From positions 744,001 to 808,000 of the forward strand of contig NZ_VCHA01000001.1 in assembly GCF_016597815.1 (NCBI RefSeq): a stretch of 64,000 nucleotides of DNA, written 5' to 3'. Both the position numbers and the translations under genes were made by a program. Below, one piece after another: positions 1 through 64,000 of the stretch. This DNA comes from Marinobacter sp. DY40_1A1. Lineage in GTDB: Bacteria; Pseudomonadota; Gammaproteobacteria; Pseudomonadales; Oleiphilaceae. Position 1 is the first letter of the stretch. The number at the start of each line of letters is the position of its first letter. The notes below the pieces were generated by a model. That model was not told the DNA's origin. It saw nothing but the letters and a program-made list of their open reading frames with translations, and did no database searches.

Positions 1-2535
1 AGCAAAGCCGGTGACTATTCGAGCGCTCATGATACAAACCTCCTTATGGGACTGACCGACAGTTACTATAAGGCTTTTGGGCGCTTTCCTGAGCATCCGA
101 AATACGGGCGCCTGATTGAAGCATGTGTTCCTTCAAATAAGGAATTGCTCAGCTCCCCGTTGAGTGACCTGAAACATCTTATTTTCGTTCGTAGAATTCC
201 ATCCGTGAGGGAACTCACCCAGCGCATGAATGAGCGTTATGATGAGTTACTGGGTGAAATGCTGTTTTCAGCTTGGGGTGAGTCCTTCAAGGGCCAAGAT
301 GGGCTACCAAGGCTCAAAGATCTTACTCGGGTTGAGTACCAAAAATTTGTGGAAAGCCGTGGCGATGAGAGCGCCCAAGACCAAGCTGAGGCTGTTGAGA
401 CAGATGCAGAGGATGCCGATGGGGAAGACGAGGATTATCTTGCATCACGGGTTGCTCAGCTATTTGTAGTCAAAAAGGGGGAGGTGGGAGGCCAGACAGA
501 CTGCGCGAACGTGCGGCTGCGCTTCACAAAGCCAGAGAGCCTGTTTTCACTCTTTTTGGAACCAGCGAGTGATTATCTGGCTGCTGGGTACACAAGTTTT
601 TACAGCGATTCGGAACGAAAGAGAGCTAATTATGGCGCAGCCGCTCGATATGAGCGTTTTTTGGGTTGGAATCGGCCGTCAGATTTTCGAGAGGCTGTGG
701 GTGATAGCGCGGCGCCAGCAACTCCGTACGACGAGCAACTTTATACATGCTGGTCGTTAGTGTTGAAGGAATTGCCATCCGAGCTTCAAGAAAAGTTGCA
801 TAGGTGGGCCAAGCATCAAAAAGCCGTTGCGGAGAATTTCGCGAACTATTTAAAAGCGGGGTTCTTGCACGCGAGCCCGGTCATCGTCGAGCTGTATGGA
901 TGGTTCGTGGAATATCGGCGAAAGGGCCGGAAATCGCGCGTGCAGGAGTGGTACTGGGGCTTTTTTGAGTTTGTTCGAGAGGAAAAAATCAAAGGATCAT
1001 TGTTGCTGCGTTACTTTGTCGCTGCCTTGGAAACCTTCGAGGCACTGTGCGGTAAAATCGTCGATCACAGGGTTGATGATTGGCGCCAAGAGTGGTCTAG
1101 CCTTAAAAGCCTTACCAGTCCGGCTTGGTTCGCCAGCGGTGAAAACAATAGTGCCCGCCAACGTTTGATACTTGGTTTCAATAGTCCATTTTATCCGAAT
1201 GTGCTGGTGTCTACCTCCGTGTTCCAGGAAGGGGTAAATCTCCACCTGAACTGCCATCAGGTGCATCATTACGGGATTTCTGGCTCACCGGGTTCCAATG
1301 AACAAAGAGTTGGGCGAGTTGACCGTTTGTTTGGGTGCGTCAATAAACGGCTTGAATCTGGTGATGGTGAGCTAAGTATCCTCTTTCCATATTTGGAAAG
1401 CTCTGTGGATGAAGACCAGGTTGCTTCGTTTATTGAACGAAAGCACCGAGTGGAAGAGCGCATGGATGCTTGCCTTCAAACCAAGTTCGATTCTGAGTTT
1501 CGTGCGACCTCAAACTTAGACTGGGTGCAATTTCTCAGAAAGCCACTGATGCATACTAATGAGCCCGTAGACGATCCCTATCCAGCAAAATTCGACTTGT
1601 CTAGCGCATCTGGTGCTCAATATGAGGCTCAGTTAACTCATGCCTTCGAGGACATTGTTCAGACTCTACGCTCTCATTTGGAGAGCATCTGTGCCCCTTC
1701 AGGTGACCAGGTCATTGAGGCGAAGTCGAGCCAGAACTCTCCCAAGCCCCTTTTCATTATTGATCCGCTAGTTGAAAGAGGTGAGGCCATCAGGCATCAG
1801 CCTGTTTTTGCAACGCTGGGCTTCTCACCCCGGTTCTCTGCACTCGTTCCTGAAACGGCATACATCTTCAGTTTTGCATCACCGATCGTAAATGCAGATG
1901 GTTTCAAAGACATTCCGCTTGAGGAGCTGCAACTGCATATTGATGAACTAAGTGCTGTGTATCCGCTAGTTAGAGTTGCTATCGACGAAGGTGCAGGAAA
2001 CAGCCATTTTTATCTTAGTACTCGAGTGAACTTTCCTCTGTTCGTGCGCCATGGGAAATTGCAGTGGTTGTCGTTGCACGAAATCCGTATGGGGCTTGAG
2101 AGTATTAAGCAGTTTTCAGATGAGCTTGAGGTAAGGCTTATGGACAACCAGGATCTCACTCTCGAAGAGGTTGATACCAAAAAGATCTCCGGCCCCCGGC
2201 CGTTACCTGATTCATATACTCACAGCACGACTCAAAAGAGTCGGCAGTCAACCTGGAGAAATATAGAAACGGTTCAGGGATGTGTTGAGCAGTTGATCGT
2301 TCCAGTTTCAGACGAGTTACTGCTCTCATTATCAGAGCAGGCAGGGACCAGGGTTAAATGTTCGGATCCGGTGCTAAGGCTTTTGAGGCTTAATAATCGT
2401 TTCCCATTCGTTAACTTTCGAAGCAGTGTCTGTGGGGAGCCTCAAGCCCAGCTCAATTTTCCAGCAGGTGATTTTCAGGAGGAAGAACGGACTTTGCTTG
2501 AAGAATGGTTTTATTACGTGGTTTCGAGTTACTAG
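1..2535 (+). CDS. Large SF2-type helicase, C-terminal part (5' end outside window)
   Basis: The reading frame is open from base 1, so the first ATG at 46 is probably internal and the N-terminal ATPase lobe lies upstream of the window. At about residues 385-430, counted from that ATG, there is a helicase C-terminal signature: STSVFQEGVNLHL (motif V-like) followed by GSNEQRVGRVDRL (motif VI with its arginines). This layout is typical of SNF2/RapA-like and other SF2 helicases in phage-defence loci. The remaining 400 residues match nothing I recognise. An acidic stretch (DAEDADGEDED) lies near residue 120. The next small gene starts 18 bp after the stop, suggesting co-transcription. The helicase class is fairly sure from the motifs; the specific defence system (DISARM, Dpd or other) cannot be named without the upstream genes. 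Confidence 0.75.
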   Translation, partial: SKAGDYSSAHDTNLLMGLTDSYYKAFGRFPEHPKYGRLIEACVPSNKELLSSPLSDLKHLIFVRRIPSVRELTQRMNERYDELLGEMLFSAWGESFKGQDGLPRLKDLTRVEYQKFVESRGDESAQDQAEAVETDAEDADGEDEDYLASRVAQLFVVKKGEVGGQTDCANVRLRFTKPESLFSLFLEPASDYLAAGYTSFYSDSERKRANYGAAARYERFLGWNRPSDFREAVGDSAAPATPYDEQLYTCWSLVLKELPSELQEKLHRWAKHQKAVAENFANYLKAGFLHASPVIVELYGWFVEYRRKGRKSRVQEWYWGFFEFVREEKIKGSLLLRYFVAALETFEALCGKIVDHRVDDWRQEWSSLKSLTSPAWFASGENNSARQRLILGFNSPFYPNVLVSTSVFQEGVNLHLNCHQVHHYGISGSPGSNEQRVGRVDRLFGCVNKRLESGDGELSILFPYLESSVDEDQVASFIERKHRVEERMDACLQTKFDSEFRATSNLDWVQFLRKPLMHTNEPVDDPYPAKFDLSSASGAQYEAQLTHAFEDIVQTLRSHLESICAPSGDQVIEAKSSQNSPKPLFIIDPLVERGEAIRHQPVFATLGFSPRFSALVPETAYIFSFASPIVNADGFKDIPLEELQLHIDELSAVYPLVRVAIDEGAGNSHFYLSTRVNFPLFVRHGKLQWLSLHEIRMGLESIKQFSDELEVRLMDNQDLTLEEVDTKKISGPRPLPDSYTHSTTQKSRQSTWRNIETVQGCVEQLIVPVSDELLLSLSEQAGTRVKCSDPVLRLLRLNNRFPFVNFRSSVCGEPQAQLNFPAGDFQEEERTLLEEWFYYVVSSY

Positions 2536-2553
2536 AGAAAGGGTTTAAGAACG

Positions 2554-2913
2554 ATGCCTTTACAAAACCGAGTTGAACCATCCGGAACAATCGTAAAGAC
2601 CAGCGCCAGAGGCAGCTTAATGGGTAACCGGGGCGTTCTGAATAACAAAGACAAAGAGCTGACGCGCACGTTTAAAATCAAGCCATGGATTACCTGCGCT
2701 TTGGAGTTTAAGGGGCGTCAACGTGAATTGATGTCGCCAGGCGGGTACACAGAACTGTTCTTTCTCGACGAAGTAACGGCTTTTGCTGCAGGTCACCGGC
2801 CCTGCGCTGAAGGCCGTCGGGCTCGCTATAACGAATTTCGCGATGCTTGGGGTAACGCCAATCAGCCTAAAGAGGAATTAAAGATTCGCGCGCCCGGTAT
2901 CTTGAGGAGATAA
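2554..2913 (+). CDS. Small conserved protein with HRPC motif, possibly C-terminally truncated
   Basis: The 119-residue product follows the helicase by 18 bp. It has the pattern of a widespread small family without established function: an MPLQNRVxP start, a GNRGVL motif near residue 25, TELFFLDE near 67 and AAGHRPCAEGRR near 78. From memory, relatives usually read HRPCxxCRR and continue for about 50-70 more residues. Here the second Cys is Gly and the protein ends shortly after, so it may be a decayed or shortened member. No matching continuation appears in any frame after 2913. The name of the family is not known to me and the truncation call rests on recall of relatives. Confidence 0.55.
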   Translation: MPLQNRVEPSGTIVKTSARGSLMGNRGVLNNKDKELTRTFKIKPWITCALEFKGRQRELMSPGGYTELFFLDEVTAFAAGHRPCAEGRRARYNEFRDAWGNANQPKEELKIRAPGILRR

Positions 2914-2992
2914 GTTAATGGTTTTAAAGCTGCCTCGTAGTTCCCAAATCGAAAATATGGATTTTTGATTTATTCATTGATATATAATGACT

Positions 2993-3301
2993 TTATTCTC
3001 CTTTATTTTTATAGAGGTCTTTAATAATTGGAGGCTTTGGTGGCTTGGAGGAACGCCCCAGTTGTTCCCAGAGAAAGCCTAGGGCGTAGTAGTAGTCTCT
3101 TGTATAAGAGGGACTATAATTTTTTTCATTAAAGAAAGTTTTGACATGTCTTTTGCCTATTTGAGCAGGTGGACAACCGCAATATTTAATGAATAGTTTT
3201 ACTTTTCGAACTTCCTCTGCTCGACCAGACTTTCCGCCTTTTTTTTGGTAATTGGAAAGCCGAAGATAGAGGGCGTCTAGACTATTAAATTTATTTGACA
3301 T
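2993..3301 (-). CDS. Small SAM-like/core-binding-type partner of the recombinase
   Basis: The 102-residue protein overlaps the 3' end of the upstream recombinase gene by 11 bp, so the two are translationally linked. The sequence is basic and short. The segment KVKLFIKYC...HVKTFF, followed by SPSYTRDYYYALGFLWEQLG, resembles the helical N-terminal SAM-like (core-binding) domain of tyrosine recombinases, but no catalytic domain follows. It could be an accessory DNA-binding subunit or directionality factor for the integrase. It is less likely to be a remnant, since the frame is intact with a clean overlap. AT content is higher than in the chromosomal genes to the right, consistent with acquired DNA. 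The domain reading is tentative. Confidence 0.55.
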   Translation of the reverse strand: MSNKFNSLDALYLRLSNYQKKGGKSGRAEEVRKVKLFIKYCGCPPAQIGKRHVKTFFNEKNYSPSYTRDYYYALGFLWEQLGRSSKPPKPPIIKDLYKNKGE

Positions 3302-4211
3302 TTCTATGCTTTCCTATATAGGAGTTAGTGATATTTAAGCGCGCATGACCCAGCTCCTTAGATATGATTTTACGCGCTTTATTATCAAGCTCTTTGGAGG
3401 CGAACCCACCAAGAACCGGCGCTGGTTCCCCAGTAATGGTTTCATATCTATTACATGCGTAGACGGCTCTAAGGTCTCTAATCGATGCTATGCTGAATTT
3501 TTTCAGGTTAGATATCGTTTTATGGATTTCGTTATCTAAGAAGTTTTTCCAGCTTAGATCCTTGGGTATTAATGAAAAATGATCGCCTTGAAGAGCAGCG
3601 CCTGCCTGTAGAATTGCTATTTGCTCATCTGGATTGGTTATTGTGATGCTGCGAGGCCTGCCTCCTTTTGTCCCAACGTGTAAATCGATAGATATGCCCG
3701 ATTCTGTTTGCTTCAGTGCTTGTTGGTAATTTAGCAAGCAAGCCTCTTTCTCTCTTAGACCCATGGACCTTGCCGCACGAACAATTACTGCACCTCGTAC
3801 TAAACCAACCCTGTTGAGCTGTTCCAGGGATTCCTCAAATTGCTCTTCGTTGAGACCTGACGGGGCAACCATTCTAATGTTACACCTGCGCGAAATTTCA
3901 CAGTCTCGCGTAGGGCTCACCGAGCTCCAATCGCCCTGCCGAAGCGTTTTCATCGTAGTATTAACTGCGGATACTAGGTTTTGCGCATAAGCTGGTTTGT
4001 TCTGAGTTAGGTGTTTGCCGAACTCAATAACCATCTCCCGAGTGATAGATTTTTGCTTGAGCGGGTATGATCGTTCAATTAAAAAATCCACGAAAATGCG
4101 CCAACGATCAATCAGTGTTCCGTATGACGAATACGAAAGTGTTTTTTCAGCGACTCGTGCTTTTAGTGCGCATCTTGCAGCGGCAACTAGAGACTGCTTT
4201 TGTTTATTCAT
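3291..4211 (-). CDS. Tyrosine recombinase (integrase-domain protein)
   Basis: The start is placed at the ATG at 4211 (MNKQKQSLV); the open frame extends further upstream, but that leader lacks family character. The product has about 307 residues. An N-terminal DNA-binding part spans roughly 1-130. Catalytic-box candidates are the Arg in RAARSMGLREKEA (box I), a Lys in GTKGGRPRS, an Arg in IRDLRAVYA and the C-terminal ELGHARLNITNSYIG, which contains the box-II His and the nucleophilic Tyr. This is the arrangement of integrase-domain proteins found at the edges of genomic islands. The following small gene overlaps it. No attachment site could be proven nearby. Confidence 0.8.
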   Translation of the reverse strand: MNKQKQSLVAAARCALKARVAEKTLSYSSYGTLIDRWRIFVDFLIERSYPLKQKSITREMVIEFGKHLTQNKPAYAQNLVSAVNTTMKTLRQGDWSSVSPTRDCEISRRCNIRMVAPSGLNEEQFEESLEQLNRVGLVRGAVIVRAARSMGLREKEACLLNYQQALKQTESGISIDLHVGTKGGRPRSITITNPDEQIAILQAGAALQGDHFSLIPKDLSWKNFLDNEIHKTISNLKKFSIASIRDLRAVYACNRYETITGEPAPVLGGFASKELDNKARKIISKELGHARLNITNSYIGKHRNVK

Positions 4212-5149
4212 AAATGTGTCTCGACTAAGGAAAATATAGAAAATGTAATATGCCGGCACCCCGTTAAAACTATGTATGTTGAGTGTTGGTTGAAGACCGT
4301 CTTCAGCTACGGCCGGCATAGCCGTCAGATATCGAATTTAATCGTTGGGGATTTCGTAGCGCTTGGCCGGGGTGAGGCAATGCTGGCATGGTTCATTGAC
4401 CATGAGAGCTCCGGCGCCCCTGCGAGGATTTTTTTCCTTGCAAGCATTTCACTGACCGAGAAATGTATCCCTTTTTACTGGAGGAACTGACTTTTAGTAG
4501 GATTTCGTAGGAAAGGCCTACTAATTCAGATCCAGTAAGTGTTTGATAAATGGCAGTTTTGTGTTTATAACAAAAAAGCGTCTCTGTTAAGGATTTTGTT
4601 TTTTAAAAAAATCGCCGGTAGTTTCGAGTTCAATTTTTCACTCGATTCTAGGGATTTATATTGATGAGTGCCTGGGAGTTGATGCTCCTAGGTGGTTTGC
4701 GGTATGCCCTGCCAAGAAAACTTGGTGGGAGGGATTTTTCTTTTGTGATTGCTGTTTGAGCGCTTCGTACGATCAGCTAACTAAATACTAAATGCGCCCA
4801 GCTAGCGCATTAGCATCTTTAAGTTGCTGACATCACCTTAAATACTAAAGTCGTTTATCGGTCATGGCAAGTGTTTTTTTTAAAAATACATTTGCATGTC
4901 GCATGCGACTAGTTAAGTGCGACGAACGAACAACTATGAGTTAATTGTGTCTAAAATGCTCTCGATTAATTGAGTTCTGGCTTATTGTGCGCACATAGAC
5001 GTCGCTTGCGACGAGTAATCAAAATATATGGTGTAATGAACTCGAATAGAAAAGCAGTTTGTTAGTGGAGTGCAAAAGTAGAATTCAGGCAACCATAGTC
5101 AGTTAGTGGTTTTATTTTGCACTTCCTCTGGGCTTCCTACGCCCCAGAG
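4212..5149. other. Gene-free AT-rich stretch upstream of the recombinase
   Basis: No convincing coding region is present; the short open frames here lack family features. Two near-identical perfect palindromes, GTCGCATGCGAC at 4898-4909 and GTCGCTTGCGAC at 5001-5012, lie 103 bp apart. A 7-bp inverted repeat (TAGTAGG/CCTACTA) lies near 4496-4523. These could be recombinase or regulator sites, but nothing confirms it. Confidence 0.4.
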
Positions 5150-5480
5150 TTACGTAAACAGCGAGAAGTCGACCTCAATCTCTCGGTTATAGTCGTCGAT
5201 CACATGCAGGAGCCGATAATTACGTTCATCACTCAGCTGGTCGTGCATTAAACCCATCAACCAACTGTGATTTTTGGCTTCCGGTACAGACAGCGGCTGC
5301 GCATTTCGCGCACAAGGCGCCTATCCATGCCACCGAACTTTGAGCGCCATTTAAAAAGCTCGCACTGCTAATGCCGTCTTGACGGCAAAGCTCTGGAATG
5401 GGTGCGCCATTTTCAGATTGCTTCAGGATCAACAAGGTTAGGCAGTCGGAAAACCGTGAATTTTCCGCAGAATCTCCCTG
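5150..5480 (-). mobile_element. IS3-family insertion sequence relic (orfA and orfB fragments)
   Basis: On the minus strand a piece of an IS3-type OrfA is readable at about 5360-5470: RFSDCLTLLILKQSENGAPI followed by PELCRQDGISSASF, the HTH portion. Downstream in another frame, 5150-5260 gives [20 protein letters not shown] and then [11 protein letters not shown], the conserved region around the second DDE aspartate of OrfB, ending in a TAA at 5150-5152. The DNA between the two, normally several hundred bases, is missing, and the OrfA part is frameshifted after the HTH. No terminal repeats could be identified. The element is dead and its presence marks the region as a mobile-element graveyard. 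Confidence 0.8.
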
Positions 5481-5739
5481 CGTGTAGCTTACGGAAAATT
5501 CTACTTCTGATTACCGCTGTATTTCGGGGGGCGGCCATAGTAAATGACGAGTTAGTGATAAAAAAAGTCAATTTGACGTCATAAGTAGCCCTATGGACTG
5601 CTGTAATCTTTATAGAGACTCAGGCGCTTTCAGCAACCAGTAATATTAATGGTGGGAACATATGAGTCGATTTTTTTGGTTGTGCTAATGGTTTGCGTCA
5701 AATATACCAACGTAAATAATGTTACAGTGAGGCGTTATT

Positions 5740-6345
5740 GTGAAATTGAATCGTGAGATCCAGATATATAAAGACGATGAGGGTAGAAAAACCTACGTTG
5801 CACCTAGAAATTCAGAAATAGCGATTAAAATCTATATTTTTGAAACTTTACTGAAAGACTCTTTCTCAGATCCATTTCTGGTTGAAGAACGTGATATGAA
5901 TAGTCGGTCTGAAATGGAATGGAATGGACATATTATAAAGTTATCTCTAGGGCGTTATTTCGATGATAATGAGCTTAAAGAATTAAAAAGGGCTATAGTG
6001 CCATATCTTGTTGTTGCTAAACGGGGATACGAATACAAGGGGGCGGAAACAAAGGCGAAGTTTAGTGAAAAAGCCCAGCTTGCAATTGAAGACATTCATT
6101 TTATTGGATCTAATTTGTTTATTCCACAATTCAGTGAGCCAAGCGAACCTTATGAAATATTTATGGAGGATCCAGAAGAACAAGGGGTAACTGCAAATGA
6201 TTCAATAGATGTTTTATTTGAGTATGCAGTATCAATATCAAGACAAACTATACCGTATATGCATATTTATGACGCCTATCATGACCTACTTGATTTTCGT
6301 CATTATTTTAGAGGTGGTGAATATTACTCCGCGGCTGAGGAATAA
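5740..6345 (+). CDS. Hypothetical AT-rich protein
   Basis: A 201-residue protein starts at a GTG (5740), preceded by a GTGAGG ribosome-binding-like sequence. I do not recognise the family. It has no signal peptide, no membrane segment and no obvious catalytic motif; it is mixed alpha/beta in composition, acidic at the C-terminus and rich in Tyr, Glu and Asp. Its base composition is clearly more AT-rich than the genes beyond 9.6 kb, which argues for recent acquisition. It sits between the IS3 relic and the IS5 relic, on the opposite strand to the recombinase. It may be an orphan cargo gene of the mobile region. Confidence 0.6.
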   Translation: MKLNREIQIYKDDEGRKTYVAPRNSEIAIKIYIFETLLKDSFSDPFLVEERDMNSRSEMEWNGHIIKLSLGRYFDDNELKELKRAIVPYLVVAKRGYEYKGAETKAKFSEKAQLAIEDIHFIGSNLFIPQFSEPSEPYEIFMEDPEEQGVTANDSIDVLFEYAVSISRQTIPYMHIYDAYHDLLDFRHYFRGGEYYSAAEE

Positions 6346-6455
6346 CATCTGGATTTCTAGTGGCTGCCCCGCCGGCAGAAGCCGAGGCGAACTTCTATCA
6401 GCACCAAACCGGTCAGGCCATAGCGGCCTGACTTAAACGAAATGGTCTCTACAAA

Positions 6456-6469
6456 ACCCGGTGCGATTC
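6456..6469 (+). repeat. Direct repeat flanking the IS5 relic, left copy
   Basis: The 14-mer ACCCGGTGCGATTC is repeated exactly at 7596-7609. In both copies ATTAAT follows after nine unrelated bases. The repeats lie outside the IS terminal repeats and are longer than an IS5-type target duplication, so they were probably present in the host DNA or belong to another element. Confidence 0.7.
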
Positions 6470-6490
6470 ATATAGGTTATTAATATTATT

Positions 6491-7580
6491 AAGGAGACTC
6501 TGGATAAATCTCCTTAATCAGCGACAATACGGCCATCGTCAACCGCATAGGATTCGTTGTCCCCATGGATTAAATCACCTTCTCCGAAGCCGAGTACCAG
6601 ACCAAGAAGAGTAAGACCCGCCGCGAGATCTTTCTGGAACGGATGGACAAGCTGATTCCGTGGAAGCAGTTGGAGAAGAAGGTAGCCCGATACTATCCTA
6701 AGGGTCAGACTGGCCGGCCACCGTATCCGCTGCCGACCATGCTGCGAGTCCACTGCATGCAGCAGTTCTATAACCTAAGCCATCCTGCCATGGAAGATGC
6801 ATTGTATGAGATCGAGTCCATGCGGCACTTCGCTGGCCTGAAGCTGGACCGCCTGTCGGACGAAACTACCATTCTTAAGTTCCGTCATTTCCTGGAACGC
6901 CATGGCCTTGGCAAGACGTTTTGCTAAGAGGTGAACAAGCACTTGGAGAAAGATGGTTCGATGCTGCGTGAAGGCAGCATTGTGGATGCCAGCATTATTT
7001 CGGCATGAAGATGCACATTGGCGTTGATGACACGCTCGGACTGATCCACAGCATCGACACGACGGCCGCCAACGTCCACGACATTGTGCTCGCCGGCAAC
7101 CTTCTTCATGGAGACGAGCAGCGCGTGTTCGGTGATGCCGGCTATCTTGGCATTCAAAAGCGGGTGAGCATATAAAGATCGCCAAAATCTATCGTGGTTC
7201 ATTGCCAAACGCCCCGGCTGTCGGAAGAAACGGGACGCCCGTAAACTGAAAGCCGAGAAGCTCAAAGCCAGCGCCCGGGCCAAAGTGGAACACCCGTTCC
7301 GGTACATCAAACAGGTTTTTGGCTACAGCAAAGTTCGCTATCGCGGCTTGGCCAAAAATAGTGCCCGGCTGCATTTGCTGGCCGCATTCACCAACTTACT
7401 GATCGGTGAAAAATATTTACTGGCGTAGGGCCAGTGCGCCCGAATTTCGCCGAAATGGCGGAAAACGGGCAAAAAACGAACAAACAGAGGGGGGGGATTA
7501 CGCCCAAATCGACTTTGAATCGCTTTTTTCGAGATGAAAAGCGATTCCGCGATAAATCAGGCGTTAATCAGACCCTCCCT
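6491..7580 (+). mobile_element. IS5-family insertion sequence, inactivated
   Basis: Imperfect terminal inverted repeats can be read: AAGGAGACTCTGGATAA at 6491-6507 against AGGGAGGGTCTGATTAA as the complement of 7564-7580, with 11 of 17 positions matching. They enclose a broken IS5-type transposase gene. The ends are an estimate and no clean target-site duplication is visible. Confidence 0.65.
6565..7428 (+). pseudogene. IS5-family transposase pseudogene
   Basis: Fragments of an IS5-type DDE transposase follow in order: TFSEAEYQTKKSKTRREIFL, then GRPPYPLPTMLRVHCMQQFY with YNLSHPAMEDALYEIESMR, the first catalytic region EGSIVDASII, MKMHIGVDDTLGLIHS, and the C-terminal KVEHPFRYIKQVFGYSKVR. Defects visible: a TAA at codon 3 after the ATG at 6565, a TAA at 6925-6927, a deletion junction near 7003 where DASII runs directly into YFGMKMHIG, skipping about 25-30 residues, and a further lesion near 7171 after GYLGIQKR. 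The tail reads to a TAG at 7426-7428. It cannot encode an active enzyme. Confidence 0.9.
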
Positions 7581-7595
7581 AATAGTTTCTTGAAT

Positions 7596-7609
7596 ACCCG
7601 GTGCGATTC
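7596..7609 (+). repeat. Direct repeat flanking the IS5 relic, right copy
   Basis: Exact copy of the 14-mer at 6456-6469, again with ATTAAT nine bases further on. It lies just before the 3' end of the convergent hypothetical gene ending at 7633. Confidence 0.7.
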
Positions 7610-7632
7610 GTCGCAGTGATTAATAATATCAA

Positions 7633-8244
7633 CTATTTTCTGTTAGCTTTAGCCGCCTTTTTTGTTTTTTCATAAAGAAATTTTAAAAATGTATGTCTGT
7701 TGAATGAGCTTGAGGAGTTAACGTTAATAAGTCCGATTTTTTTCATGTTTAATCCTGCTTTTTCAAGAATGTCGAGAGTGTCTCTTATTTCCCTGCACTG
7801 TATACGTAACTTTTCCGCACGCTGCTCTATCCCCCAACAAACCTTAAATTCGTCTTCGCTAGCGGAGGCTCTCCATAAAGCAGATTCTGAGTAACTGAAT
7901 TTTTGTCGACTTCGAATTCTCAGCCTTTCCCACTTCGGATATCTAGCTCCTGGCCGCCCATGATTTTTGGTTTCGTACCAGTACAGTGAGGGTAACGATT
8001 TGTCCCGAGTAATTAGGCGCAGTGCAAGGGTGCTACTTAGACCAAAATTGTTCTTTTTTCCGGTGCTCATGAGGTACGAGCGGACTTGTTCAGCCTCATT
8101 GGCCAGTTCGGCCATTTCCCTATGAACGCGCAGGATTCTCGTCATTGCAGCCCACTGCAGCGCATCGAGAAGCTCGATAGCTTCAAAGTCTTGTAGGTGT
8201 TTGTTACAGAACCCCGTATTTACTGGTATTAGTAATGACATCAT
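7633..8244 (-). CDS. Hypothetical basic protein
   Basis: A 203-residue, Lys/Arg-rich protein starts at the ATG at 8244 with AGAAGGAC placed well upstream. No family is recognised. Readable traits: a helical N-terminus with LDALQWAAMTRILRVHREM and a long EAEQVRSYL helix, a central YWYETKNHGRPGARYPKWE motif and a basic C-terminus KTKKAAKANRK. The central motif and basic charge suggest nucleic-acid binding, of the kind seen in accessory proteins of integrative elements, but this is only a guess. AT-rich composition and position beside the IS5 relic place it in the mobile margin. Confidence 0.6.
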   Translation of the reverse strand: MMSLLIPVNTGFCNKHLQDFEAIELLDALQWAAMTRILRVHREMAELANEAEQVRSYLMSTGKKNNFGLSSTLALRLITRDKSLPSLYWYETKNHGRPGARYPKWERLRIRSRQKFSYSESALWRASASEDEFKVCWGIEQRAEKLRIQCREIRDTLDILEKAGLNMKKIGLINVNSSSSFNRHTFLKFLYEKTKKAAKANRK

Positions 8245-8395
8245 TAGTCCTTCTGTGGTTTCTTTCCTATAGGTTATCTAAGGTTTTCAGCAGTAGATGA
8301 CGTGAAAGTGACTTTTTTATGCACATTAAGGGGGGGGCACCGATTAACGGGATAAAAAGGCAGTGGCTAGTTCAGTCGCAATTGACCCTTAGTGT

Positions 8396-8735
8396 ATTCG
8401 CCAGCGCTTGGAAGTTCCTCGATTTGTGTAAGTATGGGGTTCAGGTCTGAAGCTCTTTCACCTATGCTGAAGAGGAAAAAAGTAATGAAATAAAAACAAA
8501 AAAGACTATTGCGTGCTAAATCTGATCTTTTTTTATGCCTAATGAAAAGTACCTTGTGTGCCGCGGTATTAGCCGTTTTTTCGGGTTGCTAAATGAGGAC
8601 AGTAATGCCTGGTCGAGTTTTGACGCAATAAGCACATTTGTATTTCCGATACTAACAATGAAGTTGGCGGCTACTCTGATTGTCACTGCAGGAGGATGTA
8701 CCCATTGCACAGCTAATAAAAGCGTGGCCTTTTGA
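8396..8735 (+). pseudogene. Decayed paralogue of the small membrane protein unit at 34.55 kb (left flank copy)
   Basis: This stretch aligns along its length with 34551-34908. ATTCGCCAGCGCTTGG (8396-8411) and GATTTGTGTAAGTAT (8421-8435) are identical, with the same 9-base spacing, in the right copy (34551-34566 and 34576-34590). The coding part matches at protein level: NAWSSFDAIST...ATLIVTAGGC here versus NAWGSFDSISS...ALFATAGGC there. The start codon is kept (ATG at 8485), but codon 3 is TAA and at least one frameshift separates the matching parts, so it is a pseudogene. Together the two copies bracket the 26-kb catabolic region. Confidence 0.8.
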
Positions 8736-9559
8736 TAAGCTGCTCTGAAGCGATAGACCTCAAAGACATATTACTTTTTGGCATCAGCCCAATATGCCCC
8801 GGTTTGTCTTGCCGAGGGTAGCCTAGCGATCGAAACGTGGGGAGTCTTGAACTCACATGGCGTACAGGGGAAGGATCCGAGATACCAGCGTTCCGCTAGA
8901 GCGTTTGCCCTTACGTCTTTTGCGCTGCCGGCGCTGATCCGCGCTGTAGGATTTAAGCCGGCCCAATATCACATTGGGTGAGTTGACCACTACAAGAGCG
9001 GGAAGGAATGGTGGCGAGAACATGGGGCGGACAATGGCCATTTTCCGGCCCCAGGGACGACATTTCGCGCCTTGCGTGTGTTTGCGACGGGTTATCTAGC
9101 TCGCTGCGCTCTTTGCCAAGGCGGGCGGATGTGTCGACTTTCTATCTGGTCGCTACCGACTGGTTTTCGCAGACTTTCCGCTCGCAGAGACGGCAAGCGC
9201 TCTCTGGAGGGCATTTTTTCGCCTGCCTGAGCAGCAGCGCGGTCGATCGTTTCGAGCACATAACCTAGGTAGCTAGCTGAACACAGGTAAGCGTCCGGTA
9301 GGCTCAAGATGAGTTTACCGGACGTTTACGATGCATAGGACTCATGACAACCCTATTATTCTCCTCTTTGATCTAAAAGCATCGGGCAAACGCTAATTGC
9401 ACAAAGGTCTCAACTGCTATTCACTTTTGTGTTCTGTGCATAGAATCCGCTCTAGAGAGTATTTTCCTACAGAGTTCAGCCCCCTCGAAGACCTAATCAA
9501 TAGTCGTCGTTATTGATTCAACGCTAAACGATGAATGGCGGAAATAGAGCACTTTTTGA
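8736..9559. other. Gene-free stretch before the catabolic block
   Basis: No open frame here has recognisable family features; those present appear to be chance frames. The only distinct structure is the large imperfect palindrome at 9287-9329, listed separately. The stretch is probably scar DNA at the junction between mobile margin and catabolic region. Confidence 0.4.
9287..9329. repeat. 14-bp inverted repeat with 15-nt loop
   Basis: The left arm GTAAGCGTCCGGTA (9287-9300) and right arm TACCGGACGTTTAC (9316-9329) are complementary at 13 of 14 positions. No T-run follows, so it is not a standard terminator. It might be an element end or a folded recombination site; its role is unknown. Confidence 0.6.
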
Positions 9560-9597
9560 CGATTAATGTTAATCGCAAACTGCTTGGCACTGCCAAG
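9560..9597. promoter_or_regulatory. Tandem palindromes upstream of the decarboxylase gene
   Basis: Two perfect palindromes lie side by side: CGATTAATGTTAATCG (9560-9575) and CTTGGCACTGCCAAG (9583-9597). The second ends 57 bp before the ATG at 9655. Their position fits operator sites for the first catabolic operon. The AraC/GlxA-type regulator at 24878-25852 or one of the IclR regulators is a possible binder. This is inferred from symmetry and position only. Confidence 0.45.
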
Positions 9598-9654
9598 ATG
9601 ATTGCATCGGTGCGTTAACGACACCAAACAACAATAATGATTCGTGAGGATTTC

Positions 9655-11268
9655 ATGTCTGAAACACGCCTATTGAGCGCTGGCGAAGCGTTGGTAAAAC
9701 TTCTTGAAAACCAAGGTGTTGACACTGTATTTGGTGTGCCTGGCGTACATACTCTAGAGCTTTATCGTGGGCTACCCGGCAGATCGATTCGTCATGTGCT
9801 GTCCCGTCATGAACAGGGCGCTGGATTTATGGCTGATGGGTATGCTCGCATGACTGGCAAACCCGGTGTCTGTTTTGTTATCAGCGGGCCTGGTCTAACT
9901 AACGCCTCCACAGCTATTGGCCAAGCGTACGCCGACTCTGTACCTATGCTGGTGATTAGCAGTGTGAACCCGGTTGAAACGCTGGGTCAGGGTTGGGGTG
10001 AGCTGCATGAAACTCAAGATCAGCGGGCAATTACTGCTCCGTTGACCGCCTTCAGTGCTACCGCTTATTCGAGCGAAGATATTCCTCATTTGATTGCCCG
10101 TGCTTTCAGTGTTTTTAAGAGTGAGCGGCCACGCCCTGTTCATATCGAAATTCCAATGGATGTATTGTCGGCACCGGTTCAGCGTGACTGGACCCAGCCT
10201 TCAGCCGTTGTAGCGAGACGCCCTGGGGCTAATCGTGAAGACGTAGTATCTGCTGCACAAAAGCTGCAGGGGGCGCAGCAGCCTGTGATTGTTGTTGGTG
10301 GCGGTGCCTTGGGTTGTGGCACTGATATTGAACGTCTAGCGGATCAACTAGGTGCGGCAGTTTTTAGTACAGTTGCCGCTAAAGGATTGCTCTCGCAATC
10401 ACACCCGTTGAATGGTGGTTCTGTGCTCTGTCTGGAGCAGGGGTGGCAGTTTGTTGAGAACGCAGATGTGGTGCTGGCTATCGGAACCGAGTTAGCGTCT
10501 ACAGATTTGTGGCGGGATAAGCTCGATCTTCGCGGCCAGTTGATTCGCGTTGATCTTGACCCTCGCAAAATGCACGACCGTCATCCTGCCGCGCAAGCAA
10601 TCTTGGCGGATGCGTCGTCTTTTACACAACAGTTGTTGGGCGAGATTGGCACCGGCGAGGCAAGTTCGAAACGCCACCAGGTTATCTCCCGGCTCAGTGA
10701 ATTGCGTGCTGAAGTTATTGCGAGCTATGACGTACTGACACGCAAGCATACACAAGTGTTAGACGTGCTTCGCCAAGAGCTACCGGAAGATGCCTTCATT
10801 GTTACTGACATGACGCAGATTGCCTATACAGGCAACCATTACTATCCAGTAGAGCATTCAAGGACTTGGCTACACCCGGTGGGCTTTGGAACTCTTGGCT
10901 ATGCACTGCCTGCAGCAATTGGGGCGAAAATAGCGGAGCCCACGCGTGTAGGGGTAGTTCTGGCTGGCGACGGTGGTTTTCTCTACACCTTGCAGGAGCT
11001 AGCGACAGCTGTTGAAGAGTTGGACAGCCCGTTAATTGTACTGGTGTGGAATAACGACAGCCTAGGCCAAATTCGTGACGATATGGTTGCCCTCGATATC
11101 CCTCCTATTGGAGTCTCTCCAAGCAATCCTGACTATCTCAAAATCGCTGAGGGTTTTGGCTGTCAGGTTAGTCGGCCGAAGACGCTAGCGGAGTTGCCCG
11201 GAATGCTAGCAGTTGCAATGGAGTTTGGTGGTGTGACGTTCGTTGAAGTGCATGAGGCTATTGTGTGA
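9655..11268 (+). CDS. TPP-dependent 2-oxo acid decarboxylase, AruI-like
   Basis: A 537-residue ThDP enzyme, started at the ATG at 9655 with GTGAGG upstream rather than the ATG at 9637. The three-domain layout is visible: N-terminal PYR domain with VDTVFGVPGVHTLELYRGLP and the catalytic Glu in RHEQGAGFMADGYAR (about residue 53), a central domain, and the ThDP-binding GDGGFLYTLQELA (about 438) ending in WNND. The N-terminal half reads closely like 5-guanidino-2-oxopentanoate decarboxylase (AruI) of the arginine transaminase route, which converts 2-ketoarginine to 4-guanidinobutyraldehyde. No AruH-type aminotransferase is adjacent. Substrate is therefore inferred; a related basic or branched 2-oxo acid is possible. 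It is the first gene of a long + strand run. Confidence 0.75.
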   Translation: MSETRLLSAGEALVKLLENQGVDTVFGVPGVHTLELYRGLPGRSIRHVLSRHEQGAGFMADGYARMTGKPGVCFVISGPGLTNASTAIGQAYADSVPMLVISSVNPVETLGQGWGELHETQDQRAITAPLTAFSATAYSSEDIPHLIARAFSVFKSERPRPVHIEIPMDVLSAPVQRDWTQPSAVVARRPGANREDVVSAAQKLQGAQQPVIVVGGGALGCGTDIERLADQLGAAVFSTVAAKGLLSQSHPLNGGSVLCLEQGWQFVENADVVLAIGTELASTDLWRDKLDLRGQLIRVDLDPRKMHDRHPAAQAILADASSFTQQLLGEIGTGEASSKRHQVISRLSELRAEVIASYDVLTRKHTQVLDVLRQELPEDAFIVTDMTQIAYTGNHYYPVEHSRTWLHPVGFGTLGYALPAAIGAKIAEPTRVGVVLAGDGGFLYTLQELATAVEELDSPLIVLVWNNDSLGQIRDDMVALDIPPIGVSPSNPDYLKIAEGFGCQVSRPKTLAELPGMLAVAMEFGGVTFVEVHEAIV

Positions 11269-11299
11269 GTCGGCTGGTGAGCCACGTTGGAGAATCAGC

Positions 11300-12676
11300 A
11301 TGATGGAGTTTATCGAACAGATTAGAGCAATCGTCGGGGAGAAAGGTGTGCTTACTGGTGACGATGTTCGTAGCCGGCCCAGCACTTACTGGAACCATCA
11401 GCCGATGCAGGCTGCCGCTATTGTGCGTCCAGCTTCAGTTGCCGAGGTTTCAGCCTGCATGCGCCAGTGCCATGAGCATGGAATCACAGTGGTACCGCTT
11501 GGGGGTAATACCGGTCTGGTAGAAGGCACAGCCTGTGAGCCTGACCAAATAATGCTCTCACTGGAACGCATGAACACCATTGAACAAGTGGATGAAGTGA
11601 GCCGCACCGTCGTGGTGCAGGCAGGTACCATTTTGCAAACCGTTCAGGCAAAGGTGAGTGAACATCAGCTGATGCTCCCGGTTGATCTAGGTGCTCGGGG
11701 CAGTTGCACCATTGGAGGCATGATTGCTACTAACGCAGGCGGCTTTGGAGTGCTGCGCTACGGCATGATGCGCGAGCGGGTTTTGGGTCTGGAGGCGGTG
11801 TTAGCAGATGGAACTGTAGTCTCTTCTATGAACGGGTATCTGAAAAACAACACCGGATATGACCTTAAGCAATTGTTTATAGGTAGTGAAGGAACTCTAG
11901 GTGTCGTAACCCGGGCAGTGCTGCGCTTAGAGGAGCATCAAACCGCAGAGACCACGGCGCTGATCGCCTTGCATTCGTATAGCCAAGTTACCCAACTGCT
12001 GAAGCATCTTGACCGAGCGTTGAGTGGCAGCCTCAGTGCTTTTGAAGTGATGTGGGGCGACTTCTTTGCTCTCAATACCGGAGAGCATTCTAAGCTGGAA
12101 TCCCCATTTGCAGCGAGCTACCCCTTTTATGTGCTGGTCGAATGCCAGGGAAATCAAGCGGATGAGTTGCGCCAGCGCTTTGAGTTAGCTCTTGAGCACG
12201 CATTTGAGAATGCCTTGTTGGAAGATGCGGTGATTGCCCAGTCGGCAGGGGAGCGGGCGTCACTGTGGGCCATCCGGGAAATTTCCGAGCCAGAAGAGCG
12301 TTTTTTTGAAATAACGATTGGCTTTGACGTCAGCCTGTCGATCGCGGATATGGATTCCTATGTCAGCAAGGTGCAAGGCGGGCTAGCACAACTTGCGAGC
12401 GACGCGACTTTGCTGGTCTTCGGTCATCTGGCCGACGGTAATCTGCACCTGACTGTCGGGCTACACACACCGGTTGACCGGGAAGCCATCGAGCATCTGA
12501 TTTACGAAGGGTTAAAAGAATACGGTGGCGCGATCTCGGCGGAACATGGCGTTGGGCTGGAGAAGAAGGCCTATCTAGCCATCAGCCGGCAGCCGGCAGA
12601 GCTGGCATTAATGCGTCAAATCAAAGCCACGCTGGACCCGCAAAACCGATTGAACCCGGGGAAAATTTTCGACTAA
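11300..12676 (+). CDS. FAD-binding D-2-hydroxyacid dehydrogenase (GlcD/D2HGDH type)
   Basis: About 458 residues; start at the ATG at 11300 with GGAG six bases upstream (ATG ATG pair). The FAD-binding PCMH domain contains VVPLGGNTGLVEG and the GGMIATNAGGFGVLRYG loop near residue 145. The C-terminal FAD-oxidase domain has the metal-site-like VFGHLADGNLHL and ISAEHGVGLEKK, then LDPQNRLNPGKIF at the end. These are hallmarks of D-2-hydroxyglutarate/D-lactate/glycolate dehydrogenases, which oxidise a D-2-hydroxy acid to the 2-oxo acid and pass electrons to a quinone or flavoprotein. Its position, 31 bp after the decarboxylase, suggests it supplies that enzyme with its 2-oxo acid. Substrate unknown. 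Confidence 0.8.
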   Translation: MMEFIEQIRAIVGEKGVLTGDDVRSRPSTYWNHQPMQAAAIVRPASVAEVSACMRQCHEHGITVVPLGGNTGLVEGTACEPDQIMLSLERMNTIEQVDEVSRTVVVQAGTILQTVQAKVSEHQLMLPVDLGARGSCTIGGMIATNAGGFGVLRYGMMRERVLGLEAVLADGTVVSSMNGYLKNNTGYDLKQLFIGSEGTLGVVTRAVLRLEEHQTAETTALIALHSYSQVTQLLKHLDRALSGSLSAFEVMWGDFFALNTGEHSKLESPFAASYPFYVLVECQGNQADELRQRFELALEHAFENALLEDAVIAQSAGERASLWAIREISEPEERFFEITIGFDVSLSIADMDSYVSKVQGGLAQLASDATLLVFGHLADGNLHLTVGLHTPVDREAIEHLIYEGLKEYGGAISAEHGVGLEKKAYLAISRQPAELALMRQIKATLDPQNRLNPGKIFD

Positions 12677-12742
12677 TGCCACGAACGCCTGATGAATGAG
12701 CAAGCATCATACGCACCGATAACAATAAATGAGGGTGATTGA

Positions 12743-14200
12743 GTGCAATATCTAACGCAGTTATTTATACGTGGTGAATGGGTTGAACCTGCCAGACAAG
12801 GCACTTTGGACGTAATTAACCCTGCCACCGAAGACGTTATTTCCGAAGTGGCCGCTGCAACAGAAGAGGATGTTGAGTTGGCGGTGGCGGCTGCCCGAAA
12901 GGCTTTGCCAGAGTGGCGCCGTCTCACTGGAACACAGCGTGGTAAATATTTGCGTGAGTTTGCATCGGCGGTGCAGCAACGCAAGTCGAGACTGGCGGGG
13001 TTGCAGTCACGGAATAATGGCAAGACTTTGGTCGAGTCTGAATATGATATGGATGCCGTCAGCGCCTGCTTTAATTATTATGCCGATTTAGCCGAACAGT
13101 TAGACCTACGCCAGAACCAGCCAGTGACATTACCGAGTTCGGCATTTAAGTCGCATACCCGGTTCGAACCGGCAGGCGTTGTGGGGTTAATTGTACCTTG
13201 GAACTATCCCCTGATGACTGCCAGCTGGAAGCTGGCACCCGCATTAGCAGCGGGGTGCACAGCGGTGCTTAAGCCGTCCGAAATTACCCCATTAATAGAG
13301 CTGGAATTGGGCGCGATCGCGCAAGAAATTGGTTTGCCTGCCGGTGTGCTAAACATAGTTACGGGAACAGGTCCGGATGTGGGGGCGCCCCTTTGCGCTC
13401 ACCCTGGTATCGACAAATTATCGTTCACAGGAAGTACCCCTACTGGAACGAAAATCATGGAGACCGCCGCACAAAGTGTGAAAGGCGTGAGCCTGGAGCT
13501 TGGCGGAAAATCCCCGATTCTCGTTTTTGACGACGCCGATATTGATGATGCCGTGGAATGGATTTGCGGCGGTATCTTCGCCAATGCCGGTCAGATGTGT
13601 TCCGCGACCTCGCGCTTGCTAGTTCAGCAGAGTATTTATCCCAAGCTGATGAAAGCATTGCTTACAGCCGTTGCTGATATTCGGGTGGGCGACCCGTTCA
13701 ATGCCGAAGTGACCATGGGCGCGCTCACCAGTCGGCAGCAGTACGACAAGGTGTTGACTGCGATTGCAGAAGGAAAGCGCAGTGGTGCAACGTTGGCCGC
13801 CGGCGGTGAACCAGTTCCTGGACTTGAGCGAGGTTACTTCGTGCAGCCCACAGTCTTCACTGATGTACCTCTGAACAGTTCCCTTTGGCGCGATGAGATT
13901 TTCGGACCAGTACTGGCCATAAGGACATTTGAAAGTGAAACCGAAGCAGTGGAATTGGCCAATGACAGTTGCTATGGCCTGATTGCGAGTCTAGTGACTA
14001 GCGATGAGGCTCGCATTCAGAGGGTATCTGAGGCACTCGAAGCGGGGCATATATTTGTTAATGGCCACCAAGAATTGTTTGTTGAAACCTCCTGGGGTGG
14101 ATTTAAAAAGAGTGGGATCGGCAGAGAGCTCGGTCCCTGGGGGTTGGATGAGTTTCTTGAAGTCAAACATATAACCCGGGGCGTCAAGCCAGGGTTGTAG
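12743..14200 (+). CDS. NAD(P)-dependent aldehyde dehydrogenase (betaine/aminoaldehyde type)
   Basis: 485 residues from a GTG start (12743) with GAGGGTGA upstream. Conserved ALDH features: VPWNYPL with the oxyanion Asn (about 154), the general-base Glu in LELGGKSP (about 252) and the catalytic Cys in NAGQMCSATS (286). The CSATS form and overall sequence resemble betaine-aldehyde and omega-amino/guanidino-aldehyde dehydrogenases. In the operon it would oxidise the aldehyde produced by the decarboxylase to the carboxylic acid, for example 4-guanidinobutyraldehyde to 4-guanidinobutyrate. The 66-bp gap before it and 44 bp after it fit a single transcript. Class is sure; substrate is inferred. Confidence 0.85.
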   Translation: MQYLTQLFIRGEWVEPARQGTLDVINPATEDVISEVAAATEEDVELAVAAARKALPEWRRLTGTQRGKYLREFASAVQQRKSRLAGLQSRNNGKTLVESEYDMDAVSACFNYYADLAEQLDLRQNQPVTLPSSAFKSHTRFEPAGVVGLIVPWNYPLMTASWKLAPALAAGCTAVLKPSEITPLIELELGAIAQEIGLPAGVLNIVTGTGPDVGAPLCAHPGIDKLSFTGSTPTGTKIMETAAQSVKGVSLELGGKSPILVFDDADIDDAVEWICGGIFANAGQMCSATSRLLVQQSIYPKLMKALLTAVADIRVGDPFNAEVTMGALTSRQQYDKVLTAIAEGKRSGATLAAGGEPVPGLERGYFVQPTVFTDVPLNSSLWRDEIFGPVLAIRTFESETEAVELANDSCYGLIASLVTSDEARIQRVSEALEAGHIFVNGHQELFVETSWGGFKKSGIGRELGPWGLDEFLEVKHITRGVKPGL

Positions 14201-14244
14201 TCGAGATTTCCAATTGATAATTCAAATAATAATTGAGGTGCTCT

Positions 14245-15843
14245 ATGAACGTTAAAAACAACAACCTAGTGGATAAAAACGGACAGCCGTTTACTCGTCG
14301 CAACTTCCTAAAACTGGGAGCAGCGGCAGGTGTTGTCAGTGCCGGACTTGCAATGGGTTTGCCCTCAACCAGTTGGGCTGCAGCTGGGCAACCAAAGAAG
14401 GGTGGCACACTGAGGCTCGGGCTGGCGGGTGGCAATACCACAGACTCCTTAGATCCCGGCAGTTGGAGTGACACCTTTACCTTTGTCGGTTTCTCAGCTG
14501 TTTACAACACGCTGGTCGAAATCGATGTTGATGGCAGCGCCATTCCCGAGTTAGCAGAATCCTGGAGCTATTCATCCGATGCCCGGGTATGGACATTTAA
14601 GCTTCGTTCTGGTGTGGAATTCCACAACGGTAAATCCCTGACTGCTGCAGATGTACTTGCTTCCATCAACCATCATTTGCGAGCTGACTCCACGTCTGCG
14701 GCAAAAACCGTACTCAGCGAAGTGCAGACCGTAAGCTCACCAGACCCCAGTACTGTGGTGATTGAGCTTAAGGCGGGCAACGCCGACTTTGCATACATTA
14801 TGGCGGACTACCACCTGGCCATCATGCCTGCGAAAGGTGAAGCGCTCGACTGGCAGGCGGGTGTCGGCACTGGCGGATACACCATAAAGAATTTTGAGCC
14901 CGGTGTGCGGATGATGCTGGATCGCAATCCGAACTATTGGAAGCCCGGGCGTGCGCATTTCGATCATGCTGAATTGTTAGGTATCACGGACGGTGCAGCA
15001 CGGGTAAATGCGCTGGTCACCGGCGAAGTTGATGTTATCAATAAGGTTGACGTGAAAACGGTTGCGCTGTTGAAGCGCAATCCGAAGCTGGTGATTGAAG
15101 AGACCAAGGGTGCGCAGCACTTTACATTCCCAATGCTGTGTAACAGTGCTGAGTTTAAAGACAACAATGTGCGCCTGGCGATGAAGCACTCGATTGACCG
15201 TCAAGCTATTCTGGATAAGATTTTACGCGGCTATGGTTCGGTGGGTAATGATCATCCGATACAGCCTAACAGCCGTTTCTTCAATCAAGATCTGGCTCAA
15301 CGGCCTTACGATCCTGATAAAGGTCGTTTCTATCTGCGCAAAGCCGGCCTGGATAGCTTCAAGATCAAACTCCACGCGTCAGAAGCTGCCTATACCGGGG
15401 CAGTTGATGCGTCGGTAATGTTCAAAGAGCACGCCCGCAGTGCCGGTATTGATATTGACGTGGCACGTGAACCGTCAGATGGATACTGGTCCAGCGTATG
15501 GATGCGTCAGCCTTTGACCACCTCTTTTTTCTACAGCAGCCTGACCGCTGATCGCATGTTCAGCCTCGGCTACGCCAAGTCTGCAGCCTGGAACGAAACG
15601 TTCTGGGCGAATGAGCGCTTTAACCAACTGCTGACGCAGGCGCGAGGTGAGCTAGATGAGGGTTTAAGGCAGGAAATGTATAACGACATGCAGCAGTTGT
15701 GCAGCGATGATGGTGGTTCGATCATACCAGTCTTTGCCAGCTCAGTAGCAGCGAGATCGACCCGAGTCACCCACGGTGGCACTACAGCACCTTTTGGTGA
15801 ACTGGATGGTTTGCGCGTGATCGAACGCTGGTGGCAGGCCTGA
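14245..15843 (+). CDS. Peptide/opine-type ABC transporter substrate-binding protein (Tat-exported)
   Basis: 532 residues from the ATG at 14245 (TTGAGGTGCTCT upstream). The N-terminus carries a twin-arginine signal, FTRRNFLKLG, followed by a hydrophobic stretch and a probable cleavage after SWAAA, so it is exported folded to the periplasm. The mature part is an SBP_bac_5 (DppA/OppA-type) protein: GGTLRLGL at its start, LAESW..., WTFKLRSGVEFHNGKSLTAADV and AMKHSIDRQAILDKIL. This family binds peptides, opines, nickel chelates and other small molecules. It heads a complete importer with the next three genes and, from its context, probably delivers the substrate of the catabolic operon. Confidence 0.88.
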   Translation: MNVKNNNLVDKNGQPFTRRNFLKLGAAAGVVSAGLAMGLPSTSWAAAGQPKKGGTLRLGLAGGNTTDSLDPGSWSDTFTFVGFSAVYNTLVEIDVDGSAIPELAESWSYSSDARVWTFKLRSGVEFHNGKSLTAADVLASINHHLRADSTSAAKTVLSEVQTVSSPDPSTVVIELKAGNADFAYIMADYHLAIMPAKGEALDWQAGVGTGGYTIKNFEPGVRMMLDRNPNYWKPGRAHFDHAELLGITDGAARVNALVTGEVDVINKVDVKTVALLKRNPKLVIEETKGAQHFTFPMLCNSAEFKDNNVRLAMKHSIDRQAILDKILRGYGSVGNDHPIQPNSRFFNQDLAQRPYDPDKGRFYLRKAGLDSFKIKLHASEAAYTGAVDASVMFKEHARSAGIDIDVAREPSDGYWSSVWMRQPLTTSFFYSSLTADRMFSLGYAKSAAWNETFWANERFNQLLTQARGELDEGLRQEMYNDMQQLCSDDGGSIIPVFASSVAARSTRVTHGGTTAPFGELDGLRVIERWWQA

Positions 15844-15893
15844 GCCTTAGGCTCAGCCTCTACCAGTCCCTCGCTGCGCACAGGAGTTAGAAC

Positions 15894-16853
15894 ATGCTTA
15901 GCATTATTAGGTTGTTGTCCCAGCGGGTCGCATTAGGTCTGCTGTCATTATTTGCGGTCTCGGTCATTATCTTTTTGGCGGTCGAAATGTTGCCAGGGGA
16001 TTTGGCTGAGGCCATGTTGGGTCAGTCAGCCACTGCTGACACTGTCGCGGCCTTCCGAGCTCAGCTGGGGCTGGATCAGCCGCCGTTGCAGCGGTTTATT
16101 GGTTGGATGGGGGGCATCTTGCAAGGGGACTTCGGTGTCTCGCTCGCTAACGGTCGGGAGATTGGTGAGTTGGTGTCCACGAGGTTAGGCAATACCTTGC
16201 GCCTCGCTGGACTAGCTGCACTGATCTCGGTACCCGTGGCAGTCTTGTTAGGAATGCTTGCCGCGTTATACCGCAACTCCTGGTTTGACCGTATGCTCAA
16301 TACCACTGCCCTAAGCACGGTATCGTTCCCGGAGTTTTTTGTAGCTTATATCCTAATTCTGGTGTTTTCAGTACAGCTAGGCTGGTTGCCCAGTATAGCT
16401 AATATCACACCAGAGGATTCGTGGCTGACGGTTCTGGAGCGCTCAATGCTACCCGTTATTACTCTGAGCCTGGTTGTTATTGCCCAGATGATGCGGATGA
16501 CCCGCGCCGCACTGATTAATTTGTTGTCTAGTCCCTACATTGAAATGGCACGGCTTAAAGGGATCAAAAAGTCCCGCATTATTTATTACCACGCCCTGCC
16601 CAATGCCCTAGCGCCAATCATTACCGTTGTCGCCCTGAACTTAGCGTACTTAGTGGTGGGTGTGGTGGTTGTTGAAGTGGTGTTTGTCTATCCCGGGCTG
16701 GGGCAGTTGCTGGTCGATTCGGTGGCCAAGCGAGATATTCCGGTGGTGCAGGCTTGTAGCTTGATCTTTGCGGTGACCTACATTGCATTGAATACCTCGG
16801 CCGACGTGCTCGCTATTGCCACCGATCCACGCCTAATGCATCCGAGGAGCTAG
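15894..16853 (+). CDS. ABC transporter permease, DppB type
   Basis: 319 residues with about six membrane helices. The conserved N-terminal MLPGDLAEAMLG and FIGWMGGILQGDFGVSL segments and the cytoplasmic EAA-like loop MARLKGIKKSRIIYYHALPNAL identify a DppB/OppB-type inner-membrane permease. It pairs with the next gene, whose start follows three bases after its stop, to form the translocation channel. It lies 51 bp after the binding-protein gene. Confidence 0.9.
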   Translation: MLSIIRLLSQRVALGLLSLFAVSVIIFLAVEMLPGDLAEAMLGQSATADTVAAFRAQLGLDQPPLQRFIGWMGGILQGDFGVSLANGREIGELVSTRLGNTLRLAGLAALISVPVAVLLGMLAALYRNSWFDRMLNTTALSTVSFPEFFVAYILILVFSVQLGWLPSIANITPEDSWLTVLERSMLPVITLSLVVIAQMMRMTRAALINLLSSPYIEMARLKGIKKSRIIYYHALPNALAPIITVVALNLAYLVVGVVVVEVVFVYPGLGQLLVDSVAKRDIPVVQACSLIFAVTYIALNTSADVLAIATDPRLMHPRS

Positions 16854-16855
16854 TC

Positions 16856-17683
16856 ATGAAAACAATAGCGAAACATGTTTGGCAGGCACCATTGAGCGCG
16901 CAGTTCGGTTTGGCGGTCATTGTCCTTTATATCTTTGTTGCGGTTTTTGCGCCCACGTTGGCGCCTTATGGTGAAACCGAAGTGGTCGGCGAAGGCTTTG
17001 CGCCTTGGAATGGCGAGCATTGGCTAGGTACGGATAATCTAGGACGTGATATGTATAGCCGGCTACTTTATGGCGCACGCAATACTGTAGGTATAGCATT
17101 TGTCACTACTGCATTGGCTTTTTTGATTGGCGGGCTTGCAGGACTGGTGGCTGCGGTTAAGGGTGGCTGGGTTGATCAAGGGTTGTCGCGGATCGTGGAT
17201 GTGTTGATGGCCATCCCTCAGCTAATCTTCGCGCTATTAATTCTGAGCGTGGTGGGGACCACTGTAACGTCGCTGATACTGGTGATCGCATTGCTTGATG
17301 CCACCAGAGTGTTTCGGTTAGCAAGGTCGGTGGCGATGGGGGTGGTTACCCTAGACTTTGTCGAAGCTGCCAGGTTGCGCGGTGAGGGGATGTGGTGGCT
17401 GATCACGCGTGAAGTACTCCCTAACACTATTGCGCCGTTGATTGCCGAGTTCGGGTTACGGTTCTGTTTTGTGTTCCTGTTCATCAGTGCGTTGTCATTC
17501 CTAGGTTTGGGTATTAAACCACCTACGGCCGACTGGGGAAGCATGGTGCGAGATAACGCTATTCTGATTACCTTTGGTGATATCTCTCCATTGTTGCCAG
17601 CCGCAGCGGTTGCCATATTGACCGTAGGCGTGAACTTCGTTGTGGACTGGATGTTGCACAAATCGAGCGGACTGAAAGGGTGA
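16856..17683 (+). CDS. ABC transporter permease, DppC type
   Basis: 275 residues. The typical DppC start is present: an N-terminal helix, then HWLGTDNLGRDMYSRLLYGAR, and the EAA loop FVEAARLRGEGMWWLITREVLPNTIAP. About six transmembrane helices are expected, and the C-terminus has SFLGLGIKPPTADWG. It forms the heterodimeric channel with the upstream permease. The stop is six bases from the chosen start of the ATPase gene, indicating tight co-translation. Confidence 0.9.
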   Translation: MKTIAKHVWQAPLSAQFGLAVIVLYIFVAVFAPTLAPYGETEVVGEGFAPWNGEHWLGTDNLGRDMYSRLLYGARNTVGIAFVTTALAFLIGGLAGLVAAVKGGWVDQGLSRIVDVLMAIPQLIFALLILSVVGTTVTSLILVIALLDATRVFRLARSVAMGVVTLDFVEAARLRGEGMWWLITREVLPNTIAPLIAEFGLRFCFVFLFISALSFLGLGIKPPTADWGSMVRDNAILITFGDISPLLPAAAVAILTVGVNFVVDWMLHKSSGLKG

Positions 17684-17688
17684 TATGC

Positions 17689-19335
17689 ATGAATACGAAG
17701 ACGAATAACGACAATAAAGACGTTCTGCTTGAAATTCGTGACCTCCGGATCGCCGGCCACTGTGATGATGAGTGGCACGAGATTGTCAAAGGTATAGATC
17801 TGACATTACATCGGGGTGAAATTCTTGGGTTGATTGGAGAGTCTGGTGCCGGGAAATCCACCCTTGGCCTGGCAGCCATGGGGTATTGCAAGGATGGCTG
17901 CAAAATCACCGGCGGAGAGATTCTCTTCGATGATAAAGATCTGGCTCGTTGCAGCGAGGAAGAACTGCGTAAGTTGCGGGGTGTGCGTATCGCTTACGTG
18001 GCACAGAGCGCTGCAGCGTCTTTTAACCCATCTCATCGGCTGATTGACCAGCACGTGGAGGCGGCGCTACAGCATGGGGTCAGCGATAAGGCGAAGGCTC
18101 GAGCCGAGGCCATTGAGCTGTATCGCAGCTTGAATATGCCCGATCCTGAACATATAGGTGAACGCTACCCGCATCAGGTTTCTGGTGGGCAACTGCAGCG
18201 GGCGATGACAGCAATGGCCATGGCCTGTCGTCCGGATATCATCGTATTTGACGAGCCGACGACGGCGCTGGATGTAACGACCCAGATTGAGGTGTTGGCC
18301 TCCATTCGTGCAGTTGTGGAAAAATTCGGTACCGCTGCGCTTTATATTTCCCATGATCTGGCCGTAGTTGCACAAATGGCTGACCGCATCATGGTACTGC
18401 GCCACGGCAAGCTGGTGGAAGAAGCCGAAACTCGAAAAATGCTGGCTGCGCCTGAGGAAGCATATACTCAATCGCTTTGGGCCGTGCGGTTGTTCAGCAC
18501 AAACCAGAAAGCACAGCCTGAAACTGAAGTGCCGCTGGTAGAGGTGCGCAATGTCTCAGCCGGCTATGGTGCCAAGCAGATCCTTGAGGACGTATCGTTC
18601 AACGTCTACAAGGGGCAAACGGTGGCAGTTATTGGCGAATCGGGCAGTGGTAAGAGCACGACGGCCCGAGTGATCAGCGGTTTGCTGACACCAAGTACGG
18701 GCTCCGTACTTTACAACGGTGAAGAGCTGCCAGGGGATTATCGCAAGCGCCCCAGGGAGATGCTGCGCAAGGTACAGATGATTTATCAGATTCCTGACAC
18801 GGCGATCAACCCCCGCCAGACCATCGGGGACATCATCGGTCGGCCGATGAAGTTTTACCATGGCCACAAGGATGCGGTTGTGCGCAGGAAGGTAAAAGAA
18901 CTGCTGGCGCTTGTTGAGTTGGAACCCGATAGGTACATAGACCGGCGCCCATCAGAGCTGTCGGGTGGGCAAAAACAGCGCATCTGTATTGCCAGGGCGC
19001 TTGCCGCCGAGCCGGATTTCATCATTTGCGATGAGGTAACCTCGGCGCTGGATCAACTGGTTGCGGAAGGCATACTGAAGTTGCTAACCCGGATACAGGA
19101 GAAATTCGGCGTGTCTTACCTGTTTATTACTCACGATGTAGCTACTGTGCGGGCCATTGCTGATCAAATTGTGGTTATGCAGCAGGGCAGGGTGGTCGAT
19201 AACGGTAGCCGGGAAGCTATCTTTACGCCGCCCCATCAGGAGTACACAGATTTATTGCTTTCGTCAGAGCCGGAAATGGATCCGGATTGGTTGGATGGCA
19301 TTCTTGGCCGCCGGGCAATGGCCAGCGCAGGCTAG
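17689..19335 (+). CDS. Fused dual ATPase of peptide-type ABC transporter (DppD-DppF type)
   Basis: 548 residues from the ATG at 17689 (AAGGG eight bases upstream; a GTG at 17680 is the alternative). Two full nucleotide-binding domains are present in one chain. The first has GESGAGKST (Walker A), VSGGQLQRAM (signature) and IIVFDEPTTALD (Walker B). The second has GESGSGKST, LSGGQKQRICIARAL and FIICDEVTSALD. In many systems these are two genes (dppD and dppF); here they are fused, as in some opine and glutathione importers. It powers the permease pair. A strong terminator follows 30 bp after the stop, ending this transcript. Confidence 0.92.
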   Translation: MNTKTNNDNKDVLLEIRDLRIAGHCDDEWHEIVKGIDLTLHRGEILGLIGESGAGKSTLGLAAMGYCKDGCKITGGEILFDDKDLARCSEEELRKLRGVRIAYVAQSAAASFNPSHRLIDQHVEAALQHGVSDKAKARAEAIELYRSLNMPDPEHIGERYPHQVSGGQLQRAMTAMAMACRPDIIVFDEPTTALDVTTQIEVLASIRAVVEKFGTAALYISHDLAVVAQMADRIMVLRHGKLVEEAETRKMLAAPEEAYTQSLWAVRLFSTNQKAQPETEVPLVEVRNVSAGYGAKQILEDVSFNVYKGQTVAVIGESGSGKSTTARVISGLLTPSTGSVLYNGEELPGDYRKRPREMLRKVQMIYQIPDTAINPRQTIGDIIGRPMKFYHGHKDAVVRRKVKELLALVELEPDRYIDRRPSELSGGQKQRICIARALAAEPDFIICDEVTSALDQLVAEGILKLLTRIQEKFGVSYLFITHDVATVRAIADQIVVMQQGRVVDNGSREAIFTPPHQEYTDLLLSSEPEMDPDWLDGILGRRAMASAG

Positions 19336-19364
19336 TTAGATAGAAACCTTAACGTAAACACTCC

Positions 19365-19395
19365 AAAGGCTGCCGCTCTGGCAGCCTTTCGTTTT
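19365..19395 (+). terminator. Rho-independent terminator after the ABC importer
   Basis: A perfect 10-bp stem, AAAGGCTGCC / GGCAGCCTTT with a GCTCT loop (19365-19389), is followed by CGTTTT. It separates the decarboxylase-importer operon from the CoA-ligase operon. Confidence 0.85.
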
Positions 19396-19650
19396 AATCC
19401 CCCCCTCCCTAGCAAAAGCACCATCATCAAAGCCCATGACGGGTGGTTCCAACAGTGTAGGGCTGGATCATGAAAAAACGGCGCGTTGTCGCCATCATCT
19501 GTCGTTTTTTGGGAATTGGGCATAAGGGTTAGTAAGTAACACTAGGGCTTGTGCTGGTTAGACCCTTACGGACGTTGTTCCAAAGGGCTCTACTGGCAAA
19601 AAGGCGAAATAAAGCAAAAACAAGAGTCCAAAGCCGGAGTGACCTTACCC

Positions 19651-21756
19651 ATGTTATCAGCACGATTCCTGCGACCTAAATCCATTGCTGTGTTTGGTGG
19701 ACGAGAAGCCAAAAAAGTAATTGAGCAATGCGAGGCTGTCGGCTTCACCGGAGAAATCTGGCCGGTTCATCCTAAGCACGAGGAAATTCTAGGGCGTAAA
19801 GCCTATCGCTCAGTGGCTGAGTTGCCCGGTAGCCCGGATGCTGCGTATATAGCGGTGAACCGTGACTTGAGTATTCAGATTGTCGGTGAACTGGCGGCCC
19901 GGGACTCAGGCGGTGCCGTGTGCTACGCCACCGGGTTCTCTGAAGCCGGGGAGCAGGGTAAAGCGCTTGAGCAGAGTCTGTTGCGGGCCGCCGGCAACAT
20001 GCCGTTGATGGGGCCGAATTGCTATGGCTTCCTGAACTACATTCAGGGCGCGATGATGTGGCCGGATCAGCAGGGTGGACGCCGGGTAGAGCGCGGTGTT
20101 GCCTTCATCACTATGTCCAGCAATATTGCCTTTAACCTCACTATGCAGCGTCGGGGACTGCCAGTGTCCTACCTGGTGTCTTTGGGCAACCGTCTTAAGT
20201 TCGACCTTCACGATGCAATAAGCACCTTTGCAGAACAAGATGAAGTGTCGGCGATTGGCTTGTATGTCGAAGGGATTTCCGATCCACGGGCGTTTCAGCG
20301 GGCCGCTGATATTGCGCGCCAATACGGTAAGCCTATTGTCGCGCTGAAATCCGGCCACTCGGAAATTGCCAGTCAGGTGGTGATGTCCCACACCGCTGCC
20401 CTGAGTGGTTCTGATTCATTGATCGACGCGTTATTTGAACGCGCCGGAGTTGCGCGGGTTAACTCCCTCGAAACCCTGGTTGAAACCCTGAAGTTACTGC
20501 ATGTTCATGGACCCCTTGGAGGTGTGCGCATTGGCGCGATGAGCACTTCCGGAGGGGATATGTCAATAATGGCTGATGCGATCAGCGAGACACCATTGAC
20601 CTTACCACCGATCTCAGACAGCGGCGTTCTGGCTCTGAAGCGTGTTGTGCATGAGCGCATGGCGATCGCTAATCCATTGGACTACCAGCTGTTTGATTGG
20701 GGTAACCGGGACGGGTTGTTGCGCACCTACGAAACTTTTATGAATGAAGGCTTCGACTTGACCATCAGCATGCTGGATCTCCCCAGAGAGGATCGCTGCG
20801 ACGCGTCGGATTGGGAGAGTGCGGAGCAAGCCATTATTGAAGCGGCTCAAAACCTGAAATACCCCACTGCAGTGATGTCGACTATGTCGGACAACCTACC
20901 GGAAGCACTGGCTCTGCGAATGATTGATCGGGGAATAGTGCCGCTTTGTGGCGTTCAGGCAGCTGTCCCCGCGGTTGCTGCAGCAGCTCGTATAGGCCAG
21001 CTTTGGGCGCGGAAGGAGCCAACGCAATTGATACTTTCAGGTACACAGGTTGAGCTGGTTGGTGAACACCTTATTGATGAAGCGCGCGCCAAAGAAGTGC
21101 TGTCTGCATATGGCTTGAGCGTGCCTCAATCCCGAGTGGTGTCGAAAGTCGAAGACGGTATTGCCGCAGCTCAAGAGCTTGGCTATCCAGTGGTCGTCAA
21201 AGCTCTGGGCATCGCCCATAAAACCGATGTTGGCGGTGTCCGCTTGAACCTGACACAGCCCGCTGACGTGGCAGACGCTGTAGAGCACATGTTGACCATG
21301 GGTCGTACCGTGCTGATTGAACGAATGGTGTCCGGGAGCGTCGCAGAACTCATTGTTGGTGTGAGTCGGGATGAACAGTTCGGTTTGCACCTGGTGGTCG
21401 GTGCTGGCGGCATTCTGGTTGAGCTGCTTAAGGATAGCAGGCCATTGTTATTGCCGACCAACCGCACAGAGGTGGAGAAGGCACTACGTTCATTGCAGGC
21501 GGCCAGCTTGTTGACCGGTTTCCGTGGGCGATCGGAGGCCGACCTAGAGGCTGTGATAGATGCTGTTATGGCCGTCGCGGTATTTGCTGAGGACCATGTT
21601 GAATCTCTGATTGAACTCGACGTTAACCCATTGATGGTCTTGCCGGAAGGGCAGGGGGTGGTGGCTGCTGATGCGCTGATCCGGTTTGTTCCCGGGCATC
21701 ACCAAACCACTCAAGCTGCTCACCTGGCTTCGGCTGTGGATGTTGTTACTGAATAA
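19651..21756 (+). CDS. NDP-forming acyl-CoA synthetase (fused alpha-beta)
   Basis: Start placed at the ATG at 19651 (MLSARFLRPKSIAVFGG), giving about 701 residues. The N-terminal CoA-binding Rossmann-like domain begins SIAVFGG. The succinyl-CoA-ligase-like domain has NCYGFLNY and the catalytic His region SHTAALSGSD. The C-terminal ATP-grasp domain (about 480-680) has GYPVVVKALGIAHKTDVGGV. This family activates carboxylic acids to CoA thioesters with ATP giving ADP and phosphate. With the following hydratase and dehydrogenase it looks like the CoA-activation step for the acid made by the upstream aldehyde dehydrogenase. The acid is unknown; the CaiD/CaiA-like partners favour a short acid, possibly with a cationic end. 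Confidence 0.85.
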   Translation: MLSARFLRPKSIAVFGGREAKKVIEQCEAVGFTGEIWPVHPKHEEILGRKAYRSVAELPGSPDAAYIAVNRDLSIQIVGELAARDSGGAVCYATGFSEAGEQGKALEQSLLRAAGNMPLMGPNCYGFLNYIQGAMMWPDQQGGRRVERGVAFITMSSNIAFNLTMQRRGLPVSYLVSLGNRLKFDLHDAISTFAEQDEVSAIGLYVEGISDPRAFQRAADIARQYGKPIVALKSGHSEIASQVVMSHTAALSGSDSLIDALFERAGVARVNSLETLVETLKLLHVHGPLGGVRIGAMSTSGGDMSIMADAISETPLTLPPISDSGVLALKRVVHERMAIANPLDYQLFDWGNRDGLLRTYETFMNEGFDLTISMLDLPREDRCDASDWESAEQAIIEAAQNLKYPTAVMSTMSDNLPEALALRMIDRGIVPLCGVQAAVPAVAAAARIGQLWARKEPTQLILSGTQVELVGEHLIDEARAKEVLSAYGLSVPQSRVVSKVEDGIAAAQELGYPVVVKALGIAHKTDVGGVRLNLTQPADVADAVEHMLTMGRTVLIERMVSGSVAELIVGVSRDEQFGLHLVVGAGGILVELLKDSRPLLLPTNRTEVEKALRSLQAASLLTGFRGRSEADLEAVIDAVMAVAVFAEDHVESLIELDVNPLMVLPEGQGVVAADALIRFVPGHHQTTQAAHLASAVDVVTE

Positions 21757-21793
21757 CCAACCATGTTTGCACATAACAAAAAGGAAAAGATAT

Positions 21794-22576
21794 ATGTCTG
21801 AATATCTCCACGCTGTCCGCAATGGTGAAATCTTTGAAATTACTCTGGATAAACCCAAAGGCAATGCTGTCAGCGCAGAGCTGAGCCGTGAAATGGGCAA
21901 GCTGTTCGCGGAATTCCGTGATGATCCGTCGCTCCGGGTGGCCATTCTTACCGGCGCCGGGGAGAAGTTTTTCTGCGGCGGCTGGGATTTGAGTTCGGTC
22001 GCCGACGGCGAAGAGTTCATCGGCGACTTTGGCGAAGGGGGATTCGGTGGTTTTATCGAGCTGCCAAATCTTAACAAGCCAGTTATTTGTGCGATTAATG
22101 GTTATGCGATTGGAGCAGGTTTTGAAATGTTGCTGCGGTCGGACTTCGTAGTAGCGGATGAGAGCGCGCAGTTCTGGTTGCCTGAGGCGCAACTGGGCGT
22201 CGCCCCAGACGTAGCAAGCTTTTTGCTGCCAAAAATACTTCCACGGCAAAAGGCGTTTGCCATTCTGATGACTGCACAGCGATTGTCTGCGCAGGAACTA
22301 TTGGATCTTGGTTTGGTGAACAAGGTGGTGCCTAAGGGCGGTGCTATGGCTGCTGCCCGGGAGTTGGCTCATGAATTGATCAAGGCTGCGCCTCTTTCTT
22401 TGGCGGCGATTAAAGAAGCCACTGAAAAAACAGAAGGTTTGACCTTCGCAGAAAGCTACGCCGCCCTTCGCTCGAAAGCGTGGCCAGCGTTTATGGAAAT
22501 GCTAGAAAGCGAGGATGCCCAAGAGGGTGCCAAAGCATTTCTTGAAGGCCGCGCCCCTGAGTGGACCGGACAATAA
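21794..22576 (+). CDS. Enoyl-CoA hydratase, crotonobetainyl-CoA hydratase (CaiD)-like
   Basis: 260 residues from the ATG at 21794 with AAGGAAAAG upstream; the open frame extends 5' but overlaps the ligase gene. It is a crotonase: oxyanion loop GAGEKFFCGGWDL (about residues 55-67), NGYAIGAGFEM and WLPEAQLGVAPD with the Glu residues used as acid/base. The start MSEYLHAVRNGEIFEITLDKP and the ending SEDAQEG...WTG read like CaiD, the hydratase of carnitine metabolism. It would add water to, or isomerise, a 2-enoyl-CoA made by the next gene product. Crotonase class is certain; the CaiD resemblance is by eye. Confidence 0.85.
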   Translation: MSEYLHAVRNGEIFEITLDKPKGNAVSAELSREMGKLFAEFRDDPSLRVAILTGAGEKFFCGGWDLSSVADGEEFIGDFGEGGFGGFIELPNLNKPVICAINGYAIGAGFEMLLRSDFVVADESAQFWLPEAQLGVAPDVASFLLPKILPRQKAFAILMTAQRLSAQELLDLGLVNKVVPKGGAMAAARELAHELIKAAPLSLAAIKEATEKTEGLTFAESYAALRSKAWPAFMEMLESEDAQEGAKAFLEGRAPEWTGQ

Positions 22577-22600
22577 CAAATTTCTGATTGGGAGAAGACC

Positions 22601-23758
22601 ATGAATTTTCAGTTGACTGAAGAGCAAGACATGCTGGTGCGGACCACCGCCGCGTTTGTCGAAAAAGAACTGCTGCCCCATGAAGATGCCGTTGAAGCCA
22701 GCGGCGAGGTGAGTCCGGAGCTTGCTGAAACCATCAAACAGAAGGCTCTAGAGGCTGGTCTCTATGCGTTTAATATGCCGGAATCGGTGGGCGGGCTTGG
22801 CATTGATCACGTCTCCCAAGCGCTGATCGAGCGGGAGTTGGCCAAGGTGTCCTGGGCACTGCAGGTGTTTGTCGCCCGACCGAGCAATATCCTGATGGCC
22901 TGCCGAGATGAGCAGATTAACGATTATCTGATGCCTTGTGTGCGTGGCGAAAAGACAGACTGCTTTGCACTCACTGAGCCGGGCGCTGGTTCGGATGCCG
23001 CAGGCATCACCACTCGGGCGCGTCAGGACGGCGACAGTTTCGTGATCAATGGCGGGAAACACTTCATCAGCCACGCCGGTGAGGCTGACTTTGCCATTGT
23101 GTTCGCGGTGACGGGTACTGATAACTCGTCAGGACGCCCGCGCAACCAGGTCACCGCGTTCCTGGTGGATAAAGGCACGCCGGGCTTTACCGTGCGACGT
23201 GGCCCCATCTGTGTCAGCAACCGGGGTTATCACCAGTATGAAATGTTTTTTGATGATTGCCTGGTGCATGCATCCAAGGTGCTGGGCGAAGTAGGCAAGG
23301 GCTGGGATGTCGCCAATGCTTGGCTGACGGCTGGGCGGGTCATGGTGGCGGCGCACTGCGTTGGGCAGGCACAGCGTGCGCAGGCGCTGGCAACGCAATG
23401 GGCCGCTGACAGAAAGCAATTCGGCAAGGCGATCGGTGCCAATCAGGGCGTCTCCTTCAAGCTGGCCGACATGGTGACGGAGATTCACGCGGCTGAGCTG
23501 ATGACCTTGCACGCCGCCTGGAAGATGGACCAGGGCACCATGACCGATGGCGATGCCGGCATGGCCAAACTGTTTGCCAGTGAAATGCTGGGGCGGGTAA
23601 CCGATGAGGCCGTACAGATCTACGGCGGCATGGGCTTAATGAATGAAACGGTGGTGGAACGGTTGTGGCGGAATGCGCGAATCGAGCGGATCTGGGAAGG
23701 TACCTCGGAAATTCAGCGCCATATTATTTCCAAGGAACTGTTGCGGGCTCACGCCTAA
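22601..23758 (+). CDS. Acyl-CoA dehydrogenase
   Basis: 385 residues, ATG at 22601, GGGAGAAG upstream. All three ACAD domains are present: NFQLTEEQDMLVRTTAAFV at the N-terminus, the FAD/substrate signature FALTEPGAGSDAAG near residue 130, and the C-terminal VQIYGGMGLMNE and RIERIWEGTSEIQRHIISK with the catalytic Glu in WEGTSE. It oxidises an acyl-CoA to the trans-2-enoyl-CoA with electron transfer to ETF. It is 24 bp after the hydratase gene, so the two form a dehydrogenation-hydration pair acting on the CoA thioester from the NDP-forming ligase. Chain length specificity is not readable from sequence alone. Confidence 0.9.
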   Translation: MNFQLTEEQDMLVRTTAAFVEKELLPHEDAVEASGEVSPELAETIKQKALEAGLYAFNMPESVGGLGIDHVSQALIERELAKVSWALQVFVARPSNILMACRDEQINDYLMPCVRGEKTDCFALTEPGAGSDAAGITTRARQDGDSFVINGGKHFISHAGEADFAIVFAVTGTDNSSGRPRNQVTAFLVDKGTPGFTVRRGPICVSNRGYHQYEMFFDDCLVHASKVLGEVGKGWDVANAWLTAGRVMVAAHCVGQAQRAQALATQWAADRKQFGKAIGANQGVSFKLADMVTEIHAAELMTLHAAWKMDQGTMTDGDAGMAKLFASEMLGRVTDEAVQIYGGMGLMNETVVERLWRNARIERIWEGTSEIQRHIISKELLRAHA

Positions 23759-23842
23759 TAACCCGTTTCACCCGAATGACGATCTATATCGGGCCAGTGG
23801 CCAACAGCCGTATTAGCGAATTTGTAGCAGGAGCAAAAAAAC

Positions 23843-24820
23843 ATGTTTAAGACACGGATTACCGAATTGTTCGGAGTGGAGCATCCGGTCCTTCAGGGCG
23901 GCATGCAGCGGGTGTCCACGGCAGAGCTGGTTTCGGCCGTTGCCAACGCGGGCGCCATGGGGTTTCTTACCGCGCTGACACAGCCAACGCCCGAGGCCTT
24001 GGCAAAGGAAATCGCCCGCACCCAATCAATGACCGATAAGCCGTTTGGCGTAAACCTGACGATCTTGCCCACGCTGACACCGCCTCCCTATGCGGAATAT
24101 GCGCAGGTAATCATTGATTCCGGTGTTAAATTCGTCGAAACAGCGGGGCGCAGCCCGGAGCCGTTCATGGCCGGTTTCAAGGCCGCCGGCATCAAGGTTG
24201 TCCATAAGTGCACCTCGGTGCGTCATGCGCTGAAGGCTCAAGCGGTGGGCTGCGATGCGGTGATCATTGATGGGTTTGAGGCCGCGGGACATCCGGGAGA
24301 AGATGATATTCCATCCCTGGTGTTAGTGCCGAGCGCGGTGGATGCCCTCGACATTCCCGTTGTTGCCTGTGGAGGCTTCAGTGATGGTCGGGGCCTGGTC
24401 GCAGCCTTGGCCATGGGCGCCGAGGGCATGAGCATGGGTACTCGCTTTTTATGCACGGTGGAGGCACCCGTGCACCAGAACCTGAAAGAGAAGCTGGTGG
24501 CAAGCAGCGAGTTGGATACCCAGCTTATTTTCCGTAAATTCCGCAACACCGCGCGGGTCCACCGCAATACCATTGCCGAAGAAGTGGCGAAAATTGAGCG
24601 CATGGAAGGCACTGAGTTTGCGGATGTAGCGGAATTGGTGTCCGGAAAGCGTGGCGCCGTAGTTCTGGAAACCGGCGATATGGAGCAGGGAATTTGGTGG
24701 GCTGGAATGTCTCAGGGCCTGATCCACGACATTCCAACGGTTGACGAGTTAGTCCAGCGCATTGTGGCCGATGCGACTGAAATTGTCCGCGGGCGCTTGG
24801 CCGGACTAACAAGCGCCTGA
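23843..24820 (+). CDS. Nitronate monooxygenase-family flavoprotein
   Basis: 325 residues, ATG at 23843, AGGAGC upstream. TIM-barrel FMN protein of the 2-nitropropane dioxygenase/NMO family: HPVLQGGMQRVSTAELVSAVANAGAMGFL at the start, the His in DGFEAAGHPGEDD (about 148-160) and the phosphate-binding VACGGFSDGRGLVAALAMGA. Family members oxidise alkyl nitronates, and some act as FMN enoyl reductases. Its presence as last gene of a CoA-type operon is common in catabolic clusters, but the real substrate is often not a nitronate. The gene ends 34 bp before a terminator. Confidence 0.85.
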   Translation: MFKTRITELFGVEHPVLQGGMQRVSTAELVSAVANAGAMGFLTALTQPTPEALAKEIARTQSMTDKPFGVNLTILPTLTPPPYAEYAQVIIDSGVKFVETAGRSPEPFMAGFKAAGIKVVHKCTSVRHALKAQAVGCDAVIIDGFEAAGHPGEDDIPSLVLVPSAVDALDIPVVACGGFSDGRGLVAALAMGAEGMSMGTRFLCTVEAPVHQNLKEKLVASSELDTQLIFRKFRNTARVHRNTIAEEVAKIERMEGTEFADVAELVSGKRGAVVLETGDMEQGIWWAGMSQGLIHDIPTVDELVQRIVADATEIVRGRLAGLTSA

Positions 24821-24853
24821 TCCGAACAGCTATGAACTGTTGTCGTGACCTTT

Positions 24854-24873
24854 GCCCCTTCGGGGGCTTTTTT
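24854..24873 (+). terminator. Rho-independent terminator after the NMO gene
   Basis: Stem GCCCC / GGGGC with a TTCG loop (24854-24867) followed by TTTTTT. It closes the CoA operon just before the 3' end of the convergent regulator gene. Confidence 0.85.
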
Positions 24874-24877
24874 GTTG

Positions 24878-25852
24878 CTAATTCGAAGTCGTGGTGCGCA
24901 GCTTATGCTGCTTACGGTCTGCAGATGGAGTGCAGTTATAGATGGCGCGATAATTACGTATGAGTGCAGCAGAGGAGTTAAAACCACTACGCACAGCAAT
25001 TTGAGTAATGCTGAAACTGGTTTCTCGCAATAGTCGCCGAGCGGCTGCAACACGTAGCAGCGTATAGTGACGGGCAGGAGTTGTTTCTAAAATTTCACGA
25101 AACTCCCGCTCCAGTTGTCTCTGGGACGTACCTACCTTTTTAGCAAGATCCGACATTGCTATTGGTGATTCAATGTTTGTTTCCATTACTTTAATCGCTT
25201 TGGCCAAGCGGGGTGCCCGGACGTCAAGCCGTGCGGAGGTGAATTCCCGTTGCTGGCTGCTTCCAGGGCGCTCTATGTCGAAAATCAAAAACTCTGCAAC
25301 AGCAATAGCTAATTGCTCGCTATGATGCTGACGAATCACTTCCAGTATCAGATCCATTGCCGTGCTGGCACCGCCGTTTGTAATCCGATCCCGGTCTATA
25401 ACATAACGATCGGCGCACACTTTGATTGCAGGAAAGGCCTCTTGAAACACCTCAAGCTCTGCCCAGTGAATGGTGGCTCGATAGCCATTCAGCAAACCCG
25501 CTCTTGCAAGAACAAACGGACCTGCATCCAAACCTGCGATTTGCGCGGCATAAGGCTTTAGGGTTTTAAGTTGTTGGATCAACTCTGGGGTGATGTAAGA
25601 CTCATAGTTGTAACTGGCAAGAATAAAAAGAATATCCAGTGGTGCCGTGTCTGGAATGTTGGCAAGGCTCTTGTTTACAGGAAATGTCAGGCCACTTGTG
25701 CTTGAAACACTGCGCCCATCAAGCGAAAACAAGTGCCATTTGGCGACCGGCTGATCAGATAGATCATTCGCGGCTCTAAGAGGCTCAATCAGGTTAGAAA
25801 AACACAGATTGCTGAATTCTGGCAGCAGGAGGATGCCGTAGTTTTTGATCAT
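24878..25852 (-). CDS. AraC-family regulator with GATase/DJ-1-like domain (GlxA type)
   Basis: 324 residues. N-terminal half: DJ-1/PfpI-like fold, starting MIKNYGILLLPEFSNLCF, with IAGLDAGPFVLARAGLLNGYRATIHW. C-terminal half: two-helix AraC HTH with MSDLAKKVGTSQRQLEREF and ITQIAVRSGFNSSAALIRNYR. This architecture is shared by GlxA-like regulators such as ArgR (arginine), GbdR (glycine betaine) and CdhR (carnitine) of pseudomonads, all of which respond to amino acids or quaternary amines. It is convergent with the CoA operon and is the best candidate activator for it. Effector not known. Confidence 0.88.
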   Translation of the reverse strand: MIKNYGILLLPEFSNLCFSNLIEPLRAANDLSDQPVAKWHLFSLDGRSVSSTSGLTFPVNKSLANIPDTAPLDILFILASYNYESYITPELIQQLKTLKPYAAQIAGLDAGPFVLARAGLLNGYRATIHWAELEVFQEAFPAIKVCADRYVIDRDRITNGGASTAMDLILEVIRQHHSEQLAIAVAEFLIFDIERPGSSQQREFTSARLDVRAPRLAKAIKVMETNIESPIAMSDLAKKVGTSQRQLEREFREILETTPARHYTLLRVAAARRLLRETSFSITQIAVRSGFNSSAALIRNYRAIYNCTPSADRKQHKLRTTTSN

Positions 25853-25981
25853 GACATTGCTAACCCGAACTATGTTGTTGAATCCACTCGCAACTATCGC
25901 CTAGTTTACGCTGCTAGACACATAAAAGATTGTAAGGGGCTTGCTCCAGATTTGTTAATAGCTTGCGCAGTCAATGAATGC

Positions 25982-26359
25982 CTAATCTTTGATGGCTGCA
26001 TAGACCACCAGCTCAACCAGCATTTCTTCTCGAGCAAGGCCGGCTATTACCAGCGCAGCACGGTTTGGATAAGGCTTCTCGAAGTACTCTGCGTAGATTC
26101 TATTAACAACCGGCAGGTGTGATCTGTCGGTGACATAAATCAAAACCTGTGTGACATCCGTTAGGTTTGCATTTGCGCATTCTAGTGTGTGGCGCAAGTT
26201 TTCCATGGTCTGGCGAGTTTGGGCTTCAATACCGCCGTCAACAACTTTCCCTTGGTCATCAATAGGGATTTGCGCAGTAAACAGTATCCCGTTACCAATG
26301 GTTGCCCACTCAAGCGGTGAGGGGGACGCGTACAAATCTGTTTTTACTGTTTTAATCAT
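25982..26359 (-). CDS. RidA-family protein (imine/enamine deaminase)
   Basis: 125 residues. It has the YjgF/YER057c/UK114 pattern: an N-terminal IGNGILFTAQIPIDDQGKVV, QTRQTMENLRHTLECANANL, VTQVLIYVTD and the C-terminal PNRAALVIAGL...MLVELVVYAAI. The conserved Arg in PNRA and the Glu in VELV of the active-site pocket are kept. RidA proteins hydrolyse reactive imines or enamines released by amine-oxidising or PLP enzymes. It lies 27 bp downstream of the DAO-type oxidase on the same strand, which fits removal of the imine product of that oxidase. Confidence 0.9.
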   Translation of the reverse strand: MIKTVKTDLYASPSPLEWATIGNGILFTAQIPIDDQGKVVDGGIEAQTRQTMENLRHTLECANANLTDVTQVLIYVTDRSHLPVVNRIYAEYFEKPYPNRAALVIAGLAREEMLVELVVYAAIKD

Positions 26360-26386
26360 TGTTGCTCTTCCTTAGGTGGGTTTTGG

Positions 26387-27661
26387 TTAGCGTTCAGCAC
26401 CAGCCAGCCGCCTTTCCACAGCGCTGACGAGGTTGAATCCAATGTGTCTAATTGGCTCAGGTGGCATCCAGCTAGGTACGCCCATGAGTTGGTTTACGTT
26501 TAAGCAGGGTTGGCCGGAAGCAAGATTGGCCAACTGCTGTCCCAGAAGTGTTCCCTTTAAAATACCTACACCGTTACATCCAATGGAGGCGAAGAGCCCT
26601 TTTTTAAGCTGGCCCCAAAGCGGGGCACCGTTTGCCGTAAGTGACGTGGTTCCGCCCCACCACTCCTCCAAACCATAGCTGCTCAGTTCAGGGAAGCGGC
26701 TTAACAGGCTTTGTTCAAGATAGTGCCGTGTGGAGTCATTGCCTTCCCGCTCGTAGCCGTAAAAGCCGCGTATTAGAAGTCTTCCATCGTCGGTGGTTCT
26801 TAGGGTGGAGCCAAGACGGTGGGCAGGTAGTAATCCCCATTGCCCTTCTGGTGCCAAGGCAGCGAATAAATCGGCTGGCAATTTTGGGGTGATTCCTGCA
26901 TAGGTGAATATTTTGACGCTATAGGCATTGCCAAACCCCAGAGAGGCGGCAAAGGCATTGTTTGCCAGAAATACCTTTGGAGCTTGTATGGAGCCTTCGG
27001 GTGTTGTGGCCAGCCAGCCAGATGAGGTTTGGGAGAGGTGAACAGCTGGGCTTTGCTCATACAATTTAATGGTTGCAGGAAGGCTTCGTGCAAGATTTGA
27101 GATCAGTGCATAGGGGTTAACCAAGCTATTGCCTGGCAAACTAAGCCCAGCACGGTAATAGCTGCTGCCTGTCATTGACCTTAATCGCTCCGCACCCATC
27201 CACTCGAAAGGTTGGCCGCTTTTTTCAAGGAAGGTCGCTAAGGCTGATAAATTTCGCATGCCCCGATCTGTAGCTGCGCCTTTAAAAATTTTAGAGTTTG
27301 CCGTGACGGCTCCCGTATAGCCTATGTCACGCATGGCATCCTGCGTGGCCTGATAATGTCGGTAGAGAACCCCGGCAGCCTCAGGGGTGGCACCAGTGAA
27401 GGCGTGTTCGAGAACAAATCCCGAATTGCGGCCGGGGGAGCCTGCTCCAATGGTTTCCGCCTCTAAAACTCTGATATCACTATTTGGCTCTAACTTTGCG
27501 AGCTGGCGGGCTATGCCGATGCCAGTATAGCCAGCGCCGACAATGATTGCGTCGCAGGTTTGATATCCTGTAAGGCGAGGGTGTTTCAGGGACAGCTCAG
27601 ACGGCTCATTCCAACCGCATGCGCGTTTATAATCAGGGTAGGGGGAGCTGCTTGTGTTCAT
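26387..27661 (-). CDS. DAO-family FAD amine oxidoreductase (PuuB-like)
   Basis: 424 residues from the ATG at 27661; the longer frame overlaps the IclR gene and is less likely. FAD-binding GAGYTGIGIARQLAK near residue 42, then ETIGAGSPGRNSGFVLEHAF, and a C-terminal GCNGVGILKGTLLGQQLA second dinucleotide contact. It belongs to the D-amino-acid-oxidase-like flavoproteins, the group that includes gamma-glutamylputrescine oxidase, and would oxidise a C-N bond of an amine or amino acid. It lies between the IclR gene (17 bp upstream) and RidA downstream, forming a regulator-oxidase-imine-hydrolase unit. Substrate unknown. Confidence 0.85.
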   Translation of the reverse strand: MNTSSSPYPDYKRACGWNEPSELSLKHPRLTGYQTCDAIIVGAGYTGIGIARQLAKLEPNSDIRVLEAETIGAGSPGRNSGFVLEHAFTGATPEAAGVLYRHYQATQDAMRDIGYTGAVTANSKIFKGAATDRGMRNLSALATFLEKSGQPFEWMGAERLRSMTGSSYYRAGLSLPGNSLVNPYALISNLARSLPATIKLYEQSPAVHLSQTSSGWLATTPEGSIQAPKVFLANNAFAASLGFGNAYSVKIFTYAGITPKLPADLFAALAPEGQWGLLPAHRLGSTLRTTDDGRLLIRGFYGYEREGNDSTRHYLEQSLLSRFPELSSYGLEEWWGGTTSLTANGAPLWGQLKKGLFASIGCNGVGILKGTLLGQQLANLASGQPCLNVNQLMGVPSWMPPEPIRHIGFNLVSAVERRLAGAER

Positions 27662-27677
27662 CGTGGCTAGACTCTTT

Positions 27678-28454
27678 TTATCTGGGGTTTTCCAGCGGGT
27701 CGAAAAGGTTGTGGCTGATTGCTCTGGCACTGGCCAGAAGTGATTTCGTAAGGTGATCGTAATGTTCGTCGGACAACCTGGAACGCCGCAGGCAACAACT
27801 TAATGCGGCGATCGGTGTCTGGTTATTTCCGAAAACAGGGACAGCTACACCCGTAAATTCGGGAGGGTCAGTGCCTTCCACTCCGCAGGTGCTTTCTAGA
27901 TGTCGGCAGTTGACGATCGCTTCCTGCACGCGCCCGCGCGTAATTCCCTTTGGACGTAGAAACGGCACTTCGTTGTGGTCAAGGATTTGTTTCTGCTCTT
28001 GCTTACTCATAAAACTAAGGATGGCGATTGACGCTTGCCCGATTCCGAAGGGAATACGGTCTCCCTTTTGGCGAGTGTAGCTTCGCGCTGGGTGTTGCCC
28101 ATCAGCGATATCTAGACATAACACGTGGAAACCGTCAGGGATCATAAGAAAAAAGCTGTCACCTAAATTCTCTGCCATATCCAGTAGGTGCATGTGCGCG
28201 AACTTATCTAGGGCGGCGCGAGTCAGCTCGCTCCAGCTCAAGAGTTCCGGGCCGGGGTAGACAGGCCCACGACTAAGAGGTTGCCTAACAAGACGTAGAT
28301 CTTTTAGGGCGCGAACCAAGCGATATACTGTTGGCGCGCTGAGGCCTGTTGAATTGGTGAGTTCGGCAATGGAGAGGCCGTGTTGCCCAGCTCTTATCAC
28401 AAGTCGAAGCAGTGAGTAACTCCTGTCCAAAGTCTGAATTCCGCTTTCATACAT
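27678..28454 (-). CDS. IclR-family transcriptional regulator
   Basis: 258 residues. N-terminal winged helix: IQTLDRSYSLLRLVI, then LSIAELTNSTGLSAPTVYRLVRALKDLRLVRQ. C-terminal effector domain: GIGQASIAILSFM, and CGVEGTDPPEFTGVAVPVFGNN. The gene heads the IclR-oxidase-RidA unit and is divergent from the HutG-like gene. A perfect palindrome at 28550-28568 in the shared promoter region is a plausible binding site, so it may control both directions. Confidence 0.9.
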   Translation of the reverse strand: MYESGIQTLDRSYSLLRLVIRAGQHGLSIAELTNSTGLSAPTVYRLVRALKDLRLVRQPLSRGPVYPGPELLSWSELTRAALDKFAHMHLLDMAENLGDSFFLMIPDGFHVLCLDIADGQHPARSYTRQKGDRIPFGIGQASIAILSFMSKQEQKQILDHNEVPFLRPKGITRGRVQEAIVNCRHLESTCGVEGTDPPEFTGVAVPVFGNNQTPIAALSCCLRRSRLSDEHYDHLTKSLLASARAISHNLFDPLENPR

Positions 28455-28549
28455 ACCAGTATTGCCCTTTTCGATTTCTCTGCCTGCTTCTAGTGTAACT
28501 GTACCCCTTCCTGTTCATTTTGGCTTATCGCAAAGTGAGAAATGTACCA

Positions 28550-28568
28550 AAATTTTACTGTAAAATTT
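28550..28568. promoter_or_regulatory. Palindromic candidate operator between IclR and HutG-like genes
   Basis: AAATTTTA-CTG-TAAAATTT is a perfect 8-bp inverted repeat with a 3-base centre, located 96 bp from the IclR start and 108 bp from the HutG-like start. Position and symmetry suggest an IclR-type operator; this is inference. Confidence 0.45.
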
Positions 28569-28675
28569 CATATATAAACTTGATCTTCGCATATGGATAA
28601 AGCGTGGCGTTAGGGTGTTTAAATCTCGGTATCTATATGCTTATATGATCGAATCTTGAATTAGGGTTAAAGAGT

Positions 28676-29647
28676 ATGGTCACGTTCAAGCCAGCATCAG
28701 AGTGGCGCGGAAGGGTAGATAGTGAGGAAGGGGTTGGTGCAACACGGTGGCATCAGAAGGTGTCGCTAGCGCCAAATTTACCCTTTGGACGAAACGCTGG
28801 AATACTTGGCTTCGCGTGCGACGCGGGTGTCCTTAGAAATAAGGGGCGCCCCGGCGCTGCTGCTGGGCCTGATGCTCTTCGGCGTCAGTTGGGGGGCTTG
28901 GCCTGGCACGGTGGTGATGACCTGTCGGTCACTGATCTTGGTACGGTCGAGGTCAGGGGTGACGCACTTGAACAGGGTCAAGAAGAGTTGGCGGCAAAAG
29001 TTGCTGAAGCACTTACGTCCGTGAGTCGCTTGTTGGTTGTCGGCGGGGGACACGAGACAGCTTGGGGGAGTTTTTCGGGTCTAGCAAAGGTGTACGACCC
29101 GACCACCACAAGAATTGGCATTATCAATCTAGATGCCCATTTTGATCTTCGCATGAAGGGGGAGCAGGGTGCATCGTCGGGGACGCCCTTCACACAAATA
29201 GCTGAGCACTGCGGGCAAGGTTTTTTTCATTACTGCTGCTTGGGTCTTGCTCGGACGAGTAATACCTCCTCATTGTTCGATCGTGCCCGTGCTATGGGTG
29301 TTAGTTATCGTGAAGATAGAGATATGAGGGTGGCAGATATTCCGGACGTTATAAAACAAGTCCGGGAATTTAGCCAAGGTTTGGACATGCTCTACCTGAC
29401 CATCGACTTGGACGTGCTCCCTCATTATCAGGCACCTGGTGTTAGTGCTCCAGCGGCACGAGGTGTTGCGTTGGAAGTTGTGCAAGCTGTGATAGATGAA
29501 GTGCAGAAAATCGCTAAGACATTACCTTACGGCATGCCACTGGTAGAGATTTGCGAGTTAAATCCTGAATTTGATGAATCCGGCGTTACCGCTAAAACAG
29601 CGGCTTTGCTGGCCGACACATTGCTGTGTCAAAACTGCCGCTCGTAA
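28676..29647 (+). CDS. Ureohydrolase, formimidoylglutamase (HutG)-like
   Basis: 323 residues. All arginase-superfamily metal ligands are present: GGGHETAW (H126), NLDAHFDLR (D153, H155, D157) and TIDLDVLP (D244, D246), forming a binuclear Mn site. The GASSGTPFTQI segment after the second motif is typical of HutG-type formimidoylglutamases rather than arginase or agmatinase. No other hut gene is nearby, and the neighbours are a TAXI-TRAP transporter, a flavin amine oxidase and the AruI-like block. It could instead hydrolyse another formimino or guanidino acid from these pathways. The class is certain; the substrate is open. Confidence 0.85.
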   Translation: MVTFKPASEWRGRVDSEEGVGATRWHQKVSLAPNLPFGRNAGILGFACDAGVLRNKGRPGAAAGPDALRRQLGGLAWHGGDDLSVTDLGTVEVRGDALEQGQEELAAKVAEALTSVSRLLVVGGGHETAWGSFSGLAKVYDPTTTRIGIINLDAHFDLRMKGEQGASSGTPFTQIAEHCGQGFFHYCCLGLARTSNTSSLFDRARAMGVSYREDRDMRVADIPDVIKQVREFSQGLDMLYLTIDLDVLPHYQAPGVSAPAARGVALEVVQAVIDEVQKIAKTLPYGMPLVEICELNPEFDESGVTAKTAALLADTLLCQNCRS

Positions 29648-29688
29648 CGCGGTATCCCTAAGCTAAAACAGTAAAGGAAGTGAAAACA

Positions 29689-30654
29689 ATGAAAAAACTG
29701 AAAACAATGCTTATGACTGCTGTCTTGGGAGCGGGTCTTGCAGCCGGAGCTGCTCAGGCGCAGGAGCGAGTGTTTTTCGGTATTGCTACCGGTGGCACTG
29801 GCGGTACCTACTATCCGCTTGGCGGCATGCTCGCTCAGGTCATCTCCAACAACGCCGAATTGGAAGGAAAGAAGCTGTCAGCAACGGCTGAGACCGGAAA
29901 TGCTTCGGTTGCCAATGCCGGCCTGCTTGGGCGTGGAGATATAGAGTCAGCTTTTGTTGCAGCCGACATACTTGATGCAGCCTATAGGGGACAAAATCAG
30001 TTTGAAGGAAAGGCTCAGAAGAACCTACGAGCCTTGGGGGCTCTGTATCCTGAGGCAGTTCAGTTGGTGGCGCAGCCCGGGCTTAGTTCATTTAAAGACC
30101 TGAAAGGTCACTCTATTAGTTCAGGGTCACCAGGCTCAGGCCAGTGGCAACTGCTAGGGGACTTGCTGGTAGCTCACGGTATGACCCGTGACGATGTGAC
30201 TGAGGATTACTCATCCTTCTCCCAGTCTGCAGAGAAGATCAAAGACGGTAACCTTGACGCCTCCTTGATCACTGCGGGATCACCAACCGCATCGATCCTG
30301 GAGCTTTCTAATGGACATGATATCAACATCATTCCGCTGACCGGCGAGCCGATCAAAAAGCTCCAAGAAACCCAGCCATATTATGCCTCTACGACTTTGC
30401 CAGGCGGCACTTATAAAGGCGTAGATAACGATGTTGAAACCATTGCCGTAAGGGCTATCTGGGCAACCCACGCTGATCTGCCTGATGATATAGCCTATGC
30501 AGTTACCAAGGCGCTTTACGAAAACACCGATACCTTGGCCAAGGTTCACGTTAAGGGTAAGGAAATTACTCCTGAAAGCGCGCTTGAGTCTGTCTCAATC
30601 CCTCTGCATCCAGGTGCAGCGAAGTATTTCCGTGAAAAGGGCATCATTGAATAA
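29689..30654 (+). CDS. TAXI-family TRAP transporter solute-binding protein
   Basis: 321 residues from the ATG at 29689 with AAAGGAAG upstream. Sec signal peptide MKKLKTMLMTAVLGAGLAAG with cleavage near AAQAQ, so it acts in the periplasm. The mature start VFFGIATGGTGGTYYPLGGMLAQVIS is the defining motif of the TAXI (TRAP-associated extracytoplasmic immunogenic) family, followed by SATAETGNASVANAGLLGRGDIE. TAXI proteins deliver carboxylic or amino acids to the fused TRAP permease, which is encoded two genes downstream. It lies 41 bp after the HutG-like gene, making uptake of the HutG-type substrate likely. Confidence 0.92.
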   Translation: MKKLKTMLMTAVLGAGLAAGAAQAQERVFFGIATGGTGGTYYPLGGMLAQVISNNAELEGKKLSATAETGNASVANAGLLGRGDIESAFVAADILDAAYRGQNQFEGKAQKNLRALGALYPEAVQLVAQPGLSSFKDLKGHSISSGSPGSGQWQLLGDLLVAHGMTRDDVTEDYSSFSQSAEKIKDGNLDASLITAGSPTASILELSNGHDINIIPLTGEPIKKLQETQPYYASTTLPGGTYKGVDNDVETIAVRAIWATHADLPDDIAYAVTKALYENTDTLAKVHVKGKEITPESALESVSIPLHPGAAKYFREKGIIE

Positions 30655-31117
30655 GCTAGCCCTGCTGCTGGCCGGGGCCTTTGCCCTGGCTGGCAATCTG
30701 CAAGCTGCAGGTCTTGAAATTAGCTATTACCGTGAAGGCAAGTTGCTTGCTTGCGTTTCTCTCGAGGACAAGGAGTTTGAACTTTCGTTCATCCACTCCG
30801 TGTCTCTTACGCCTGTCAAGGACTACTACCAACTGGTTGAATCCCCGGCTGGCGAACTGACGATTAACCAAACAGCAGAAGTTTTCATCGCCCATGGGCA
30901 AGGGCTGCCCTCACTGGTGAACGAACCAGATGCGAAGTCTTTCAAGCGCAGGAATGGCAAGTTCATTCTGGAAATGGATCGCGGTATAGGGCAGCTGATT
31001 GTTCGCACAGATCAGCGCTTTGAAAACAGATTGTACGTAGGAAACAGAAACATCAATTTGAACCAATGGCCGGACGGCGGGCTGCTGATTACTCCGGTCT
31101 CTAACTGCCAACCATAA
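30647..31117 (+). CDS. DUF1850 protein associated with TAXI-TRAP transporter
   Basis: 156 residues from a TTG start at 30647 that overlaps the TAXI stop by 8 bp (AAGGG upstream). An N-terminal signal sequence, LNKLALLLAGAFALAGNLQA, targets it across the inner membrane. The body has LSFIHSVSLTPVKDYYQLVES, a DUF1850 hallmark. Genes of this family typically sit between TAXI binding-protein and fused-permease genes, as here, and are thought to be accessory parts of the transporter. Exact function unknown. Confidence 0.85.
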   Translation: MNKLALLLAGAFALAGNLQAAGLEISYYREGKLLACVSLEDKEFELSFIHSVSLTPVKDYYQLVESPAGELTINQTAEVFIAHGQGLPSLVNEPDAKSFKRRNGKFILEMDRGIGQLIVRTDQRFENRLYVGNRNINLNQWPDGGLLITPVSNCQP

Positions 31118-31133
31118 CTCAGAGTGAACGGGT

Positions 31134-33380
31134 ATGAGCAACTCGAACAGCCAAGCGGACAACCGTTCTACGTCCAGCGGGCCTGAAATGCATCAAGCTG
31201 ATCTTGATGAGCTGATTAAAAAATTTGATAACGAATCGAATTTTCGAGACTTGAAAGGAACTCTCAAAACACTAGTGACCATTACCTGTGTGGTTCTGAG
31301 TGTTTTCCATATTTATACGGCGGGATTTGGCCTACTCAACGAGATCACCCACCGTAACGTGCACATGGCCTTTATCATGGGGCTGCTTTTTATTGTGTTC
31401 CCGCGGCGGCCACCAAAGTACTTTAAACTAAATATAGTATTGAGTCTTGCCTACGGAGCTTTCTACGTTTTGATTGCCCATCAACTAGTTCAAGCTCTGG
31501 CTAGTGATATTCCAGCTTGGTGGGGATGGATGATCTACGGATTTGCCGGCTTTATGGCTCTGTCAGCTTTGCCTGTAGCTGCAATTGCAAATCGGAATAA
31601 ACCCAGCTGGCTTGACTGGCCGTTAGTGCTGGCCGGTGCTGGTTTCTCTGCCTACTTGATTGTTTTCTTCAAAGACATCTTCATCGTTAATATCGGCTTC
31701 CCGAAAGCGTTTGACTACCTAATGGGCGGTATGGCGGTAATGCTGGTGGTTGAGGGTGCTCGGCGAACAATGGGAGAGTCGCTGTCCATAATTGGGGTTT
31801 TAGCACTGCTGTATGCCATGTTTGGCCCGTATTTGCCGGGTGTTATGGCTCATAGAGGCTACGACATTATTCGCCTGGTTGAGCATCTGTATTTAGGTAC
31901 CGAGGGTATCTACGGCATCGCCATTGGTGTTGTCGCTACGTATGTATTCCACTTTGTGCTCTTTGGTGTTCTGGCGCAGGCTTCTGGTCTAGGCCAACTT
32001 TTCATTGAGCTGGCAACCCTGGTTGCGGGCCGCTATTCCGGTGGACCTGCCAAGGTATCTGTAGTTTCCTCCGGGTTCTTTGGCATGATTTCCGGTTCGC
32101 CGGTGGCTAATACCGTTACCACCGGGGCATTTACAATACCGATGATGAAAAAGTATGGCTTTAGTGGCCGCTTTGCCGCAGCGACAGAAGCTGCCTCTTC
32201 GTGTGGTGGTCAGATTACGCCGCCGATCATGGGCGCGTCTGCGTTTGTTATGGCAGAAATGTTAGGAGTACCATATAGCGAGCTGATTCTGGTTGCCATC
32301 ATACCGGCTGCTTTTCACTACTTGGCAACCTTGTGTATGGTGCATTTTGAGGCTCGCCGATTGAACCTCAAAGGAATTCCCGAAGAGCAAATTCCTCGTT
32401 TCTCTTCAGTGCTAGCGAAACACTGGCATCAAGTAATTCCGCTAGTGGTGATGGTAACGCTTCTGCTAATGCAGTTTACCCCATTCTTGGCCGCGTTCTG
32501 GGGGATCATCCTGACCATTGTCTGCTCATACATCCCTCTTGTGCTCAGGCCAATAGGCTTTACTAAGCTAGATCATGAAAGCACTCTGACACCGAGACGT
32601 TTGATCGATGGTCTTGAAGAGGGGGCTAAACAGTCCATCGCCATTACTGCAGCTTGCGCCTGCGTTGGCTTTCTACTTGGTGTGACAACATTGACTGGTT
32701 TAGGGTTTAAGTTTTCTGGTGCTGTTGTCGGTTTGGCTAGTGACTTTGGCAGTACGCTGGCAGCCTTCATACCCTTCGATCTAGTGACAGAAGGGAGTTT
32801 GACACTATTCATCGCTCTGATATTGGTCGCATTGGCCTGTATTCTGATGGGTGCTGGGATACCAACCACGCCTACCTACATTATCCTGGCGGCCATTGTT
32901 GCTCCGGCGCTGGACGATTTTGGTATTGCCTTGTTAGCCTCTCATTTCTTCATCTTCTACTACGGAGTGCTGGCGGATGTGACCCCGCCGGTAGCCTTGG
33001 CTGCGTATGCGGGGGCGGGGATTTCTGGGTCTGACCCGATGAAAACTGGTGTCACCGCATTCCGGTTGTCTATGGGTAAGGCGCTTGTGCCATTGATGTT
33101 CATCTACGCGCCAAGCCTATTATTTCTCAACTTCACATGGTTCGAGTTCTCGCTTGCAATGCTCAGTGGCATCTTATGCATTGTAGCCTTGTCTGCGGCG
33201 TATATTGGATTCTTCAGTGCACCGATATCGAAGGTTGAGAAAACCTTGCTAAGCCTTGCAGGCTTGTCTCTGGTTGGTAACAATCCTTGGCTGATCCTGA
33301 TTGCCAGTGCAGTAGTTTTAGCGATCCTTGGCAGGAATTACAGGGTAGGCCACGCTCATCCAGTGATTGAAACAGCATAG
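31134..33380 (+). CDS. TRAP transporter fused permease (DctQM type)
   Basis: 748 residues with about 16-18 hydrophobic segments. The N-terminal part corresponds to the small DctQ-like subunit and the rest to the large DctM-like channel. Characteristic stretches: GPAKVSVVSSGFFGMISGSPVANTVTTGAFTIP, CGGQITPPIMGASAFVMAEMLG, GAGIPTTPTYII and VLADVTPPVALAAYAGAGIS. It forms the sodium-driven membrane part of the TAXI-TRAP importer with the two genes before it. The start is 17 bp after the DUF1850 stop (GAGTGAACGGGT upstream). Confidence 0.93.
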   Translation: MSNSNSQADNRSTSSGPEMHQADLDELIKKFDNESNFRDLKGTLKTLVTITCVVLSVFHIYTAGFGLLNEITHRNVHMAFIMGLLFIVFPRRPPKYFKLNIVLSLAYGAFYVLIAHQLVQALASDIPAWWGWMIYGFAGFMALSALPVAAIANRNKPSWLDWPLVLAGAGFSAYLIVFFKDIFIVNIGFPKAFDYLMGGMAVMLVVEGARRTMGESLSIIGVLALLYAMFGPYLPGVMAHRGYDIIRLVEHLYLGTEGIYGIAIGVVATYVFHFVLFGVLAQASGLGQLFIELATLVAGRYSGGPAKVSVVSSGFFGMISGSPVANTVTTGAFTIPMMKKYGFSGRFAAATEAASSCGGQITPPIMGASAFVMAEMLGVPYSELILVAIIPAAFHYLATLCMVHFEARRLNLKGIPEEQIPRFSSVLAKHWHQVIPLVVMVTLLLMQFTPFLAAFWGIILTIVCSYIPLVLRPIGFTKLDHESTLTPRRLIDGLEEGAKQSIAITAACACVGFLLGVTTLTGLGFKFSGAVVGLASDFGSTLAAFIPFDLVTEGSLTLFIALILVALACILMGAGIPTTPTYIILAAIVAPALDDFGIALLASHFFIFYYGVLADVTPPVALAAYAGAGISGSDPMKTGVTAFRLSMGKALVPLMFIYAPSLLFLNFTWFEFSLAMLSGILCIVALSAAYIGFFSAPISKVEKTLLSLAGLSLVGNNPWLILIASAVVLAILGRNYRVGHAHPVIETA

Positions 33381-33392
33381 GAAGCATACCTC

Positions 33393-34151
33393 TTGAGTGA
33401 AAAGGACTATACCGCGCCGGCTTTGCAGAAGGGTCTCCTCATTCTGGAAATGTTTGATAGTAATTGTCGAACATTAAGTCAGGTTGAAATGGCTCAACAC
33501 CTTGGCGTTAGCACGAGCTCTTTATACAGAATCGTGCAGACTCTCACGTCAATGGGTTATCTGAACAAGATCGGGACGAACACCTATACGCTGGGCACTC
33601 AAGTGGTTTCTCGTGGATTCAGCTACCTCGCCAGTCGAGAGATTGTTGAGGTAGCTGCGCCTTTCGTCACCAGGCTACGCGACAGTACGTCGCTTTCAAG
33701 TCATGTTGGCATTCGAGATGGCACAGAAGTGCTCTATGTCTATCGAGCTCTAGCTTTGCAAAGGGTTTCGGTAAACGTGCCCGTGGGCACTCGTTTTCCA
33801 TTGCACACAACCGCTATGGGTCGGGCACTCCTGACGGGGATGTCACCAGTTGAGTTGCAGAACCTGTTTCAGGGACAGCGCTTAGATGGCTATCCTCGGC
33901 CAGCACCACAGTCAATGCCAGAGTTGATGGCGCTCTGCGAAAAAGAGCGCGCCCAAGGGTGGACTCGCCATTATTCAGATCATTCGACGGCACTGGCCAT
34001 TCCTATCCGAAACTTTACTGGGCAGGTTATAGCGGCCATTAACATTTCTGGGCCAGACCCTGTAATGAACGCAGATGGGGTCAGAGAAACTTTGCTTTCT
34101 GAATTGAAGCATACTGCTGCAGAGGTCATGCGCCAGGTTGGCGGTATATAA
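33393..34151 (+). CDS. IclR-family transcriptional regulator (second)
   Basis: 252 residues from a TTG start at 33393, 13 bp after the TRAP permease stop, so it is the last gene of the HutG-TAXI operon. Winged-helix part: LQKGLLILEMFD, LSQVEMAQHLGVSTSSLYRIVQTLTSMGYL. Effector domain: VGTRFPLHTTAMGRALLTGM, and ARGW...YSDHSTALAIPIRN near residue 190-210. It probably senses the imported substrate or a product and controls the operon, giving this region two IclR proteins. Confidence 0.88.
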   Translation: MSEKDYTAPALQKGLLILEMFDSNCRTLSQVEMAQHLGVSTSSLYRIVQTLTSMGYLNKIGTNTYTLGTQVVSRGFSYLASREIVEVAAPFVTRLRDSTSLSSHVGIRDGTEVLYVYRALALQRVSVNVPVGTRFPLHTTAMGRALLTGMSPVELQNLFQGQRLDGYPRPAPQSMPELMALCEKERAQGWTRHYSDHSTALAIPIRNFTGQVIAAINISGPDPVMNADGVRETLLSELKHTAAEVMRQVGGI

Positions 34152-34550
34152 TGCGCGTAGTTGAACTCGGGTAATACTTTACAATCTGCTCGGCTGCTTT
34201 TTTGCAACTTCATACCCCTTGTTTTTGCTCTCACCCTGGCACTATGCGTGGTGCTGCCAACTAATCCAAGTAACACGCTGCACAACTTGCTCCCATCAAG
34301 GTTTAAGCGTAAATCAATCAGCACAAAATAGTTGATTAAGGTCTTGCGGCTGGTTGGCTGAGAACTGTTGTATTTTGGCATGAGCAGCACAGCTAGCATG
34401 CCAGTCATGCCGTATAGGCTCCCGTGGTGCTCGAGAGGAAGTTGGATGGCGCAATGTAAATCCTATCGGACTGCCTGTGTAACCATCCCCTAACTGACTT
34501 ATCTATGTCGTCATCGCCGAGTCGCGCTGAAAGATTTCATGTGGGCGTCA
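34152..34550. other. Gene-free stretch after the TRAP operon
   Basis: No coding region with recognisable features. A minus-strand open frame over 33980-34408 is mainly a shadow of the IclR gene. I see no convincing repeat or terminator here. Confidence 0.35.
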
Positions 34551-34641
34551 ATTCGCCAGCGCTTGGTGGTTTTGCGATTTGTGTAAGTATAGGTTTTCAG
34601 GCCTGTGAGTCTGATTACCAAACTTGAGAGGAGCACGAGTG
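34551..34641 (+). repeat. Leader of the right flank copy of the 26-kb-spaced repeat
   Basis: ATTCGCCAGCGCTTGG (34551-34566) and GATTTGTGTAAGTAT (34576-34590) are identical to 8396-8411 and 8421-8435, with equal spacing. Homology then continues through the following small gene. The left copy is decayed; this copy keeps an open frame. Confidence 0.8.
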
Positions 34642-34908
34642 ATGAAAGCAAAACTACAAAAACTGATGACCGAAAAATCGGACTTTTTTAAGAGCCTAGC
34701 GAAAGCTATGTTGACCGCGATGGGACTGGCGATTCTTTTTGGGTGGATAGCGGGGGACGGAAATGCTTGGGGAAGCTTTGACTCAATAAGTTCCGTTGTT
34801 CTGCAAATGCTCAAAACGAAATTTGGGCTCGCGTTGTTTGCAACAGCAGGTGGCTGCCTCGCTGCGGAGTTAGTAAAAACAGCGCCATTTTGGGAGGAAT
34901 TGAAATGA
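34642..34908 (+). CDS. Small membrane protein of unknown family
   Basis: 88 residues from the ATG at 34642 with GAGAGGAG well placed. A basic N-terminus (MKAKLQKLMTEKSDFFKSLA) is followed by two hydrophobic segments, AMLTAMGLAILFGWIAG and FGLALFATAGGCLAAELV, separated by a polar loop with NAWGSFDSISS. Size and layout resemble holin-like or small phage-type membrane proteins, but no family is recognised. A decayed paralogue lies at 8485-8735. The stop overlaps the ATG of the next open frame (ATGA at 34905). Confidence 0.6.
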   Translation: MKAKLQKLMTEKSDFFKSLAKAMLTAMGLAILFGWIAGDGNAWGSFDSISSVVLQMLKTKFGLALFATAGGCLAAELVKTAPFWEELK

Positions 34909-35290
34909 AGACTCTGTTAAGCAGCGAAATGAGAGTACTGGATGACAGAACATTGCTAAACCAGTCCTCCAATAGTGCTACATCATCGCATTTCTCACGT
35001 TTTAAACTGTGTTTTCAGAAGGTTACGTGGCTATCGATCCAATCCATCATCGGCGCGACGCAAAAGCGCCGGGATGGCTCTGGCCCGAGGTTTTCAGGAG
35101 TTCCTGAGGTGTTTTCTGAAGGGATGGTATGGATCATTTTTTACTCAACGCTGCCCGTTTATGGTCGCAACTCGAAGGTCGGCTTCCAGGCTGAAGGGTT
35201 CAATCGAAGGGACCACTTAAAGAGGGCAATTCTATCAGGAAACCGGCTTGGATGGCTTGTTGGGGACAACCAGTGTTACACCTGGGTTAA
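34905..35290 (+). other. Unassigned open frame and junction DNA before the cytochrome fragment
   Basis: An open frame beginning at the overlapping ATG (34905, MKTLLSSEMRVLDDRTLL) runs to 35390, but its 3' part lies in the cytochrome gene in another frame. The product resembles nothing I know, has no consistent composition and lacks motifs, so a chance or scrambled frame is as likely as a gene. The DNA probably marks the insertion or deletion junction that removed the start of the cytochrome gene. Confidence 0.3.
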
Positions 35291-37000
35291 ATGGTTGTGT
35301 TGGCTAAGCAGAATGTTGGTTGTCAGGGCTGCCACGGCCCGAGTGAAAAGCATGTGGATTGGGCAAGAGAGCAGGGGCAAGACCAGGTAGAAAAGGCCGG
35401 CCCTGCTGAGGGTATGGGCCTGCTGGTTGATTTTGGCGGGATGGCCCCTGGCAAGGTGGTCGAAGCCTGTGCCTATTGCCACAGCCGCCGCCAGAGCATT
35501 CAGGACGGGCAACATGCACACGAGGGCTATTTGGACAAAGCCTTGCCAGCGGTGCTGATGCCAGACATGTACCATGCTGATGGCCAAATTCAGGGCGAGG
35601 TGTATGTTTACGGCTCGTTTACTCAGAGCAAAATGGCGAAAGCGGGCGTTACCTGCCTGGATTGCCACGACCCACACACCACAAACCTGAAAATTGAGGG
35701 CAACGGTTTGTGTCTGCAATGCCACAATCCGGCTCCGCCCGAGCGATTTCCTACCCTTAAAGCATCGAATTACAACCTTGCGGAACATCACAAGCACCCG
35801 GAAAGCTCAGAGGGTGCGCAGTGTGTGAATTGCCACATGACCGATGAAACTTACATGATGGTTGATCCACGGCGAGATCACAGCTTCCGTATACCCAGGC
35901 CGGATTTGTCGATCACTTCCGGTAGCCCGAACGCCTGCAACAGATGCCACGAAGACAAATCTGCCCAGTGGGCCCTGGGCATTCTGAAAAAGTGGTACCC
36001 CGATAGTAAGAAGCCAGAGCACTTGGCAGATACTCTGCAGGCTTTCCGTGCCGGCGAAACGGATGCCATGAGCCGGTTGGGGCTTCTGATCAGGAAGACC
36101 AGCGAGCCCGCGATAGCGCGAGCAACCGCAGCAGAACACCTGAGCACCTTCGGTGGTGATTCAAGATTCTTTCTGCGTTCCGGGCTGTTTGATAAGGAGC
36201 CGCTTGTGCGCGCCTATTCTGCAGGAGCCTTTGCTCAGATACCGGTTGGCGATAACTTGAAAGTACTGGTGTCGCTGCTTGGTGCTGACCAGCCCAAGGC
36301 GGTTCAGGATCAGGCACTTTCAGCACTGGCTGGCGCAGATTTGAGCGGGTTGTCTGAGGCAGAGCGAAAGCGCTTTGATGAATTGAATTCGGATTATCAA
36401 AAGCGTCTCGAAAGCCTGTCTGCACTTTCCGGGTCCCGCTTTAATTGGGCAAATTATTTGCGGCGCTCCGGGAAAACAGACGAGGCGATCGCGCAGTATC
36501 AGAAATCACTTGAGCTGGATGCGACCTTCTCACCTGCCCGTGTGGCTCTGGCCACGCTGGCCAGTCAGGTTGGCAAGCAGGCGCTGGCAATGGAAACATT
36601 GCGCGCCGGGAGCCAGTCTGAACAAATACCTGACACCGACCGAGGGTACCTGGCCTACCTGTTATCGTTGGTTTTGGTGGAGGAAGGCCAGGACGCGGAG
36701 GCACTTCGCAGCTTTGAGTTGGCGTTAAAGCTTAACCCCGAGAACCCACGGGTTGCCTACAACTACGGGTTGATTCTGGTTCGCCAACAACAGTGGGCGC
36801 AGGCTGAGCGCGTGCTTGGGGCAGGCTTGCAGGCCCACCCCTCGGATTACAATGTGCTCAACGCCCTGGTGCATTTGCACCTGCAGAAGGGAGAGCTAAA
36901 GCAGTCTCTCGGGTTCGCCAGGAAAATGTTGGAGCTGTACCCGGATGACTCATACAGCCGCAATGTGGTGCAAAGGTTGGAACATGCTACTTCCAGGTAA
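35291..37000 (+). pseudogene. Multihaem cytochrome c with TPR repeats, 5'-truncated
   Basis: The 569-residue frame contains six CXXCH haem sites: CQGCH 11, CAYCH 60, CLDCH 122, CLQCH 141, CVNCH 178 and CNRCH 216. A linker follows and then several TPR units (about 365-565, e.g. AIAQYQKSLELDATFSPARV, ALRSFELALKLNPENPRVAY). Proteins of this type, cytochrome c554-like with TPRs, normally begin with a signal peptide and one or two further CXXCH sites about 150-200 residues earlier. Here there is no signal peptide, and the first CXXCH comes ten residues after the only available start, just where homology breaks off. It therefore appears truncated and would not be exported for haem attachment. Its stop overlaps the convergent hydrolase by 14 bp. 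Confidence 0.8.
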
Positions 37001-37826
37001 GGTGCAAGTCACCCCGTAGAAACAGCAACGCATCTCTGGTCGTTTGCTCCGGTAGTTCCTCCATGGGGATATGCCCTGCGGTGGGGTAGACAATCAGCCT
37101 CGCCTTCGGGATATCTGCCATCCATTTGTCTGCAAGCTCCAGGGGAACCCGGGCTTCGATCATTTTCAGGGTTATAACGTACTGAGGCTTTGCGCCCGGG
37201 CGCAGGTTCATATGTACGTAGTGCATGTAATCCTCTTCGCGCACACGGCTTGAGTCGCCGTAAATCCAGGAAACGTTGAGAGCAACCATCCAGGCCGGTT
37301 GAATGTAGTTACCAACAAACGCGACGGGAGGGAAGGTGCCGAGGCTGAGTATCCAGGGAGTGTCTTGCGGGTAGCCGAAGGGGTCCAGAAGAATAAGCAT
37401 ATCGACCCGGCCAGGATTTTGGGCTGCATATCGTGCGGCAATGTAACCGCCTAGCGAGTTCCCTGCGAGCGACACGCTTCTCAAGTTCAACTTGTTCACG
37501 AATTTCTCGAAGGTAGCGGGAGCGTGCTCTTCGTCGAAATCATCCAGCTTGGGTGGCCCGCCGGTCAGGCCAAAGCCCGGCATATCCAGCGCAATTACAC
37601 GGTGAGTTTTTGAGAGTTCGTCTTTCCAGGCATCCCAGGTTTGCAGAGACGAAAAGATTCCGTGCATCAGGATGATGGTGTTGCCTTGGCCGCGGTCCTG
37701 ATAGTGAATGTTGTAGCCATTCACCTTTACGAATTTCGAGTATTCGTTGGTATATCGCTTTGCCAGATCCTCCATGTCCATGCTGATCAATCCACCCCAG
37801 TGGCTTAGGGTAGGCGCTGCCTTCAT
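36987..37826 (-). CDS. Alpha/beta hydrolase, probable lipoprotein with damaged start
   Basis: 279 residues from the first ATG (37826). Hydrolase features: oxyanion HGIFSS near residue 55, nucleophile elbow GNSLGG (about 123), acid region ILLDPFG or later, and catalytic His in TAGHIPMEE. The frame continues upstream of that ATG without a stop to about 37970 and encodes RLFPLLALPLLVVTLSGC, a lipobox signal peptide ending 8 codons before the ATG. No ATG, GTG or TTG precedes it; an ATA at 37923-37925 behind GGAAGAACC sits where the start would be expected. Either a rare start is used or the start codon has been lost. Confidence 0.8.
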   Translation of the reverse strand: MKAAPTLSHWGGLISMDMEDLAKRYTNEYSKFVKVNGYNIHYQDRGQGNTIILMHGIFSSLQTWDAWKDELSKTHRVIALDMPGFGLTGGPPKLDDFDEEHAPATFEKFVNKLNLRSVSLAGNSLGGYIAARYAAQNPGRVDMLILLDPFGYPQDTPWILSLGTFPPVAFVGNYIQPAWMVALNVSWIYGDSSRVREEDYMHYVHMNLRPGAKPQYVITLKMIEARVPLELADKWMADIPKARLIVYPTAGHIPMEELPEQTTRDALLFLRGDLHLTWK

Positions 37827-38103
37827 GGATGCGCCTATGGCTGAGCAGCCAGAAAGGGTAACAACCAGCAGCGGGAGAGCAAGCAGTGGAAACAGGCGGG
37901 AGTTCTTGAAATGAGGGGTGAGTATTGGTTCTTCCAGCGTTATAGAATCTTGACGCTAGCCTCGCAGTAAGCAGAGGTTAAACCATTGACGCAATTGACC
38001 TGAACTCTGGGGTAATTTATGTCATACCTTCCTAACCTATTGACTGTAAATGGAAGGCTGTGCTCCGTGGCCGCGTGAGGTACTGTTCAGTCTGTGCGCT
38101 CGG

Positions 38104-39051
38104 TCACAATAGGGTGTGAGATGCAACATTCGCCACCCCAAACGGAATATGCACCATAGGAATATCCCCGGCATCAGATTCCAGGTGAAATCGTTGGTCA
38201 TCAAAGAACATATGAGGCTTGAGCACGTTCAAAATACGGTCTTTCTTCATTCCGCCCAGGAAGAAAACCTCATTGGCGTCCACGCCCCAATGTTCCAGCG
38301 TTGTAATCACCCGCTCATGGGAGGGGGCATTGCGGGCAGTCACAATGGCTGTTCGCAGTATTCGCTTATAAGCCGGGTCGTCCGTTAGGGCCTGGTCTTC
38401 CAGCTTTTGCAGGTGTGAAAGCTTGCGGAACAAATCCGCCAGCGGGCCGGGGCTGTGGGGGATTTGCGAGCGGGAGGTTTCGTGTTCCTGAAAGTCTTCC
38501 AGCGAGCCGGCCTTTTAGACCCGCTCTGAAGCGTCATCCGCAATCACGCCATCAAAATCGAACGCTATACGAAGCTCTGTATCCGCTTCATCATCCACCA
38601 CCTTGCTTGGCAGCACAGTGCCAGCCGCATAGCCGTAGTCGATCGCTTGGGATACATCGCCAGCGTTCGCAGACAAGAACAGCGAGGCATTGAATGCCGG
38701 AATGTAGGCGTAGGGTGATTTGCCCTCGAGAAATGCCGCGCGGGTAATATCCAGGCCATGGTGATGAATGGAGTGGAATACCCGTTTGCCTGTGATCACA
38801 GAGTTTCGCGAGAGTAATACCACTTCAACCGGGCACTGCTCTGGGAACTTCTGGTTTATGCTCAAAAACCGCCTCACGAAAGGGAAGGCAACGCCTTTGC
38901 GTAAAGGCTTGTCCAGGTTGGCTTCCTGGTGTTTCCGGTAGGCCTTTTCCCCCTGCTCACGAAATACACGGTCAGACTTCGACAAATCAAACAGGGCGCT
39001 TGAGGCCACCGCGATCACGAGTTTGTCTTCTATGGGGTAGGGCATGGGCAA
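38104..39051 (-). pseudogene. 5'-nucleotidase (PF06189 type) interrupted by one in-frame stop
   Basis: Two open pieces in the same frame, 39051-38515 and 38514-38104, read as one protein of about 315 residues. The first has YPIEDKLVIAVASSALFDL and the HAD-like motif IAFDFDGVIADDASERV; the second continues KAGSLEDFQEHE and ends with GGMKKDRILNVLKPHMFFDDQ. This is the usual layout of the bacterial cytosolic 5'-nucleotidase family. The only lesion is TAA at 38515-38517, where relatives have an aromatic residue after ERV. It is either a recent nonsense mutation or a sequencing error; the rest of the frame is preserved. Confidence 0.85.
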
Positions 39052-39072
39052 AAGGTTCCTTGCTGGTTAGCG

Positions 39073-39472
39073 TCAGGATTCAGCTTTTTTGGCGCTCTCA
39101 TAGCTTGGCAACAGCGGCGCAAACACCTTCTCCCATAACACCTCATAACGCTTTCTTCAGGTCGTTAAATTTATCTTTAACGAATGCCAGAACTGCCGGG
39201 CAGTCGTATTTGCCCCAGCTCAGTTTGTCGCTTTTGCTGTCTTTTACATGGCCATTTACCGATAGCCCCATGCCTTCATAATCAAAGGTCAGGGCGTGGA
39301 AGCCCTGGGTGTTTAGCCAGCGGGCGAAGTCGTCGTACAAGTACTGGGCTACGCCGGTTGCCGGCGCAAGCACGCAAATACCCCGCACCTCGGCACTGTC
39401 GGCTGTAAATAGCCGCGCTGTCAGGTTGTGGCCGGCTTCTGTGGCAACACTATGGCTATCTGGCTGGTTCAT
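39073..39472 (-). pseudogene. Alpha/beta hydrolase fragment with internal deletion
   Basis: The frame from the ATG at 39472 gives 109 residues with the N-terminal third of a serine-aminopeptidase-like hydrolase (GICVLAPATGVAQYLYDDFARWL, HALTFDYEGMG) and stops at 39143, before any nucleophile elbow. In the next frame the sequence resumes as RYEVLWEKVFAPLLPSYESA and ends at TGA 39073-39075, probably the tail of a neighbouring or the same gene after a deletion. Family members are near 290 residues, so about half is missing. It is divergent from the Crp/Fnr regulator. Confidence 0.7.
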
Positions 39473-39638
39473 TACTACTTCTCGTAGACTGATTATTTAA
39501 AGCTTGGGCGCAATAGTGCTGAAAATGAAGCCATTTTGGCAAATCAAGTTGGGACATTCGTATTTGGGTAGCCTTTGTAGAACCATGAGTTATGCTCATT
39601 TGGTGCATGCGGACTATTTAAAGAAGGGAATTGTTTAA

Positions 39639-40400
39639 ATGAGACGTAAACGCTCAACGCCATTAGATGATGAGCACCGCAGCCCCGAGAATTGTTCGGC
39701 TGACCTCCGCGCCCGAATCCTGAGCAATGCGCCTTATTTCCGAGGGTTACCGGCGCAGGCAATTGAGGCGGTGAACAGCCTGTTTCGAAGTGTGGATTAT
39801 CCCGTTGGTGCCGCTCTCTATCATGAAGGCGACTCGGCAGAGGCGCTTTTTCTGGTTGCTCACGGCAGGGTGAAGCTTCTTCAGCACAGCGCTTCCGGGA
39901 ACGAGGTTGTGCTTGATCTGCTGGGGCAGGGTGATCCTTTTGGTGGGCTGGCGACGCTTGGCCAGCGCCGCTATCCACAAACAGCGGTGGCGCAGACCGC
40001 CTGCTGCGTGCTGACTATTACGACAGCAGACTTCCGGCATTTAATTCGCACCTATCCAGAAGTGGCCCTCAGTGCTCTCGACGGTGTTGCCCGTGATCTG
40101 GAGGCTGCACACGATGTGATTCGGTCGCTCAGCACGCTTCCGGTGGAGGCGCGTATCGCACAGGTCCTGATTGATCTTGCAGATCGGCTGGGGGAGGGCG
40201 ATGAGTCTGGCATTCTGATTCAATCCCCACTCTCACAACAGGATCTTGCGGCTATGGTTGCTTCAACAGCGGCCACAGTAAGCCGTGTTATTTCCAACCT
40301 GCGCCGCCATGGTTACGTTGAAACCGGGAGGCAGTGGATACGAATACGCGATCGAGAAGCCCTTGTGCGTTTGTTTGAAGGGGCTGGCGAAGCCGGTTAA
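39639..40400 (+). CDS. Crp/Fnr-family transcriptional regulator
   Basis: 253 residues. An N-terminal cyclic-nucleotide-type beta barrel runs from ILSNAPYFRGLPAQAIEAV through HEGDSAEALFLVAHGRVKLL and NEVVLDLLGQGDPFGGL. The C-terminal winged helix is LSQQDLAAMVASTAATVSRVISNLRRHGYV. The FNR iron-sulfur Cys set is not present (only a lone Cys near the N-terminus and an ACC pair), so it is probably not an oxygen sensor of the FNR type. Its position ahead of an HMA protein, a metal ATPase and a haemerythrin-like gene suggests it governs them, perhaps in response to redox, metal or NO signals. Confidence 0.88.
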   Translation: MRRKRSTPLDDEHRSPENCSADLRARILSNAPYFRGLPAQAIEAVNSLFRSVDYPVGAALYHEGDSAEALFLVAHGRVKLLQHSASGNEVVLDLLGQGDPFGGLATLGQRRYPQTAVAQTACCVLTITTADFRHLIRTYPEVALSALDGVARDLEAAHDVIRSLSTLPVEARIAQVLIDLADRLGEGDESGILIQSPLSQQDLAAMVASTAATVSRVISNLRRHGYVETGRQWIRIRDREALVRLFEGAGEAG

Positions 40401-40518
40401 TTGTTGAGATTTTCGTATAAATAACAATTATTTGGAGTAACTTGTTCCAGCACATGTAAATGCCTGCCTTAAACATTCATCCTGTATGCATCGAACGTAA
40501 ACAGACAGGAGAATGACA

Positions 40519-40740
40519 ATGAAAATGAAAATTATCCTACGTAGTGACGAACTGAACTGCCCACCCTGTGTGCCCAAGATAGAGAAAGCCCTGGCCCAGG
40601 TTGCAGGTGTAACCCGTGCCAAAGTGCACTTTTCCACTGGGCGTATCGAGGTTGAGTACGACCCTGAGCAGGTAAAAACCGACCAGTTGGTTTCTGCGGT
40701 GAATAAAGTGGGTTATGAGGCACGCGTTAGCGCATTTTAA
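40519..40740 (+). CDS. Heavy-metal-associated (HMA) domain protein
   Basis: 73 residues from the ATG at 40519, chosen because AGGAG is seven bases upstream. Ferredoxin-like HMA fold with the metal loop LNCPPCVPKIEKAL; the usual GMTCxxC is replaced by LNCPPC. The C-terminal KVGYEARV is typical. It would hand a soft metal (Cu, Zn or related) to the P-type ATPase encoded 58 bp downstream, which itself lacks an N-terminal HMA domain. Confidence 0.88.
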   Translation: MKMKIILRSDELNCPPCVPKIEKALAQVAGVTRAKVHFSTGRIEVEYDPEQVKTDQLVSAVNKVGYEARVSAF

Positions 40741-40798
40741 GTTGAGGCCGGAGGCGGGTTATACGCCTGCCTCCGGCTCAATGATGAGGTAATGAATC

Positions 40799-42769
40799 AT
40801 GGAATTTATCAAGAAGTTGTCTCAGTGGCGCCGCTTGTGGAATTCACCTGCGAGTCGGCGTGGCATGGTTGTGCTGGTGTCAGGTGTTGCAGGTGTTGGG
40901 GGCGTTGCCAGTAACTTCCTCGGCGGGTCTGCAGGCCTCACGAGCGCACTCTGGTTGTTTGCAGCAGCGGTTGCAGGTACAGAGATTGCGTTGCGGGCTT
41001 TTGCAGCCCTGCGCGCCCGCACGATCAGTATTGAACTGCTGGTAACTATCGCGGCTATCGGCGCGCTGTTTATCGGTGAGTACTGGGAGTCTGCCGCTGT
41101 AACCTTCCTGTTTGTGCTAGGGGGTTATCTGGAGGCGCGTACTCTGTCTCGCACCCGATCGGCGCTTAAGGATCTGTTGGCGCTGGCACCTACCGAAGTT
41201 ACGGTGCTTCGTGATGGTGAAGAGTTCACTTTAGCGCCCCATGAGGTTGTAAAAGGCGATATGGTAATCGTTCGCCCCGGTGGGCGTTTGGGAGTGGATG
41301 GTGTCATCCTGAGCGGCCAGGCTGCCATAGATGAGAGCGCAATTACCGGCGAGCCGGTTCCTGCCCAGAAACAGAGTGGTGACACTGTGTTTGCCGGTAC
41401 TGTAAGCCATGATGGCTATTTGCAGGTTCGTGCCGAAGGTGTGGGTGCGGATACTACTTTGGCGCGCATTATCCAGCGTGTTGAAGAGGCACAGGAAGCC
41501 AAGGCACCCACTCAGCGGATGATTGAGCGTTTTGCGAGTTGGTATACCCCGGCAATTATTGTGATGGCCATTGGTGCTTATCTGATCACAAAGGATGTTG
41601 CGCTTGCGCTGACTCTGCTTGTGATTGCTTGCCCGGGTGCGCTGGTTATCTCTACACCGATTTCTGTGATTGCAGGCATTGGCAGGGCGGCTTGCGGCGG
41701 AATTCTTATTAAAGGTGGCGAATACCTGGAGACTGCCGGCCGAATCCGCGCGGTTGCTTTCGACAAAACGGGAACACTGACGGAAGGGCGCCCGGAAGTA
41801 CTCACAGCTACTCCCTTGGCTGGAATTCCAGCACTCCCAGGCATGGCAGGCGAAGATTCGCCTCGCACTCGGTTGTTGCAGTGGGCGGCGCTGGCAGAAA
41901 GCGGTTCTGAGCACCCATTAGGACGTGCTGTTGAGCGCGCATTGCCAGAGGGTTATGTAGGCCCGCGTGTAGATCAGTTTGAAACTGCGCCGGGTGGTGG
42001 TATCAGTGCCCAGTGGCAGAGCCAGAAAATAGAGATTGGCAGCCCGGTTTGGCTTGAGGAGCGGGTTAACGAATGGCCGGAAGCCGCACGCATAGCATTG
42101 GAGGAGATTCGTGAGCGTGGCGAAACGGTAGCAGCCGTGTCGGTTGATGGCGTGCTTGTTGGCTTGCTTGGATTCGCTGACAAGTTGCGCCCGGAAGCTG
42201 CCGCTGCATTGCAGCACCTGCGCGATATCGGTGTGAGGCGTTTGGTGATGCTAACCGGCGATCACCTCGCCAGTGCCCAGCGTATCGCTCGTGAAGTAGG
42301 GATTGATGAAGTTCAGGCAGGGCTTTTACCTGAGCAGAAACTTGAAGCAATCCAGGCAATACAGCGAGAAACCGGTGCAACTGCTATGGTTGGAGATGGA
42401 ATTAACGATGCGCCTGCGCTGGCAACTGCAGATATTGGCATAGCCATGGGCGTTGCTGGAACGGACGTAGCGATTGAAAGTGCCGATATAGCACTGATGG
42501 CGGATGATTTAGGCAAGATAGGCGAAGCGATCGGGCTGGCGAGAGCCACCCTGAACAATATAAGGCAGAACGTAGTCATCGCACTGCTTACTGTGTTTGG
42601 CCTCTTGGCTGGAGTTTTCGCTAACGAGGTTCACATGGCAGGCGGTATGTTCATCCACCAGATCTCAGTGTTGGTGGTGGTCATCAACGGCATGCGCCTG
42701 ATGAAGGCTCGCCCGGCGCGGAGGCAAAAGTCTGCTCCCGCAGTGGGGCAGGAGGTACGGTTAGCTTAG
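40799..42769 (+). CDS. P1B-type heavy-metal-translocating ATPase
   Basis: 656 residues. About eight helices; the N-terminal HMA domain is absent. Functional motifs: TGEPVP (about 184) in the actuator domain, the membrane metal site ACPGALVISTP (Cys about 278), DKTGTLTEG with the phosphorylated Asp (about 322), LTGDH (about 485) and GDGINDAPALA (about 530). The CPG form of the membrane motif differs from the common CPC (Cu, Zn) or SPC (Co) signatures, so the metal cannot be assigned. The separate HMA protein before it probably serves as its metal donor. A terminator follows 11 bp after the stop. Confidence 0.9.
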   Translation: MEFIKKLSQWRRLWNSPASRRGMVVLVSGVAGVGGVASNFLGGSAGLTSALWLFAAAVAGTEIALRAFAALRARTISIELLVTIAAIGALFIGEYWESAAVTFLFVLGGYLEARTLSRTRSALKDLLALAPTEVTVLRDGEEFTLAPHEVVKGDMVIVRPGGRLGVDGVILSGQAAIDESAITGEPVPAQKQSGDTVFAGTVSHDGYLQVRAEGVGADTTLARIIQRVEEAQEAKAPTQRMIERFASWYTPAIIVMAIGAYLITKDVALALTLLVIACPGALVISTPISVIAGIGRAACGGILIKGGEYLETAGRIRAVAFDKTGTLTEGRPEVLTATPLAGIPALPGMAGEDSPRTRLLQWAALAESGSEHPLGRAVERALPEGYVGPRVDQFETAPGGGISAQWQSQKIEIGSPVWLEERVNEWPEAARIALEEIRERGETVAAVSVDGVLVGLLGFADKLRPEAAAALQHLRDIGVRRLVMLTGDHLASAQRIAREVGIDEVQAGLLPEQKLEAIQAIQRETGATAMVGDGINDAPALATADIGIAMGVAGTDVAIESADIALMADDLGKIGEAIGLARATLNNIRQNVVIALLTVFGLLAGVFANEVHMAGGMFIHQISVLVVVINGMRLMKARPARRQKSAPAVGQEVRLA

Positions 42770-42780
42770 TATTCCGGTTG

Positions 42781-42812
42781 CCGGGGAGGGTAATGCCTTC
42801 TCCGGTTTTTTG
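42781..42812 (+). terminator. Rho-independent terminator after the metal ATPase
   Basis: CCGGGGAGGG-TAATG-CCTTCTCCGG forms a 10-bp stem with two G-T pairs (42781-42805), followed by TTTTTTG. Confidence 0.8.
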
Positions 42813-42924
42813 TATTGCAAAGCTTCTGTCCTTGGCCTGTACTGGTAATCTGATAACTAACGATTCAATATGGTCTTAGAAAACATAGCTATAATACGAG
42901 CTACCATCATGAGGAGGTTTACAT

Positions 42925-43476
42925 ATGGCGACCCTTAACCAAATACGCCACGACCATGCCAACATGGCCCGGTTGCTACACGTACTCTTGCTCAGGCATG
43001 AATCCCTGACCCAGGGTGATCGCCCGGATTTTCATCTTATTAGAGAGGTTGTGGATTACATCCTCGAATACATGGAAAGCTTTGTTAAGCCTCTTGAAAG
43101 GCTATACAGCGAGCACCTGGTGGCTAAAAAGTTCAAAGAGGGTGAGGTAGGTCAAAGGCTCGCTGATGATTACCAAGCCTTGCGGGAGCGTCTGAACCTG
43201 CTCTCAGAAAACATCGACATGATTCTTCTGGATGCCGTAGTACCCATGGATCGCTTTGCCGATGATCTGAAGGCTTATCTTGATGCTCACCTTGCCTATC
43301 TGCGGGCCGAGCGTGAGCTACTATTCCCATTCTTCCGTGAAAAATTGTCTCAGGAAGAGCAAAAAAGCCTGCTCAAGATGTTGCCAGAAGGAGCGCAAGC
43401 TAACCTGGCACGTCTCAAAGAAGATTATCCTGAGCTGTACGAGGAGTTTAAAGAAGCCCCTTCCCCGTTTTCCTGA
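42925..43476 (+). CDS. Haemerythrin-like (HHE) domain protein
   Basis: 183 residues, GAGGAGG upstream of the ATG at 42925. An HHE-cation-binding four-helix bundle: the first helix has IRHDHANMARLLHVL, and the fourth has LDAHLAYLRAERELLFPFF. The second helix, where an HxxxE is expected, reads ESFVKPLERLYSEHLV, so one di-iron ligand pair is altered. The protein may bind a metal pair weakly or have lost oxygen binding. It follows the metal ATPase terminator, so it likely has its own promoter, and it overlaps the next, convergent gene by 29 bp. Confidence 0.8.
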   Translation: MATLNQIRHDHANMARLLHVLLLRHESLTQGDRPDFHLIREVVDYILEYMESFVKPLERLYSEHLVAKKFKEGEVGQRLADDYQALRERLNLLSENIDMILLDAVVPMDRFADDLKAYLDAHLAYLRAERELLFPFFREKLSQEEQKSLLKMLPEGAQANLARLKEDYPELYEEFKEAPSPFS

Positions 43477-43855
43477 TTGCCTCGATATCGAAATGGTGCG
43501 CTCTGGCCTTCATGGTTTCGACATGTACGTGTCGGGTGTTTAAATTGAGCTTCTCTGCGGCAGTAGAGAGGCTTTTTTGTATCAGTTCATAGGCTTCATC
43601 TTCATCTTCTGGCAATACTGATAGCATGAGTCCCATGATGGGTTCCCTGTGTACCCGACCTTCATACAGCTTTTTGAACTGGGAACCATCCTCTGCCCAG
43701 AAGCCAGTGAGAGTGTTTTCGTCAGTCGAACTGAGTAGTGTGGCCCCTCCGAATCGCTTGGACAGGAGACTGGAGATATATTCACCAGCAGCATTCATTT
43801 TGTCAGGCTCGACAGAGAACAGAACGAGAAAGCGTATGCGGATGTTGTCAGTCAT
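43448..43855 (-). CDS. Conserved hypothetical protein
   Basis: 135 residues from the ATG at 43855, with AGGTGA seven bases upstream. No family recognised. It is a soluble alpha/beta protein without signal peptide: an RIRFLVLFSVEPDKMNAAGEYISSLL start, a YEGRVHREPIMGLMLSVLPE centre and a helical tail AYELIQKSLSTAAEKLNL. The order of strands and helices suggests a small sensor or nitrogen-regulator-like fold, which is not demonstrable. Its 3' end overlaps the haemerythrin-like gene by 29 bp on the opposite strand. Confidence 0.6.
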   Translation of the reverse strand: MTDNIRIRFLVLFSVEPDKMNAAGEYISSLLSKRFGGATLLSSTDENTLTGFWAEDGSQFKKLYEGRVHREPIMGLMLSVLPEDEDEAYELIQKSLSTAAEKLNLNTRHVHVETMKARAHHFDIEAIRKTGKGLL

Positions 43856-43883
43856 CAATTAGTCACCTGATTTAGGTAAGAAA

Positions 43884-45254
43884 CTATCGCTTTGCGATGT
43901 AAATATAAATAAAAATCACCATCAGCAGTAACGATGACAGGGCAATGGCACCGTTGGGTGGCATCCAGAGAAAAACATCCAACAACCCCGGAAAGTCATC
44001 TTTTGGAAGGCTTCTGGAAGCTGTGGTGAGAGAGATAAAAAGCTCCACTAAGGCCACGCCACCAATCCCGGCCAGTATCAGCTCTACGGTTTTGTCTACG
44101 CGAGATTTGCGGGCAGCTAGCAACCGGGCAATGCGCGAACGGATCAGGTCAGTTCGCTCCAGGGCGCTTTGAATCAGCCCATCAAGCTTCCATGCTGCAC
44201 AGCTATCGTTCACTATCGCGGCTCTGTCACCCTGAACACCCACTCGCGCTTCGTTGAATTCGAGTCTTGAGAACTCGAGATGGTCAAGGCTTTGGGTAAT
44301 ATCCGCCATCAGGCGGTTCAATTCACCATTTCTTGTTCGTTGCGCGCCAAGCAGATCGGTTAGCTGTGAATAACTTGATTTCAGAATCCTGCTGTAGATT
44401 GCCAGTATGGCGTTGTAGTACTGGCATAGGGAAAGGCCTCGAAACCAGTCATCACGGCTGGCCTCTGCGTCTTCGCTAATGACAAGAACGTTGCCGGAAC
44501 CAACGTGGTGCCGCTTTTGCCTGAGATCATCAATGGTGCCGGGAAAGGAGACCCGCTGGCGGAGAGTGTCCCCTGTGGGGCTGTCGAATTTTTCGGGCTT
44601 TATAATTATGCTGCGCCCAGTCCAAAGTACGTGGCTCTCCGGCGCTGTGGGTTCTTTGAAGTGTATGTCTTTGAACACAGTCAGTTTATTTGGGTTCCTG
44701 AGTAGCTGGTCAGGAGCTGATCTGCTCTTTCCGAAGCGGCGGTCGAATTCTTTACAGTAAGTTTGGAAAATTGGGTAGAGCAGCGTTTTGTGTATGTAGC
44801 CAGCCCCATCAGACAGTGTTTTATCGAGACTGCCTGAGGCTGTCAGTTCATCCAGGATGGCATCATCCACGCTGATGACTACGTCCAGCCTTAGAAGTGC
44901 CACAGTGTCGTCATACAAAAATAGCTGGCAGGTTTCGATCTCTCCTCGCCAGTCCTCAACGAGGCGTCTGAGGTTGCTGGAATGAGCAACGCAGTCTGTT
45001 GTATCGATGTTGTAGCAGTCGAAGGGCAGAAAGAATTTCGGAAGGCTGTCATGGGCCAGGGTTCCGTAGCCGTTAGCCCAAGGCCAGTCAATACGGCTCA
45101 AGGCCTCCGACGGGGGTAGCAGGTGCTGATTTGCTCCTTGCGAGGTATCTGGTAAATGTTCCGGAGTGCTGGCAGCTCGCTGTTCACTGTAGGCACTGAT
45201 GGGAGAGCGAATTGGCGAGAGAGTCGCAATCCGTAAAGTAGTTATATTGTTCAT
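43884..45254 (-). CDS. Hypothetical protein with two C-terminal membrane helices
   Basis: 456 residues. A mainly soluble N-terminal part (1-300) is followed by a helical, coiled-coil-like region (ELNRLMADITQSLDHLEFSRLEF) and then two hydrophobic helices near the C-terminus: VELILAGIGGVALVELFISL, and after a short loop GAIALSSLLLMVIFIYIYIA. The overall plan, a cytoplasmic domain, a long helix and a two-helix anchor, recalls CorA-like proteins, but no GxN motif is present (MPPNGA precedes the last helix). I do not recognise the family. It is 17 bp from the LysR gene upstream, on the same strand. Confidence 0.6.
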   Translation of the reverse strand: MNNITTLRIATLSPIRSPISAYSEQRAASTPEHLPDTSQGANQHLLPPSEALSRIDWPWANGYGTLAHDSLPKFFLPFDCYNIDTTDCVAHSSNLRRLVEDWRGEIETCQLFLYDDTVALLRLDVVISVDDAILDELTASGSLDKTLSDGAGYIHKTLLYPIFQTYCKEFDRRFGKSRSAPDQLLRNPNKLTVFKDIHFKEPTAPESHVLWTGRSIIIKPEKFDSPTGDTLRQRVSFPGTIDDLRQKRHHVGSGNVLVISEDAEASRDDWFRGLSLCQYYNAILAIYSRILKSSYSQLTDLLGAQRTRNGELNRLMADITQSLDHLEFSRLEFNEARVGVQGDRAAIVNDSCAAWKLDGLIQSALERTDLIRSRIARLLAARKSRVDKTVELILAGIGGVALVELFISLTTASRSLPKDDFPGLLDVFLWMPPNGAIALSSLLLMVIFIYIYIAKR

Positions 45255-45271
45255 TTTAAGCCTGACAGCGT

Positions 45272-46147
45272 TTAGTTGAGTGTTTGTTCATCGGTGGACA
45301 GGTGATTGCGTATGAGCTCGGCAAGCTGTTTTACCGGCTCTGAAGGCCGCCCCGGTGGCCTGTGCAGGGCGATATCTACAGACTGCAGGGGTGGCATGCC
45401 GTTTCGTTCATCCAGCACCCGCAGTTGTGGTGTTAGCATGTTGCGGGTTACCACAGCTACGGCAAGGCCTGCTGCGACAACGGGCATCAGGCCCGTCATG
45501 GATTGGCTGGAGTAAGCCATTCGCCAATCCCGGCCTGCACTGGCAAGAGCTTGCTCTGCAGCATCGCGGAACACATCTGCTCCGGGTGAGTATAACGCCA
45601 GAGGTATCGGGTCCAGCAAAGATGGCTGTGCTGTGGCACCGACGGCCCACATCAGCGGTTCCCGCCGTATAACCTCACCCCCTGGAGATCTGGCCTGCCT
45701 GGTGACGACCGCCAAATCCATGCTTCCTGCCTGCACCTGCTTTACCAACTCGACGCTTGATCTGCAGGTAACCTGCAATTGCACCGCGGGAAACTGCCGG
45801 TTGAAGTGGGACAATACCGACGTTAGAAGAAAGGCATAATCTTCTGGTATACCAAGGTTCACCTCGCCGGATATCTGCTGTTGCTGTACGTCGTCAAGCG
45901 CCTCATTATTTAGCTCCAGCATTTTGCGAGCGTAACCCACGAGTTTTTGTCCTTCCGGAGTAAACCTTATCCGCCGTCCGTCCTTCTCATGGAGCGGAAC
46001 CCCAATAGCAGCCTCTAAACGGTTTAATTGCATACTGACAGTGGATTGGGTGTAGGCCAGTCGTTCTGCCGCCGCTGTTACTGTGCCGGTGTCTGCGATG
46101 GTCACCAGGGTCAGCAGCATGTTCAGATCCAGGATGCGATTTCTCAA
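45272..46147 (-). CDS. LysR-family transcriptional regulator
   Basis: 291 residues, probably from a TTG start at 46147 with AGGAA upstream. N-terminal HTH: LDLNMLLTLVTIADTGTVTAAAERLAYTQSTVSMQLNRLE; the C-terminal substrate-binding fold starts at GEVNLGIPEDYAF. It is divergent from the DMT transporter gene, with 114 bp between, the standard LysR arrangement, so it very likely controls that exporter. Confidence 0.92.
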   Translation of the reverse strand: MRNRILDLNMLLTLVTIADTGTVTAAAERLAYTQSTVSMQLNRLEAAIGVPLHEKDGRRIRFTPEGQKLVGYARKMLELNNEALDDVQQQQISGEVNLGIPEDYAFLLTSVLSHFNRQFPAVQLQVTCRSSVELVKQVQAGSMDLAVVTRQARSPGGEVIRREPLMWAVGATAQPSLLDPIPLALYSPGADVFRDAAEQALASAGRDWRMAYSSQSMTGLMPVVAAGLAVAVVTRNMLTPQLRVLDERNGMPPLQSVDIALHRPPGRPSEPVKQLAELIRNHLSTDEQTLN

Positions 46148-46261
46148 TCAATCAATTCCTGTGATGGGATGTATCAAAAAGCATCGTTTTTGTGATGTTA
46201 TTGGATTGTATAGCATGTCAGTGTCGAATCAAATTCACTAACCTTGTAAGGAGTCACGACG

Positions 46262-47197
46262 GTGCATGCGATAATCAGTCCTTCACGCCCACTTTACGTC
46301 AGTATCATTGCCGCCCTTTTTGCCGTTGTGCTCTGGGCTGGCGCGCCCTTGTTAGTGGATCTGGCCAGTTCGGTTCCGCCTTTTCAGCTCACAACCATTG
46401 CTCTGCTTAGTGCAGCTGTTGTTGCGTTACCCGCGAGTATTCGCAAGCGCCGCAGGCGCAGTGATCGGGAACCGCAGGCGCAGCTAACGTTCAGGTGGAA
46501 GCTCGCAATCTATGGCTTGTTGCCTGCCCTGATACTGGGTGCAATAGGGGGCTACCTGACAGGCGTTGGTCTGGCACCGACAGCGGAGGCAGCGTTGATT
46601 ACCTACACTTGGCCGATCATGTTCATTGTGATCAGTCAGTGGCTGTTTCATCGCCGGATACCGATTCCAGTGCTGTGTGGGGCGCTTATTGCTTTTTCCG
46701 GTGCTGCGATGTTGTTGTCACCGGGAGCAGGAACTGAAGGTTACACACAGTATGTGTTGGGATATGCCTTGGCGTTGATGGCGGCTTGCTGCTGGGCACT
46801 TTATTCCTGGATTTGCCAGGCCGCGCCGGTTGCGGTTGCGCCAATAATGCCCAGGTTGTTCTTGCTGGCAGCTGCTGGCGCAACCATTGCAGACATGCTC
46901 ACCGGCACTGCTTTCGGGCTGCCCACCGGCCTGGCTCTTGTTGCTGGCATTGGTTTGGGCGTTGGGCCATACGGGCTCGCCATGCTGGCGTGGGATATAG
47001 CGCTTCGTAGTGGTCCGGCAGCGTTGGTTGGTAGCTTGGCTTATGGCGTGCCGGTATTGGCGGCAGCCTTTCTGGTGATTGCTGGGGTTGCAGCTCCGGA
47101 CTGGCGTTTGCCGCTTGCAGCTGCGCTGGTTGTTGCGGGGTCATTTGTGGCGACAATGAAACCCCGCCAGGCGTATATTGCTGTCAGTCCAGATTAA
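46262..47197 (+). CDS. EamA/DMT-family transporter
   Basis: 311 residues from a GTG start at 46262 with AAGGAG upstream. About ten membrane helices in two EamA repeats (for example YLTGVGLAPTAEAALITYTWPIMFIVI and LAMLAWDIALRSGPAALVGSLAYGVPVLAA). The sequence resembles aromatic-amino-acid exporters of the YddG group. It is divergently paired with the LysR gene and its stop overlaps that of the convergent methyltransferase gene by 4 bp. Substrate uncertain; amino acid or metabolite export is likely. Confidence 0.85.
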   Translation: MHAIISPSRPLYVSIIAALFAVVLWAGAPLLVDLASSVPPFQLTTIALLSAAVVALPASIRKRRRRSDREPQAQLTFRWKLAIYGLLPALILGAIGGYLTGVGLAPTAEAALITYTWPIMFIVISQWLFHRRIPIPVLCGALIAFSGAAMLLSPGAGTEGYTQYVLGYALALMAACCWALYSWICQAAPVAVAPIMPRLFLLAAAGATIADMLTGTAFGLPTGLALVAGIGLGVGPYGLAMLAWDIALRSGPAALVGSLAYGVPVLAAAFLVIAGVAAPDWRLPLAAALVVAGSFVATMKPRQAYIAVSPD

Positions 47198-47985
47198 TTG
47201 GTATCCCAGGAAATAAACGCCCATTTGAAGCCGTCGCCTCCGCGCTTGGCGCGCTTCGAATCAGCCAGGTACCAAGCTTCTGCTCGTTGCTTTTCTGAAT
47301 CGCTGAGTGTGCCAAGGGAAAGCTCGGCTTTGGTGACAAAATCCTCAACATTGGCGGTACCCGCCAGGCGCCCATTGGCCTCAATATAGTCCAGGCGGGG
47401 GTGCCGCCCCATCTGATACAGAATGTTCAGGATATAAATGTAGTCCGGAATGGATCGCACTTCTCTTCCCAAGGCTTCGATCAGCCCGCGATCTATAAAA
47501 CTGCCGCCCACCAGGTTGGTCAGGCAGACTCTCTTGTTGGCAGTTCTATCAAGTTTTTGCAGCGCATCGGTCATGTCCATAACGGTGGTCGAGCGAGAAG
47601 CAACAACCAGATCACATTTTGGTGTTTCTTCCCAGCTGTCCTCCCAAGCGCGCTGAATTGTGCGAATGTTTGTAATGCCTTGCTTGCGCGCATTGCTCTC
47701 GAAGGCTTGCAGCATTCCAATGCTGTAGTCCATGCCAATAACCTGGTGCATTTTTGCAGCCAGCGCTAATCCGATAGCGCCTGTGCCGCACCCCATATCC
47801 AGCACGGTGCTGCAGTCACTGGTATTGGTTAGCTCTATAAATGCCTGGGTGTAATGGCTGTCGCTTGGCCGCTTCTGCATCTCTAGAGCCCGTGCGTCCC
47901 AGGCACTGGCAGGTTTTTCCTTGCCGCCAGCCAGTGCCATCTGGTCGCGATAAAGTTGTCCGAAATCGATACCGGTTAATAACAT
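47194..47985 (-). CDS. Class I SAM-dependent methyltransferase
   Basis: 263 residues from the ATG at 47985, preferred because AGGAACG lies just upstream; the longer frame lacks a ribosome site. The SAM-binding motif VLDMGCGTGAIGLALA (about residues 70-85) is followed by the acidic motif VIGMDYSIGMLQAF. The C-terminal part is specific to a small family with WAFISWDTN at the end. Substrate unknown. Neighbours give no clue. Confidence 0.85.
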   Translation of the reverse strand: MLLTGIDFGQLYRDQMALAGGKEKPASAWDARALEMQKRPSDSHYTQAFIELTNTSDCSTVLDMGCGTGAIGLALAAKMHQVIGMDYSIGMLQAFESNARKQGITNIRTIQRAWEDSWEETPKCDLVVASRSTTVMDMTDALQKLDRTANKRVCLTNLVGGSFIDRGLIEALGREVRSIPDYIYILNILYQMGRHPRLDYIEANGRLAGTANVEDFVTKAELSLGTLSDSEKQRAEAWYLADSKRAKRGGDGFKWAFISWDTN

Positions 47986-48215
47986 AGAGCCGTTCCTGAA
48001 ATTTAGTGCCTTGAATAACAAACCTGCTGACCACTCAGTTTCCCGGCCTATTCTATAGTATTGCCGGGGAGCCATGAGGCCGCTCTGAAATGCAGATGCA
48101 AACGTAATAGAATACGGTCGGTGGATTTCCCTGTTCTACTGTCCGGTGATGTATTAACAGACCAACGCTCAAAACTATTCTGAGAGGGCCGGCTGATGAT
48201 GCCGGCCAAAACTTC

Positions 48216-49382
48216 ATGGTGGTTTGTGTGTCACTCACATTCTGCTTTGTTGTGTACTCAATGCTGCTAGTGACGGTTCCGGTATATAGCCTGGAACTGG
48301 GCGCCTCTCCTTTAATGCTGGGCGTTATTCTCAGTTCTCAGTATCTGCTGCCTTTTTTATTGGCCATTCCTTTGGGAGGATTGGTTACGCGCCATGGCGG
48401 AAGGGTAACCCTGGTGATTGGCGCATTTGTGATGGTTGCAGGCTTGCTACTGATGCAGGCAGTGCCGGGTTACTATGGGCTAATAGGTGGTCAGCTATTA
48501 ATCGGGCTGGCGCATTTGCAGATGGTATTGTCTGCCCAAACTATTATTTCCTCCCTGGCCACTGGGCCAAAACTTGAAGGCTATTTCGGCTGGTATTCCA
48601 CGTGGCTGTCTGGTGGGCAGGTGGTTGGGCCTTTAATCGCCGGGGGCTGGATTCAGTGGGCTGGAGGTGTGGGCAATCTGTTTTTGGTGATGGCCGGGAT
48701 TGCTTTGCTCGGGGGGCTATCAGGCCTCGCACTCACGGGTGATGCCACTCGGGGCGTGCGGGTTACTCGCAAACTGACTGGTTTTCGCGCACAAGCTTCG
48801 CTGGCTCGGAGCAATACTGGCGTTCAAGTATCAATCGCCATTACCTTGGCTGGTATGTTTACCCTGGGCGTATTCGGCAGTTATCTGCCGGTGTACCTTG
48901 ATAGCCTGGAAATGAGCGCGGTGATGATTGGCATACTGGTAAGTATCAGGGCAGGGGTTTCTATGGTGATCCGACCGTTCATACCAAGGATTATCTTTGC
49001 CGTAGGAGGTCGAGGCAGGGCCACCACGCTGGCCCTTGGTGTTATCACTGTAGGGTTAGCAGGTTTAGGTTTCGCCACCAGTGCACCCTCCATTGCTGTT
49101 TTGGCGGTCCTTGTGGGGTTAGGTGGAGGCCTCACACAGCCGCTTTCGATGGTGGTTCTGGCCGAAAGTGTTGGTTCAGAGCAGCGATCTGGTGCCCTGG
49201 GTATGCGCTTGATGGTGAACAGGGCCGTTCATTTTGCAGCGCCACTGCTGTTTGGGGCGGTGCTGGGTATAAGTGGCTTTGCTTTGTCGTTTGGACTCTC
49301 AGGGCTATTGGTTGCTTTGGTTGCTGTCTGTCTGGTGCGGTTGCAGGCACGAGAGTCAGTTGACGATAATATAACCAATTGA
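48216..49382 (+). CDS. MFS transporter
   Basis: 388 residues, ATG at 48216; no good ribosome site is visible and a start slightly upstream is possible. About twelve helices, with the loop 2-3 motif GGLVTRHGGRVTLVIGAF characteristic of the major facilitator superfamily, and a repeat in the C-half (RIIFAVGGRGRATTLALGV). Substrate unknown. It is probably the proton-coupled importer or exporter of a small molecule. Confidence 0.85.
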   Translation: MVVCVSLTFCFVVYSMLLVTVPVYSLELGASPLMLGVILSSQYLLPFLLAIPLGGLVTRHGGRVTLVIGAFVMVAGLLLMQAVPGYYGLIGGQLLIGLAHLQMVLSAQTIISSLATGPKLEGYFGWYSTWLSGGQVVGPLIAGGWIQWAGGVGNLFLVMAGIALLGGLSGLALTGDATRGVRVTRKLTGFRAQASLARSNTGVQVSIAITLAGMFTLGVFGSYLPVYLDSLEMSAVMIGILVSIRAGVSMVIRPFIPRIIFAVGGRGRATTLALGVITVGLAGLGFATSAPSIAVLAVLVGLGGGLTQPLSMVVLAESVGSEQRSGALGMRLMVNRAVHFAAPLLFGAVLGISGFALSFGLSGLLVALVAVCLVRLQARESVDDNITN

Positions 49383-49447
49383 TCTTAATGTTTTCGCAGT
49401 GCCTGCCGTTAGCCATTACACATAAGCCCTTGCAGGAGGTTAAGGTT

Positions 49448-49993
49448 ATGGTAGCGCCAATCATTGGTCGCGGGCCGGATGTGACCGGTCGAGTGAACAC
49501 GAGCCCCACCGAAGCCAGGCCAGCAAATCGTGTAGCCGCCGAGGCTCGAATCGAAAAGCAGGCAACTATTCGTACACCTGCAGATGCTATTAATGTGATG
49601 CGGGCACGTATGGAGCAGCGGCTTCAGGAAGCCATGGGCGGCCAGAACAAAGCCGTGTCCGGGGCGGACAAGTACGCAGCACAGGCGCAGCCACCTACCG
49701 CTTCGGATGTTGCCAGTGTGATCCTCGGATTTGTCCAGAACCGACTGCAAGCAGAAGCAGACGGTGGTGCAGATTTGGAGAAGCTTACAGATTTGATGTC
49801 CCAGGCCCGCGCGGGTATCGAGAAAGGTTATGCTGAAGCACGAGAACAGATAGTCGCTTTGGGTATGATGAACGACACCCTGGGTGCGGAAATCGATGAA
49901 GGCTTCAATCTTATTCAGGACGGCTTGCTGAATTTGGAAAAGCTGTTTTTGGGCAAAGAGCCTGGCGCGGATAATTCCACCGAGACTGGTTAA
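49448..49993 (+). CDS. DUF5610-type protein
   Basis: 181 residues from the ATG at 49448, with AGGAGG upstream; the longer frame is rejected. The C-terminal two thirds, VASVILGFVQNRLQAEADGG, then DLMSQARAGIEKGYAEAREQIVALG, matches the DUF5610 pattern of marine gammaproteobacteria and pseudomonads. Ala- and Glu-rich and helical. Function unknown. It is convergent with the following gene, with a 4-bp overlap. Confidence 0.7.
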   Translation: MVAPIIGRGPDVTGRVNTSPTEARPANRVAAEARIEKQATIRTPADAINVMRARMEQRLQEAMGGQNKAVSGADKYAAQAQPPTASDVASVILGFVQNRLQAEADGGADLEKLTDLMSQARAGIEKGYAEAREQIVALGMMNDTLGAEIDEGFNLIQDGLLNLEKLFLGKEPGADNSTETG

Positions 49994-50892
49994 TCGGCAC
50001 TCGGTTTTTTTGCAAGTCCCTTCGTTTCCTGGGCTTTGTTCAGCATGGCAGAAGACTCTACTTCTCTGCCTTGTTTGGACAAGGCTTCAGCCAGATTATT
50101 CCAGCCAGCACTAATATCAGGAAATTGTTCGGTCATGGCGCGGTAGTATTTTTCCGCTTCTGACCAATGGCCTTGCTGGTAGGCCAGATTACCCAAACCA
50201 AGCAAGGCTGCAGGTTGATCGGGCCAGGTTTTGGCGGCGGTGCTGTAGGCAAGTTTTGCAGCGTTTGTTTGCTGGGTCGTTTCCAGATCGTGGGCTGCCA
50301 TCAGGAATTCCAACGGCTCCGCCGTCGCAGGCAACCGATCTGGCGGCAGCATTACCCGTGCCCATCGCTCCGAGCGATCCCAGGTTGCCATAAAAGCGCT
50401 GGCGGGCAGGCGGTAATTCTCTTCTGTTCCGGAATGCAGTATCAGCACTTCCTTTTTGCTGTCGTAGCCAATTACCACGGCAAAGTGCCATTGCGGCCAC
50501 CATCCAAAACGAAGGTTCTGCAAAACCAGAACCGGGTGCCCAGCTTCAACTTCCTTTAGCACAACGTCCAATTCCGGCTTCAGCGGATAAACCAGCATGC
50601 CGTATTGGCGAGCCGCTGCCACCATCTCGACCTGCAACGCGCCTTTGCGCTCAGGCAGGTAGACTTTGCTTACCAATTCATCGGGCGTTGCCTGCACATC
50701 CTGGGCGTTGAGCATCATCGCAAGAGAAGCAGGGCCACACTGATACAGCTCTTGAGGATGAAAGGGTACGTTGGTAAGCGTGGCTTTTTCGTAGGCATCG
50801 GGCCATCTTGGTTGGCTGGCGCAGCCTGAGAGGATAACCCCCAGGAGCGCCACCAATAGTAGCCGGGCCGAATGTGGCCGGAAAGTATGCAT
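49990..50892 (-). CDS. PA2778-type cysteine peptidase lipoprotein with TPR
   Basis: 300 residues. Lipoprotein signal with lipobox VILSGC near residue 24, so the protein is anchored on the periplasmic side. A C39-like cysteine peptidase domain has the Cys in YQCGPASLAMML (about 51) and the His in PQWHFAVVIGYD (about 136). The C-terminal third has TPR helices (ALLGLGNLAYQQGHWSEAEKYYRAM). This is the PA2778 family, always paired with a PA2779-type membrane peptide, which here starts 12 bp upstream. It may process or export the partner. Confidence 0.9.
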   Translation of the reverse strand: MHTFRPHSARLLLVALLGVILSGCASQPRWPDAYEKATLTNVPFHPQELYQCGPASLAMMLNAQDVQATPDELVSKVYLPERKGALQVEMVAAARQYGMLVYPLKPELDVVLKEVEAGHPVLVLQNLRFGWWPQWHFAVVIGYDSKKEVLILHSGTEENYRLPASAFMATWDRSERWARVMLPPDRLPATAEPLEFLMAAHDLETTQQTNAAKLAYSTAAKTWPDQPAALLGLGNLAYQQGHWSEAEKYYRAMTEQFPDISAGWNNLAEALSKQGREVESSAMLNKAQETKGLAKKPSAD

Positions 50893-50903
50893 GGAGGTGA
50901 TGT

Positions 50904-51305
50904 TTAGCGAATGCAGTTAATAAACGGGAAGATATCCGTTGCACACAGCATGTCTGTAATAATGAAAACCAGCAGGAACAGTACGATTATTCCTACAACT
51001 CCTTCACCAGTCGGTGCTTCGGCAAGCTGCTGTTTAAAGTCTGCAAGCTCAGAGGGGGTGAGGCTTTGAATTCTCTCTCGTACTTCCTGTTCGCCCACGC
51101 CCATGCTGGCAAGCGCGCCTTTTACGTCTTCGCGCTCCAGCATGCTCATCAGAGCTTCTCGGTCGATATCAGCCCTTTGTTCAGTCAAGAGTTCGCCGGT
51201 ACCAACAATGTTGGCAGAGGCAGGAATTGCCCACATAGAGCTCAGTATCATTACCAACGCCATAATGGCGGAAACGGACTGGGTGTAGGATCTTATGGCT
51301 TGCAT
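50904..51305 (-). CDS. PA2779-type membrane protein
   Basis: 133 residues. Signal sequence SVSAIMALVMILSSMWAIPASA, a helical middle (LSMLEREDVKGALASMGVGEQEVRERIQSLTPSE) and a C-terminal membrane helix GVVGIIVLFLLVFIITDMLCATDIFPF. It matches the PA2779 family and directly precedes the PA2778-type peptidase gene in the same transcript. The middle helical segment may be the peptidase substrate. Function unknown. Confidence 0.9.
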   Translation of the reverse strand: MQAIRSYTQSVSAIMALVMILSSMWAIPASANIVGTGELLTEQRADIDREALMSMLEREDVKGALASMGVGEQEVRERIQSLTPSELADFKQQLAEAPTGEGVVGIIVLFLLVFIITDMLCATDIFPFINCIR

Positions 51306-51423
51306 CAGGCTGCTCCTGCTAGTTGTTGCTTTGGATATTGATTCTGGATCAGTCAGAGCATAAGTGTAAGCATTTGCGCGCCATTTGCCGTTAAAACCAG
51401 ATTAACATGCATTAACTTCCGGT

Positions 51424-52137
51424 TTAGATTTGGTGACGAACAAGCATTGTCTTGATCCGGCCAATTTGCTTCATGGGGTTGAGCCCCTTCGGGCAATAAG
51501 CTGTGCAGTTACCAATTCCCCTGCAGCGAAATACGCTGAACGGGTCCTCCAGCTTTGCCAGGCGCTCAGTCGTTGCTGTGTCTCGCGAATCCAGTAAAAA
51601 CCGGTGGGCTTGTAGCAACCCCGCTGGTCCCACGTATTTTTCCGGGTTCCACCACCAGGAGGGGCAGGCGGATGAGCAGCAGGCGCACAGAATGCATTCG
51701 TACAAACCATCCAGTTTTGCACGATCTTCCGGGCTTTGGAGTCGCTCGATCGCGGGTCGCGGTTGGTCGTTTATTAACCAGGGCTGAATGCTTTTGTATT
51801 GTTTGAAAAACAGGGATTGGTCTACCACCAAATCACGGATAACTGGCATGCCGGGGAGTGGCCGGATGACCAGTTTGGACGACTTGCCAAGAACATCGGC
51901 CACCCGGGTAATGCAGCCAAGCCCATTGCGGCCATTAATGTTAAGGCCATCCGAGCCGCACACACCCTCACGGCAGGAGCGGCGGAAAGAAAGCGTGGGA
52001 TCGACCGTTTTCAGGTACTCAAGAACGTCCAGTACCATGCGGTTGCGGTAACTGGCATCCACTTCCACATCCTGCACATAGGGCGTGTTGTCAGTTTCCG
52101 GGTTGTAGCGATAGAGTTGGACGGTGATAGTTTCCAT
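51424..52137 (-). CDS. Succinate dehydrogenase iron-sulfur subunit-like protein, without SdhCDA
   Basis: 237 residues. All SdhB cluster cysteines are present: SCREGVCGSDGLNING...GLGC for [2Fe-2S] near residues 55-77, CILCACCSSACP for the [4Fe-4S] cluster near 148-159 and CRGIGNCTAYCPKGLNP for [3Fe-4S]/[4Fe-4S] near 206-222. The quinone-site neighbourhood is changed: the His and Ser-Ile-Met usually seen as CHSIMNC read CRGIGNC. The WWW stretch near 163 is kept. No sdhC, sdhD or sdhA genes lie nearby; the next genes on each side are unrelated. It could be a duplicate SdhB or a subunit of another fumarate/succinate enzyme. Confidence 0.85.
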   Translation of the reverse strand: METITVQLYRYNPETDNTPYVQDVEVDASYRNRMVLDVLEYLKTVDPTLSFRRSCREGVCGSDGLNINGRNGLGCITRVADVLGKSSKLVIRPLPGMPVIRDLVVDQSLFFKQYKSIQPWLINDQPRPAIERLQSPEDRAKLDGLYECILCACCSSACPSWWWNPEKYVGPAGLLQAHRFLLDSRDTATTERLAKLEDPFSVFRCRGIGNCTAYCPKGLNPMKQIGRIKTMLVRHQI

Positions 52138-52395
52138 TGCGTTATCCCTCGTTGCCTCGCTGAAGCGCGAAGGGCCAACTGCCGGTTAAGCGCGCTCCAA
52201 GTGATGTTAACGTCCAAAGTTCTAGCAGAGGCAGGTAGCTTTCACCTACGGATATATCAATTTGTACGACTCGGGAATGATCCAGCGCATTGCGGTTGTC
52301 TATGTTATTCATTTTAGTGGTGATGATGAAAAGAATGGCCGCAATTTAGTCTATGCTTAGGGCAGTTCCTATCAAACAAGTTTGGGCTCTTGATC

Positions 52396-54378
52396 ATGTC
52401 TGAAGCAGACGCTGCCGTTTTCGAAATTTTCCCATGGAACCGGAATTTTGAAACGGGCATTGAAACAATTGATGAGCAGCACAAGGTGCTTGTTGAAATA
52501 GTTAACAGGCTTGCCTGGCATTTCGCATCCAGCAACTCCGAGCTTGAAGTTAGCCATGTTCTCGATGAGTTGCTTTCTTATGCCGCTTACCATTTCAAGG
52601 CTGAGGAGGAAATCTGGAAAGCTACTCTCGGTGAGCAGGAAATGGTGCAAAACCACCACGATGGCCATCAACTGTTCTTCGTTCAGATCCAGATGTTTCG
52701 CTCCAGTGATGAGCCAGGGGAGAAAGTCATGAGCGATTTGTTCTCCTACCTGACCCGATGGCTGGCATTTCATATTCTGGAGTCTGATCGCCGAATGGCT
52801 CTCACCATCAAAGCGGTGGAGCGAGGTGTTCCTTTATCAGAAGCCAAAAATGAAGTTGATAGCGAACTGAGCGGTGCGGTGTCTGTGATGGTTTCGGCCT
52901 TGTTGGAAATCTACGAAAAGCTGGCTGCCAGTGCCATGCAATTGATGCGTGAAAAAATGGCGCGGCTCAGAGCTGAGGATGAACTCGCTCGCTTGCATCA
53001 CGACAACCTTAATTCCGCACTCGAGAAACAAGCGTCAGAGCATGCAGAGCAGTTGCAGTTTCTCGCGTATTCGGATCCTGTTACAGGGCTGATGAATCGT
53101 AATGGAATACTCCGGGAGATCCGGCATGTTATGCAGCAGGAACATCTGCCGGCAGAATCCTTCGCTGTGATCTCTATTGATCTGGATAATTTTCACAAAG
53201 TGAACGCCCGCTTTGGCGAAGAATCTGCCGACCGACTGCTTGGCTTGCTGGCCCGGCGCTGGAAGGATGCAATTGGCAAAGCTGGGAAACTCGCGCGGAT
53301 CAGTGGAGACGAATTTGTTGTGCTTTTGGCCGATAGCGGAAAAGTAGAAGCCCAGCTAAAGGCATTGAGACTAACAGCAGAGCAGCCGTTCATGCTTGAT
53401 GGTGGCAGTGTGAGCATGGCATTCACCGCTGGTGTTGTCCGATTTCCCCATCACGGCGCGGATGATGGGGATACGCTTTTGCGGCAGGCTGACCACACGC
53501 TGTTTCGCGCCAAACAGGAACAAAAAGGTGAGTGGCTGTTTCTGGATGCCGACGCACAGCGCCAGTCAGTTGAGCGCCAGCGGCTTTTGGCGGACATTCG
53601 TGCCGGGCTTGCAGGCGATCAGTTCAGGTTGCTCTATCAACCCAAGGTCTGTCTTAGAACTGGCGGAGTAATAGGTGTTGAGGCGCTGATTCGGTGGGAG
53701 CACCCGGAAAAAGGTACCTTGAGCCCAATGCAATTTTTGCCAGCATTGGAGTATCACCCACTGATGATCAGCATAGGTGAGTGGGTTATTAGCCAGGCGC
53801 TCAGGCAAATGACGGTTTGGGATAGTGAAGGCTTGGCTTTGGATGTGGGTGTGAATATTGCTGCGGTACATCTCCAGCACCCGGATTTTGCAACCAGGTT
53901 GGCCGGGGCGCTGGCCAGATACCCACATGTTGCGCCGCAAAGACTGGATCTGGAAATACTTGAAACAGCTGCTCTTGGTGAGCTTGATAAGGCAGGCAGT
54001 ATTATTCGGGAATGCGAAAGCCTTGGGGTAACCTTTTCATTGGACGATTTTGGTACCGGCTACTCTTCACTTTCGTACCTCAAAAAGCTACCTGTCAGAA
54101 CCCTGAAAATAGACCAGGGCTTTGTAAGCAGTGCATTGTTGAATGGTGACGATAGAGCAATCCTCAAAGGCATAATTGGCCTTTCTCATGCGTTCGACAA
54201 AAAGTTGGTGGCGGAGGGGGTAGAAACCATGGAACACGGGAAGCTTCTGATTCGCCTTGGTTGCTATCATGCTCAGGGCTACGCCATTGCCAGACCCATG
54301 AAACCAGAGAAAATAGCAGCCTGGAAAAAACAGTGGCGGCCTTATCCTGAATGGTCTGCCGGAGAATACGTAAAATAA
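52396..54378 (+). CDS. Bacteriohaemerythrin-GGDEF-EAL protein
   Basis: 660 residues from the ATG at 52396. The N-terminal bacteriohaemerythrin domain has all oxygen-binding ligands in order: IDEQHKVLVEIVN, HFKAEEEIW, NHHDGHQLF and FHILESDRRM. After a helix (about 170-215) the GGDEF domain has DPVTGLMNRNG and SGDEF in place of GGDEF. Then comes a complete EAL domain (EALIRWEHP, LEILETAALGEL, DDFGTGYSSL, LVAEGVET). The protein would sense oxygen or redox through the di-iron site and turn over cyclic di-GMP. The EAL motifs suggest phosphodiesterase activity, while the SGDEF variant may be weak or regulatory. Its stop overlaps the lactate dehydrogenase start by one base, so the two are co-translated. 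Confidence 0.93.
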   Translation: MSEADAAVFEIFPWNRNFETGIETIDEQHKVLVEIVNRLAWHFASSNSELEVSHVLDELLSYAAYHFKAEEEIWKATLGEQEMVQNHHDGHQLFFVQIQMFRSSDEPGEKVMSDLFSYLTRWLAFHILESDRRMALTIKAVERGVPLSEAKNEVDSELSGAVSVMVSALLEIYEKLAASAMQLMREKMARLRAEDELARLHHDNLNSALEKQASEHAEQLQFLAYSDPVTGLMNRNGILREIRHVMQQEHLPAESFAVISIDLDNFHKVNARFGEESADRLLGLLARRWKDAIGKAGKLARISGDEFVVLLADSGKVEAQLKALRLTAEQPFMLDGGSVSMAFTAGVVRFPHHGADDGDTLLRQADHTLFRAKQEQKGEWLFLDADAQRQSVERQRLLADIRAGLAGDQFRLLYQPKVCLRTGGVIGVEALIRWEHPEKGTLSPMQFLPALEYHPLMISIGEWVISQALRQMTVWDSEGLALDVGVNIAAVHLQHPDFATRLAGALARYPHVAPQRLDLEILETAALGELDKAGSIIRECESLGVTFSLDDFGTGYSSLSYLKKLPVRTLKIDQGFVSSALLNGDDRAILKGIIGLSHAFDKKLVAEGVETMEHGKLLIRLGCYHAQGYAIARPMKPEKIAAWKKQWRPYPEWSAGEYVK

Positions 54379-55520
54379 TGATTACGCCTGCAAATACAAT
54401 GGATAACCGCAAGATCGCGGAAGCGCGACTGCCGCGAATGATGTTCGATTACTTTGACGGTGGTGCCTTTTCGGAGCAGACCCTCAGGGAAAATGCGGGG
54501 GATTTCCAAAAGCTGCACTTCCGCCAACGAGTCATGCGGGACGTGTCTGCTGCCTCTGCTGCTACACGAATACTGGGCCAGGATACCTCTTTACCACTGG
54601 CTCTTGCGCCAGTTGGTCTGGCCGGCATGCTCGCCCGCAGGGGAGAGGTTCAGGTAGCACGGGCAGCGAAGAAAGCTGGCGTGCCCTTTTGCCTCAGCAC
54701 CGTGTCCATTTGTTCGCTGGAAGAGGTTGCCGCGGCAGCCACTGCGGCTAACTGGTTTCAACTGTATGTTTTGAAGGACAGGGGCTACTCGGAAGCCTTG
54801 CTTGATCGTGCACACAAAGCCGGATACTCAACTCTGGTGTTTACAGTGGATCTTCCCAAACTTGGCGTACGTTATAGAGATATACGTAACGGCATGAATG
54901 GCGGCCTCTCGTCTTGGGGCAAGATACAAAAGCTGTCTGATTTGCTTTCCCATCCCCTATGGCTTTGGGATGTTGCCATCAAGGGCAAACCTCTAACGTT
55001 TGGCAACCTGTCTGATGCCGTGCCCTCGGGCCGCAATCCTGAAGATTTCAAAGCATGGGTAGACCAGCAGTTTGATGCGTCGGTTACCTGGAAGGATCTC
55101 GAATGGGTACGCCAGCACTGGTCGGGCAAACTGGTTATCAAAGGGATTATGGATCCTGACGATGCCCGTTCGGCGGTAGATGTTGGTGCCGATGGCATTG
55201 TTGTTTCCAACCATGGTGGGAGACAACTGGATGGTGCGCCGTCAACCATCTCGGCGCTGCCCGCCATCGTAGAAGCCGTGTCCGGAAAAACCGAGATTCT
55301 GTTTGATGGCGGTATACAGTCTGGTCAGGATGTTGTGCGGGCGCTTTGCCTTGGCGCGAACGCTTGCCTGGTGGGGCGTGCATGGGCTTATGCACTGGCA
55401 GCCGGCGGTGAGGCGGCAGTCGTACGAATGCTGGACAACTTCCGCTATGAGGTTGAGTTGACTCTTGCACTGCTGGGCAAAACTTCGGTAGAACAGTTAA
55501 ACCCGGATGATATTGTTTGA
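54378..55520 (+). CDS. FMN-dependent alpha-hydroxy acid dehydrogenase (LldD type)
   Basis: 380 residues from the ATG at 54378, overlapping the upstream stop by one base; the longer frame is in the previous gene. FMN TIM-barrel with DYFDGGAFSEQTLREN at the start, LALAPVGLAGM, NWFQLYVLKDRGY, and the active-site SNHGGRQLDGAPSTI. The C-terminal GGIQSGQDVVRAL contains phosphate-binding residues. It oxidises L-lactate or a similar 2-hydroxy acid and donates electrons to quinone. Coupling to the cyclic-di-GMP protein is unusual and only inferred from the overlap. Confidence 0.9.
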   Translation: MITPANTMDNRKIAEARLPRMMFDYFDGGAFSEQTLRENAGDFQKLHFRQRVMRDVSAASAATRILGQDTSLPLALAPVGLAGMLARRGEVQVARAAKKAGVPFCLSTVSICSLEEVAAAATAANWFQLYVLKDRGYSEALLDRAHKAGYSTLVFTVDLPKLGVRYRDIRNGMNGGLSSWGKIQKLSDLLSHPLWLWDVAIKGKPLTFGNLSDAVPSGRNPEDFKAWVDQQFDASVTWKDLEWVRQHWSGKLVIKGIMDPDDARSAVDVGADGIVVSNHGGRQLDGAPSTISALPAIVEAVSGKTEILFDGGIQSGQDVVRALCLGANACLVGRAWAYALAAGGEAAVVRMLDNFRYEVELTLALLGKTSVEQLNPDDIV

Positions 55521-55541
55521 GCGACAAACGGAGGCTTGCTG

Positions 55542-55913
55542 ATGGATATTCGAATCAAGAGAGCTTACGAAGACGCCGCACGTTCTGACGGCCCGCGCAT
55601 TCTGGTCGACAGGATGTGGCCCCGTGGCGTTGCCAAGGAAGATGCTGATCTCGAGGCCTGGCTAAAAGGGCTGGCGCCTTCCACTGAGCTGCGAAAGTGG
55701 TTTGATCACGACCCTGAGAAGTGGAAAGAGTTTCGCCAGCGTTACCTGAAGGAGCTGAAAGCCTCGAAGGAGGGAGACACGGCCGACGCTCTGAAGGAAC
55801 TGCAGGCGATTCTAAAAGAGCACAAGCGCATAACCCTGGTGTTCGCCGCAAAGGATACAGAGCACAATAACGCTGTAGCCCTTCGCGACTTTCTGGATAA
55901 CGGCGATTTATAG
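55542..55913 (+). CDS. DUF488 family protein
   Basis: 123 residues from the ATG at 55542 with GGAGG upstream. Typical DUF488: IKRAYEDAARSDGPRILVDRMWPRGV at the start, then WFDHDPEKWKEFRQRYLKEL and the final LVFAAKDTEHNNAVALRDFL. Function unknown. It follows LldD by about 20 bp, so it may be the last gene of that operon, and it overlaps the convergent trans-sulfuration gene by 6 bp. Confidence 0.88.
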   Translation: MDIRIKRAYEDAARSDGPRILVDRMWPRGVAKEDADLEAWLKGLAPSTELRKWFDHDPEKWKEFRQRYLKELKASKEGDTADALKELQAILKEHKRITLVFAAKDTEHNNAVALRDFLDNGDL

Positions 55914-57086
55914 CGTGCCAAGGGCCTGCTGAAGGTCTGCTATCAGGTCTTCTGCATCCTCAAGCCCAACAGATAGCCGCAGCATACTGTCGCTTATGCC
56001 ACGGCGTTCCCGTTCCTCCTGACTGATTCCATAATGGCTTGTGGCGCAGGGCTGGGAAACCAGGCTTTCCACGCCACCCAAACTGGTGGCCAGCAAGAAA
56101 ACCTGCAAGTTGTCGGCAGCTTTTACCGCCTGTTCCCGATCCCCTTTGATCTCTATCGTCAACACACCACCAAATCCGTCCATTTGTTGCTTGGCCAGGT
56201 TGTGGCCCGGGAAGTCTGGCAAACCCGGATAGAGCACTCGTTTTATGGCCGGATGGCCTTCCATCGCGCGGGCAACCGCCAATGCGTTCTCATTGTGTTG
56301 CTTTACCCGCAGGGGCAGGGTTCTGAGGCTGCGAGAGAGTAGAGCAGCGGTTTCTGGTGCGAGAATCTGGCCGAGGTTTTTGCGCCACTGGGCTATGGGC
56401 TTTATTCGTTCCGCAGAGGCCATGACTGCGCCTGCTGTAATATCGCTGTGCCCACCAAGGAATTTACTTGCGCTGTGAAGGCTCAAGTCTGCCCCCAGGT
56501 TTAACGGCCGTTGGTTCACCGGCGATGCAAAGGTATTGTCTACTGCAAGCAGGGCGCCCTTGGCATGGGCTTGCTGCGCCAGCTGCTGAATGTCCAGTAT
56601 GCTCAACGTCGGATTGGCCGGCGATTCGCAGTACACCAACATGCCGGGTTTGCTCAGGGCGCTGGCCAGTTGATCGGGTTCATGTCGTAACAGGAAGGTA
56701 ACGGGAAGGCCCAGAGGTTCCATGTGCTTGGTCAGCAGTTCCTGTGTACCGCCGTAGAGGTCGCCAACGCATACAATGCCGTTTCGACCATAGGCAAACA
56801 GGGTTGCCGAGATGGCGGCCATCCCCGAGGCGAAGGCTAGCGCATCTTCTGTCTCCTCAAGGCTGGCCAGGCCTTGTTCCAGCTCCTGGATGGATGGGTT
56901 GCTTCCCCAGCGAGTGTACAGATTACCCGGCGCACGGCCTGCAATGACCTCTTGGAGCGCTGCTGTATCCGGAAACCGGTAGGTAGTGGTGTTGTAAATC
57001 GGCGAGTAGGGACTGCCAAAGCCATCCTTGTGGCGGCGGTTATGGATGATTCGAGTTGCCTTACCGTGCTCTGAATCTTTGTGCAT
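55908..57086 (-). CDS. PLP-dependent trans-sulfuration enzyme (cystathionine gamma-synthase type)
   Basis: 392 residues from the ATG at 57086, preferred over the upstream in-frame start because AAGGGAC is placed correctly. Cys/Met metabolism PLP fold: YTRWGSNPSIQELEQGLASLE near residue 55, the PLP lysine in SASKFLGGHSD (about 190), and SLGGVESLVSQPCATSHYGI at the C-terminus. Its reaction could be O-acylhomoserine sulfhydrylation, cystathionine gamma-synthesis or lysis; the sequence alone does not decide. No other methionine genes are adjacent. Confidence 0.88.
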   Translation of the reverse strand: MHKDSEHGKATRIIHNRRHKDGFGSPYSPIYNTTTYRFPDTAALQEVIAGRAPGNLYTRWGSNPSIQELEQGLASLEETEDALAFASGMAAISATLFAYGRNGIVCVGDLYGGTQELLTKHMEPLGLPVTFLLRHEPDQLASALSKPGMLVYCESPANPTLSILDIQQLAQQAHAKGALLAVDNTFASPVNQRPLNLGADLSLHSASKFLGGHSDITAGAVMASAERIKPIAQWRKNLGQILAPETAALLSRSLRTLPLRVKQHNENALAVARAMEGHPAIKRVLYPGLPDFPGHNLAKQQMDGFGGVLTIEIKGDREQAVKAADNLQVFLLATSLGGVESLVSQPCATSHYGISQEERERRGISDSMLRLSVGLEDAEDLIADLQQALGTL

Positions 57087-57319
57087 GGGCTGTCCCTTAA
57101 GCTGGCTAAAGTTATAAAAGTAATTTCGCAGTGTAGAGGGAATTATTCTCGCAGGCATGGCTCGCGCTGACTACCGGGGCAGATGACCGTAGGCATAGAG
57201 CACTATAGAAATAACCACTTCGGGACGGGTTATTGGTCATCTGATATGCTCGGCTGTTTCCCGGTACCAAGTTCGGGATAGATGCTTATTTTTCAGTTTT
57301 TGATGCTGGAGTATTCGGT

Positions 57320-58234
57320 ATGCCGGTTATGGTTCAGGCGCTTGTGCCTGTTTTTGCGCTGATTGTTTTAGGGCACCTGTTCAGGCGCTGGGCATTTCCT
57401 TCGATTGAATTCTGGCCTCAGGCTGAGCGCTTTACCTACTACGTACTTTTTCCCGCCATGCTGGTGTTCAAACTTGGGCAGGCTCGTTTACCCGCCTCCG
57501 CCTATGGTGACACTGCCTTGCTTATCGCGTCCATGCTGCTGGCGATGACGTTGCTTTTGGTGGTTGTGCAGTTCTTCTGGCGCTGGAATGGGCCGGTTTT
57601 TTCTTCGGTGTACCAGGGAGCTATCCGGTTTAATTCCTATGTCGCGCTAGCGGCGGGGGGCATGCTACTTGGCGATGATGGTTTGTCCCTCACGGCTATT
57701 GCCGTTGCCGTCATGGTGCCGCTGATTAATTTGCTGTGCATTCTTATGTTTTCGATTGTCACATCCGACGGCCCGGCACGGCTAGCGCCGGTAGTGCGTG
57801 CCATTGCGTCAAATCCGTTGATTATAGGGTCAGTTCTTGGGGTGATTTGGAGCTTTTTCGAGATTGGCTTTCATCCGCTTCTCGCTGGAACACTTGAGCC
57901 GCTAAGCAATCTGGCCTTGCCTATGGGGCTGATGACTGTTGGCGCAGGGCTTCAGCTAAAAGCCCTGCGAGGCGCTTCCGTGCCTTTCGTAGTGTCGTCT
58001 GTTTTAAAGTTGTTGCTGTTCCCGTTTATGGCCGCAGGCTTGGCCCTTCTGTTGGGCCTTGATGGCACCCTGGTGCAAGTAGCGATACTGCTGGCCACTC
58101 TGCCAACAGCGACCTCGGCCTATATCCTGGCGCGCCAGTTGGGCGGCGATGCACCCTTGATGGCGGGTATCATCAGTGGCCAGACACTTCTGGCCATGGT
58201 GTCTATTCCTTTAATGCTCAGCATTCTCTGGTAG
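57320..58234 (+). CDS. AEC-family transporter
   Basis: 304 residues with ten hydrophobic helices. Features of the auxin-efflux-carrier family: an N-terminal VPVFALIVLGHLFRRW, the Asn-containing IRFNSYVALAAGGMLLG and the C-terminal LLATLPTATSAYILARQLGG. It probably moves a small organic acid. The gene is divergent from the trans-sulfuration gene and its 3' end overlaps the convergent ZnuA gene by 24 bp. Confidence 0.88.
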   Translation: MPVMVQALVPVFALIVLGHLFRRWAFPSIEFWPQAERFTYYVLFPAMLVFKLGQARLPASAYGDTALLIASMLLAMTLLLVVVQFFWRWNGPVFSSVYQGAIRFNSYVALAAGGMLLGDDGLSLTAIAVAVMVPLINLLCILMFSIVTSDGPARLAPVVRAIASNPLIIGSVLGVIWSFFEIGFHPLLAGTLEPLSNLALPMGLMTVGAGLQLKALRGASVPFVVSSVLKLLLFPFMAAGLALLLGLDGTLVQVAILLATLPTATSAYILARQLGGDAPLMAGIISGQTLLAMVSIPLMLSILW

Positions 58235-59137
58235 GCACTTGAGCACGGCATCGGCAATGCTTTGCTGGAAGGCCACATAACCCTCCGGAGTTGCGGTTAT
58301 GTTTGTAGCCAGTGGGTCCCAGGTGCTGAATGTCACATCCAGCCCGGCGGTGATGGAACGCCACCACTGCCGGTTGAATTGGGGCTCCGTTAGCAGGCAG
58401 GGATGATTTGCACGGCGCAGGCTGCTCTGAACCTCAGCTATGTGTCTGGCTCCCGGCGATAGTTCGGGGTTGAGTGTTAGCACACCCTCTACATTCAGGT
58501 TGTAGTGCTCTGCGAACCGTGTGAAGGCGATGTGGTATGCAAACAGGCTGGTATCCCGCAAGGGCTCCAGTTGCTTCCGGATTTGCTGCTCTTTGGCTGT
58601 CAGTGATGCTCTGAATGCTTCCAGGTTGGCATCGAGGGCAGGCTTGTCTGCCATGTTCCGTTGGGCCAGGGTATCTCGGATTGTTTCTGCCATGGTTAGC
58701 GCCATGTGTGGGTCCACCCAGATATGAGGGTCTTCACCATCTCCATGGTCATGTCCGTGGCTGTGTTCATCGTGGCTATCTGCACTGGCAGCGTGCTCGC
58801 TGTCTTCATCGTGTTCCATGAGTGTGGTCGAGCGTCCGCCAAATTCGCTGCCCGTCAGCAGGCGATTCAGAAACGTCTCCATTTTGGGCCCTACCCAGAA
58901 AATCACATCGGAATCTTCCAGTACCCTGCGCTTTGACGGTGTCATCGAATAGTTGTGAGGGCTGGCGCCTGGCGGCACCAGTGTATTTACCTGCATATCT
59001 TCCGTGGCTATCGCGCGCACCAGAAGTTCCAGTGGCTTGATGGAAGTGAGAATGCGAGTGTCGGCAAGCGTGTTGTCGGAATAGAGCAGGGTGCTGGTTG
59101 TCAGTGTTAGAGCCAGGGCTATGATTTGGATGCGCAT
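58211..59137 (-). CDS. znuA: Zinc ABC transporter substrate-binding protein, ZnuA type
   Basis: 308 residues. Signal peptide MRIQIIALALTLTTSTLLYS. A cluster A-1 metal-binding fold with the first His in PPGASPHNYSMTP (about 61), a His-rich acidic loop (DEDSEHAASADSHDEHSHGHDHG, about 111-133), HIAFTRFAEHY and the final ligand region. It captures zinc in the periplasm for a ZnuBC importer. No znuB or znuC gene lies here, so the partners must be elsewhere. A Zur-type site sits 27 bp upstream of the start, showing regulation by zinc limitation. Confidence 0.9.
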   Translation of the reverse strand: MRIQIIALALTLTTSTLLYSDNTLADTRILTSIKPLELLVRAIATEDMQVNTLVPPGASPHNYSMTPSKRRVLEDSDVIFWVGPKMETFLNRLLTGSEFGGRSTTLMEHDEDSEHAASADSHDEHSHGHDHGDGEDPHIWVDPHMALTMAETIRDTLAQRNMADKPALDANLEAFRASLTAKEQQIRKQLEPLRDTSLFAYHIAFTRFAEHYNLNVEGVLTLNPELSPGARHIAEVQSSLRRANHPCLLTEPQFNRQWWRSITAGLDVTFSTWDPLATNITATPEGYVAFQQSIADAVLKCLPENAEH

Positions 59138-59163
59138 GTTAGGTCTGAATCCTGGTGCGTGTT

Positions 59164-59186
59164 GGTAATGTTATAATGTAACACCG
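59164..59186. promoter_or_regulatory. Zur-type operator upstream of ZnuA
   Basis: The imperfect palindrome AATGTTATAATGTAACA fits the gammaproteobacterial Zur consensus (AATGTTATAATATAACATT-like). It lies between znuA and gltX, close to the znuA start, so zinc-replete Zur would repress znuA. Confidence 0.75.
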
Positions 59187-59322
59187 CTAGTGGTGCCATC
59201 GCAAAATCTTGTTGTGTCTCAAAGCGTGAGCGCAATGATACGATTTGCACTCATGCGAAATAATGCCCGGGCCGGTATAATACCGGGCTAATCAAACGGC
59301 CACCGATTTTCAGGAAGGTTCC

Positions 59323-60804
59323 ATGACTGTACGTACCCGAATTGCCCCATCACCCACCGGTGACCCACATGTTGGTACCGCCTACGTGGCCCTGTTTAAC
59401 CTGTGTTTTGCCCGGCAGCACGGTGGCAAGTTTATCCTGCGCATTGAAGATACCGACCAGGCACGTAGTACGGCAGAATCCGAGCAGGATATTCTCAAGG
59501 CTCTGCGCTGGCTCGGCCTCAACTGGGATGAAGGTCCCGATGTGGGCGGCCCCCATGGTCCTTATCGTCAGTCAGAGCGCAAGCACTCTTATGCTCAGTA
59601 CGCCGAAGATCTGGTGACAGCTGGCCATGCGTTCTATTGTTTTCGCACGCCTGAAGAGCTGGATGCCATTCGAGAAGATCGCAAGGCGCAAGGCCTGAAC
59701 CCGGGTATCAAGGGAAACCTTGAGTTGTCCCAGGAAGAGATCAAGCGTCGCCTGGATGCGGGTGAATCCTATGTTATCCGCATGAAAGTGCCCGACGAAG
59801 GTGTTTGCGAAATTGATGACATGCTCAGGGGCACCATTGAAATCGATTGGGCACAGGTGGATTGCCAAATCCTGCTGAAATCCGATGGCATGCCGACGTA
59901 TCACTTGGCGAACGTGGTTGATGACCATCTGATGGAAATTACCCACGTACTGCGTGGCGAAGAGTGGATTAATTCTGCGCCCAAGCACAAGTTGCTGTAC
60001 GAGTATTTTGGCTGGGATATGCCGGTACTTTGTCATCTGCCGCTGCTGCGCAACCCGGATAAGAGCAAGCTGTCAAAACGCAAAAACCCCACCAGCATTA
60101 ACTTTTACGAGCGCATGGGCTTTTTGCCGGAAGCGGTAACCAATTACCTTGGCCGTATGGGCTGGTCCATGCCGGATGAGCGTGAAAAGTTCACCCTGGA
60201 TGAGATGATCGGGAATTTCGACATCCAGCGCGTTTCCCTTGGCGGCCCGGTGTTTGATGTTGAGAAGTTACGTTGGCTCAACGGCCAGTGGCTGCGCGAC
60301 GAGCTCACAGAAGACCAGTTTGTGGAGCGCATGAGCCAGTGGTGGTTCAACAAGGATTCGCTCAAGGCAATGGTGCCCCATATCCAGGGTAGGGCAGAGG
60401 TGTTCTCCGATGTGGCGCCCATGGCCCAGTTTATGTTTTCTGGCATGCTGGATTTGAAGCCTGAGAACTTTGCCCACAACAAACTGGAAGAATCTCAGAT
60501 CAAACGGGTATTGCAGTTCACTCTGTGGAAGCTGGAGGCTCAACGTCACTGGAGCAAGGACACCATTTTCGCAGATATCAAATTCCTGGCGAAAGCCATG
60601 GATCTGAAAATGGGCGATTTCATGTTTTCTGTGTTTGTGGCTATTGCTGGTACCCCGAACTCCTGGTCTGTTATGGATTCCATGGATATGTTGGGCCCGG
60701 ATATGACTCGCGCCCGCTTGCGCCAAGCTCTGGAAGTGCTCGGTGGTTTCTCCAAGAAAGAAACCAAGAAAGTGGAGAAAGAGTACGCGGCTTTGGGCGC
60801 TTAA
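59323..60804 (+). CDS. gltX: Glutamyl-tRNA synthetase
   Basis: 493 residues, GGAAGG upstream of the ATG at 59323. Class I aaRS signatures: [10 protein letters not shown] (HIGH-type) at residue 9-18 and [10 protein letters not shown] (KMSKS-type) near 248; the [11 protein letters not shown] motif follows the first. The C-terminal anticodon-binding helical region is intact. It charges tRNA-Glu, whose gene stands 200 bp downstream, next to tRNA-Ala, a common arrangement. The [14 protein letters not shown] form of the first motif suggests the single-copy type found in this bacterial group. Confidence 0.95.
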
Positions 60805-60917
60805 TGACCAGATTGACCAAGAAATGAGCGCAATGAACAAGGAAGTTCAGAAAAGTTGAAAAAAGTGGGGCGAAAGGTTGACGACCATGGGGTGGATCCT
60901 TAATATACGCATCCGTT

Positions 60918-60993
60918 GGGGCCATAGCTCAGCTGGGAGAGCGCAACACTGGCAGTGTTGAGGTCGACGGTTCGATCCCGTCTGGCTCCACCA
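60918..60993 (+). tRNA. tRNA-Ala (anticodon GGC)
   Basis: 76 nt. Acceptor stem GGGGCCA pairs with TGGCTCC, followed by discriminator A and encoded CCA. D-arm AGCTCAGCTGGGAGAGC, anticodon loop CTGGCAG with GGC, and T-arm with GGTTCGATCC. It is 8 bp before the tRNA-Glu gene. Confidence 0.95.
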
Positions 60994-61001
60994 ATTTTCT
61001 A

Positions 61002-61077
61002 GTCCCCTTCGTCTAGTGGCCTAGGACTCCGCCCTTTCACGGCGGCAACAGGGGTTCGAACCCCCTAGGGGACGCCA
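61002..61077 (+). tRNA. tRNA-Glu (anticodon TTC)
   Basis: 76 nt. Acceptor stem GTCCCCT pairs with AGGGGAC, discriminator G, encoded CCA. Anticodon loop CTTTCAC with TTC, T-loop GGTTCGAACC. Cognate synthetase GltX is encoded just upstream. Confidence 0.95.
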
Positions 61078-61113
61078 ATACGGCTTGACGGTTTAGTCCA
61101 CCGGATAGCCATC

Positions 61114-61141
61114 AAAAAAACCGCCTTCGGGCGGTTTTTTT
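61114..61141. terminator. Bidirectional-looking terminator after the tRNA pair
   Basis: A7-CCGCC-TTCG-GGCGG-T7 (61114-61141). The poly-A before and poly-T after the stem allow termination in both directions; it ends the tRNA transcript. Confidence 0.9.
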
Positions 61142-61185
61142 GTGCCTGAAGAAAAAGCTGAAGGCTAATACAGAAACTATGGTGG

Positions 61186-61292
61186 CAAGCAGGGAGAGTG
61201 TGCTCCCAAAACTGTGTGTTGCCAGGGATGGCAACACCAAGCCCCCATGGATGGGTTCACGGCGTGTTTTGGGAGCACACTCTCCCTGCTTG
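61186..61292. repeat. REP-like extragenic palindrome with perfect 27-bp arms
   Basis: The arms 61186-61212 and 61266-61292 are exact inverted copies over 27 bp (they begin CAAGCAGGGAGAGTGTGCTC and its complement). The 53-base centre has its own GTTGCC-AGGGAT-GGCAAC hairpin and a CCCATGGATGGG palindrome. It lies between the tRNA terminator and the stop of the PTPS-like gene (61315). The form resembles intergenic palindromes dispersed in Marinobacter and pseudomonad genomes, a recollection that needs a genome search. Confidence 0.85.
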
Positions 61293-61314
61293 TCAGTGCT
61301 CGGAGTAGGCAGTG

Positions 61315-62163
61315 TTAGCGGGAAGCTATGGCACCTTTACCAACACCTTCGTAGGCTTTCACAAGAATCGTGTCAGATGGGAATTTGGCTTTCAGCTCGT
61401 CTGCAATGTGAGCGGCAATGAATTCCACAGTCGTATCTGTGTTCATCATATAAACCCGCGCCTCGGGCAGGGTCAGGGCAAACTCACCCTGATTGGACTC
61501 ATATTCGAAGGTTATGTACGCCACGCCGGCGTCAACATGGCGACGTACGACATCTTCCTCAGAGCCCACATAAATATCCTGCCATAACTTGGCCCAAGAG
61601 CGTTCCAGCTCCTCATCACGCTTGCCATTGCGGTCTATCCGAATAGGTGAGCGGTGACCATGGGCGATGCGCTGGCAGTTGCCCAGGTGCTTTTTAAGGC
61701 CATGCACGTAGTGATAATAAGCTCCTTCAAGTTCCTCTTCCCGCAGGTTGATCTGCACTGAAGTGACATTCGAAGGTAGAACAGCCAGCAATTCACGTTC
61801 GAGCAGAGCGGCGACAGCCGATGGCATAACCCGGTCTGCAGAAAGCCATACAACGGCTTCGTCGGGGGAGCGATGGATAATGTGACTGCCATCGGCAAGT
61901 GCCCAGGTGAAGGTGTCAGGCGTATCCTGATTCCAGGAGAGGCCTTCGTAGCCACGGGGTATCACAAGCCTGTGATCCACGCGCTCATCGATGATGCGCT
62001 TTATAGTGCGCTTCACATTGCTGAAATCGAATACCATGCCCTGTTCATCAAGCTCGCCCCCCAGCACCACGTCGGCAATCCAGCTTTCCCCGACTAATCC
62101 ACGGGCGGGATCCAGGTAAGCGAAATCAATAACGGTGAGGTTGTCTACAAACAGATGGTTCAT
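61315..62163 (-). CDS. Tandem 6-pyruvoyl-tetrahydropterin synthase/QueD-like protein
   Basis: 282 residues, about twice the length of a single PTPS/QueD unit. First half: DLTV-like start with IADVVLGGELDEQGMVFDFSNVKRTIKRIIDERVDHRL. Second half: NCQRIAHGHRSPIRIDRNGKRDEELERSW and the C-terminal TDTTVEFIAAHIADEL...ILVKAYEGVGKGA. Only one His-x-His zinc-like element (AHGHR) is clearly visible, so each half may have lost part of the active site. Members of the family act in queuosine or pterin synthesis; the function of the double form is not known. Confidence 0.75.
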   Translation of the reverse strand: MNHLFVDNLTVIDFAYLDPARGLVGESWIADVVLGGELDEQGMVFDFSNVKRTIKRIIDERVDHRLVIPRGYEGLSWNQDTPDTFTWALADGSHIIHRSPDEAVVWLSADRVMPSAVAALLERELLAVLPSNVTSVQINLREEELEGAYYHYVHGLKKHLGNCQRIAHGHRSPIRIDRNGKRDEELERSWAKLWQDIYVGSEEDVVRRHVDAGVAYITFEYESNQGEFALTLPEARVYMMNTDTTVEFIAAHIADELKAKFPSDTILVKAYEGVGKGAIASR

Positions 62164-62344
62164 TAAATTTCCGGGCGGGTATAGTTGATTGATGGGGGGA
62201 TTCTAGCAAAAATCCCTGAGTGAGTGTCTTGTCGAGCTAATGCCTTGAATCGTTGCTCGCCACTCTTTTCGTGTTCATTGCTTTATCAGGAGCGACATCA
62301 TAACTGCCTCTCGCCATGACTTCGATCAGGATTTTCCGGCACTT

Positions 62345-62950
62345 GTGCTCGCAGCCGGGGCTTCCAGCCGGTTTGGTCGCCCCAAGGCTCTATTAAAGGT
62401 GAGCGGCGAACAGGGGCGAGGTCACATTCTGCTGGATAACGCCATCGGGCAAGCCAGGTTGCTTAGCCGGGATGTGCGTGTTGCCTGCGGGGCCTGGTAT
62501 CCGTTGATTCGTTTTCGCTGCAGCCAGCAGCCCTCCAGCTGGGTGCCTGTGCCTGATTGGCATGAAGGCATGGCCGCTTCCCTGGTAGCGGGCATCCGAA
62601 GTTTGGGGCCGAGGGCCAGGGGAGTGTTTGTGTTGGTGGTGGATCAGCCGCTGTTAGACAGAGACGCCCTTCAAGCGTTTGGTGAAGCTGTGAGATGTTT
62701 TCCGAAGACGCCAGCGGCCGCAGATTATGGCCGGCGCCCAGGTGTGCCAGCCTATCTGCCGCGGTGGCTTTGGCCAGACGTGCTGACCCTTGAGGGTGAT
62801 CGAGGTGCAGGGGGGCTGTTGGCAGAAGCCAATGCGACGCGAATGGATATTCCGGGTGTCCATGACGACATAGACACCCCGGAAGATTGGGCGAGAATCA
62901 GGGAGGTGCTTAGCCGAAGAGCCCTGCAAGCCAGGCAATACCCAGACTGA
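62345..62950 (+). CDS. MobA/MocA-like nucleotidyltransferase
   Basis: 201 residues from the GTG at 62345 ([18 protein letters not shown]). The glycine-rich NTP-binding loop [13 protein letters not shown] is standard, with [14 protein letters not shown] as the metal-binding Asp motif and GDRGAGGLL later. Such enzymes attach nucleotides in molybdenum cofactor or sugar metabolism. The frame continues upstream as FDQDFPALV, typical of true N-termini in this family, but has no ATG, GTG or TTG. An AGGAG precedes ATC-ATA at 62297-62302, so the real start may be a rare ATA. Its 3' end overlaps the convergent response-regulator gene by 41 bp. Confidence 0.78.
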
Positions 62951-64000
62951 ATACCCCGAGGCTAACAGCCAGTCCGACGGTGTAGATTCGGGATGAAGCA
63001 GAACGTTGCTGCGCTACAAACAAGTCAATTGTGCGCTGAGCTATGTCTTCAGCAGTCTCACGGGAGATTTCGTGAGCTTGCTGGATGGCTTCAGATTGCA
63101 GTGTTTGCCAAAACTCCGTATCAATGGTTTGTACGCTGGTAATATGGTCCTTCAGTTCTGCCATGTGGTTTGCAGTAAAACCAGAGTTGCGTGAGAGGTC
63201 CTTTTTAAGGTCGGCAAGTTCCCGGCCCAGATTTAGATTTACCTCAGCCGCGACTTCATCGCTCAGATTTCGGGTCCGCTCTTCTATCATTGCTCTCATG
63301 GCGCCCAGGCGATCTTCAATGATGCTTTCCTGCTTGCCCCTTGACTCATCCAGCGCGCGCTTGAGATTGTCAAACTGCTCATCAAACAGTGAGCTGAGCA
63401 ATTCATGCAGATTGCTATTAACCTGGCCATGGGCTGCAGAGCGGGCAATCTGTTCAATCAGATCGCTTGTGAGCGGTACGGTGCTGGATGTCTTCTTGCC
63501 ATTGAGGGCAGACTCAAGATCGGACCGCTCGGCTGACAATTCCAGCGATCCGCCTTGGGTAACTCCAATAGCCAGGTCGTCTTGTTCTGCTTCCTGTATC
63601 GGTGCGAGAGGGAGGGATCCAGCTTTCAGATCAATGGCCAGTTGCTCAAGCACCATGCCAAGGCCGTCTGGTTGAGTGGGCTTGGTAAGGATGTTGTAGA
63701 CCCCGAAGTTTTTCGCCTCTTTGGTGAAAGATGACGACTTCTGAGACGTGCACATAATGATTGGTATGCCCGCGGTGTTCGGATTGCTCTTGATGGCCTT
63801 TGTGGCTTCCACGCCGTTCATGCCAGGCATCAGGTGATCCATGAAGATGACGTCCGGATGTTCGTTGCTGTCCAGAAAGTCCAGGGCTTCTTCGGCTGAG
63901 CCTGCCATGTTGACATGCATGTCACGGCTTTCCAGCAGTTTGCTCAGGGCAAACCTGGCTACCTTGGAGTCGTCCACCAGAAGAGCATTCTTGATCGCCA
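62910..64000 (-). CDS. Response regulator with coiled coil and C-terminal membrane anchor (5' end outside window)
   Basis: The frame is open to the end of the window ([18 protein letters not shown]), so the start lies beyond base 64000. REC domain: [10 protein letters not shown], the phosphoacceptor Asp in [13 protein letters not shown] and the Lys in ILTKPTQP. After a linker (about 125-190) comes a long helical region with coiled-coil character, [15 protein letters not shown]-like, [26 protein letters not shown], and finally a hydrophobic helix [24 protein letters not shown] at the extreme C-terminus. A receiver tethered to the membrane by a tail helix is less common than a DNA-binding output. 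Output unknown. Confidence 0.85.

Follow-up and report, generated by a model that had tools for sequence, protein, structure and literature searches.

Four consecutive damaged genes beside a genomic island raise the question of whether these genes are truly dead and, if so, whether the arrival of the island killed them. We examined them in a stretch of 64,000 nucleotides (hereafter the window), which corresponds to positions 744001-808000 of contig C9 in the 3.86-Mb genome of Marinobacter sp. DY40_1A1 (G000). The closest relative compared was M. sediminicola F26243 (G060), the sole close relative without the island. A preliminary description of the window had reported, directly to the right of the island, a cytochrome without N-terminus, a hydrolase without normal start, a 5'-nucleotidase with an in-frame stop and a truncated second hydrolase, and it had proposed a comparison with intact orthologues in relatives. 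This comparison bears out all of these observations: open copies exist for all four genes, and the four consecutive genes at 35.3-39.5 kb are each damaged by a different lesion (Table 1). We consider it probable that they are true pseudogenes in a native chromosome segment upstream of dusA, produced as dispensable genes decayed recurrently, one by one, in a dusA hotspot where DNA is also exchanged between species.

Table 1 Features at the right end of the island and in the adjoining damaged segment (window positions, unless a contig is named).
Feature	Position	Strand	Remark
Right direct repeat (attR-like) of the island	35038-35080	+	43 bp identical to G000:C9:703718-703760, longest common substring of both ends
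Displaced original dusA 5' end, about the first 33 codons	35038-35137	-	tblastn of G060 dusA: residues 1-40 at G000:C9:779137-779018
Junction of the 757-bp cytochrome deletion	35307-35315	+	9-bp repeat with one mismatch, where both sides overlap
Remnant of multihaem cytochrome c with TPR repeats	35306-37000 (open frame from 35291)	+	Residues 222-785 of the 785-aa G060 homologue
Alpha/beta hydrolase remnant, lipobox-like N-terminus	37005-37925	-	Start codon lost, 26 residues missing at 37150
5'-nucleotidase pseudogene (PF06189)	38126-39051	-	In-frame TAA at 38515-38517
Hydrolase_4-like gene remnant (second hydrolase)	39076-39481	-	Internal 485-bp deletion at 39155

The limits of the island are given by collinearity with G060, which runs up to C9:703849 and resumes from 779038, and by 43-bp identical direct repeats whose starts lie 75,320 bp apart, defining an island of 75.3 kb. 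The insertion lies within the 5' end of dusA, direct repeats flank it, and dusA is intact through a 5' end supplied by the island: the complete gene at C9:702792-703826 is open and encodes 344 aa (341 in G060), with the first ~22 residues divergent and a Pfam Dus match at E 1.7e-85. Beside it stands the gene for a 365-aa tyrosine recombinase (PF00589, C9:704170-705267). Homologues of this integrase were found at most 0.5 kb from a match to the dusA start in at least 4 of 15 other genomes (G007, G017, G041, G088), the dusA matches coming from a non-exhaustive search.

As described by Farrugia et al. 2015 (PMC4482086), dusA-specific genomic islands share with ours the integration into the 5' end of dusA, the direct repeats, the new 5' end brought by the island, the displacement of the original one to the far side and the position of an integrase next to dusA, ours being a candidate for the dusA-specific type. 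They differ in their repeats, which are described as 21-bp and semiconserved there and are 43-bp and identical here. The word Marinobacter is absent from the main text of that paper. Our island carries, in addition to the integrase, a WYL regulator, SRAP, an impB/mucB/samB-family (IMS) polymerase, a type I restriction system and catabolic and transport genes, and it matches the PADLOC candidate defence families PDC-M27, PDC-S14 and PDC-S26. A second integrase-like gene within the island (window 3291-4319, minus strand; PF12835, E 4.5e-9) may mean that the element is composite. In G095, which is another species, a short match to the island integrase (residues 5-53, 92% identical, at G095:C34:366405-366551) lies beside dusA and is perhaps the trace of a lost island.

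At the cytochrome, the alignment pairs G060 113259-113536 with window 35038-35315 and G060 114285-116179 with window 35307-37201. The 757 bp absent from the window between these blocks comprise 92 bp upstream of the gene together with codons 1-221, and short homology at the junction may have aided the deletion. The remnant keeps 6 of the 8 CXXCH motifs and differs from G060 by 26 synonymous and 18 missense codon differences, all unpolarised; 43 of the 45 nucleotide differences fall within the first 882 of 1680 bases.

The first hydrolase is open in G095 and G085, with long stop-free matches also in G105, G028, G059 and G101. In the window, the codon at the start position of the G095 gene is not ATG, GTG or TTG, and the first in-frame ATG lies 33 codons further on, behind a lipobox-like LSGC. 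Furthermore, 78 bp (26 codons) are gone in comparison with G095 and G085. The missing part corresponds to G095 residues 260-284, including D283, a residue that falls at the position of the conserved Asp in alpha/beta hydrolases of solved structure and that we take to be the catalytic acid; judged from this alignment, the lost 26 residues are likely to include the catalytic Asp. The same 78-bp deletion is found in G060, where most of the gene is lost, where dusA and the cytochrome are separated by a gap of 262 bp with no island between them, and where 22.8 kb of other DNA intervene between the remnant of this hydrolase and the nucleotidase.

Of the second hydrolase, a 308-aa protein in G060, the window retains residues 12-120 (39155-39481) and 282-308 (39076-39156). 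The 485 bp gone from between them are present in G060, G095, G052 and G072.

The nucleotidase stop falls at codon 179 of a 312-aa protein, the rest of the frame being open; the last few codons, past the junction at 38126, are also unlike those of G060. Over the 308 codons compared with G060, the gene shows 12 synonymous changes, 1 missense change and the stop. When three outgroups are added, 3 synonymous changes, the missense change and the stop are placed on the branch of the window and 2 synonymous changes on that of G060, and 7 synonymous changes are assigned to neither. So few non-synonymous changes point to a young stop, and the pattern on the window branch to a gene conserved until recently. 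By these substitution counts, the stop looks recent and the gene looks to have been constrained until recently, which counts against long-standing relaxation.

All four frames are thus disrupted in comparison with open homologues, three of which (cytochrome, 785 aa; 5'-nucleotidase; second hydrolase) are found in G060 itself. Residues needed for function are lost in each gene, D283 in the first hydrolase and long stretches in the other three. Ordinary bacterial pseudogenes likewise show truncations, internal deletions, nonsense mutations and lost start codons in accessory genes whose homologues are open in relatives, and the segment differs from these only in its density, with four neighbours in 4.2 kb.

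To measure this density, we sought in the window's genome the G060 ORFs of at least 100 aa from the collinear flanks, at a protein identity of at least 88%. Shortened genes were flagged in 0 of 40 cases in the left flank, 2 of 42 in the right flank and 3 of 6 at the spot (3/6 versus 2/82, Fisher p=0.0017). The fourth damaged gene, the first hydrolase, stands outside the 3/6, as G060 itself retains no more than a remnant of it. We read the two flagged ORFs of the right flank as ORF-calling artefacts, one being a doubtful 126-aa ORF and the other a short gene whose ORF start differs. In the reverse direction, with genes of the window's genome sought in G060, the flanks gave 2/46 and 1/43 and the spot 1/8, the latter being the first hydrolase. 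The preliminary description had inferred relaxed selection after the insertion from the density of damage: the density does exceed the flank control, but the insertion is not established as its general cause, since the 78-bp deletion of the hydrolase is common to the island-free G060.

In 34.9-39.7 kb we identified four families of direct repeats (14-18 nt) and nine inverted pairs (14-29 nt), none of which was recognised at a lesion junction. Neither the four window proteins and the integrase nor the G060 cytochrome and nucleotidase scored above the NCBIfam cut-offs, and a literature search on pseudogene, genomic island and Marinobacter together returned nothing relevant by title.

We also considered, for the nucleotidase, the cytochrome and the first hydrolase, whether the losses were tolerated through duplicates. 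An intact member of the nucleotidase family exists elsewhere in the genome (G000:C10:567773-568705). The cytochrome has a single other match in the genome, of 24 bits and to its TPR part, and the first hydrolase has a partial match of 30% identity. With matches this weak, redundancy does not explain all four losses together.

The divergence from G060 is patchy around the spot: it amounts to 4.75% at 35.3-36.2 kb, falls to 0.5% at 36.2-37.2 kb, is 1.5% within the nucleotidase and in the flanks mostly reaches 6-15% per kb, indicating recent DNA exchange between species. Further to the right, a tract at window ~50400-53400 with ~0.2% divergence per kb from G060 has likewise been exchanged recently. 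A 456-aa ORF at window 43884-45254 (minus strand) has no Pfam match at E 0.001 and is absent at the corresponding place in G060.

Of 124 genomes searched for PF06189, 46 had matches, which include short fragments. We surveyed 24 regions, picked from DNA matches and PF06189 matches and hence no census, with the cytochrome regions of G056 and G116 left out. In 17 of them the nucleotidase is linked to dusA, with both genes in the same orientation and at a distance of 0.16 to 78 kb. The other 7 are G105, G028, G059 and G101, fetched for the hydrolase, G026 and G074, with a nucleotidase and no dusA in the stretch, and G098, with fragments only. Four of the 17 linked regions have a damaged nucleotidase, each with its own lesion: G000 has the stop, G034 and G085 have deletions that truncate the gene, and G097 has an in-frame deletion. 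This last deletion leaves the frame open and has presumably abolished function. G085 has a damaged second hydrolase as well. Damaged nucleotidases go with a larger distance to dusA (Mann-Whitney two-sided p=0.032, 4 versus 13 genomes, kinship ignored), and the test, again ignoring kinship, gives p=0.047 with G097 counted as intact and p=0.039 without G097. Such an association would fit an effect of insertions.

In the mechanism that we favour, an integration hotspot would lie between dusA and the 5'-nucleotidase, where genes would repeatedly be gained, exchanged between species and lost. The four genes would have decayed singly, by deletions and point mutations, being presumably dispensable and the mutations presumably neutral. 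By inserting into the 5' end of dusA, the 75-kb island has split the segment from this gene; it may contribute to the damage and would not be needed for all of it.

The main competing explanation gives the island a larger part: its insertion would have cut the segment from its context, followed by decay under relaxed selection. The cytochrome deletion begins only 226 bp past the island repeat, the larger dusA-nucleotidase inserts accompany damaged nucleotidases, and G060, which lacks this island, has intact copies of the cytochrome, the nucleotidase and the second hydrolase. We nevertheless regard this sequence of events as unlikely. The presence of the 78-bp hydrolase deletion in G060 argues that this lesion was not caused by the window island. 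The argument falls short of proof, because the tract has been recently exchanged, the deletion could have arisen in either lineage, and the same spot in G060 holds 22.8 kb of other DNA. Both hydrolases and the nucleotidase, moreover, are minus-strand genes whose reading direction runs towards the island, which places their own upstream regions on the far side. Nor does the size of the insert predict the damage in every case, as the nucleotidase is truncated at an insert of 3.65 kb in G034 and intact at 26-32 kb in G060, G095 and G052.

Errors of assembly or sequencing, which the preliminary description had also raised, would explain the lone stop in an otherwise conserved nucleotidase frame, this being what one wrong base call gives. 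Within 4 kb of a contig of 1.28 Mb, however, they would have to account for two large deletions, the loss of 78 bp in frame, an altered start codon and a stop, in a comparison where 80 of 82 flank genes passed, and other lesions occur in the same genes among relatives. Because the lesions differ in kind and the hydrolase deletion is also seen in the independent assembly of G060, we judge such an error very improbable. It is harder still to believe that the shortened frames act as new, functional genes, such as one for a TPR protein derived from the cytochrome remnant. Its open 569-aa frame with TPR and haem motifs would agree with such a role; on the other hand, the remnant has lost the first 221 residues, hence the N-terminal export region, together with 92 bp of upstream DNA, and its 18 missense against 26 synonymous codon differences do not favour it. 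Recurrent decay in the hotspot therefore remains our preferred reading, and it makes the segment a readable example of native-gene decay beside an integration hotspot. It also illustrates the need for an island-free relative before damage beside an island is attributed to that island.

That the same nucleotidase has been damaged repeatedly and independently provides a small testable lead on a candidate defence gene. The intact G060 nucleotidase matches the PADLOC candidate phage-defence family PDC-S08 (E 4e-140). PMC10855318 describes the PDC families as not experimentally validated and reports that PDC-S08 is divided equally between strains resistant and strains susceptible to phage; PMC9252829 makes no use of the term PDC. 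In the PDB, no sequence matched the intact G060 nucleotidase at E 0.001. The dusA-linked PF06189 nucleotidase, with its match to an unvalidated candidate family, might conceivably be a costly defence gene kept beside the integration site and repeatedly switched off as large islands with their own defence genes arrive, a scenario to which we give little credence. A PF06189 nucleotidase of a second type, at G120:C53:14597-15526, carries an in-frame TAG.
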